A DNA stretch of 32,202 nucleotides from an uncultured Chitinophagaceae bacterium (GTDB taxonomy: Bacteria > Bacteroidota > Bacteroidia > Chitinophagales > Chitinophagaceae): contig CAIVCF010000214.1 of the NCBI GenBank assembly GCA_903904335.1, positions 1 through 32,202 of the forward strand, read 5' to 3'. Position numbers and translations under genes: made by a program. The notes under the pieces are model-generated. The model was not told the origin of the DNA. It made no database searches and saw only the letters and a list, made by a program, of their open reading frames with translations. Below, in pieces: positions 1-32,202 of the stretch; the first letter of the stretch is position 1; each line of letters opens with the position of its first letter.

Positions 1-1728
1 AACAGCAACAACTTCTCCTCCTAAGTGAGAAGCGAGTGGTCCCATATCAATGATATAATCTGCTTCACGCATCATCATCTCATCATGTTCAACAACAACA
101 ACTGTATTACCTAAGTCGCGTAGATTTTTCAATACAGCAATTAATTTTTTTGTATCGCGTGAATGCAAACCGATGGATGGCTCATCCAAAATATATAATG
201 AGCTTGTCAAATTACTTCCCAAACTTCTTGTTAATTGTATGCGCTGACTCTCACCGCCGCTTAAAGAATTGGCCAACCGGTTTAAAGTAAGATAACCTAA
301 CCCAACATCTATTAGTGTTTGTATGCGCTGATGTATTTCAATCAATATTCTTTTTGCGATTTGTTTATCGTGTTCGTTTAATTCCAAATTATCAAACCAC
401 ATCTGCAAATCTTTTACCTGCATCGCACATAACTGACCGATATGTTTTTCACCAACTTTTACATATAATGCTTCTTTGCGCAAACGATAACCATTGCAAT
501 CGTGGCATGTTGTTCTTCCACGATAACGGCTTAACAATACACGATACTGAACTTTATATAAATTGGCTTCAACTTCTTTAAAAAAAGCATCAATACCCAA
601 TGCATTGCCAACGCCTTTCCATAATTGCTGATATTCTTTATCCGTTAAATCAGAGATCGGTCGATGAACAGGAAACCCTTTTGCATATTTTATGAACTGA
701 TCTTTCCATGCACTTAACTTCTCTCCTTTCCAAGGTGCCACGGCACCTTCATAAACACTTAATCTTCTGTCGGGAATTACTAAATCATTATCAATTCCTA
801 AAACTTGACTAAACCCTTCACAAGTTGGACAAGCGCCATAAGGGTTATTGAAAGAAAATAAATTTGGAACAGGTTCTTCAAATTGAATACCATCCAATTC
901 AAATTTATTGCTGAAGTGAATTAATTTTTCTCCATCTGTTTCCACATACATTTCACCTTCGCCTTCATAAAATGCTGTGCCAACTGAATCACTTAAACGA
1001 TGCAGATCGTCTTCCTCAAAATCTTTTGTAATGATGCGATCAATCAAAACAAAAGTCGTTAGTCGGGAGTCATTAGTCGGGAGTTTTGACTTCAAATTTT
1101 TATCGGTCAGTTCTAATAATTCTTCGATCCTTAAAATTTCTTTGTTAGAATAAATTCTGCTAAAACCTTTTTGCATTAAAATATTCAACTCTTCTTTTGT
1201 ATCTCGCTTTGCATGTTGTTTAAAAGGAACAAGAATAACAACCTTTGTTCCTTTCTTCATTTTCTGCACTGCCATCACCACATCATTCACATCATCTTTT
1301 TTCACTTCTCTTCCGCTGATGGGAGAAATGGTTTTACCTGCACGTGCAAATAATAATCTTAAATAATCATAAATTTCAGTCATGCTGCCCACCGTACTTC
1401 GTGGCGTTCTGGTAATTACTTTTTGTTCGATGGCAATGGCGGGACATAATCCTTTTATATAGTCTACATCTGGCTTTACCATACGTGCCATAAATTGGCG
1501 GGCATAGGCACTTAAACTTTCAGCATACCTGCGTTGGCCCTCTGCAAATAAAGTGTCGATGGTCAATGAAGATTTACCACTTCCGCTCACTCCCGTAACA
1601 ACAATTAATTTATTGCGCGGAAATTCAACCGTAACATTTTTTAGATTGTGCGTTCTTGCACCTTTCACAATAATATTATCGGAAGCATGCAGCTTAATTT
1701 TCTTATCCTTTTTTTCCTTCGTTATCAT
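1..1728 (-). CDS. uvrA: Excinuclease ABC subunit UvrA (N-terminal 576 residues; 3' end outside window)
   Basis: UvrA is the damage-sensing ATPase of nucleotide excision repair; it loads UvrB on lesions. The frame is open from ATG at 1728 to the window edge with no stop, giving 576 of roughly 940 expected residues. I see Walker A GVSGSGKSS near residue 46, the zinc-binding cysteine pairs CPTC (about 300) and CHDC (about 410), the ABC signature LSGGESQRIQL (about 487) and LDEPSIGLH followed by VVVEHDE. These fix the identity. The start gives MITKEKKDKK, a lysine-rich lead-in just before the conserved GARTHNLKN. Unusual: residues about 216-225, in the part of the protein where the UvrB-binding domain lies, are encoded by a tandem 14-bp DNA repeat and read PTNDSRLTT, where I would expect a shorter loop. 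The truncation is only due to the window boundary. Confidence 0.97.
   Translation of the reverse strand, partial: MITKEKKDKKIKLHASDNIIVKGARTHNLKNVTVEFPRNKLIVVTGVSGSGKSSLTIDTLFAEGQRRYAESLSAYARQFMARMVKPDVDYIKGLCPAIAIEQKVITRTPRSTVGSMTEIYDYLRLLFARAGKTISPISGREVKKDDVNDVVMAVQKMKKGTKVVILVPFKQHAKRDTKEELNILMQKGFSRIYSNKEILRIEELLELTDKNLKSKLPTNDSRLTTFVLIDRIITKDFEEDDLHRLSDSVGTAFYEGEGEMYVETDGEKLIHFSNKFELDGIQFEEPVPNLFSFNNPYGACPTCEGFSQVLGIDNDLVIPDRRLSVYEGAVAPWKGEKLSAWKDQFIKYAKGFPVHRPISDLTDKEYQQLWKGVGNALGIDAFFKEVEANLYKVQYRVLLSRYRGRTTCHDCNGYRLRKEALYVKVGEKHIGQLCAMQVKDLQMWFDNLELNEHDKQIAKRILIEIHQRIQTLIDVGLGYLTLNRLANSLSGGESQRIQLTRSLGSNLTSSLYILDEPSIGLHSRDTKKLIAVLKNLRDLGNTVVVVEHDEMMMREADYIIDMGPLASHLGGEVVAV
1055..1082. 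repeat. Tandem 14-bp repeat inside uvrA
   Basis: Two copies of GTC(G/A)TTAGTCGGGA lie head to tail, followed by a degenerate third start (GTTTTGAC). The repeat stays in the uvrA frame and adds about ten residues. Short direct repeats with this GTCGGGAGTCATTAG flavour occur between genes in related bacteria as I recall them; inside a conserved gene they are unexpected. Confidence 0.75.
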
Positions 1729-1852
1729 AGACTCAACAAATAAACAGAAAATCGGCGGTTAAGTTTGAAATGAGTTTGTAAAAATGTGGATATTGTTGAA
1801 GTCTGCAAATACTTTTCAACAACATACGTTAAAAATTTGTTCCTGGTAAAAA

Positions 1853-1860
1853 CAAAGTTA
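1853..1860 (-). promoter_or_regulatory. Possible -7 box for uvrA
   Basis: On the minus strand this reads TAACTTTG, an exact match to the Bacteroidota -7 consensus TAnnTTTG. It lies about 125 bp upstream of the uvrA start. I see no good TTG about 20 bp further upstream, so the assignment is weak. The rest of 1729-1979 shows no gene and no clear promoter for the sigma-factor gene on the other side. Confidence 0.25.
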
Positions 1861-1979
1861 CTTTCAACACGAGAATTGGAACTAATTGCATTAGTAACTA
1901 TTTTACTTACGCATTAATTCAATTTTCCCTATCCAATTATCCTATCATTTTTGAAGTTTTTTCAAAAAACCTTACCACT

Positions 1980-2561
1980 ATGGAACCGCTACAACAGGCG
2001 TTGGATACGGATTTAATCCGTTCGTTTCAAGAAGGCAATCAACAAGCGCTTGAAACTTTAATTAACCGATACAAGGAGAAAATATTTTCTTCCATCTTCT
2101 TTTTGGTGAAGGATAAATATTTAGCGGAAGACCTGTTCCAAGAAGTATTCATTAAAGTGATCGATACACTCAGAAGCAACCGTTATAATGAAGAAGGAAA
2201 ATTTCTCCAATGGGCTTTACGCATTTCGCATAATTTATGTGTTGATCATTTCAGAAAAGTAAAACGTACTAAAATACTTTACAGCGGTGATGACAAAGAC
2301 ATTTTTGAAGTGATCAATGTAAACAGTGAAAGTGCAGATAATAAATTGGTGCAGGGTCAAAGTCACGATAAGATCCGTTCCATGTTGGAACAATTACCCG
2401 AAGAACAACGTGAAGTGATCGTGCTGCGACATTATGCCGATATGAGTTTTAAAGAAATTGCCAGTATTACCAACACCAGTATCAATACGGCTTTGGGAAG
2501 AATGCGTTATGGACTAATCAATTTGAGAAAGATGATGATCGAGAATCAAATTGCTTTGTAA
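1980..2561 (+). CDS. ECF-type RNA polymerase sigma factor
   Basis: A 193-residue sigma-70 family protein of extracytoplasmic-function size, which would redirect RNA polymerase to a small set of promoters. Region 2 spans about residues 13-95, with the typical LAEDLFQEVFIKV segment. Region 4 spans about 132-185, with LPEEQREVIVLRHYADMSFKEIA followed by a helix-turn-helix ending in GRMRYGLINLRK. Region 3 is absent, as expected for the class. The ATG at 1980 starts directly before the conserved region. No anti-sigma gene with a membrane helix lies next to it: upstream is divergent uvrA, and downstream is convergent dsbD after a strong terminator. It therefore seems to be a single-gene unit, controlled by an unlinked factor or by its own synthesis. 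The regulon cannot be told from the sequence. Confidence 0.93.
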   Translation: MEPLQQALDTDLIRSFQEGNQQALETLINRYKEKIFSSIFFLVKDKYLAEDLFQEVFIKVIDTLRSNRYNEEGKFLQWALRISHNLCVDHFRKVKRTKILYSGDDKDIFEVINVNSESADNKLVQGQSHDKIRSMLEQLPEEQREVIVLRHYADMSFKEIASITNTSINTALGRMRYGLINLRKMMIENQIAL

Positions 2562-2582
2562 CGATTGCTTGCGTATTTATGT

Positions 2583-2614
2583 AAAAAGACCTTGTTCCCA
2601 AACAGGGTCTTTTT
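2583..2614. terminator. Bidirectional terminator between sigma factor and dsbD
   Basis: AAAAAGACC pairs perfectly with GGTCTTTTT; a TGT/ACA step continues the stem past one mismatch, closing on a short loop. It has a T run on both strands, so it can end both convergent genes. Its right arm overlaps the dsbD stop codon. Confidence 0.85.
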
Positions 2615-4556
2615 ATTTTCGATCAAACGCTTCTTTACCGCACACCAGCCATATTTTATATTCGTTAGCATCGGGTGTATAACCAACAGGATTATTCATG
2701 AGTTGTTGCTGCGTATTTAAAATAACATACAAAGGTTGCGTTACCTGATTAAAATTCTCTGCCTGAAAAGTTGCCCATTTATCACCAATAGTTGTTATCT
2801 CTTTTTTATTGCCGTCTTTGGTTGTATATGTAAATCTTTGTTCGATCGGTAATTTTTCTTTGTCATCCACATACAATGAAACCAAAATAAAATTCTTTTT
2901 GATGTAATCACTTACATCTGGTTTTGTCCAAACATTCTCTTCCATTTTTCTGCAATTCACGCAGGCCCATCCGGTAAAATCGATCAACAAAGGTTTATTT
3001 TCCTTTTTTGCCAATTGCAAAGCCTTATCAAAATCATTTATCACATCTGCTTCCAATCCTTTTTCGCGTACATTATCTTTTCCGTAAATGCTGTAATGCA
3101 ACGGTGGCGGAAATCCACTCAGTAATTGAAGGTTCGCATACTTTGTTGATGTAACGCCGGGAATTAAATACAACGTAAATACCAATGCCAATACGCCAAC
3201 AAGCTTCCTTGCATTGGTAATTTTCATTCCTTTATAATCATGCGGCAAACGAAGAATGCCGAAAAGATATAAAGTCAATCCTGAACCGATCAAAATCCAT
3301 ATTGCAAAAAAAGTTTCACGTTTAATCAATCCCCAATGCATCACGAGATCAGCATTTGATAAGAATTTAAACGCCAATGCCAGTTCAACAAATGCCAATA
3401 CTTTTTTTACTGTATCTAACCAACCGCCTGACTTTGGTAATGAGTGCAACCAATTTGGGAAGATGGCAAACAATGCAAAAGGCAATGCGAGTGCTAAACC
3501 AAATCCCGCCAACCCGCTTGTTAATTGCCATGCACCCCCACTCAATGAACCAACCAATAAAGAACCTAAGATCGGACCTGTACATGAAAATGAAACGATT
3601 GCCAATGTTAATGCCATGAAGAAGATACCACCAACACTTGTCAACCCGCTTTTAGAATCTGCACTGTTTGCAATGCCGCTCGGCAAAGTGATCTCAAAGA
3701 ATCCAAAAAATGAAATAGCGAATACAATAAAAATGACAAAGAAAATAATATTCAGTGTTGAACTTGTTGAAATATTATTGAACACTTCGGGTTGCACATT
3801 TCCCAAAATATGAAATGGGATACTTGCCAACACATAGATCAGAAAAATAAAAAAACCGTACAATGCCCCGTTTCGCACTGCTTGTTTATGATTGGGTGAA
3901 CGTTTTGTAAAGAATGAAACGGTTACGGGAATCATCGGAAACACGCAAGGTGTAAGCAATGCGATCAAGCCACCGAGAAAACCAATAAAGAAGATAGATA
4001 AAAAACCTGCACTTGCTGAACTGCTTTTTGCACCACAATCATTAACAGGATGATCCAGATCAACTGAAGATGATTTTAATTTTTGTGCATCAACTGATAC
4101 AACAACACCACCTTCTAAACTTACCACAAATGGTTGTTCTGCCTGCTGAAACTCATTGCCTTTTCCCAAGGAAGAACTGATAGTTCCTTTTAAACTTGCC
4201 GGAACAATACCTTTTATTTTTATTTGCTGAATTACGGCTATGCTGTCTGTAAAAGCATTTACTTTTTTGAAAATCGCATCATTTATTATTTCAGGAGCAT
4301 GATCAAAAGCAGGAGCAGTAACTGCTTGTGCATTTTCGTATTCGAAAGAAAATTTTACCGTTTCCAGATCTTTTACTGAAGGATTGATGCCATACAAATG
4401 CCAGCCCTCTTTTATTTTGCCGGCAGCTTTTAATTCATATAATCCATCGCTTATTTTTTTTGATTGAACAGAGAATGTTACCAAACTATCTGTTTGTGCA
4501 AATCCAATAACAGCCGTAAAAAAAGTAAGGATAAAACTGATGAAAAATTTCTTCAT
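2613..4556 (-). CDS. dsbD: Thiol:disulfide interchange protein DsbD, alpha domain lacking its cysteine pair
   Basis: DsbD carries reducing electrons from cytoplasmic thioredoxin across the inner membrane to periplasmic thiol proteins. The 647-residue protein has a signal peptide (1-20), an N-terminal immunoglobulin-like alpha domain (about 25-150), an eight-helix-type membrane core (about 184-470) and a C-terminal thioredoxin-like gamma domain. The membrane cysteines are present in LTPCVFPMIP (C204) and SFSCTGPILG (C325), and the gamma CxxC is WACVNC (C532/C535). In the alpha domain, however, the segment TISSSLGKGNEFQQ has Gly131 and Phe136 where the family has its catalytic cysteines. The separate protein encoded just upstream keeps both at its own positions 131 and 136. 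Start at 4556 is the only ATG giving a complete signal peptide. It is the last gene of a likely minus-strand operon and ends in a hairpin terminator. Confidence 0.95.
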   Translation of the reverse strand: MKKFFISFILTFFTAVIGFAQTDSLVTFSVQSKKISDGLYELKAAGKIKEGWHLYGINPSVKDLETVKFSFEYENAQAVTAPAFDHAPEIINDAIFKKVNAFTDSIAVIQQIKIKGIVPASLKGTISSSLGKGNEFQQAEQPFVVSLEGGVVVSVDAQKLKSSSVDLDHPVNDCGAKSSSASAGFLSIFFIGFLGGLIALLTPCVFPMIPVTVSFFTKRSPNHKQAVRNGALYGFFIFLIYVLASIPFHILGNVQPEVFNNISTSSTLNIIFFVIFIVFAISFFGFFEITLPSGIANSADSKSGLTSVGGIFFMALTLAIVSFSCTGPILGSLLVGSLSGGAWQLTSGLAGFGLALALPFALFAIFPNWLHSLPKSGGWLDTVKKVLAFVELALAFKFLSNADLVMHWGLIKRETFFAIWILIGSGLTLYLFGILRLPHDYKGMKITNARKLVGVLALVFTLYLIPGVTSTKYANLQLLSGFPPPLHYSIYGKDNVREKGLEADVINDFDKALQLAKKENKPLLIDFTGWACVNCRKMEENVWTKPDVSDYIKKNFILVSLYVDDKEKLPIEQRFTYTTKDGNKKEITTIGDKWATFQAENFNQVTQPLYVILNTQQQLMNNPVGYTPDANEYKIWLVCGKEAFDRK

Positions 4557-4626
4557 GCGGAGAGATTGTTTGAATTTAGTTTGTCTTGTAGCATCTGGTC
4601 AAAGATGCAAGAGGGCGGAAATTCGT

Positions 4627-4658
4627 TGCTTTGTTGAATGTATTAATGCAACAAAGCA
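4627..4658 (-). other. Intercistronic hairpin between the DsbD-alpha gene and dsbD
   Basis: TGCTTTGTTG and CAACAAAGCA form a perfect 10-bp inverted repeat with a 12-nt loop, in the 126-bp gap between the two Dsb genes. No T run follows it in the direction of transcription, so it is not a standard terminator. It may be an mRNA processing or stability element that sets the ratio of the two products. Confidence 0.55.
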
Positions 4659-4682
4659 TCATTAAAAATTTAATGAACAGAA

Positions 4683-5132
4683 TTATTGCAATTTGATCTC
4701 AAATGATTTTTTTACAGGCGGCAAACATTCTTCATCATTACAAACCATGTATTCTACCGTTCCGGAAACAGTGGTAGTGGCTTTTGCTTTCAGTTTTGCA
4801 GTTTGAACAAACTGAACGCTGTTTGAAAAATACAACACTTCTGATTTGAAATTAGGATCATTCACTTTTTCTAATTTACCAATCTCTGCAACCTTTCCAT
4901 CAAGTGCAACCAAAGGATTTGTTTTGAAACTGAACTTAGTGGGTATCGGTCCTTTGCCTGTGAATTGCGAATAAATATGCCAAGGTTTTTCAACCGTTGC
5001 AGTGGCAATCAATTCATACACACCATCTGATTTTTTTTTGCTTTCAAATTTCCAATTGACTGGATTTTTTGACTGTGCATTTATAACAAAAGCAAATAAA
5101 ACCGCAATAACAACAAAAGATATTTTTTTCAT
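4683..5132 (-). CDS. Stand-alone periplasmic DsbD alpha-domain protein
   Basis: A 149-residue secreted protein: signal peptide 1-19 (cleavage near INAQS), then a single DsbD-alpha (immunoglobulin-like) domain. It ends in VEYMVCNDEECLPP, with cysteines 131 and 136, the redox pair of this domain family. It resembles the N-terminal domain of the adjacent DsbD: SKKKSDGVYEL here against SKKISDGLYEL there, followed in both by a WH(I/L)Y motif. This suggests a duplication. I infer that it receives electrons from the DsbD gamma domain and passes them to periplasmic clients, since DsbD's own alpha domain has lost these cysteines. It starts 9 bp after the purQ stop and lies 126 bp before dsbD, so cotranscription is likely. 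In this family such proteins are often annotated only as DsbD domain-containing. Confidence 0.9.
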   Translation of the reverse strand: MKKISFVVIAVLFAFVINAQSKNPVNWKFESKKKSDGVYELIATATVEKPWHIYSQFTGKGPIPTKFSFKTNPLVALDGKVAEIGKLEKVNDPNFKSEVLYFSNSVQFVQTAKLKAKATTTVSGTVEYMVCNDEECLPPVKKSFEIKLQ

Positions 5133-5141
5133 GTGTGCTAA

Positions 5142-5801
5142 TTAATTCAATCCTAAAATTTCAAAAACTTTTTTTCCGTCGATATTATTCAATGCTGATG
5201 AAGTGGCCCTTTCAGGATGCGGCATCATTCCAAAAACATTTCCTTTACTATTACGGATGCCTGCAATATTCCTTACAGTTCCGTTGGGATTATTTTTTTC
5301 ATCCACATTACCGTTCTCATCGCAATAGCGGAAAATGATCTGTTTGTTTGCTTCTAATTCATTCAATAATTTTTCATCAGCATAATATCTGCCATCGCCG
5401 TGAGCAATCGGAATTTTTAAAGGCTCCCCATCATCAGTTTTAATAAAAACATTCTTGCAGGCAAATTGTTGTTGCCCGTTTGACAATAACACACCCGGCA
5501 ATAAATGGCTTTCACATAAAATTTGAAATCCGTTACAAACACCCAATACTTTTCCACCTTTATTGGCAAATTCGATCACACTCTGCATCATCGGGCTGAA
5601 ACGTGCGATGGCGCCGCAACGAAGATAATCGCCGTAAGAAAATCCGCCGGGTAAAATGATGCAATCATCAGTTGTAAACATACTCAGGTCTTTATCTTTA
5701 TGCCAAAGCATGATCACTTCTTTGCCCAAATCATTTTGCAAAGCATCCTGCATGTCCCTGTCGCAATTGGAACCGGGAAAAACAACTACTCCGAATTTCA
5801 T
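5142..5801 (-). CDS. purQ: Phosphoribosylformylglycinamidine synthase, glutaminase subunit PurQ
   Basis: PurQ hydrolyses glutamine and passes ammonia to PurL for the FGAR-to-FGAM step of de novo purine synthesis in the cytoplasm. The 219-residue class I amidotransferase has the family start MKFGVVVFPGSNCDRD, the oxyanion-loop motif LPGGFSYGDYLR, the nucleophile Cys89 in GVCNGFQIL, and His195 and Glu197 in MMPHPERA. The small size means PurL and PurS must be encoded separately; neither is in the window. It lies 46 bp after a membrane-protein gene and 9 bp before the DsbD-alpha gene, an unusual partner set for purine synthesis. No purine riboswitch or obvious operator is seen upstream. Confidence 0.97.
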   Translation of the reverse strand: MKFGVVVFPGSNCDRDMQDALQNDLGKEVIMLWHKDKDLSMFTTDDCIILPGGFSYGDYLRCGAIARFSPMMQSVIEFANKGGKVLGVCNGFQILCESHLLPGVLLSNGQQQFACKNVFIKTDDGEPLKIPIAHGDGRYYADEKLLNELEANKQIIFRYCDENGNVDEKNNPNGTVRNIAGIRNSKGNVFGMMPHPERATSSALNNIDGKKVFEILGLN

Positions 5802-5847
5802 AGTAAAAGTTTAGCTGTAAAGGTACTATCCCAAAATAAAAAGACCG

Positions 5848-6831
5848 TTAAATTTTGATCAGCTCTAAATTATTGTGGATAACAATAATGACAGCTATCC
5901 AAAATAACAAATTGGGTAACCACAAGCGTTTAGGATTTAGAAAAGCATTGGAAATAAATGATACCAAGGGAACCATACATAGTATGCCGGATTCAATTCC
6001 TGCATTTTGAAATACAAAAGGAATGGGCAAAAGAATGAGCAACATCACCAACATCACCGACCAATTCTTTCTTAATTGAATCACCATCCTGTTTGATGCA
6101 GGCACCCAATAAATAAATCCAAACAATAATAATATTACAATGGCGGATAGGTTAATCCAAAGCCAAACATCTGCTTTTTGTACCGGAAGCATGAATTGTA
6201 TATCCGGAATAAAATGATAGAGCTCATTCATGTTATTGATGAGATACAGGCCTGCAATTAAAAAATAATACGGAGTAATGATTCCGATCATCAGAACAAA
6301 CCATTCGGTAATCCTGAAAGGTCTCACAACTGCCAAGGCAAACAGTACTACTAAAATCAATAATGCAGTTGGATGGTAACTTAAGATAGTAAGACCTACG
6401 ATCAATCCTGTATTAAATAATAAAGTTTTCGGTGCCGGATGATTATATAATTTACTGAGTTGAATAAAGATCAGCACTACCAGTGAATTGGCGATAAGCG
6501 CCGGCGTTAATGCACACCATTGTGGTAAAAATGCAGTCAACAAAATATACGACATTGCTGTGGTGAAGCCTGTCTGCTGAAACATTTTCAATTCATTCAA
6601 TACCATGTTTAATCGGATCGATTGCACCAACACAAAAACAAAATAAATGACAAAGATGAATGTGCCGGGCAGTGGCTGAATATATCTGCGAAATAAAACA
6701 GAAAGTAGTCCATCATCATCACTGATAACGACCAATGGTGTACTTACAAAAAAATGTACATGTACAGCCAAACATAAGATCACCAGAAAAATAAGTGCAA
6801 TGATTGATTTGTCTCTGAAAAATGTTACCAC
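5848..6831 (-). CDS. Multi-pass membrane protein, DUF6427-like
   Basis: A 327-residue, very hydrophobic protein with around ten predicted membrane segments, starting at about residues 10-30 (IIALIFLVILCLAVHVHFF). Short polar loops include ISDDDGLLSVLFRRY and RRYIQPLPG. Size, topology and the Phe/Leu/Ile-rich helices recall the Bacteroidota membrane family DUF6427; that assignment is from memory and tentative. No catalytic motif is recognised. It begins 13 bp after the stop of the upstream 504-residue secreted protein and ends 46 bp before purQ, so these genes are probably transcribed together. A transporter, flippase or envelope assembly role is possible, but nothing in the sequence decides it. 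Confidence 0.7.
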   Translation of the reverse strand: MVTFFRDKSIIALIFLVILCLAVHVHFFVSTPLVVISDDDGLLSVLFRRYIQPLPGTFIFVIYFVFVLVQSIRLNMVLNELKMFQQTGFTTAMSYILLTAFLPQWCALTPALIANSLVVLIFIQLSKLYNHPAPKTLLFNTGLIVGLTILSYHPTALLILVVLFALAVVRPFRITEWFVLMIGIITPYYFLIAGLYLINNMNELYHFIPDIQFMLPVQKADVWLWINLSAIVILLLFGFIYWVPASNRMVIQLRKNWSVMLVMLLILLPIPFVFQNAGIESGILCMVPLVSFISNAFLNPKRLWLPNLLFWIAVIIVIHNNLELIKI

Positions 6832-6844
6832 GGATTAATGATTA

Positions 6845-8359
6845 TTAAAGTTCCACTTTTGCAAAGCAAACATAATTCCTGAATTGACAAGGAACAATTA
6901 TTGTTCTGGCACCTACTTGTTTTGCATGACGCGGCATAAACTCATATCCTTTATCAAGATTTTTTAATGTGGCATTATGTGACAGTTGCCCATCAGGTGA
7001 AATGGTTTGATCACTGAATACAGTTTGCCTTTTTTCCTGCACGTTAAAAAGATAATGGATCTGATCACCTGTATTGATCAATCCATATCCTATAAGATTA
7101 TCAGTATTATCATCAAACTGCGATTTATGAACCACATTGCTCCATTCCATCTTTCCTTGTTCATTAAAAGAAAAAACGGCGATATTATCAGCGAAATAAC
7201 GCGTTTGATTCATTGAATTATATCTTGATCCCGGATAATAATAAGGCGAGCCATAAGCATAATAGCCCGGCGACATCATATAAGACCCTCCATACATATA
7301 ATCCCAGCGGTTCATGGGTGCAGTTCCTCTTGTGGATGAAGAATTAGCTTCAGAAGAAATAATAAATCCTCCATCATTTTTCATAATGATATGCCGGAGG
7401 AAATAATCATTGAATGCCGTTTTAAGGGTATTTTCTCCGCGAGCCTCTGCTCTTAATTCTTCAGAAAATGCAGCAGTTGTGTTATATTTTTCTTTACCGC
7501 TTTGTTTATCCCATAAATACATATATAGGCCATCTACATTACTTCTTTTTTGTTTGCTGAAAAAAGAAGTGATCAGATAATGTTTATTGAAATTGTCAAC
7601 TTTAAGTCTGATATCATCCAGATACATGCCTGTTAATTTGGGATCGATTGCTTTTACTTCATCCGCCAAAGAAGCTTTAGTGAGCAGGGTTATCTTCGAA
7701 ATATTATCATTCTGCGAAGTTCCCCATGCTTTTAAAAAAGCCAGATCCCCATCATTGTCTAATTGAAACTCTGTTAAAAAATCATTGTGTTCGGGCATGG
7801 GAATATTCACACGTGTTCTGTGAATCATGCTGAGAGAATGATCAACCAGAACAGTTGTGAGTATATTTTCATTATCGTGTTTTGTATTGATCTTGAATAT
7901 CATCACTTTCTGTTTATCATCACTATGAATAACAGAATAGATCTTTGTGGAAGCATTGAAATTTATTTCGGTGGAATCCAATTGTACAGGGTCGGTCATC
8001 AACTTGCCTTTGCCATCTAATTTGGCAGCCATACAAAACACAGTGTTTTTTCTTTGGTATTCATAGATCATCAGAAAATAATCAGGATAATTGACAAATT
8101 CAATATTAATGATCCTGTCAGGCAAATAACCCATTCTTGTTTTATCTGTCAATTTCATATCTGCATCGTAAACAGATATAAAACTTGTTTCACGAAAATT
8201 TTTATATATCAGCACATTGCCGTTTATCTTTCCGATGATATCATAGCTAAGTGTTCTGCTGTCATCCTTATCAGGTTCAGTATATATGATACACTGTGCG
8301 GTAGAAGAAAAATAAATGCACAGAAACGGTATAATGGAAAGAAAAATAACTTTTTTCAT
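6845..8359 (-). CDS. Secreted protein of unknown function
   Basis: A 504-residue protein with a clear signal peptide (MKKVIFLSIIPFLCIYFSSTAQ). The rest is rich in short beta-strand-like stretches, compatible with a beta-propeller-like or repeat fold, but no family motif is recognised. A loop at about residues 355-390 is remarkably rich in Tyr, Gly, Ser and Met (MYGGSYMMSPGYYAYG, then SPYYYPGSRYNS), a low-complexity surface segment often seen in exported Bacteroidota proteins. There is no lipobox and no type IX C-terminal signal; the end is CFAKVEL. A periplasmic location is the simplest reading. It is the first gene of the likely operon leading to purQ and dsbD, and has a TACATTTG box just upstream of its start. 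Confidence 0.75.
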   Translation of the reverse strand: MKKVIFLSIIPFLCIYFSSTAQCIIYTEPDKDDSRTLSYDIIGKINGNVLIYKNFRETSFISVYDADMKLTDKTRMGYLPDRIINIEFVNYPDYFLMIYEYQRKNTVFCMAAKLDGKGKLMTDPVQLDSTEINFNASTKIYSVIHSDDKQKVMIFKINTKHDNENILTTVLVDHSLSMIHRTRVNIPMPEHNDFLTEFQLDNDGDLAFLKAWGTSQNDNISKITLLTKASLADEVKAIDPKLTGMYLDDIRLKVDNFNKHYLITSFFSKQKRSNVDGLYMYLWDKQSGKEKYNTTAAFSEELRAEARGENTLKTAFNDYFLRHIIMKNDGGFIISSEANSSSTRGTAPMNRWDYMYGGSYMMSPGYYAYGSPYYYPGSRYNSMNQTRYFADNIAVFSFNEQGKMEWSNVVHKSQFDDNTDNLIGYGLINTGDQIHYLFNVQEKRQTVFSDQTISPDGQLSHNATLKNLDKGYEFMPRHAKQVGARTIIVPCQFRNYVCFAKVEL

Positions 8360-8378
8360 GATAAGATATTTTACTGTT

Positions 8379-8386
8379 CAAATGTA
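8379..8386 (-). promoter_or_regulatory. Probable -7 box for the 8359-to-2613 operon
   Basis: On the minus strand this reads TACATTTG, an exact TAnnTTTG match, 20 bp before the start codon at 8359. That would leave a short leader of about a dozen bases. The -33 element is not clear, so this is a moderate call. It would be the promoter of the whole five-gene block if that is one operon. Confidence 0.45.
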
Positions 8387-8460
8387 AGCTATGAAAAGCT
8401 TTATAGTTTTAAATTAATTGTGAAAAATAATTATCCCCGAAAACAAAGGTTCAGGGTATT

Positions 8461-8495
8461 TTGAACAATTTTATTTTGGCTATTGTATTGTTCAA
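8461..8495. promoter_or_regulatory. Inverted repeat upstream of the alpha/beta hydrolase pair
   Basis: TTGAACAAT and ATTGTTCAA are perfect 9-bp arms separated by 17 bp. They lie 37 bp before the first hydrolase start. They could be an operator for a dimeric regulator or a leader hairpin. No T run follows. Confidence 0.45.
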
Positions 8496-8531
8496 TTAAA
8501 TCTCAGAACTTGGAACAAATTCCCTGCCATT

Positions 8532-9320
8532 TTGAATGAGACTTTGTTATATATCGTCATCGGTTATATTGTAGTGATTGCTTTAGGCTATTTCATTCAG
8601 GAAAAACTGATATTCAAGCCCGAAAAATTATCACAGGATTTTGAATATAAATATGATGCACCTTTTGAAGAATTATTTTTTGATATTGAACCGGGTGTAC
8701 GAATTAATGGATTGCATTTCTATTGTAAAGAACCGCGTGGCTTGATATTGTATTTTCACGGAAACTCACGCAGCATCAAGGGTTGGGCCAAATATGCAAG
8801 AGATTTTTTTCGCTATCAATACGATGTCGTGTTGGTTGATTACCGCGGGTTTGGCAAAAGTACCGGCAAGCGGAATGAAAAAGATATGCTGAATGATATG
8901 CAGTTCATTTACGAAAGATTAAAAGAAAAATATAATGAACAACATATTCTTGTGTACGGCAGAAGCATGGGCAGCGGGTTTGCCGCAAAGATTGCAGCAG
9001 ATAACCGACCCAGATATTTAATTCTTGATTCGCCCTACTATAGTTTTATTCATGTTGCCAAAAGATTCACGCCGTTCTTGCCACATCGTTTAACACTTCG
9101 TTTTAAATTGAGAACAGATCAATGGATAAGAAAGGTGAATTGCCATACTTATATTCTGCACGGTACAAAAGATTGGCTGATACCTTTGAAACAAAGCGAG
9201 AAATTGCAACAACTGAATCCGCACAAAATAACATTGATAAGGATTCATGGCGGCGGACATAATAATCTTCCTTCATTTCACGAGTATCATAATTTTATCA
9301 GAGATATTCTTAAAACTTAG
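8532..9320 (+). CDS. Membrane-anchored alpha/beta hydrolase (BEM46/ABHD13-like), copy 1
   Basis: A 262-residue serine hydrolase with one N-terminal membrane helix (about residues 5-22) and an alpha/beta hydrolase domain outside or beside it. Visible motifs are the oxyanion segment LYFHGNSRS (about 73-81), DYRGFGKSTG, the nucleophile elbow GRSMGS (Ser145), the acid Asp214 in HGTKDW and the base His243 in GGGHNNL. The order matches BEM46/ABHD13-type hydrolases; the substrate is unknown. The start is a TTG at 8532: no ATG or GTG exists in frame between the upstream stop (8421) and this point, and a later start would remove the membrane helix. A second, related hydrolase follows after 17 bp, so the two are a tandem duplication in one transcript. 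Confidence 0.9.
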   Translation: MNETLLYIVIGYIVVIALGYFIQEKLIFKPEKLSQDFEYKYDAPFEELFFDIEPGVRINGLHFYCKEPRGLILYFHGNSRSIKGWAKYARDFFRYQYDVVLVDYRGFGKSTGKRNEKDMLNDMQFIYERLKEKYNEQHILVYGRSMGSGFAAKIAADNRPRYLILDSPYYSFIHVAKRFTPFLPHRLTLRFKLRTDQWIRKVNCHTYILHGTKDWLIPLKQSEKLQQLNPHKITLIRIHGGGHNNLPSFHEYHNFIRDILKT

Positions 9321-9337
9321 CTTATTCAATTCATCAC

Positions 9338-10147
9338 ATGAATCAAAAAATACTCTTTCGCTGGATAAAAGTTTTCATATTGTTGTATTGCGGCATAGGC
9401 ATTGCTTTTTATTATCTGTACGAAAAGATTTTATTTCTTCCCAAATCATTATCGGAGAATTATCAATATCATTTCAGGTCAACATTCACAGAAAAGAATA
9501 TTCGTTATGATGAACAAACCAATTTTAACATCGTACAATTTTCTTCAAATGATTCTATTGCAAAAGGCATCGTTCTTTATTTTCACGGCAATAAAGAAAA
9601 CATCAATCACTATGCACAATATGCAGAAAACTTCACAAAACATGGTTATGAGATTTGGATGCCCGATTACCCTTCTTACGGAAAATCAACAGGAGTGCTG
9701 ACTGAAAAAATAATGTATGAAGAAGCCTGGCAAGTGTATCAATTGGCAAGAACAAAATATAAGCCGGAGCAGATCATCATCTACGGAAAGTCTTTAGGCA
9801 CCGGCATTGCGGCCGAATTGGCCAGCATCAGAGATTGCAAAAGATTGATATTGGAAACACCGTATAAAAACATTCCATCCCTTTTTCATCAATACTTATG
9901 GATGTATCCGGTTAACAGGATGATCCGCTTTAAAATTCCAACTAATGAGTTCCTGAGAAAAGTAGTGGCACCTATTACAGTTTTTCACGGCACCGATGAT
10001 AAAACAATTCCTTATAAAAATGCACAGCAATTAAATGGTGTATTGAAAGGCATCGATGAATTCATCACCATCGAAAAAGGAGAACACAATAATCTCAATG
10101 CTTTTCCTTTGTTCCGAAATAAATTAGACAGTCTTTTACAATTGTAA
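9338..10147 (+). CDS. Membrane-anchored alpha/beta hydrolase (BEM46/ABHD13-like), copy 2
   Basis: A 269-residue paralogue of the preceding gene. It has the same plan: an N-terminal membrane helix (about 10-28), then LYFHGNKEN (about 80-88), DYPSYGKSTG, nucleophile Ser152 in YGKSLGTG, Asp221 in HGTDDKTIP and His250 in GEHNNL. The two copies share the core motifs but differ in most other positions, so the duplication is old and the substrates may differ. It starts with ATG 17 bp after copy 1. Its stop lies 2 bp from the stop of the convergent methyltransferase gene, with no terminator between them, so the two transcripts probably overlap. Confidence 0.9.
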   Translation: MNQKILFRWIKVFILLYCGIGIAFYYLYEKILFLPKSLSENYQYHFRSTFTEKNIRYDEQTNFNIVQFSSNDSIAKGIVLYFHGNKENINHYAQYAENFTKHGYEIWMPDYPSYGKSTGVLTEKIMYEEAWQVYQLARTKYKPEQIIIYGKSLGTGIAAELASIRDCKRLILETPYKNIPSLFHQYLWMYPVNRMIRFKIPTNEFLRKVVAPITVFHGTDDKTIPYKNAQQLNGVLKGIDEFITIEKGEHNNLNAFPLFRNKLDSLLQL

Positions 10148-10149
10148 TT

Positions 10150-10869
10150 CTACCCAACTTTAAACGCTACAAAATAATAATTGTTGGCAGCAGCAATTAA
10201 TTCGAGGTTGATATAATAAGATTGAATAAAATCCGAGTATGCTTTGAACTCATGCGTTGGTACAACAAACTCATCAAAGAAAATTATATCCCCTTTCTTT
10301 AAATAAGGTGCCAGAGACGTTAATGCATACAATGTTGCAGAATACAAATCAGCATCCATCAATATCACATTCCTTTTTGTATTGTCTAATTCTTTCACAA
10401 AACCGGGAACTGTTTGTTGAAATAATCCTTTTAAGAATTTTCCCCTTGCATCATTATTAATATCAGGTAATTCATGGTTACTGCTGAAAGAACCTTTTTT
10501 AAATGGGCCCCAATCTTCAGGCAATCCATTAAACGTATCGAAGCCATAAAAAGTACTTGAAGGATTATTATTTTGTTTCAGCCACCATTTAAATGATTCG
10601 CCCCAGGCAACCCCAAACTCAATATAGTTAATGGTTTCAAATGACAGCCCTTCTTTATCTATCACCCATTGGTACATATTGTTGCGCTTCATATAATCCC
10701 ACTTGCTGGGAAAATCATTATACGCAACTTTTCTGTTTTGATAAGCCCATGTAGAAAATTTAGTGAGATAATACATGTTGCCAAAAAACCCATTCATAAA
10801 ACCAAATAAACGATGCAATTGCAACCAGATGAATAGCATTTTTGTATAGCGGATCAGAAATAATTTCAT
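10150..10869 (-). CDS. SAM-dependent methyltransferase, TylF/MycF-like
   Basis: A 239-residue protein resembling the macrocin-O-methyltransferase (TylF/MycF) family, which methylates sugar hydroxyls using S-adenosylmethionine and a divalent metal. I see the SAM-binding motif YIEFGVAWGES (about 82-92), the acidic residue after the second strand in FYGFDTFNGLPEDW (Asp111), the metal-region motif ILMDADLYSAT (about 169-179) and IIFFDEF (Asp199, Glu200). An amphipathic N-terminal segment (about 1-35) precedes the domain. Members outside antibiotic clusters often act on cell-surface glycans, which is the likeliest role here, but no glycosyltransferase lies nearby. Upstream, toward the LD-carboxypeptidase gene, is a dispersed repeat. 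Confidence 0.85.
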   Translation of the reverse strand: MKLFLIRYTKMLFIWLQLHRLFGFMNGFFGNMYYLTKFSTWAYQNRKVAYNDFPSKWDYMKRNNMYQWVIDKEGLSFETINYIEFGVAWGESFKWWLKQNNNPSSTFYGFDTFNGLPEDWGPFKKGSFSSNHELPDINNDARGKFLKGLFQQTVPGFVKELDNTKRNVILMDADLYSATLYALTSLAPYLKKGDIIFFDEFVVPTHEFKAYSDFIQSYYINLELIAAANNYYFVAFKVG

Positions 10870-10933
10870 GTTGCAAAGAAAAGATATTTCAAAACAATCG
10901 CATTATTTTTTATGTACTTAGCTGAAGAATATA

Positions 10934-10963
10934 AATTAAGCTGCAGTTGCGTCGCACACTTGT
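10934..10963. repeat. Dispersed intergenic repeat, copy 1
   Basis: This stretch and 27376-27405 agree at 28 of 30 positions, with the shared core TTGCGTCGCACACTTGT. The core holds a short palindrome TGCG-T-CGCA. This copy lies 16 bp beyond the LD-carboxypeptidase stop, in the gap between two minus-strand genes. Confidence 0.75.
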
Positions 10964-10978
10964 ACAGTATAACTTAAC

Positions 10979-11890
10979 TCACCAAATTTCTTTCAAACTC
11001 GCTTTATCTTTTGCAACAATCAATTCATGCTGCACACCAATTTTTAATGCCAGATTTTCTGTTTCATGACTTACCGGGAAATCAAAACAAATCGGAATTT
11101 TTAGATCCTTCACACGATCATTGATAATACTGTACACATCTTTCCCAAAAGGAATGGTAGTGTCTTTCATTTCGGTAAAACCGCCAATGATCAAGCCTTT
11201 GATGTGTTTGAATAATTCTGCTCGTTCTAACTGGATCAGCATTCTGTCAATGTTGTACAAATATTCTCCAACATCTTCCAAGAATAAAATCTTATGTCTT
11301 GTTTTATAACTCGAATACGTTCCAATCAAATGTGCAATGATGGATAAATTACCCCCAATCAAATCTCCTTCAGCATGTCCGGTTTTATTGAATGCATGTG
11401 CTGCACATTCATAATTGGTGGTAACACCACTCAATGCATCTTTTAAAGAAGCGATATATTTATTTTTATACCCCTCACCGCTGAAAGCATTTGCCATCGG
11501 TGCATGCATGGTTGCAATTTGAAAATGCTGAAAAATATGTGCATGCAAAACAGTAACATCACTGAAACCGATGATCCATTTTGGGTTCTTTTTAAACTTT
11601 TGAAAATCGATATGATCGATCATCCTGCTTAAACCATAACCGCCACGTGCACATAAAATTGCTTTGATACTGCTGTCGTTCATAATCTTTTGCAGGTCTT
11701 GAATTCTTTCTTTATCTGTTCCGCTGAAATAATTGAATTGATGACCAACTGTATTTCCAACTTTAACTCTGTAACCCCAGTTTTCCAATGTTTTGATACA
11801 GGTCTCTGCATTTTCGGCAGGCATATAACCAGAGGGACAAACAATGCCGATAGTATCTCCCTTTTTAAGGTATGGTGGAATGGTAATCAT
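10979..11890 (-). CDS. Muramoyltetrapeptide LD-carboxypeptidase (peptidase family S66)
   Basis: Family S66 enzymes remove the terminal D-alanine of the tetrapeptide stem during peptidoglycan recycling in the cytoplasm. The 303-residue protein has no signal peptide, starts with the family pattern PPYLKKGDTIGIVCPSG, and shows ARGGYGLSRMID, the nucleophile Ser110 in WIIGFSDVT, Glu205 in LFLEDVGEYLY and His275 in FPVSHETEN, the expected Ser-Glu-His triad. Length is typical. It is similar to LdcA; the bacterial family also includes immunity peptidases of the MccF type, but the context does not suggest that. It is transcribed away from the small membrane protein at 11977, and a dispersed repeat follows its 3' end. 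Confidence 0.93.
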   Translation of the reverse strand: MITIPPYLKKGDTIGIVCPSGYMPAENAETCIKTLENWGYRVKVGNTVGHQFNYFSGTDKERIQDLQKIMNDSSIKAILCARGGYGLSRMIDHIDFQKFKKNPKWIIGFSDVTVLHAHIFQHFQIATMHAPMANAFSGEGYKNKYIASLKDALSGVTTNYECAAHAFNKTGHAEGDLIGGNLSIIAHLIGTYSSYKTRHKILFLEDVGEYLYNIDRMLIQLERAELFKHIKGLIIGGFTEMKDTTIPFGKDVYSIINDRVKDLKIPICFDFPVSHETENLALKIGVQHELIVAKDKASLKEIW

Positions 11891-11953
11891 ATAGCAATAT
11901 TACTGATAAGTATTTTATCGTTATTCGTAACAAAGAAATGCTTTCAATACAGA

Positions 11954-11961
11954 TATATTTG
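11954..11961 (+). promoter_or_regulatory. -7 box for the small membrane-protein gene
   Basis: TATATTTG is an exact TAnnTTTG match, 15 bp before the ATG at 11977. It supports the ATG at 11977 as start, since the in-frame ATG at 11938 would lie upstream of the expected transcript start. The -33 element is not convincing. Confidence 0.45.
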
Positions 11962-11976
11962 AACCAAAACCTAAAC

Positions 11977-12390
11977 ATGTACAATTTTTTATTTTCTGCT
12001 CACAATATCATTCGATACATCTTGCTCGTGGCTTTGGTATTAGCTCTCTTGAATGCTTTTCTAAAAGATAGAAACAAAAGGTCGTTTAGTTCAGTTGATA
12101 ATATTATTAATCGTACAGCACTTGGATTTTTGCATTTACAGTTTTTATTTGGCTTATTACTTTATACACACAGTCCAAAAGTAAATTTTGATGCAGGTTT
12201 TATGAAAAATCCGATTATACGATATTACACAGTGGAACATATTTTTATAATGCTGATTGCAGTAGTTCTTTTTACAATTGGTGTTGCCCGAACAAAAAGA
12301 TTGCCTGAAACAAAAAAACATCGCAGCGTTTGGTTGTTTGGATTGATCGCTGTTACGCTGATCAGTATTGGTTTATTAACGCTGAAATAA
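11977..12390 (+). CDS. Small integral membrane protein with three helix-embedded histidines (cytochrome b-like)
   Basis: A 137-residue protein with four hydrophobic segments. Histidines fall within or at the edge of three of them: FLFSAHNIIRYILL, LGFLHLQFLFGLLL and VEHIFIMLIAVVL. Short Bacteroidota proteins of this shape are commonly labelled cytochrome b, and the histidines could bind heme, but neither partner nor activity can be shown here. I use ATG 11977 instead of the in-frame ATG at 11938 because the first 13 codons of the longer form look non-coding and overlap a TAnnTTTG promoter box. The gene ends 7 bp from the stop of the convergent NHL-repeat gene. Confidence 0.75.
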   Translation: MYNFLFSAHNIIRYILLVALVLALLNAFLKDRNKRSFSSVDNIINRTALGFLHLQFLFGLLLYTHSPKVNFDAGFMKNPIIRYYTVEHIFIMLIAVVLFTIGVARTKRLPETKKHRSVWLFGLIAVTLISIGLLTLK

Positions 12391-12397
12391 AAATCGT

Positions 12398-14278
12398 TTA
12401 TCTTAAAATAGTGATAGAACCGGAATAAGATGCAATGCCATTTTTTGGATTGATGATATAAAAATATGTTCCGATGGGCAGTGGCTTTCCTTTGTAAGTT
12501 CCATCCCATGGCTGATTATAGCCGATTGAATGAAAAACAGATTGACCATATCGGTTAAAAATTTCAACAGTGCAATTTTGATAATCAGCCAATCCTTTTA
12601 TTACCCATGTATCATTGATATTATCTCCATTCGGAGAAAATGCATTAGGTATTTTTAAATTAAGCACTTCAATTTTAATGGAAGCATTCGCTTTACAATT
12701 ATTGGAAGATAAGATCTGTAACTGATAAGTAATATTTGATTGTGGTGTAGATAAGGGTGTTGCAATTGTATCATTATCTAACCAAACATTTGGAATCCAT
12801 TGATACGTAACCGGACTGCTTGAAACCACAACAGCATTCAATAATAATTTATTCCCGAAATAAACAACCGTATCTGTAGTTAAATGTATTACCGGAGAAT
12901 CACTCACATTCATTGTAATATTATTGGTTGATGTTACTTTAGCAATGCAACCCGAAGTGCTGGTGTATATGCAATAGATAATATCATTATTTTTTAATGC
13001 AGTTGTTGAAAATGACGCGCCACCTGTATATTCAATATTTCCATTGACCAACCACTGATAGGTTGGTGCAGCATTACTGCCGTTATTTACAAATGCCGAA
13101 AATGTAACTTCTGTCCCCTTACAAATAGAAGTAGCAGAAGCAGAAACAGTTACTACAGGTGAGCAAACGGAAACAATAAATTGATTTACTTTTCTAACTC
13201 TGTTATTCAAATTATCAGCAATAAATAAATTATTGGCACCATCGATCATTAAACCTTGCGGCCCATACATCGAAGCATTAATTGCAGGACCACCATCACC
13301 ACTAAATGCATTGACTCCATTTCCTGCAACTGTTGAAATGATCAAAGTATTTGCATCAATTTTTCTGATGCGTGAATCATCAAATTCTGCAACATAAATA
13401 TTGTTATTATTATCAATGCAAATACTTGTCGGATCGAATAAGTTTGCATTGATTGCCAAACTACCATCACCGCTGGATTGATTTTTATCATTACCAGCTA
13501 TTGTATTCAGAATTTTAGTGGTTGTATCAACTCTTCTTACTTTACACGAATTACCGATACTAACTTCTGTAAAAACCAATCCTCCTTTTTTATCAAAACA
13601 TAAAGCAACAGGATAAGGAGTTCCTGCATTGATTGCTAAACCGCCATCACCATCGGATATCAATGAACCAGAACCGGCTATGGTTGTAATAATTCCTGTT
13701 TGTTGATCAATCTTTCTGATGCGAGAATTATCTGCATCGCAGAAATAAATATTTCCATTTGCATCGCAACAAATTCCTCTTGGTGAATTTAGTGAAGCGT
13801 TTGTTGCCAAACCACCATCTCCGCTGAAACCACGTGAACCGGTACCGGCAATCGTTGTAATGATTCCATTGTTATTTATTTCACGAATACGATGACCCAC
13901 ATATTCGGTAAAATAAATGTTATCGTTCAAATCAATGCACAAACAATATGCATATTCAATCATTGCATTTGCAGCAAGACCGCCATCGCCACTATATCCC
14001 GAAGTTCCATTACCCGCAATAGTTGTAATGATATTAGTGGTTGCCGCAACTTTTCGAACCATATTTACACTCGCAATAAAAAGGTTGCCCTTACTATCCA
14101 TACACACTGATGTTGGATAAAGAACACTTGCATTTGTTGCAAGACCACCATCGCCAACCTGACCTAAGACTGAGTTTGTAGAACCATTTCCGGCGAATGT
14201 GACAATATTTTGAGCAATAAGAAATTCGCTTAAAAAAAGAAGAAATAAAATGTGTAATAATATCGTTGCAAATTTCAT
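12398..14278 (-). CDS. Secreted NHL-repeat protein with gliding-motility/T9SS C-terminal domain
   Basis: A 626-residue exported protein. After a signal peptide (1-22) come six NHL-type repeats, at about residues 25-370, each with a (T/S)(I/V)AGNG-like strand, a GDGGLAxNA-like turn and a DxxGNIY-like strand; these should form a six-bladed beta-propeller. An Ig/PKD-like segment follows (about 375-460: VTVSASATSICKGTEVTF), then a second beta region. The end is a CHU_C-type domain (IPNAFSPNGDNINDTWVI, then VEIFNRYGQSVF and PWDGTYKGKPLPIGTYFYII). That domain is known in Bacteroidota as a type IX secretion/gliding-associated C-terminus, so the protein is likely exported to the cell surface or medium. 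The ligand of the propeller is unknown. No terminator was found at its convergent end. Confidence 0.92.
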   Translation of the reverse strand: MKFATILLHILFLLFLSEFLIAQNIVTFAGNGSTNSVLGQVGDGGLATNASVLYPTSVCMDSKGNLFIASVNMVRKVAATTNIITTIAGNGTSGYSGDGGLAANAMIEYAYCLCIDLNDNIYFTEYVGHRIREINNNGIITTIAGTGSRGFSGDGGLATNASLNSPRGICCDANGNIYFCDADNSRIRKIDQQTGIITTIAGSGSLISDGDGGLAINAGTPYPVALCFDKKGGLVFTEVSIGNSCKVRRVDTTTKILNTIAGNDKNQSSGDGSLAINANLFDPTSICIDNNNNIYVAEFDDSRIRKIDANTLIISTVAGNGVNAFSGDGGPAINASMYGPQGLMIDGANNLFIADNLNNRVRKVNQFIVSVCSPVVTVSASATSICKGTEVTFSAFVNNGSNAAPTYQWLVNGNIEYTGGASFSTTALKNNDIIYCIYTSTSGCIAKVTSTNNITMNVSDSPVIHLTTDTVVYFGNKLLLNAVVVSSSPVTYQWIPNVWLDNDTIATPLSTPQSNITYQLQILSSNNCKANASIKIEVLNLKIPNAFSPNGDNINDTWVIKGLADYQNCTVEIFNRYGQSVFHSIGYNQPWDGTYKGKPLPIGTYFYIINPKNGIASYSGSITILR

Positions 14279-14380
14279 TAGATATTTCAGTAAATAATAA
14301 AGTTAAGTTCAATTTGAATGAATAAACTATATTATTTTTTACAATTTAGTTGAATAATTATGGCTCTGCTTCTATTTACT

Positions 14381-14388
14381 TATTTTTG
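14381..14388 (+). promoter_or_regulatory. Possible -7 box for metG
   Basis: TATTTTTG matches TAnnTTTG exactly and would give a leader of roughly 100 bases before the metG ATG at 14497. The -33 element is not evident. Confidence 0.35.
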
Positions 14389-14496
14389 CCATCTTTCTTT
14401 GCGCAATCATATTCTACAGTTGAAGTGTGCATCTCTTCCACTGGAAGATATGAAGGCAACGAAGTTGAGTTAAGAACAAAAGCTAAGCACATAAAA

Positions 14497-16620
14497 ATGA
14501 CGACTCCAAAAAGATATTTGATTACTTCTGCATTACCTTATGCCAATGGTTTAAAGCATATCGGCCATTTGGCGGGTGCATATATTCCTGCTGATATTTA
14601 TGTTCGTTACCTGCGTGCTCAAAAACGTGATGTGGTATATGTTTGCGGCAGCGATGAACATGGTACTGCCATTCCTATTCAGGCGATGAAAGAAGGAACA
14701 ACCGCTCAGGCTATCATTGATAAATATCATCCCATCATTGAACAAAATTTTAAAGACCTCGGGATCAGTTTTGATATTTATCACCGCACTTCTTCTCCTC
14801 TTCATCATGAAACAGCGCAGGAATTTTTTACCGTGCTTAATAATAACGGCGATCTTGAGATAAAAGAAACAGAACAATACTTTGATGAAGCAACGAATAC
14901 TTTTTTGGCAGACAGATTTATTAAAGGCACTTGCCCCAATTGCGGATATGATAGTGCTTACGGCGATCAATGCGAAAGATGTGGGAAGAGTTTAAGTCCT
15001 GATGAGTTAATTAATCCTGTTTCTACTTTAAGCGGAAATAAACCTATAAAAAGATCAACGAAACATTGGTATTTGCCATTGAATAAACACGAAGATTTTT
15101 TGCGTGAATGGATATTGAAAGAGCATAAAGATGATTGGAGAAGTACGGTTGTAGGTCAGTGCAAAAGCTGGATTGACGGCGGTTTGCAGCCACGAGCTGT
15201 AACACGTGATCTTGATTGGGGAATACAAGTTCCTGTTAAAGGCGCAGATGGAAAAGTTTTATATGTTTGGTTCGATGCCCCCATCGGTTATATTTCTGCA
15301 ACGAAACAATGGGCAGTGAATAATGATAAGGATTGGAAACCTTATTGGAATGATAAAGAAACCAAACTTGTTCATTTTATCGGCAAGGATAATATTGTTT
15401 TTCATTGCATCATTTTTCCGGTGATGTTGAAATTGCATGGCAATGTTTTGCCAACCAATGTTCCGGCAAATGAATTCATGAATCTCGAAGGAGATAAAAT
15501 GAGTACGAGCAGAGGATGGAGCATTGAGATGGATGAATACATTGACGACTGGATCAAAAAAGAAAATGGCGGCGAAAGCATGGCTGATGTACTTCGTTAT
15601 TATTTAACACAGATCGCACCCGAAACAAAAGACAGTGAATTTACCTGGAAAGGTTTTCAGGATGCGAATAACAGTGAATTAGTAAGCATCTTCGGGAATT
15701 TTGTGAACAGAACTTTTGTGCTGATGCATAAATTGTGTAATGGAAAAGTTCCGGTTTTTCACAATGAATTGATTGATAGTAATGATAAAGAATTAATTGA
15801 AAGCATTAAGCATTCGTCATTAAGCGTTGAGCATTTATTGGAAGAATATAAATTCCGTGATGCACTATTTGAGGTGATCGATCTTGCCAGAAAAGGCAAT
15901 CAATACATGCAGAAAAAAGAGCCGTGGATCCTTGCAAAAGCTTTAGCCGAGAACCCGGATAATCAAAAGTTGATCGATAACTGTTTGCATATTTGTTTGC
16001 AGTTAACAGCGAATCTTACTATTCTCATTAATCCTTTTTTACCATTCACAGCAAAGAAATTATTGCGTTTAATGAAAGTGACCGATAAAATCTTGGATTG
16101 GGAAAATGCAGGTAAATTAAAATTATTGAGTGTGGGCTATAATTTACGTGCCCCTGAATTATTGTTCAGAAAAATTGAAGATGAAGAAATAATTTTTCAA
16201 TTGGAAAAACTAAAAAATAAAAGTCAAATGCAAAAAGCTGAAAGCACAACACCTAACGCAGAAAGCCCTCAGCCTTCGGCCTTAAGCCTTAAGCCCGAAA
16301 TAGTTTTCGACGATTTTGCAAAAATAGATCTGCGCGTGGGAACTATTGTTGCTGCTGAAAAAGTGGAGAAAGCTGATAAGCTGTTGAAACTCTCTGTGGA
16401 CTTAGGTTTCGAGACACGCACCATCGTTAGTGGTATTGCCCTGCATTTTAAACCTGAAGATATTGTTGGCAAACAAGTGACTGTTGTTGTGAATCTTGCT
16501 CCAAGAAAAATGCGCAGCATTGAAAGCAACGGAATGATATTAATGGCCGAAGATAAAAGCGGCAAACTGCATTTTGTAAATCCTGATACTAAAATTGATG
16601 AAGGTAGCAGTGTGAGTTAA
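14497..16620 (+). CDS. metG: Methionyl-tRNA synthetase with C-terminal tRNA-binding domain
   Basis: MetRS charges tRNA-Met with methionine. From ATG 14497 the protein has 707 residues. It shows the class I signature HIGH at 21-24, the zinc knuckle Cys146/149/159/162 (CPNCGY, then CERCG), KMSTS at 334-338, an anticodon-binding helical domain, and a C-terminal EMAP-II-like tRNA-binding domain (about 600-707: FDDFAKIDLRVGTIVAAE). The frame is open further upstream to a TTG at 14350, but those codons lack family similarity and include a likely promoter box, so ATG 14497, reading MTTPKRYLITSALPYANG, is preferred. The linker between the helical and tRNA-binding domains (about 578-600) is low-complexity and encoded by repeat DNA whose core occurs again just after the stop codon. 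Confidence 0.96.
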   Translation: MTTPKRYLITSALPYANGLKHIGHLAGAYIPADIYVRYLRAQKRDVVYVCGSDEHGTAIPIQAMKEGTTAQAIIDKYHPIIEQNFKDLGISFDIYHRTSSPLHHETAQEFFTVLNNNGDLEIKETEQYFDEATNTFLADRFIKGTCPNCGYDSAYGDQCERCGKSLSPDELINPVSTLSGNKPIKRSTKHWYLPLNKHEDFLREWILKEHKDDWRSTVVGQCKSWIDGGLQPRAVTRDLDWGIQVPVKGADGKVLYVWFDAPIGYISATKQWAVNNDKDWKPYWNDKETKLVHFIGKDNIVFHCIIFPVMLKLHGNVLPTNVPANEFMNLEGDKMSTSRGWSIEMDEYIDDWIKKENGGESMADVLRYYLTQIAPETKDSEFTWKGFQDANNSELVSIFGNFVNRTFVLMHKLCNGKVPVFHNELIDSNDKELIESIKHSSLSVEHLLEEYKFRDALFEVIDLARKGNQYMQKKEPWILAKALAENPDNQKLIDNCLHICLQLTANLTILINPFLPFTAKKLLRLMKVTDKILDWENAGKLKLLSVGYNLRAPELLFRKIEDEEIIFQLEKLKNKSQMQKAESTTPNAESPQPSALSLKPEIVFDDFAKIDLRVGTIVAAEKVEKADKLLKLSVDLGFETRTIVSGIALHFKPEDIVGKQVTVVVNLAPRKMRSIESNGMILMAEDKSGKLHFVNPDTKIDEGSSVS
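16230..16295. repeat. Repeat-derived segment inside metG linker
   Basis: GCAAAAAGCTGAAAGCA (16230-16246) recurs exactly at 16639-16655, just past the metG stop. Inside the gene it is followed by short units such as CCTTAAGCCTTAAGCC (16279-16294). The segment encodes MQKAESTTPNAES and a Ser/Pro/Ala-rich continuation, unlike the flanking conserved domains. Confidence 0.65.
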
Positions 16621-16638
16621 TGATGCCTCATGTTTAAC

Positions 16639-16689
16639 GCAAAAAGCTGAAAGCAAACAACAGCTTGCGTTAAGCATTAGGCTTTTTGC
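16639..16689. terminator. Repeat-built hairpin, probable bidirectional terminator
   Basis: GCAAAAAGC (16639-16647) and GCTTTTTGC (16681-16689) are perfect 9-bp arms. The left arm is part of the 17-bp repeat shared with the metG linker. A nested GCTTGCGTT can also pair with AACGC nearby. The hairpin fills most of the 71-bp gap between convergent metG and the subunit-3 gene. The T runs are modest and the loop is long, so termination strength is uncertain. Confidence 0.45.
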
Positions 16690-16691
16690 TT

Positions 16692-17360
16692 TTAGCCTTT
16701 ATTATCAAAACTCACACATTCTTTCAATTCTTTTTCGCTATAACTTAATCCGTATTGTTTTAATACATCATCGGGTACACCATTCCATTGATTGGGTGTA
16801 TTCCCCAAATAACCTACATCTTTCACACCAATCTCTGAAGTATAAAAACCTGTTGCGGTTAAATTACGCATCAAATTAAAGAAAGCAACTCCTTGCTGCA
16901 TTTCAGGTTTTGCTTTTTTGGGATAAGCGATTTCATCAACGATTTCAATTTGTTGTTTCGCATCACAATCTTTAAAAGTTTTTTCAAAACGCTTTAAACA
17001 TTGCATGTCCAACCAACGCAATCCGCCACGCATCGGTGTTTGATTCGATGGCATATCAATCACAATAAAAGCAATAAAGTCGGTCACTTTTGCATCAGAT
17101 GCACAACCACTCACTGCATCTCTCGGAATAATAATATCAGCCAACACAGTTATGGTTGCCAATTCATGTTCAGTAAAGAATTTTTCTGCAGCCACTTTTT
17201 TATAATACTCATTTTCTTCTACCATTCTTTCGGGTCCCGTAAATTTTGTCAGCGTACTTTCTTCTGTAATTTTTTTATCGCTGTTCTTACAAGCTTCAAC
17301 AAACACGCCTGTTGCAGCCGTGCCGATCAGTAATGCTTTGATGGATTTTCTTCTGTCCAT
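16692..17360 (-). CDS. Gluconate 2-dehydrogenase subunit 3 family protein
   Basis: A 222-residue small subunit of membrane-associated FAD dehydrogenases; in this family it is needed for export and assembly of the GMC-type catalytic subunit. The N-terminus DRRKSIKALLIGTAATG is a twin-arginine-type signal, and a Cys at 24 (VEAC) could make it a Tat lipoprotein. The domain from about 60 includes LATITVLADIIIPRD, MRGGLRWLDMQC and FFNLMRNLTATGFYTS, then YLGNTPNQWNGVPDDVL, typical of family PF13618. It begins 21 bp after the GMC dehydrogenase stop and is surely cotranscribed. No heme-c subunit is present in the neighbourhood, so the electron acceptor is unknown. Confidence 0.9.
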   Translation of the reverse strand: MDRRKSIKALLIGTAATGVFVEACKNSDKKITEESTLTKFTGPERMVEENEYYKKVAAEKFFTEHELATITVLADIIIPRDAVSGCASDAKVTDFIAFIVIDMPSNQTPMRGGLRWLDMQCLKRFEKTFKDCDAKQQIEIVDEIAYPKKAKPEMQQGVAFFNLMRNLTATGFYTSEIGVKDVGYLGNTPNQWNGVPDDVLKQYGLSYSEKELKECVSFDNKG

Positions 17361-17381
17361 AAAATTTATTTTTAAATAAGA

Positions 17382-19124
17382 TTATAAATTTTGTTTCTTC
17401 AGTTCATCAACAATATGTTCACTGGCACGCATCGCCAACGCCAAAATTGTCCATGTGATATTTTTATCAGCCTGAGAAACAAACTGCCCACCATCCACAC
17501 AAAATAAATTTTTACAATCGTGCGATTGGCTCCATTTATTCAATACAGATTTCTTAGGATCATTTCCCATACGCACTGTTCCAGCTTCATGAATGATATT
17601 ACCGGGATTATGAAGACCATAATTATTATGCGGACCATCATCCCCACCCCAAGTAACCACAGCACCCATACTGTGTAAAATTTCTTTGAATGTTTCTTTC
17701 ATGTGCTTTGCCTGATTTACTTCATAACTGCTCCATGAAGTATGAAAACGTAAAACAGGAATGCCGTATTTATCAACCACATTCGGATCAATTTCGCAAT
17801 AACTGTCTTCTCTTGCAATACCTTCACCTCTTCCCGCCATACCCACATGTGCGCCGAAGAAATAACGGTAATCTTCTTTCAATGAAGCACCATAACCACC
17901 TGCTTCTTTTTGTTTGCCTTTTATTTTATAAGCACCGTTTAAATTTTCAATGTCCCATTGAAATCCATACAAAGGCATTCCAAATCCACCGCCGTATTCA
18001 ATATGATAACCACGTGGAAAATCTAATTTTTTATTATCCAACCACCACGGCGTATACACATGCATGCCGCCAACACCATCTTCATTGTACCTTTTTCTGT
18101 CGAATAATTCCGGAATGATGCCTCCCATATCTGCACCGGTTGAATCATGTAAATATTTTCCAACCACACCGCTTGAGTTTGCAATACCATTCGGATAACG
18201 GGGCGATTTAGAATTCAACATCAATCTTGCGCTTTCACATGCACTTGCAGCAAGGATCACTGTTTTACCAAACACCTGATATTCCTGCAAATCATCTTTA
18301 CTTACATAAGAAATACCTGTTGCCAATCCTTCTTTATTCGTCAGCACTTCACGTGCCATTGCATTCGTAACCAGATCAACATTACCTGTTGCCAATGCAG
18401 GCTTTACCAAAACGGATGATGAAGAAAAATCACCATAGAGTTTACAGCTTCTGCCGCATTGCCCGCAAAAAACACAATTTCTGTCTTTATTGTTGGGCAA
18501 TTGTTTGGTAAGAATAGATAATCGGGAAGGAATAACAGGAATACCAATATTCGTTGCAGCTCTTTTCACAAATAATTCATGCAATCGTGGTTTTGGTGGA
18601 GGTAGAAAAAATCCATCCGGATCATTCGGCAATCCTTCATTTGTTCCGAATATGCCAATCAATTGATCGATCTTATCATAATAAGGTTTTACATCTTCAT
18701 AACCAATGGGCCAATCATCACCTAAACCATCAATACTTTTTCTTTTAAAATCTTTCGGACCGAATCGCAAAGAAATCCTTCCCCAATGATTCGTTCTTCC
18801 ACCCAGCATCCTTGCACGCCACCACTCCCATTTATCACCTTCAGCATGTGTGTAAGGTTCACCATCTACCTGCCATCCCCAATAGGATCCATCAAAATCT
18901 CCGAATGGCCGAAACTTAGTGCTGGCACCACGTCTGGGCGATTCCCAAGGATTTTTAAATTGTGCAGAATTAACAGCGGGGTCAAAATTCGGACCTGCTT
19001 CTACTAAACATACTTTCAATCCGGCATTGGCTAAAACATAAGCTGCCATTCCACCGCCGGCACCCGAACCAACAATAACAGCATCGTATTGTTTGATTTG
19101 TTTTTTGATCTGAAAATCTCCCAT
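17382..19124 (-). CDS. GMC-family FAD-dependent oxidoreductase with Cys-rich cluster
   Basis: A 580-residue flavoprotein that would oxidise an alcohol group of a sugar or sugar alcohol. It has the FAD-binding GSGAGGG (19-25), VEAG (41-44), GGRTNHWGR (109-116) and the C-terminal active-site region, with His512 in IIHEAGTVRMG and Asn555 in ADKNITWT. A CxxCxxCxxxC run (Cys217, 220, 223, 227 in NCVFCGQCGRSC) resembles the iron-sulfur region of bacterial FAD glucose dehydrogenases, so an Fe-S cluster is plausible. The protein has no signal peptide, although its partner, encoded next, has a Tat-type one. I infer co-export of the folded complex to the periplasm. The substrate cannot be named from sequence. 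No clear TAnnTTTG box was found upstream in 19125-19323. Confidence 0.92.
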   Translation of the reverse strand: MGDFQIKKQIKQYDAVIVGSGAGGGMAAYVLANAGLKVCLVEAGPNFDPAVNSAQFKNPWESPRRGASTKFRPFGDFDGSYWGWQVDGEPYTHAEGDKWEWWRARMLGGRTNHWGRISLRFGPKDFKRKSIDGLGDDWPIGYEDVKPYYDKIDQLIGIFGTNEGLPNDPDGFFLPPPKPRLHELFVKRAATNIGIPVIPSRLSILTKQLPNNKDRNCVFCGQCGRSCKLYGDFSSSSVLVKPALATGNVDLVTNAMAREVLTNKEGLATGISYVSKDDLQEYQVFGKTVILAASACESARLMLNSKSPRYPNGIANSSGVVGKYLHDSTGADMGGIIPELFDRKRYNEDGVGGMHVYTPWWLDNKKLDFPRGYHIEYGGGFGMPLYGFQWDIENLNGAYKIKGKQKEAGGYGASLKEDYRYFFGAHVGMAGRGEGIAREDSYCEIDPNVVDKYGIPVLRFHTSWSSYEVNQAKHMKETFKEILHSMGAVVTWGGDDGPHNNYGLHNPGNIIHEAGTVRMGNDPKKSVLNKWSQSHDCKNLFCVDGGQFVSQADKNITWTILALAMRASEHIVDELKKQNL

Positions 19125-19323
19125 ACAGCAAGTTTGTTTTTTAATATTTGAATATAGGATTTTTAGTTTCGTTCGAAATAAGTTTTTGATAAGTTTCTCT
19201 ATATTTTATTAAAAGAAGCAGAAAATGTATCTGCAATTTCCCGACTGCATTAAATTTTAAAAAAATCAACATAATCTTACGATGCTGATTTTGCCAGAAC
19301 AGATTTTATTTTACCTTCGAACT

Positions 19324-19361
19324 AAATTAGTTGCATAGCTAACTAATTTCTGTTAGTTTTG
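19324..19361 (+). promoter_or_regulatory. fadN promoter overlapped by a 9-bp inverted repeat
   Basis: TTG (19331-19333), a 20-bp spacer and TAGTTTTG (19354-19361) fit the Bacteroidota promoter model well, 24 bp before the ATG. The perfect inverted repeat AAATTAGTT/AACTAATTT (19324-19332, 19341-19349; 8-bp centre) covers the -33 element and part of the spacer, and TTAGTT appears a third time on the -7 box (19353-19358). This layout fits repression by a dimeric regulator such as a TetR or MarR protein; the regulator itself is not in the window. Confidence 0.65.
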
Positions 19362-19385
19362 AAATTCCAAAAAAAGCTTGTTGTT

Positions 19386-21761
19386 ATGAAACGTACCATT
19401 AAAAAAGTTGCTGTTCTCGGAAGTGGTGTGATGGGAAGCCGTATTGCCTGTCATTTTGCTGGAGCAGGTGTTCAGGTCTTATTGTTGGATATTGTAGGAA
19501 AAGATGTTCCCGCCGATGCAAAACCTGCACTAAAAAACAAGATCGTTAATGATGCTTTGGCTGCAGCCATCAAAAGCAACCCTTCTCCTGTTTTTACAAA
19601 AGATGTAATAAAGAAGATCACTACCGGAAATTTTGATGATAACATGAAAGATATTGCAGGCTGCGATTGGATCATTGAAGTAGTGGTGGAAAGATTAGAT
19701 ATTAAACAACTCGTTTACGAAAAAGTAGAACAGTTCAGAAAACCAGGAACATTAATTACATCTAATACTTCAGGTATTCCAATACATATGTTAAGTGTTG
19801 GAAGAAGTGATGACTTCAGGAAAAATTTCTGCGGCACACACTTTTTTAATCCACCACGTTATTTGCGTTTATTAGAAATTATTCCAACTCCTGATACCGA
19901 TCCTGCGATTGTTGATTTCTTAATGGAATATGGAGATCTTTATTTAGGTAAGACAACTGTGTTATGTAAAGACACGCCTGCTTTCATTGCCAACAGAATT
20001 GGTGTGTTCAGCATCATGAGCATTTTTCACATCATGGAAAAATTGGGATTGAGTATTGATGAGATCGATGCATTAACAGGACCCATCATTGGTCGCCCGA
20101 AATCAGCCACATTCAGGACCGCTGATGTTGTAGGGATCGATACTTTAGTAAAAGTTGCAAAAGGTGTTGCAGATAATTGTCCCGATGATGAAGCCAAAGA
20201 TATTTTCACCATCCCTGCATGGTTAGACAAAATCGTTGCCAACAATTGGCTCGGCGATAAAACCGGACAAGGATTTTTCAAAAAAATAAAAGGCAGCAGT
20301 AGTAAAGAAATTCAGGTTTTGAATTTGTCAACCTTCGAATACGAAGCAAGAAAGAAACCAAAATTCGCAACAATCGAAACTGCAAAACCTGTTGATGATC
20401 TGAAGCAACGCATTAAAATGGTTTCAGCAGGAACAGATAAAACAGGTGAGTTTTATCGTTTATTTCATTATGCATTGTTCTCTTATATTTCGCATCGTAT
20501 TCCTGAAATATCAGATGAGGTTTATCGCGTTGATGATGCCATGAAAGCTGGATTTGGCTGGGAGATCGGCGCATTTGAAACATGGGATCTCTTAGGTGTT
20601 GCTAAAGTTGTTGCTGCCATGAAAGCTGCAGGATATAAGGTTTCTACCTGGGTTGATGAAATGCTGGCAAGCGGAGCAACTTCATTTTATAAAGTGGAGA
20701 ATGGCAAACGTTTGTATTACGATGTGCCGACAAAATCATACAAAGAATTACCGGGCGGTGATGCATTCATCATCTTAAACAATCATTCAGATAAATTAGT
20801 TTGGAAGAACAGTGCCTGCAAATTATACGATATCGGTGATGGTGTTGCAGGTTTGGAATGGAGTACTAAAATGAACAGCATTGGTGGCGAAGTATTGGAA
20901 GGCATCCAAAAATCAATTGCTGTTGCAGAAGATAAATTCAAAGGATTGGTGATCGCTAATGATGGCGCGAATTTCAGTGCAGGTGCCAATGTGGGAATGA
21001 TATTCATGTTAGCCATTGAACAGGAATATGATGAATTAGATATGGCCATCCGTATGTTCCAGAATACAATGATGCGTTGCAGGTATTCTTCCATTCCCGT
21101 TGTTGTGGCGCCACATGGATTAACACTCGGCGGCGGTTGTGAAATGAATTTACATGCTGATAAAATTTGTGCAGCTGCTGAAACGTATATCGGTTTGGTA
21201 GAATTAGGTGTGGGATTGATTCCCGGCGGTGGTGGCACCAAAGAATTTGTATTACGTGCCAGTGATGAATTGCACAATGATGAACCCGAAACCAATACTT
21301 TAAAAGAAAGGTTCTTTGCCATTGCAACTGCAAAAGTTGCAACCAGTGCACAAGAAGCTTATGATATGGGCATTTTAAGAAAAGGACATGATGAAGTGGT
21401 GATGAATATCGGAAGAAGAATTGCAGAAGCTAAAAAATCTGTGATCGAAATTTATGATGCAGGTTATACAACCCCTCAACAACGCAAAGACATTAAAGTG
21501 TTGGGACGTTTAGGCTTGGGTGCCATGCTTGCTGGCATCAACGGCATGTGGCGCGGCGGTTATGCAACAGACCATGATGCTTTGGTAGCACGCAAATTAG
21601 CGTATGTGATGTGTGGTGGTGATCTGAGTGAACCAACATTGGTCAGTGAACAATATTTATTGGATCTGGAACGTGAAGCATTCTTAAGTTTATGCGGTGA
21701 AAAGAAAACTTTGGAAAGAATTCAAAGTGTACTGAAAAGCGGAAGACCGATCAGGAATTAA
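19386..21761 (+). CDS. fadN: 3-hydroxyacyl-CoA dehydrogenase/enoyl-CoA hydratase fusion, FadN-like
   Basis: A 791-residue bifunctional beta-oxidation enzyme: it hydrates enoyl-CoA and oxidises 3-hydroxyacyl-CoA. The dehydrogenase half comes first: NAD motif VAVLGSGVMGSRIA (residues 9-22), FCGTHFFNPPRYLRLLEIIPT and DTPAFIANRIGVF. A second HAD C-terminal-like region follows. The crotonase half covers about 500-680, with NFSAGANVGM and the catalytic region LTLGGGCEMNLHAD and VELGVGLIPGGGG. This domain order is that of Bacillus FadN, opposite to E. coli FadB/FadJ. ATG 19386 begins nine codons after the in-frame TTG at 19359 and lies 24 bp after a strong promoter. Unlike many relatives, no thiolase or acyl-CoA dehydrogenase gene follows; the gene ends in a terminator and looks monocistronic. 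Confidence 0.93.
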   Translation: MKRTIKKVAVLGSGVMGSRIACHFAGAGVQVLLLDIVGKDVPADAKPALKNKIVNDALAAAIKSNPSPVFTKDVIKKITTGNFDDNMKDIAGCDWIIEVVVERLDIKQLVYEKVEQFRKPGTLITSNTSGIPIHMLSVGRSDDFRKNFCGTHFFNPPRYLRLLEIIPTPDTDPAIVDFLMEYGDLYLGKTTVLCKDTPAFIANRIGVFSIMSIFHIMEKLGLSIDEIDALTGPIIGRPKSATFRTADVVGIDTLVKVAKGVADNCPDDEAKDIFTIPAWLDKIVANNWLGDKTGQGFFKKIKGSSSKEIQVLNLSTFEYEARKKPKFATIETAKPVDDLKQRIKMVSAGTDKTGEFYRLFHYALFSYISHRIPEISDEVYRVDDAMKAGFGWEIGAFETWDLLGVAKVVAAMKAAGYKVSTWVDEMLASGATSFYKVENGKRLYYDVPTKSYKELPGGDAFIILNNHSDKLVWKNSACKLYDIGDGVAGLEWSTKMNSIGGEVLEGIQKSIAVAEDKFKGLVIANDGANFSAGANVGMIFMLAIEQEYDELDMAIRMFQNTMMRCRYSSIPVVVAPHGLTLGGGCEMNLHADKICAAAETYIGLVELGVGLIPGGGGTKEFVLRASDELHNDEPETNTLKERFFAIATAKVATSAQEAYDMGILRKGHDEVVMNIGRRIAEAKKSVIEIYDAGYTTPQQRKDIKVLGRLGLGAMLAGINGMWRGGYATDHDALVARKLAYVMCGGDLSEPTLVSEQYLLDLEREAFLSLCGEKKTLERIQSVLKSGRPIRN

Positions 21762-21788
21762 AAATTAAGAATTAGTAATTAATAATTG

Positions 21789-21820
21789 AAGCGTTGGAAC
21801 TTTTCTGACGCTTTTTTATT
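21789..21820 (+). terminator. fadN terminator
   Basis: AAGCGT pairs with ACGCTT, extended by G-T pairs and one further G-C pair, then TTTTTTATTT. It is preceded by an AT-only stretch of short AATTA-type units (21762-21787). Confidence 0.65.
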
Positions 21821-21891
21821 TAACGCGGTAAATGCTTGCTTAATCCAAATCAAATTTCTATTTTACTATTTCATATTAAAACCTAACGAAA

Positions 21892-22425
21892 ATGAAACAA
21901 ATTTTATCAACTCTTCTTGCCGTAATATGCTTTACGGCATGCAATAACGGAACAAAAGAAGCAGTTATTGTAAAAGACAGCAGCAAGGCTGCCGTTACAC
22001 TTCCTTATCAGATCGGTTATTCTTCTGATTTTGAGATCGGAGACAGCAAGTATGCGCAAATTGTTTTAGGAGCTTGGAAAGATTATGATAATAATGATCT
22101 GAAAAACAGTTTACCCGTTTTTGCCGACAGTGTTACCATGTTTCTCGCAGATGGAACTATTTATTCAAATAAAAAAGATTCAGCAGTTGCATTTATTGCT
22201 AAAGCCAGAGGCAGCATGGCTTCTGCCACTGAAAGTGTAGATGCAGTTGTTGTTTTAAAGAACAAAGGAAAAGATGAAAGCTGGGTTTGTGTTTGGGGCA
22301 AAGAAGTAGATGTAATGAAAGACGGAAAAAAGGATTCTACTTTTTTGAATGAAAACTGGATGTTCAATAAAGATGGAAAAGTCTCCGTCATTCGCCAATA
22401 CGCTGCAAAAATTCCAAAGAAATAA
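21892..22425 (+). CDS. Lipoprotein with NTF2/SnoaL-like domain
   Basis: A 177-residue lipoprotein: hydrophobic leader and lipobox FTAC with Cys17, then a domain of about 130 residues. Segments such as VLGAWKDYDNNDLKNSLPVFADSVTMFLADG, read in parts, fit the NTF2-like (DUF4440/SnoaL) fold: an N-terminal helix that counts a workload, a strand ending FADSV, and C-terminal strands with WVCVWG and ENWMFNKDGKV. Catalytic residues are not evident, and many members are binding proteins. It stands alone between the fadN terminator and its own strong terminator. Confidence 0.75.
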   Translation: MKQILSTLLAVICFTACNNGTKEAVIVKDSSKAAVTLPYQIGYSSDFEIGDSKYAQIVLGAWKDYDNNDLKNSLPVFADSVTMFLADGTIYSNKKDSAVAFIAKARGSMASATESVDAVVVLKNKGKDESWVCVWGKEVDVMKDGKKDSTFLNENWMFNKDGKVSVIRQYAAKIPKK

Positions 22426-22442
22426 GTCAAGCATTGATCAAT

Positions 22443-22475
22443 AAAAAAAGCATCGAGATAATCGATGCTTTTTTT
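22443..22475. terminator. Strong bidirectional terminator
   Basis: AAAAAAAGCATCGA and TCGATGCTTTTTTT form a perfect 14-bp stem with a 5-nt loop. It separates the convergent lipoprotein genes ending at 22425 and 22495. Confidence 0.92.
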
Positions 22476-22494
22476 ATTTGAAAAATAATTTTGA

Positions 22495-23361
22495 TTAATT
22501 CGCTTTATCAGTAAACCTGAATTGATACCACAATAATTCTTCCGTTTGCCCGCTTCTGTTTTCCTGATTATTATAATTGCCCTGTCGGTGCGATCCTCCG
22601 CCTCCCATGCCGATTCCCATTCCAAATCCGCCAAACCCGCCACCCACGCTTACCCTTGGCTGTACCAATCCTGCGTTGTTATGTGCCACATAATTGTTTT
22701 GATTTCTGCCGGCTGAATTGCCGATATCATTATGTACAACAATACCGATACTGAAATTTCTGCGCAGGTTTTTAGCAGTCAATCCGTTTTCCAAAACATA
22801 ATTGATGGGAATGATGGCTTCATACACTAATCCGCTATCAACATTTGTCTTTATTCCCAACTGAATTTTACTTCGCTTATCTTTTACAGAAAATTGCCCG
22901 TTCTCCAATTCATAAAACCCCTTTACATCGTAAGTATCAGATTGCAGTACCATTGCATGTTTTGTATTATTTGTATTAGAAGTATCATTAACAATAGGTT
23001 TTCCGTTTCGCGGAGCTGAGTTTGTGTTACTGATCTTTCTTTCAGGAAAAGTGAGAGAAACATTTTTATTGTTTTCGCCTTTTGCATCAAAATAAAGGGT
23101 AATACCCGATCTTAATATCCTTCTCTCCATCTCATCATCCTTGGATACAACAACGATATAAATGTTTTTCTTGTCGTTGGTGATGTTGTATGACATGGTG
23201 TAATCCTTATTGGCAAACCGTAACGGCATTTGCCATTCATTTGCATAACCATCTGCTGTAACAGGCAAACTCTGGTAATGCCCCTGCGGTGCATCATTGT
23301 GTGCACAAGAAATAATAAAAAGCATCACGAATAAATAAGGTACCAGCTTCATATTTTTCAT
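22495..23361 (-). CDS. Lipoprotein with CBM9-like domain and glycine-rich tail
   Basis: A 288-residue lipoprotein (lipobox FIISC, Cys near residue 19). After it, ADGYANEWQMPLRF, SYNITNDKKNIYIVVV and SGITLYFDAKG resemble the start of CBM9-type/outer-surface sugar-binding domains, where a conserved Trp follows a D-G turn; this is a resemblance only. Near residues 240-258 the chain becomes Gly/Met-rich (GGGFGGFGMGIGMGGGG), followed by an Asn/Gln-rich stretch and a final hydrophobic strand LLWYQFRFT. It lies 89 bp downstream of exbD in the same direction and may be cotranscribed. Function unknown. Confidence 0.7.
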   Translation of the reverse strand: MKNMKLVPYLFVMLFIISCAHNDAPQGHYQSLPVTADGYANEWQMPLRFANKDYTMSYNITNDKKNIYIVVVSKDDEMERRILRSGITLYFDAKGENNKNVSLTFPERKISNTNSAPRNGKPIVNDTSNTNNTKHAMVLQSDTYDVKGFYELENGQFSVKDKRSKIQLGIKTNVDSGLVYEAIIPINYVLENGLTAKNLRRNFSIGIVVHNDIGNSAGRNQNNYVAHNNAGLVQPRVSVGGGFGGFGMGIGMGGGGSHRQGNYNNQENRSGQTEELLWYQFRFTDKAN

Positions 23362-23450
23362 ATCAAATAAATTTACGTACGCAAATTATTTGTGATGAGA
23401 ATAAAAGAAATGCTAAAATAGGTTAAGAAGGAAGACTAAAAGTTAAAACG

Positions 23451-23855
23451 CTATTTCACACCGTTATTATCCACAGCCAAAACAGGAGTTGCACCGAGTT
23501 TTTTAATAACCTGCATCACTTTAATGGTTGTGCCGAGATGGGAAGTGCTGTCGCCATTAATTACTACCGAAGGCTTTTCAGTTTCTTTGGCAAGGAATAT
23601 TTTTAATTCTGTTTCCAATTGATCGAAAGGGATATTCTTTTGTCCGATATAAATATTCTGGTCTTTATCAACGGTGATCACAACCGTTTGTTTTGCTTTC
23701 GTATCACTTTTTGCTTTGGGATTGGAAACCTTGATCACATTGGGATTGGCGAGTGTTGATACGATGAGAAAAAACAATAACAGAATGAACAAAATATCGT
23801 TCAATGCACCGGTATGCACTTCGGGATGTCTTCTGAATCTGCTTTTGATGTTCAT
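23451..23855 (-). CDS. exbD: Biopolymer transport protein ExbD/TolR
   Basis: A 134-residue inner-membrane protein of the proton-driven ExbB-ExbD motor. It has a short cytoplasmic lead, one membrane helix with the conserved proton-channel aspartate (ALNDILFILLLFFLIVS, Asp20), and a periplasmic domain containing VVITVDKDQNIYIGQK and a C-terminal VMQVIKKLGA segment as in ExbD/TolR. It starts 24 bp after exbB. No TonB gene is next to the pair, so the partner could be TonB, a Tol system or a gliding-type system; the class cannot be set from sequence alone. Confidence 0.92.
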   Translation of the reverse strand: MNIKSRFRRHPEVHTGALNDILFILLLFFLIVSTLANPNVIKVSNPKAKSDTKAKQTVVITVDKDQNIYIGQKNIPFDQLETELKIFLAKETEKPSVVINGDSTSHLGTTIKVMQVIKKLGATPVLAVDNNGVK

Positions 23856-23879
23856 CGTAAAGTTTAAACTTTTTAAAAA

Positions 23880-24578
23880 CTATCTTGTCGGCTCTTGCAA
23901 AATATCTATGAATTCCGCACTGGCTATTTCCATTTTATTAGCCGTTTTATCGATTTGCGTGGTCAAATAATTATGTCCCACATAAGCGATCAAACCAATG
24001 ATCAATCCCGTTGCACTTGTTACCATTTTGGTATAGATACCGCCTGCGATCGTATTCAAAGTATATTCACCTGTTGATGCAATGCCGTAAAATAGTTGCA
24101 CCATTCCAATAATGGTTCCTAAGAAACCAAACATCGGAGCAATACCTGCAACCAATGACAAAATATTCAGGTTGCGTTCCATTTTATACATTTCTAATTT
24201 ACCCACATTCTCCATACTTTTTTCGATGGCATCAATGGGTTTGCCGATTCGCTGCAATCCCTTATCGATCATTCTTGCAACAGGATTGTCGGTATTCTTC
24301 GATAAACTTCTTGCCGCAGTTACATTTCCATTGATGATATTATCGCGGATGATGTTCATGAAATTGCCTTCGATCTTCGATGCTTTGCTGATAGCAATCA
24401 TCCTTTCAAAAAAAACAAATATGGCGATCACCAGCAACAAATACAAAGGGTACATGATGGCACCGCCTTTTTGCAGCATATCCCACATCGAAATTTTTTC
24501 AGGTGCTGCAATAGCAGTGGCAGCTTTATGCAAAGTATCTACTGCATTATTTACACCCACTTGAAGAAAATAAAACAT
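23880..24578 (-). CDS. exbB: MotA/TolQ/ExbB proton channel family protein
   Basis: A 232-residue membrane protein with three helices: about 42-60 (YPLYLLLVIAIFVFFERM), about 140-168 (NILSLVAGIAPMFGFLGTI, then IGMVQLF) and about 185-208 (MVTSATGLIIGLIAYVGHNYL). The LxxVAxxAPxxGxLGTxxG-type signature of the family is clear. With ExbD it forms the proton channel that energises outer-membrane transport or related envelope motors. The N-terminal 40 residues before the first helix are longer than in minimal ExbB proteins and end in a Pro-Glu segment, as in other Bacteroidota homologues. It is the first gene of the pair; 247 bp separate it from the divergent ATPase gene, with a small GTAAC-AA-GTTAC palindrome near its start. 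Confidence 0.92.
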   Translation of the reverse strand: MFYFLQVGVNNAVDTLHKAATAIAAPEKISMWDMLQKGGAIMYPLYLLLVIAIFVFFERMIAISKASKIEGNFMNIIRDNIINGNVTAARSLSKNTDNPVARMIDKGLQRIGKPIDAIEKSMENVGKLEMYKMERNLNILSLVAGIAPMFGFLGTIIGMVQLFYGIASTGEYTLNTIAGGIYTKMVTSATGLIIGLIAYVGHNYLTTQIDKTANKMEIASAEFIDILQEPTR

Positions 24579-24825
24579 ATTGTTGATTTTGGATGATACT
24601 AAAGTAACAAGTTACACAAAGGAACTGCTCTGCTGTTAATAAAAATGTTATAGTTTAATTTTTAGGAAAGCTTTTGCACATTGAAAGAACAGCATAAGGT
24701 ATTGCAGATGATTGATGACGGGTGATAAATAGAAAATAAGATTTATCCGCAATCGATAATCAATACGTATCAAAAATGATGCTCGGTAGAACTTCATTCA
24801 TAACTTGTACAACAAATAAAAATTT

Positions 24826-27342
24826 ATGGATTTAAAAACCTTCTGGCAATACGATGTAAAAGAAGTGATCGTTTCTTTGCAAACATCGGTTGATGGTTTA
24901 TCTTCTGCGGAAGCGGCTAAACGCTTTGCAGCCAATAACAATACAAAAACTACCAGGCCTCCCATTATTACGGATACTCTTTTATTTCTTTCTCAATTTA
25001 AAAGCCCGTTGGTTTTATTGTTGGTTGCAGCAGTGATTCTTTCAGGGATCATGGGAGAAACTTCTGATGTTTTTATCATTTCCTTTATTTTATTGGCTAC
25101 CGGCATCATGGGTTTTATTCAGGAACGTCGTGCAAGTAAGGCCGTTGAGAAATTAAGATCGATCATCCGCACCAAAGTAAAAATAGTGCGTGACGCAAAA
25201 CCGGTTGATGTGTTTACAGAAGATGTGGTGGAAGGCGATATACTTTTATTTGCAGCCGGTGATATTATTCCTGCTGATTGTTTATTGATAGAAGAAAAAG
25301 ACCTGCATGTAAACGAAGCAACATTAACAGGTGAAACATATCCCGCAGAAAAATCTATCGGTATCATTCCTGCAGATACGGAAATGAGTAAACGTAACAA
25401 TGTTTTATACGAAGGCACAAGCGTTGTAAGCGGCTCTGCTAAAGCGGTTGCAGTATTAACAGGAAAAGATACTGTGTTTGGTATCATCTCTGCAAGCCTT
25501 TCAAAACCTGATGAAGAAACTGCATTTGAAACAGGCATCAGAAAATTCGGGATCTTATTAATGCAGATAACAATTGTGTTAGCTGTAATTATTCTTGCAG
25601 TGAATTTGTATTTCGGCAGACCATTGATAGATTCATTATTATTTTGTTTGGCATTGGCAGTTGGTATGGCTCCGGAATTATTACCTGCTATCATGACCAT
25701 TGCCATGTCTGCAGGTGCAAAAAGAATGGCTGCACAAAAAGTGATCGTTAAAAAATTATCTTCAATTCAAAATCTCGGAGAGATCAATCTTTTTTGTTCC
25801 GATAAAACAGGAACATTATCCGAAGGTGTTTTAAAAGTCTCTTCTATCGTTGGCATTGACGGCAATGAAAGTGCAACCGTTCGTCAATTAGCATTTTTAA
25901 ATGCAAAATTCGAAAGCGGATTTGCCAATCCGATGGATGAAGCTTTGCGTGGCATGGAAAATGTTTCTGCCGATGGTTATGAAAAAACAGATGAGGTCCC
26001 TTACGACTTTAATCGAAAACGTTTAAGCATTGCAGTAAAAAAAGATGGCAAAGACCAGATCATCACCAAAGGTGCATTGGATAATATCATTGCCATCTGC
26101 GATAAAGTATTGATGTCTGATGGTACAGTTGTTCCGTTCACTGATGAGAAAGACAAACTGAATGATCTCTATAAACAATACAGCAGTCAGGGTTTCAGAA
26201 CCATCGGTGTTTGTTATAAACCAAGTGAAAAAGAAAAAGCACTGACCAAAGATGATGAAACGAATATGATATTCGGAGGATTGATCTTATTGTTCGATCC
26301 GCCAAAAGAAGGTGTGATCGATGTGATCAAAGAATTGAAAAAGAATGGTGTTGAATTAAAGATCATCACAGGCGATAATAAATTAGTAGCTGCTTATATG
26401 GCTGACAAGATCGGTTTGGAAAACCTCGTTGTTATTTCCGGTGCTGAATTGAATAAATTAAGCCCTGAGGAATTATTGGAAAAAGTAAAAACCGTAAATG
26501 TGTTCAGTGAAATTGAACCGCAGCAAAAAGAAAATATTGTAAAAGCATTTCGCAAAGCAGGCAATACGGTTGCATACATGGGCGATGGCATCAATGATGT
26601 TGCCGCAATTAATGCTGCTGATGTTGGCATATCCACCAACAATGCTGTTGATGTTGCCAAAGAAGCAGCCGATGTTGTGTTGTTGGAAAAGGATCTGGCT
26701 GTTTTGAATGCAGGTATCGTGGAAGGAAGAAGAACTTTTTTAAACACACTCAAATATATTTATACCAACACCAGTGCAACATTCGGCAATATGTTCAGCA
26801 TGGCAGGTGCATCTTTAATTTTGCCATTCCTTCCTATGCTGCCGCAACAAATCTTAATGACCAACTTTTTAACTGATTTCCCATACATGGCAGTGGCAGC
26901 AGACAATGTGGATGAAGATCAATTAATGCAACCGCAAAGATGGAATATCAGTCAACTTAAAAATTTCATGATCGTATTCGGCCTGCACAGTTCCGTATTT
27001 GATTACTTAACTTTTTATGCGTTGTACAAATTATTCAAAGCCGATGAAGTCATGTTTCATACAGGTTGGTTCATCGAATCAATTCTTACCGAATTATTGA
27101 TCCTGTTTGTGGTACGCACACACAAATCATTATTAAAAAGCGTTCCAGGCAAACTACTGATAGCATTGAGTTTGTTGGCATTCTTCATTACTGCTGCATT
27201 ACCGTTTACACCGTTTGCAAAACAATTAGGTTTTGTGGTGCCGCCATTCAAATTAGTCGTGATCATTACAGGAATTTTAATTCTGTATGTAATAACCGCC
27301 GATATTATTAAAGTAATGTTCTTTAAAAAAGTGGAGATTTAA
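24826..27342 (+). CDS. P-type ATPase, MgtA-like magnesium transporter
   Basis: An 838-residue P3B-type ATPase, most likely importing Mg2+ across the inner membrane. Visible are the actuator TGE (168-170), the M4 region GMAPELLPAIMT (280-291, like PEMLP of MgtA), phosphorylated Asp326 in CSDKTGTLS, TGDN (515-518) and GDGIND (586-591), followed by the VGIS hinge. The C-terminal membrane half, including FHTGWFIESILTELLILFVVRT, matches MgtA (FQSGWFIEG...) better than the Ca2+ or K+ pumps. The N-terminus is short, without heavy-metal domains. No M-box or other Mg2+-sensing leader is recognised in the 247 bp upstream. It ends before a dispersed repeat and a shared terminator. Confidence 0.88.
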   Translation: MDLKTFWQYDVKEVIVSLQTSVDGLSSAEAAKRFAANNNTKTTRPPIITDTLLFLSQFKSPLVLLLVAAVILSGIMGETSDVFIISFILLATGIMGFIQERRASKAVEKLRSIIRTKVKIVRDAKPVDVFTEDVVEGDILLFAAGDIIPADCLLIEEKDLHVNEATLTGETYPAEKSIGIIPADTEMSKRNNVLYEGTSVVSGSAKAVAVLTGKDTVFGIISASLSKPDEETAFETGIRKFGILLMQITIVLAVIILAVNLYFGRPLIDSLLFCLALAVGMAPELLPAIMTIAMSAGAKRMAAQKVIVKKLSSIQNLGEINLFCSDKTGTLSEGVLKVSSIVGIDGNESATVRQLAFLNAKFESGFANPMDEALRGMENVSADGYEKTDEVPYDFNRKRLSIAVKKDGKDQIITKGALDNIIAICDKVLMSDGTVVPFTDEKDKLNDLYKQYSSQGFRTIGVCYKPSEKEKALTKDDETNMIFGGLILLFDPPKEGVIDVIKELKKNGVELKIITGDNKLVAAYMADKIGLENLVVISGAELNKLSPEELLEKVKTVNVFSEIEPQQKENIVKAFRKAGNTVAYMGDGINDVAAINAADVGISTNNAVDVAKEAADVVLLEKDLAVLNAGIVEGRRTFLNTLKYIYTNTSATFGNMFSMAGASLILPFLPMLPQQILMTNFLTDFPYMAVAADNVDEDQLMQPQRWNISQLKNFMIVFGLHSSVFDYLTFYALYKLFKADEVMFHTGWFIESILTELLILFVVRTHKSLLKSVPGKLLIALSLLAFFITAALPFTPFAKQLGFVVPPFKLVVIITGILILYVITADIIKVMFFKKVEI

Positions 27343-27375
27343 AAAGGAAATTTTTTTTACCAACTGAGAGATTTC

Positions 27376-27405
27376 AATTGAGCTGCTGTTGCGTCGCACA
27401 CTTGT
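27376..27405. repeat. Dispersed intergenic repeat, copy 2
   Basis: Same element as 10934-10963 (28 of 30 positions alike; core TTGCGTCGCACACTTGT). It lies 33 bp past the ATPase stop and 37 bp before the shared terminator, again at the 3' side of a gene. Confidence 0.75.
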
Positions 27406-27442
27406 GCTTTTAGTTTATATATCATCACGACATCCATTAAAT

Positions 27443-27476
27443 AAAAAGAGTGAACCAAAATGGATTCACTCTTTTT
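27443..27476. terminator. Bidirectional terminator between the ATPase and SPFH genes
   Basis: AAAAAGAGTGAA pairs with TTCACTCTTTTT over 12 perfect base pairs; CCA/TGG extends the stem past a single bulged A. It has T runs on both strands. Confidence 0.9.
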
Positions 27477-27498
27477 ATTAATTTAATTCTGTTAATTT

Positions 27499-28431
27499 TT
27501 ATTTCGCATTCACTTCTTTCAACTTCATCATAGCAATAATCTGTCGCATGTTATTTTCCATGCCTTCGGGGCTTCCATCTAAAAATATCACATTGCCTTT
27601 ACCGAACTCTGCAAAATTCTTAATGGCTTCTGTCCACATGCTGAACAAAATAACATTGGTATCTAAATTTGCTTCTTTCATTTGCTCCGCAGCCTGACTC
27701 ATCCCTTTGGCCACTTCTTCCCGGAACAAAGCCACACCCTGTCCGCGTAAACGTGCCGCTTCTTTTTCAGCTTCTGCAGAAATTTTAATGGCATTACCTT
27801 CTGCTTCGGCAGCTTTTGTTTTTGTAATTAATAAAGCCTGACCTTCATTCTCGGCTGCTGCTTTTAAATTATTACTGGCCACCACTTTGCTCATGCTTTC
27901 CATGATCACCTGATCGAATGTGATATCATTAATTTGCAGATCCTGCAAATGATAACCCCAGGATTCCAATGATTGATCGATCTGCCCTTTTACAAACTCA
28001 ACGATCTCTCTGCGCAGCAATAATATCTCTGCCTGTTTTTTCGTAGCCACAAATCCGCGAATACTTCCTTCAACGGTTCTTATCAATGCTTGCATCAGGT
28101 CTTTATCGCTGATGAATTTGAATGCTACATTTTTAATATTCACTTCATCCTGATTGATCACCGAATACAGCAACATGCTTTTAAAATAAACATTCGCCTG
28201 ATCAAGCGTTACGGCCTGGAATTCCAATTCAACAGAACGATTTTGAATGCTCACTGTTTTATACACTTGTTCGATGATAGGAATCTTAAAATTCAATCCC
28301 GGACGAAGAATGCGTTGATATTTTCCAAATAAAGTTATTACAGCAATGGTTCCCTGATTCACAGTGACCAATCCGCTGAAAATAATAAAGAGTACTACCA
28401 GTACCCACCAAAAATGTAAGAAGATTTCCAT
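27499..28431 (-). CDS. SPFH/Band 7 family membrane protein (stomatin-like)
   Basis: A 310-residue protein with one N-terminal membrane helix (about 5-27) followed by a Band 7 domain: NQGTIAVITLFGKYQRILRPGLNFKIP, read in parts, then VSIQNRSVELEFQAVT and the LESWGYHLQDLQINDI segment. A charged coiled-coil region rich in Ala and Glu follows (about 195-245: KTKAAEAEGNAIKISAEAEKEAAR). Such proteins form large rings in the membrane that organise microdomains or hold proteases. No NfeD protease-like partner is adjacent, so it is unlike the typical bacterial stomatin pair. The gene stands alone, with its 5' side facing the operator-like sites about 150-180 bp upstream. Confidence 0.92.
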   Translation of the reverse strand: MEIFLHFWWVLVVLFIIFSGLVTVNQGTIAVITLFGKYQRILRPGLNFKIPIIEQVYKTVSIQNRSVELEFQAVTLDQANVYFKSMLLYSVINQDEVNIKNVAFKFISDKDLMQALIRTVEGSIRGFVATKKQAEILLLRREIVEFVKGQIDQSLESWGYHLQDLQINDITFDQVIMESMSKVVASNNLKAAAENEGQALLITKTKAAEAEGNAIKISAEAEKEAARLRGQGVALFREEVAKGMSQAAEQMKEANLDTNVILFSMWTEAIKNFAEFGKGNVIFLDGSPEGMENNMRQIIAMMKLKEVNAK

Positions 28432-29045
28432 AAAAATGTTTTACCAAATGAAGATACTTAATTTAAAATAGTATAAGATCTTTTAATTATAAACATAATT
28501 CAGGGACGACTCCCTTCAATCAGTTTGGAAAAGCAAAACATCGAAAAAACAAATATTGAAATTAATATTATTATTCTATGACATATATCATGTTACAGCA
28601 TGATTTTTATCATAGATATTTTAAGAACAGGTGTAAGATATTTGTTTAGCATAAACAATGTTAGAACAATGACATATTTGCAACCCATATCAATAGTCAA
28701 AACAGTTGGGTTCACAATTTCGTCAATTTCATTTTCTGACTACATCTCTTTCTTACTTAATCCAAAACTGCTAATGTTGGCAAGACCGGAGTTTTCATCA
28801 GGTTGGGCAATAATCACAGCTTTATTTTTCCAAGATAACCATAAAAGAATTCGATTGTGCCGTGCCGGAGAGTTGAATATTTAAAAATGTCTTTGCTATA
28901 TTTTTTATAAAATAATTATTTGGATTTATAACAAAATGATTTTTCAATTATCCGATTGATAATAAAACATTTTATACTCATGCACTAAATACTTTGGATT
29001 TATTACCAAGAACAAATACCATTTCTTCTAAATAAAAAAAGCGAT
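28432..29045. other. 614-bp AT-rich intergenic region
   Basis: It lies between the divergent SPFH and cytochrome genes. I see two tandem CRP-like palindromes at 28577-28614 and no convincing gene. A 94-codon plus-strand ORF (28600-28884) starts inside the second palindrome and resembles nothing; on the minus strand two stretches of protein-like text are split by a stop. No exact TAnnTTTG box was found for the cytochrome gene. It may hold a decayed gene or a long regulatory region. Confidence 0.6.
28577..28614. promoter_or_regulatory. Two tandem CRP/FNR-type palindromes
   Basis: TATGA-N6-TCATG (28577-28592) and CATGA-N6-TCATA (28599-28614) have the half-site length and 6-bp spacing of CRP/FNR-family sites. 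Their centres are 22 bp apart, about two helical turns. The pair also makes a larger nested palindrome (CTATGA...TCATAG). It could serve the SPFH gene (minus) or the cytochrome cluster (plus). Confidence 0.5.
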
Positions 29046-29474
29046 ATGAAAGAAAAAACCAAGAATGCCCGAATGTTTTTTTTAATTCTTTTAATGACTG
29101 TTTTATTTACTTTACCCGGAGTAAAAGGTAATAGCCAACCTGTTAAGCCTTGGATTGCTCCTGCATCAGCGCTGCAGGAAAAAAACCCATTTGAAGCTGA
29201 TAAGTCTTCAGCCGCGAAAGAAGGTAAAAAGTTATATGTAACTTATTGTACTCCTTGCCATGGAAATGGCGGAAAGGGTGATGGTATCGCAGCAGCATCG
29301 CTTAATCCAAAACCAGCCAATCACACTTCTGATGCGGTACAAAATGAACCTGATGCTTCATTGTATTGGAAAATGAGTACAGGTCGCGGGCCAATGGTTT
29401 CCTATAAACAAGTGTTGACTGATAACCAGAGATGGCAATTGGTCTGCTATATAAAAACGCTTGGAAAGAAGTGA
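29046..29474 (+). CDS. Monoheme class I-type cytochrome c
   Basis: A 142-residue exported cytochrome. It has a signal peptide or N-terminal anchor (about 10-31), a WIAPASALQEKNPF lead-in seen in many Bacteroidota cytochromes, one heme motif CTPCH in TYCTPCHGNGGKGDG, and a likely axial methionine in GRGPMVSYKQ. It ends RWQLVCYIKTL, the usual last helix. It should carry single electrons in the periplasm or at a membrane. It is followed after 59 bp by a porin, then a small cytochrome lipoprotein and a second cytochrome of the same type, which suggests a joint electron-transfer job. The neighbouring ATG at 29046 follows an A-rich tract; no ribosome-site motif is needed in this phylum. Confidence 0.93.
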   Translation: MKEKTKNARMFFLILLMTVLFTLPGVKGNSQPVKPWIAPASALQEKNPFEADKSSAAKEGKKLYVTYCTPCHGNGGKGDGIAAASLNPKPANHTSDAVQNEPDASLYWKMSTGRGPMVSYKQVLTDNQRWQLVCYIKTLGKK

Positions 29475-29533
29475 TAATAAAATAAAAGTTGCAACCGCAT
29501 TTCTACTATTTTCTTATTCATAATCATACTACC

Positions 29534-30754
29534 GTGAAACAAAAATTATTTATAAATAAATGTGCGTTAATCACCACTCTTCTAATTATTGTTTCTGTTA
29601 ACTTATTTGCTCAAGTTACCGGCACTGTAGATTCTTCGATATATGACAGGTTGAATTATCTGGAAGAGCAAACCAATTATCATAAATCGGGCGACGATCA
29701 TTTTATGGTGGTTGGTCTAACAACTTTTGGATATGCAGCCTCTAAATCTATTAACAATCTGAATGGTGTAATTACATCTTCAAAATCCAACAGTTTTCCT
29801 GATGGGGATCATTATGAATTCAGTCCAATGCTTTTATGGAGGCACGGCAAAAAATTTTTAATGGAGTTCGAGCCATCATTCAATAATAATTCATTGAGTG
29901 TAAACTGGGCTGATATTTCCTATTTTGCTTTGCCTAATTTAATTATCAGAGCCGGTTATTTTGTTTTGCCGTTTGGCACTTACAATAAAAAGCAGGCGGC
30001 AGGATGGATCAATAAATTGGCTACTGATCCAATGGGAATATCAGCTATTCCCTCTACTGATTATGGAATTGAGATCGAAGGAGGATTGCCGCTCGGAAGC
30101 ATGAAGATGAATTATGATTTTTCTTTGACGAATGGTTTGCAATTGAACGGTGATGGAACTTTAACTGGGGGTAATATTACCGATAACAATAATAATAAAA
30201 CATTTACCGGCAGATTGGGATTACTGCCTTTTTCCAATTCATGCCTTGAATTAGGTGTTTCCGGCATGTTCGGTAGGGTTGGAGATATCGGAACCCCGTA
30301 TGAGAATGTTAAGTCCAATTTTTATGCGTTTGATCTAAATTTTGTAAAAACATTTGTGCCTATTTTAGTAAATATCAAATCGCAGTATAATATCATTAAT
30401 GTTGGTGATGCAGATTATATCAGTCCCGTAAATTCCGCACAGACCTATACTTTTAAAAACCGCACTACTAACGGATTTGTACAATGTGCTATAAGACCTA
30501 CCGGGATCTTGGCTTTAAAAGATCTTGAATTAGCCGGCAGATATACTACTTACTCAACTCCGGCTAATTCAACTTGGGGAAGTGACCAACATTCATTCTC
30601 TATTGGTTTGAATTACTGGTTAAGTTGGAGAGCTGTAGCCAGAATTACTTACGAAACATATACCGGCAACAGCACTGCAAGTCAAGCATTAAATGCATTT
30701 ACAGGCACTACAAATACAAATACGTTGTACCTGCAATTTTCCATTCAACTTTAA
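29534..30754 (+). CDS. Outer-membrane beta-barrel porin (phosphate-selective porin O/P-like)
   Basis: From GTG 29534 the protein has 406 residues: a signal peptide (about 1-26, ending VNLFAQ), a short coiled-coil-like segment (YDRLNYLEEQ), then alternating amphipathic strands with many Gly/Asn/Tyr turns to an end LYLQFSIQL typical of outer-membrane barrels. The pattern FLMEFEPSF, IIRAGYFVLPFGTYN and GIEIEGGLP recalls the OprO/P superfamily. An in-frame TTG at 29489 would add 15 codons ahead of the signal; I prefer the GTG because it puts the basic KQKLFINK directly at the start. It lies between cytochrome genes, with the next starting 11 bp after its stop. No heme motif is present in it. Confidence 0.8.
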   Translation: MKQKLFINKCALITTLLIIVSVNLFAQVTGTVDSSIYDRLNYLEEQTNYHKSGDDHFMVVGLTTFGYAASKSINNLNGVITSSKSNSFPDGDHYEFSPMLLWRHGKKFLMEFEPSFNNNSLSVNWADISYFALPNLIIRAGYFVLPFGTYNKKQAAGWINKLATDPMGISAIPSTDYGIEIEGGLPLGSMKMNYDFSLTNGLQLNGDGTLTGGNITDNNNNKTFTGRLGLLPFSNSCLELGVSGMFGRVGDIGTPYENVKSNFYAFDLNFVKTFVPILVNIKSQYNIINVGDADYISPVNSAQTYTFKNRTTNGFVQCAIRPTGILALKDLELAGRYTTYSTPANSTWGSDQHSFSIGLNYWLSWRAVARITYETYTGNSTASQALNAFTGTTNTNTLYLQFSIQL

Positions 30755-30765
30755 ATTTTACTATT

Positions 30766-31050
30766 ATGGAAAAACCTAAAACACTACTTAGCTTATCAAT
30801 CGGATTGGTTATTTCATTTGGATTGATGACCATGATATCCATGAACAGTTGTGCTCCTACTAAAGCAATTGCAGATAAAACGGGTGTGCAGCTATGGAGC
30901 GAAAACTGTCAAAGATGTCATAACACGCCATCACCAACAACCTTTTCGCCTGAAATATGGGAAACTGTTGGTATGCATATGCAAACAAGGGCATTGCTTA
31001 CTGAAAAAGAAAGAGATAAAATCATTGAGTTCTTAAAATCAAGCAGATAA
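30766..31050 (+). CDS. Small monoheme cytochrome c lipoprotein
   Basis: A 94-residue protein with one N-terminal membrane segment followed by a likely lipobox (SMNSC, Cys near 29) and a single heme motif CQRCH (NCQRCHNTPSPTTFSPEIW). The following VGMHMQTRALLTEKERDKIIEFLKSS gives possible axial ligands (His and Met residues) and a terminal helix. Short cytochromes of this design occur in many bacteria next to redox enzymes. ATG 30766 is used; an open frame reaches back to 30625 but there overlaps the porin gene in another frame. The 11-bp gap to the porin makes cotranscription almost certain. Confidence 0.85.
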   Translation: MEKPKTLLSLSIGLVISFGLMTMISMNSCAPTKAIADKTGVQLWSENCQRCHNTPSPTTFSPEIWETVGMHMQTRALLTEKERDKIIEFLKSSR

Positions 31051-31089
31051 AAGAGAAGTAGTGTAAAATTCTGCAAGTGTTTTTCGATC

Positions 31090-31134
31090 GCTCATTATTA
31101 AAATGAGCAAGTCAATTAAAGGATTTTAGCTTTG
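31090..31134 (+). promoter_or_regulatory. Candidate promoter with inverted repeat for the second cytochrome
   Basis: TAGCTTTG (31127-31134) is an exact TAnnTTTG match, 54 bp before the ATG at 31188. The inverted repeat GCTCATT/AATGAGC (31090-31108, 5-bp centre) covers the place where a -33 element would lie. It may be an operator, or alternatively a weak terminator for the upstream cytochrome transcript. Confidence 0.4.
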
Positions 31135-31187
31135 TTTTTATAAACCAGTAAAATTTATAATTCTATAAATTCATTAAAATAATTTGT

Positions 31188-31613
31188 ATGAAAAATGAAA
31201 ACGGCTTTTACGCTTCTATACTTGTAATAGTAGTTTTGATATTTTCTATCCCAATAAGCGTCTTCTCTCAAACAGAAGAAAGAGTGATTCCCGAAAATGC
31301 AAAATCAATGATCAATCCTTTAAAAGACAGTATGCAATTTTTGCCGGAAGCAAAAAAAATTTATAAAAGTCACTGTACTCCTTGTCATGGTACAAAAGGT
31401 AAAGGAGATGGCCCTTCAGCTTATACTTGTGATCCTAAGCCGGCAGACCATAGCTCGGACTTTGTTCAGAATAGAACAGACGGAGAATTATTTTGGCTGA
31501 TTTCTAATGGCCATACACAAACACCTATGGTTTCGTTTAAGAAAACTGTTAATGCAACTGAAAGATGGAAATTGATATTATATATTCGAAGTTTAGCCGC
31601 TAAAAAAACATAA
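31188..31613 (+). CDS. Monoheme class I-type cytochrome c, second copy
   Basis: A 141-residue relative of the 29046 cytochrome: signal peptide (about 8-27), a P-rich lead with NP, heme motif CTPCH in SHCTPCHGTKGKGDG, possible axial Met in TQTPMVSFKK and end RWKLILYIRSL. It differs by an extra Cys in AYTCDPKPAD. It is separated by 137 bp from the small cytochrome and has its own TAnnTTTG box, so it may be expressed independently. It ends before a very long terminator hairpin. Confidence 0.93.
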   Translation: MKNENGFYASILVIVVLIFSIPISVFSQTEERVIPENAKSMINPLKDSMQFLPEAKKIYKSHCTPCHGTKGKGDGPSAYTCDPKPADHSSDFVQNRTDGELFWLISNGHTQTPMVSFKKTVNATERWKLILYIRSLAAKKT

Positions 31614-31686
31614 GGAGTAAACTAATAATTCAATGTCTTCAATTTTTTAGCTACATCTTCCGGTAACTGAAAACCAACAAATAGCT

Positions 31687-31737
31687 TTAAGCATAAAAAA
31701 TAGCCATCAATTGTTGATGGCTATTTTTTATGCTTAA
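31687..31737. terminator. Perfect 24-bp terminator hairpin
   Basis: 31687-31710 is the exact reverse complement of 31714-31737, with a 3-nt loop (TTG). The arms contain AAAAAA and TTTTTT runs, giving termination on both strands. The right arm overlaps the pepT stop codon (31734-31736). Confidence 0.92.
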
Positions 31738-32077
31738 CTTTTTTCTTCCCAAACCTGAACCAAATTCACCAATATTTCAACAGCTTTCTGCATATCCTTC
31801 ACTCCGATCCATTCATGTTTGCTGTGTATGGCCTGCATACCTGTAAATAAATTCGGACAGGGCAAACCCATAAAACTTAAACGACTGCCATCGGTGCCGC
31901 CGCGAATGGGTTCATTCACAACATGCAATCCTGCACGTTTGTATGCTTCACTTGCATAAGCCACCACTTGGGGGTGTTTGTCCAACACTTCTTTCATGTT
32001 TCGATATTGCTCCTGCACTTCAAACTCATAATGTGCTGTTGGATATTTTTTAAGAACAGTTGCAGTAATATTTTTTT
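31734..32077 (-). pseudogene. pepT: 3' fragment of peptidase T gene, interrupted at its 5' side
   Basis: The last 113 or so codons of a peptidase T (tripeptide aminopeptidase, M20 family). Recognisable segments are KKYPTAHYEFEVQEQYRNM, the family metal-site and substrate segment IRGGTDGSRLSFMGLPCPNL, and AIHSKHEWIGVKDMQ with the conserved His-Glu region. PepT has about 410 residues, and the frame going upstream hits a TAA at 32076-32078. Beyond it lies AT-rich sequence that does not read as PepT. The ATG/GTG starts seen in the fragment are therefore not real starts. The fragment adjoins what looks like an insertion sequence end. The rest of pepT is expected past that element, outside the window, unless the gene was also deleted. 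Confidence 0.85.
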
Positions 32078-32121
32078 AGGATTAGGTAGAATGTACGCAA
32101 AGAATAATAAAAGGTTTGGTT

Positions 32122-32166
32122 ATAACTAAATATATTAGTAATTTGAAGTCTAAATTATTTAGTTAT
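32122..32166 (+). repeat. Inverted repeat over the transposase start
   Basis: ATAACTAAAT (32122-32131) and ATTTAGTTAT (32157-32166) are perfect 10-bp arms; the right arm includes the first two bases of the ATG at 32165. Read-through RNA could fold here and hide the start, as known for other insertion sequences. Confidence 0.5.
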
Positions 32167-32202
32167 GTTTAAAGGAATCAATGCGATAGAGTTTTCAAAA
32201 CA
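32165..32202 (+). CDS. Transposase start (partial, 12 codons)
   Basis: ATG at 32165 opens MFKGINAIEFSK and runs off the window. The pattern suggests an IS1595-type transposase, in which a zinc-ribbon region normally follows. With only 12 residues this rests mostly on context: a broken pepT directly to the left and an inverted repeat around the start. Confidence 0.45.
   Translation, partial: MFKGINAIEFSK

Follow-up and report, generated by a model that had tools for sequence, protein, structure and literature searches.

A cytochrome–porin–cytochrome gene unit of Bacteroidota as a candidate outer-membrane electron conduit

A unit of three small genes, encoding a monoheme cytochrome c (cytA), an outer-membrane β-barrel (porin) and a small monoheme cytochrome lipoprotein (lipocyt), recurs in the same order in dozens of loci. 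We lean, with modest confidence, towards the view that the three products constitute a minimal outer-membrane electron conduit which is made at low oxygen. The unit would probably be a simple and previously undescribed route for electrons across the outer membrane. Among the literature matches listed, which include the retrieved portions of PMC8357290, PMC6344600, PMC7399161, PMC6295460 and PMC10734462, none describes this gene set. A literature search for DUF5777 gave no match.

The locus

The window, i.e. the whole stretch of 32,202 nucleotides that was analysed, contains the following features:

28578–28613, no strand: tandem FNR/Crp-like dyads, ATGAC-N4-ATCAT and ATGAT-N4-ATCAT, 22 bp apart
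29046–29474, + strand: cytA, class-I monoheme cytochrome c of 142 residues with one CXXCH and a signal peptide, without lipobox
29534–30754, + strand: porin, outer-membrane β-barrel of 406 residues with a GTG start, CXXCH absent
30766–31050, + strand: lipocyt, small monoheme cytochrome lipoprotein of 94 residues (66 counted from the lipobox cysteine) with one CXXCH
31188–31613, + strand: cytB, second cytA-type cytochrome c of 141 residues with one CXXCH; accessory, outside the conserved core

The initial annotation described three monoheme cytochromes around a 406-residue barrel and a gap of 11 bp between the porin stop codon and the small cytochrome, and both descriptions hold. The porin frame in the list of open reading frames opens at a TTG (29489); the 406 residues are counted from the GTG. 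Both cytA and cytB exceed the Pfam cut-offs of PF13442 and PF00034 (cytA with PF13442, 1.5e-11), and lipocyt falls just below them (22.0 against 27 and 21.2 against 21.3). Assignment of cytB or cytA to cytochrome 579 is not supported, with scores of 59.9 and 39.7 bits where the curated cut-off of NF033864 is 280. The DNA from the tandem site to cytA is single-copy in the genome, which rules out a repeat. An Rfam scan around the three genes returned no structured RNA at gathering thresholds.

Conservation of the unit

The conserved unit is cytA (~140 residues), porin and lipocyt (~92 residues), and cytB is an occasional extra. The search covered genomes of the phylum and plasmids. In 42 of 43 readable loci the porin is immediately followed by lipocyt, the exception (L027) being a damaged copy in which the tail is kept; no orthologue of a phosphate porin without cytochromes, the counter-example envisaged at the outset, was found there. 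Directly upstream, cytA is present in 39 of 44 readable loci (exceptions L022, L027, L062, L132 and L133), and in L022 a cytA-type gene sits downstream of lipocyt instead. These counts leave out duplicates (L054, L055, L057), loci where the contig stops behind (L028–L030) or in front of (L023, L026) the porin, and short loci below 4.5 kb, which are mostly repeats of places already counted. Of the four-gene order in the window, the first three members make up the conserved part; a cytB orthologue was seen in the equivalent position solely in L012, from the same genus. The same order in dozens of loci shows that the three-gene arrangement is not due to chance.

Porin homologues were detected in 15 of 98 family genomes (E ≤ 1e-3) and in 20 of 395 phylum genomes (E ≤ 1e-6). 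Strong matches to the porin (E ≤ 1e-20) and to lipocyt (E ≤ 1e-13) fall in the identical 12 of the 395 genomes, with both cut-offs chosen after inspection of the tables. Weaker matches were set aside for this count, lipocyt-like ones in 20 more genomes (E 3.0e-12 to 8.1e-7) and porin-like ones in 8 (E 2.8e-12 to 2.8e-7). One of these genomes, G310, has weak matches of both kinds, 63 kb apart. The divergence of porin and lipocyt is correlated (Mantel r 0.88), a value which shared descent alone would also give.

Plasmid copies, fusions and neighbouring genes

The unit is present in two phyla, and the porin–lipocyt pair is also carried by plasmids of Alteromonas, Glaciecola and Legionella. On the Legionella anisa plasmid, K8O89_RS18400 encodes three cytochrome domains fused to the same barrel (porin HMM, 9.6e-35), and the following gene combines a lipocyt domain with a cytochrome domain (2.3e-24). 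Lipocyt is likewise fused to a second heme domain in L133 and in the Alteromonas and Glaciecola copies. The cytochrome–barrel fusion suggests that heme and barrel are in contact.

Genes flanking the unit vary between loci. Among 115 near neighbours at 34 loci, taken from the first two genes to either side, no recurring enzyme family appears in the commonest 25 of 146 Pfam families. A conserved link to a periplasmic dehydrogenase or reductase, which the initial annotation had set as a refuting finding, is not seen in this neighbour count. Against this, the pair lies within a row of hydrogenase genes on the Alteromonas plasmid and precedes a hydrogenase maturation gene on the Glaciecola plasmid, and a hydrogenase promoter of the window genome shares the tandem site (see below).

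Copper-resistance genes lie near several copies, and a role in metal tolerance is conceivable. The unit would then oxidize or reduce a metal harmful to the cell, chiefly copper, at the outer membrane, and the respiratory chain would give or take the electrons. A CusA/CzcA efflux gene is found on the Legionella plasmid which carries the fusion, a multicopper oxidase near L130, cupredoxin genes adjoining L132 and L133, and a CopD-family gene with Met-rich proteins in the Alteromonas region. However, Copper-bind is matched by 2 of the 115 neighbour proteins, and the commonest 25 of 146 families include none for copper efflux. Plasmids also gather metal genes for other reasons, and the other operons of the window genome which bear the tandem site are respiratory. 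We regard this explanation as rather improbable.

Porin and lipocyt

According to its model, the window porin is OprO/OprP-like in fold and not by sequence. The AlphaFold2 model (pLDDT 71.5, pTM 0.70) is nearest to OprO (VIA-align Z 26.6, 3.1 Å over 316 residues), followed by OprP (Z 26.4) and PorB (24.8), and identity to OprO/OprP is 10–11%. About 17 longer strand segments are present in the model; the 16 strands are taken from the OprO/OprP match and are not cleanly counted. The proposed OprO/P type is therefore retained for the fold and dropped for the sequence: the window porin has no Pfam or NCBIfam match at E ≤ 0.1, PF07396 (Porin_O_P) matches only 2 of 30 porin relatives at E ≤ 1e-3 (best 1.4e-5), the window porin not being among them, and NCBIfam matches none of the 30 porins at this threshold. 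CXXCH is absent from all 30. A search for solved relatives by sequence found none for lipocyt and, for the porin, a single chance match at E 0.95. Two distant porins (L134 and L136) come after a DHOR gene; L135 starts too close to the contig end to judge.

OprO and OprP are anion channels. With the modelled fold closest to them, the barrel could selectively admit a small substrate, for instance an oxyanion like selenite, tellurite or nitrite, which the cytochromes would reduce themselves or for which they would feed a distant periplasmic reductase, no electron crossing the membrane. Such a role would fit the Geobacter ExtI porin–cytochrome cluster, which is implicated in selenite and tellurite reduction in the consulted part of PMC5877670, and FNR-like control suits an anaerobic reductase. 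Several results argue against it. Among the charged residues kept in at least 93% of 44 barrels, acids predominate (E111, E113, E239, D267 and E332, against R227 and R336), a pattern unlike the arginine ladder and lysine cluster of OprP, as given in the same part of PMC5877670. Furthermore, the commonest 25 of the 146 neighbour families include no reductase, and the natural cytochrome–barrel fusion indicates heme–barrel contact. We consider import followed by reduction unlikely.

Lipocyt carries the anchoring signal of a lipoprotein: a cysteine ahead of the heme (lipobox) is present in all 39 Bacteroidota lipocyts tested. Conserved lipocyt residues include CxRCHN, W and HM. In surface-exposed lipoproteins of Bacteroidota, an acidic export signal follows the +1 cysteine (excerpt of PMC5080379). 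This signal (LES; at least two acids at +2 to +6) is found in 0 of the 39 lipocyts.

Quinone module and low-oxygen control

Operons in L063 and L064, identified by family scans and BLAST, place genes for a DsrO-like FeS protein, NrfD, an Ig-like protein and a cytochrome ahead of porin and lipocyt. The same row of DsrO/NrfD and unit genes was read from the open reading frames in L031 and L032. The operon quartet is orthologous to a module of the window genome, C34 (FeS protein 49–51%, NrfD 44%, cytochrome 48–50%). The FeS partners reach 190.7 and 190.1 bits against DsrO (curated cut-off 200) and the NrfD partners 98.4 and 143.8 bits against DsrP (cut-off 350). Of the 15 unit-bearing family genomes, 11 have the NrfD module and four are without it, against 19 of 83 other family genomes with the module (Fisher p 2.7e-4).

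A tandem arrangement of FNR-like dyads links these genes in the window genome. At up to two mismatches, the tandem pattern occurs in three places within 3.1 Mb, and its reversed control in none. The three best sites lie upstream of the unit, where the distance to cytA is ~430 nt, at the C34 DsrO/NrfD module and at the [NiFe] hydrogenase/hyp promoter. Allowing three mismatches adds five places, one of them at the cbb3 operon, not counting a shifted register at C34. Single ATGAT-N4-ATCAT sites are unspecific (the genome has 28 exact occurrences, whereas the reversed pattern gives 1, and many of the inspected sites lie within genes), so that for the window genome the tandem form alone serves as evidence. 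Of 36 cytA-type genes, only 18 have the FNR-like site (≤ 1 mismatch) in the 300 nt upstream. Other upstream palindromes exist and are mostly AT-rich. The FNR-like regulator of the window genome, which scores 96.2 bits with Fnr (PRK11161; cut-off 228) and has an N-terminal cysteine pattern (C14-x2-C17-x8-C26), is a candidate binder of the tandem site.

FNR-like sites also accompany the cbb3 oxidase of the window genome, which comes with an FNR-like gene, and its NosZ cluster. Close to the unit in L022 and L066 are a cytochrome and a membrane protein which resemble, by reading, members of the nos cluster of the window genome. The cytochromes might thus only carry electrons to the cbb3 oxidase or the N2O reductase, with the porin as an unrelated companion gene. 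We find this very improbable, as the porin is the constant member of the unit and is fused to cytochromes in Legionella, and NosZ shows no clear enrichment in unit-bearing genomes (11 of 15 against 40 of 83 other family genomes, p 0.064). A linkage of the unit to NosZ was considered and is not clearly supported by these numbers.

The proposed conduit

The proposed conduit gains support from the conserved autonomous unit, the lack of a recurring enzyme in the neighbour count, the linkage to a quinone module and the Legionella fusion. The split porin–cytochrome conduit of the initial annotation is upheld to this extent, and kinship with Cyc2 is not supported. Points which weigh against a conduit are the middling confidence of the barrel model (pLDDT 71.5), the tandem site ~430 nt away, the FNR-like site in front of only 18 of 36 cytA-type genes, the four of 15 genomes without the module and the five of 44 loci without cytA in front.

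In the proposed mechanism, lipocyt would be attached by its lipid to the periplasmic side of the outer membrane, where it may cap the mouth of the barrel. A single heme at the membrane is unable to span the outer membrane alone, which means that the substrate has to come into the pore. A small redox-active solute (possibly Fe2+/Fe3+, Cu+/Cu2+ or another small carrier) would come into the barrel from outside and exchange electrons with the lipocyt heme, the transfer and its direction being presumed. CytA would then ferry electrons over the periplasm to or from the quinone-linked DsrO/NrfD-type module and the respiratory chain. Production of the components would be a response to low oxygen.

More tentatively, the unit may represent a new conduit family of monoheme cytochromes and a 16-strand-type barrel, with split, partly fused and fully fused members dispersed over Bacteroidota and Gammaproteobacteria. 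Copies coupled to a DsrO/NrfD module and tied to a hydrogenase by a shared site or by gene order would let heterotrophs exchange electrons with the outside once oxygen is exhausted. To our knowledge, outer-membrane electron conduits described so far are either large multiheme complexes or the single-chain Cyc2, and we are not aware that the Bacteroidota carrying the unit are usually regarded as exchanging electrons with their surroundings. If the proposal is true, ordinary heterotrophs with such coupled copies could export electrons derived from hydrogen or quinol, or take electrons up. A three-small-gene conduit in Bacteroidota would be a new search marker for electron-exchanging organisms, and the natural split and fused forms would offer a handle on how a single heme functions inside a porin.

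Comparison with known systems

A close analogue is Cyc2, a small heme domain joined to a 16-stranded OprO/OprP-like barrel, whose cytochrome is thought to plug the periplasmic mouth and whose signature AXPXFAR[Q/K][T/Y] stands just before CXXCH (consulted part of PMC8406198). The unit also pairs one small heme domain with a barrel that is OprO/OprP-like in its model. However, Cyc2 is a single polypeptide, whereas the window porin and cytochromes are separate open reading frames, in Bacteroidota. The heme protein of the unit is class-I-type and encoded behind the porin, that of Cyc2 is a short N-terminal domain, and the Legionella fusion has three cytochrome domains. The motif AxPxFAR[QK][TY] is absent from 28 lipocyts, 40 cytA-type rows and 30 porins; its absence and the lack of fusion speak against kinship with Cyc2. 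On balance we favour, by analogy, a conduit which would work like a split Cyc2 and is not Cyc2.

As in MtrAB, PioAB, MtoAB and Pcc, a porin gene adjoins cytochrome genes, one for a periplasmic and one for a membrane-attached product. Those systems are multiheme: the available text gives decaheme cytochromes for Mtr/Mto and 26-stranded barrels for Mtr/Pio/Mto (PMC8406198, PMC10654088), and 8 and 12 hemes for the Pcc cytochromes of Geobacter (PMC4245776). In contrast, the unit has one heme per protein and a 16-strand-type barrel.

The Geobacter ExtI cluster (extHIJKLMNOPQS) resembles the unit and its linked module in uniting an OprO/P-annotated porin with cytochromes, a lipoprotein cytochrome among them, with an FeS protein and with a cytochrome b of the membrane. 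In the portion of PMC5877670 consulted, its cytochromes have 4–12 hemes, one possibly with selenocysteine, and its quinone part is Rieske/cytochrome b, whereas that of the unit is DsrO/NrfD.

Finally, the FeS and NrfD partners linked to the unit match the DsrO/DsrP, QrcC/QrcD and NrfC/NrfD modules best. They differ in scoring below the curated cut-offs and in occurring here together with an Ig-like membrane protein, a monoheme cytochrome and an outer-membrane barrel.

Organization and conservation of the unit

The initial annotation described three monoheme cytochromes around a 406-residue barrel, and open reading frames and motifs confirm this cluster. The window is an entire contig of a 3.1-Mb draft genome with a completeness rating of 100%.

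Genes of the cluster
29046-29474, plus strand: cytA, one CXXCH motif, over the Pfam cytochrome c cut-offs
29534-30754, plus strand: barrel (porin), 406 residues, without Pfam assignment
30766-31050, plus strand: lipocyt, 94 residues, one CXXCH motif, just under the Pfam cytochrome c cut-offs
31188-31613, plus strand: cytB, one CXXCH motif, over the Pfam cytochrome c cut-offs

Among named genomes, the closest relatives belong to uncultured Bacteroidota, including Chitinophagaceae and a Hydrotalea. Gathered irrespective of cytochromes, porin relatives occupy 22 loci in named genomes; they are present in 15 of the 98 family genomes and in 20 of 395 across the phylum. Profiles of all three proteins were run on each open reading frame of the fetched loci, and distinct loci were recounted by script at a porin E ≤ 1e-20. 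Of the 43 loci with readable DNA behind the porin, 42 have the lipocyt directly there in the same orientation; the sole exception is a damaged copy (L027) in which the lipocyt tail is still visible. A cytA-type gene directly precedes the porin in 39 of 44 loci with readable DNA in front. Besides L027, the exceptions are L022, where this gene is relocated behind the lipocyt, L062, where it is absent, L132, where a cupredoxin gene occupies its place, and L133, where a cytochrome domain is instead fused to the lipocyt. Strong porin (E ≤ 1e-20) and strong lipocyt (E ≤ 1e-13) matches fall in an identical set of 12 of 395 phylum genomes, at cut-offs which were set after inspection of the tables and below which weaker matches exist.

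The proposed four-gene order recurs as a three-gene core: among the fetched loci, a cytB orthologue occupies the same position only in the same-genus locus L012. The conserved unit comprises cytA, porin and lipocyt, and cytB is an extra. Next to cytB, the stretch 31734-32202 retains only a 94-residue C-terminal remnant of a peptidase T-like (M20) gene, where L012 carries a 435-residue open reading frame; just past the remnant, at the contig end, an insertion element may begin, by reading.

Neighbouring genes

Up to two genes of at least 100 residues per side were considered at 34 loci, and 115 of these 121 proteins were scanned with Pfam. They match 146 families, most commonly histidine kinase domains (5), Cytochrom_C (4), NrfD (3), Band_7 (3) and regulators; the 25 commonest include no catalytic redox family. 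The flanks vary and, among these commonest families, no enzyme is seen to recur beside the unit. In the window, a GMC-type flavin oxidoreductase (17382-19124) lies 10 kb off.

Two further gene types were noted. Barrels that share the superfamily but are more distant stand behind a di-haem oxidoreductase (DHOR) gene at L134:5016-7902 and L136:5181-8024 (profile E 7e-15 and 4.5e-12), the former additionally preceded by a Rieske protein; they represent another cytochrome-linked barrel type. A membrane protein of ~410 residues with an HSHFAFGGW motif occurs in the NosZ cluster of the window genome (L168:4703-5929) and lies near the unit in two relatives (L022:8894-10138, L066:8439-9674); the two copies scanned (L168, L022) have no Pfam or NCBIfam match.

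Structural features of the barrel and the lipocyt

An AlphaFold2 model of the barrel built from 18 sequences (pLDDT 71.5, pTM 0.70) is closest to OprO (Z 26.6) and OprP (Z 26.4) at 10-11% identity, followed by PorB (24.8). OprO and OprP are phosphate and pyrophosphate channels. Charged residues E111, E113, E239, D267, E332, R227 and R336 are kept in at least 93% of 44 barrels, gammaproteobacterial ones included. Since E111 and E113 are two apart in one strand, β-alternation places them on the same face, which we infer to be the lumen.

All 39 Bacteroidota lipocyts tested carry a lipobox-type cysteine 18-38 residues ahead of the heme cysteine, and the acidic signal that marks lipoproteins for export to the surface (described in PMC5080379) is found in none of the 39. 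This combination predicts, from sequence, an anchor on the periplasmic side. A cysteine at the lipobox place is absent from the gammaproteobacterial, L132 and L133 lipocyts.

Association with a quinone module

At two fetched loci (L063, L064), the unit closes a longer operon opened by a Tat-exported DsrO-like iron-sulfur protein, followed by an NrfD/DsrP-like membrane protein and then an Ig-like membrane protein; judged by open reading frames, L031 and L032 are arranged likewise. The window genome holds the equivalent quartet on another contig, C34 (iron-sulfur protein 49-51% identity, NrfD 44%, cytochrome 48-50%), whereas its ActC paralogue reaches only 29%. A DUF5777 barrel, a lipoprotein with CxxxCH and an EB_dh-family protein accompany this quartet.

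The quartet NrfD (E < 1e-80) is present in 11 of 15 unit-bearing and 19 of 83 unit-free family genomes (p 2.7e-4), while NosZ, a marker of similar lifestyle, is found in 11 of 15 and 40 of 83 (p 0.064). The association persists among NosZ-bearing genomes (9 of 11 with the unit, 12 of 40 without; p 0.003). These p-values serve as guides only, as the genomes are related and at least two of the 11, G023 and G037, have the module physically attached to the unit, as does G079 to judge by coordinates.

The stretch L052:880-10144 of C34 forms a second possible outer-membrane redox set, with two DUF5777-type barrels, a YceI protein, an EB_dh-family protein, lipoproteins with CxxxCH or CGCH motifs, a cytA paralogue, the DsrO/NrfD proteins and a perfect tandem FNR-like site. 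The literature search found no paper on DUF5777.

Candidate regulatory sites

Ahead of the unit, many relatives carry an FNR-like dyad, ATGAT-N4-ATCAT, often doubled at ~22 bp. With at most one mismatch and within 300 nt, it precedes 18 of 36 cytA-type genes, compared with 29 of 296 genes of other kinds (p 3e-8); the 36 include cytB copies, the sequences are not independent, and the window's own pair, lying beyond 300 nt, was scored as a miss. With up to two mismatches allowed, three places in the window genome carry the tandem form: it is perfect at the C34 module, deviates by one mismatch at the window unit, and by two at the divergent promoter between a [NiFe] hydrogenase operon and hyp genes. 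Three mismatches add five places, one between an FNR-like gene and a cbb3 oxidase operon; the reversed pattern has none in this genome, even at three mismatches. Operon structure links this module to the unit in relatives; in the window genome, the common candidate site provides the link.

The tandem site stands ~430 nt from cytA in the window versus ~70-90 in L012, while its spacing to the divergent slipin gene is kept (147 versus 146 nt). Relative to L012, ~380 extra bp separate the candidate pair from cytA (28615-29045); this stretch is single-copy in the genome, and within it 28641-28684 shows weak similarity to the beginning of cytA in relatives. Beside the unit of L018, tandem sites with 2 and 3 mismatches (4698 and 9500) precede apparent universal-stress protein genes, by reading.

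Fusions and plasmid-borne relatives

When 72,556 plasmids were searched in translation for the window porin, a single match emerged, a Legionella anisa gene annotated 'c-type cytochrome'. Its 758-residue product consists of three class-I cytochrome domains and then a barrel of this family (cytA profile E 7.9e-31; porin E 9.6e-35, model positions 84-406), and the next gene fuses a lipocyt domain (E 2.3e-24) to a cytA-type domain. Two further searches, matching 3 and 9 records, led to a porin-lipocyt pair on Alteromonas macleodii pKD02 and Glaciecola pGLAAG01 (porin 5.2e-40 and 3.4e-37; lipocyt 1.6e-19 and 1.1e-19), in which the lipocyt bears a second heme domain. In a profile-profile comparison, the gammaproteobacterial barrels group with the window family (probability 99.9, E 1.8e-35), which thereby extends to a second phylum.

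On both plasmids the pair opens a row of genes that includes a seven-heme cytochrome and, farther along, hydrogenase genes: pKD02 has the small subunit and a HyaD/HybD-type maturation gene, and on pGLAAG01 the maturation gene closes the stretch covered. These Alteromonadaceae rows (L188:6323-16189, L189:5379-14252) also hold Met-rich exported proteins and a 2Fe-2S protein. On Alteromonas macleodii pAM1A3 (L190:6762-7468), both genes of the pair are truncated: the porin retains just its final 57 residues, and the cytochrome gene is broken into two parts.

Functional interpretation and known systems

The explanation that best fits the unit is an electron conduit, or redox pore, in the outer membrane that would operate when oxygen is low; it draws on a constant monoheme cytochrome with a predicted tether, a usual periplasmic one, one fusion, the quinone link and the lack of a recurring substrate-specific enzyme among the neighbours scanned. 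The lipocyt would be the membrane-tethered, periplasmic-side partner of the barrel. The main rival, in which a small substrate would be taken in and then reduced, has been discussed for the Geobacter ExtI cluster (PMC5877670); a copper-tolerance role ranks second.

The split porin-cytochrome conduit first proposed by analogy with Cyc2 is favoured by the conserved unit, the quinone link and the Legionella fusion, and the unit would act like a split Cyc2. It is not itself a Cyc2: two of the features tested, the cytochrome-porin fusion and the Cyc2 motif, are absent.

As a class, porin-cytochrome conduits are already known. The literature matches listed contain no description of a monoheme split or fused form, or of its regulation. 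The available text of PMC6344600 mentions porin-cytochrome clusters in Bacteroidetes that are putatively novel and non-homologous, with too little detail to tell whether the cytA-porin-lipocyt unit belongs among them; the cytochrome of its definition is usually multiheme.
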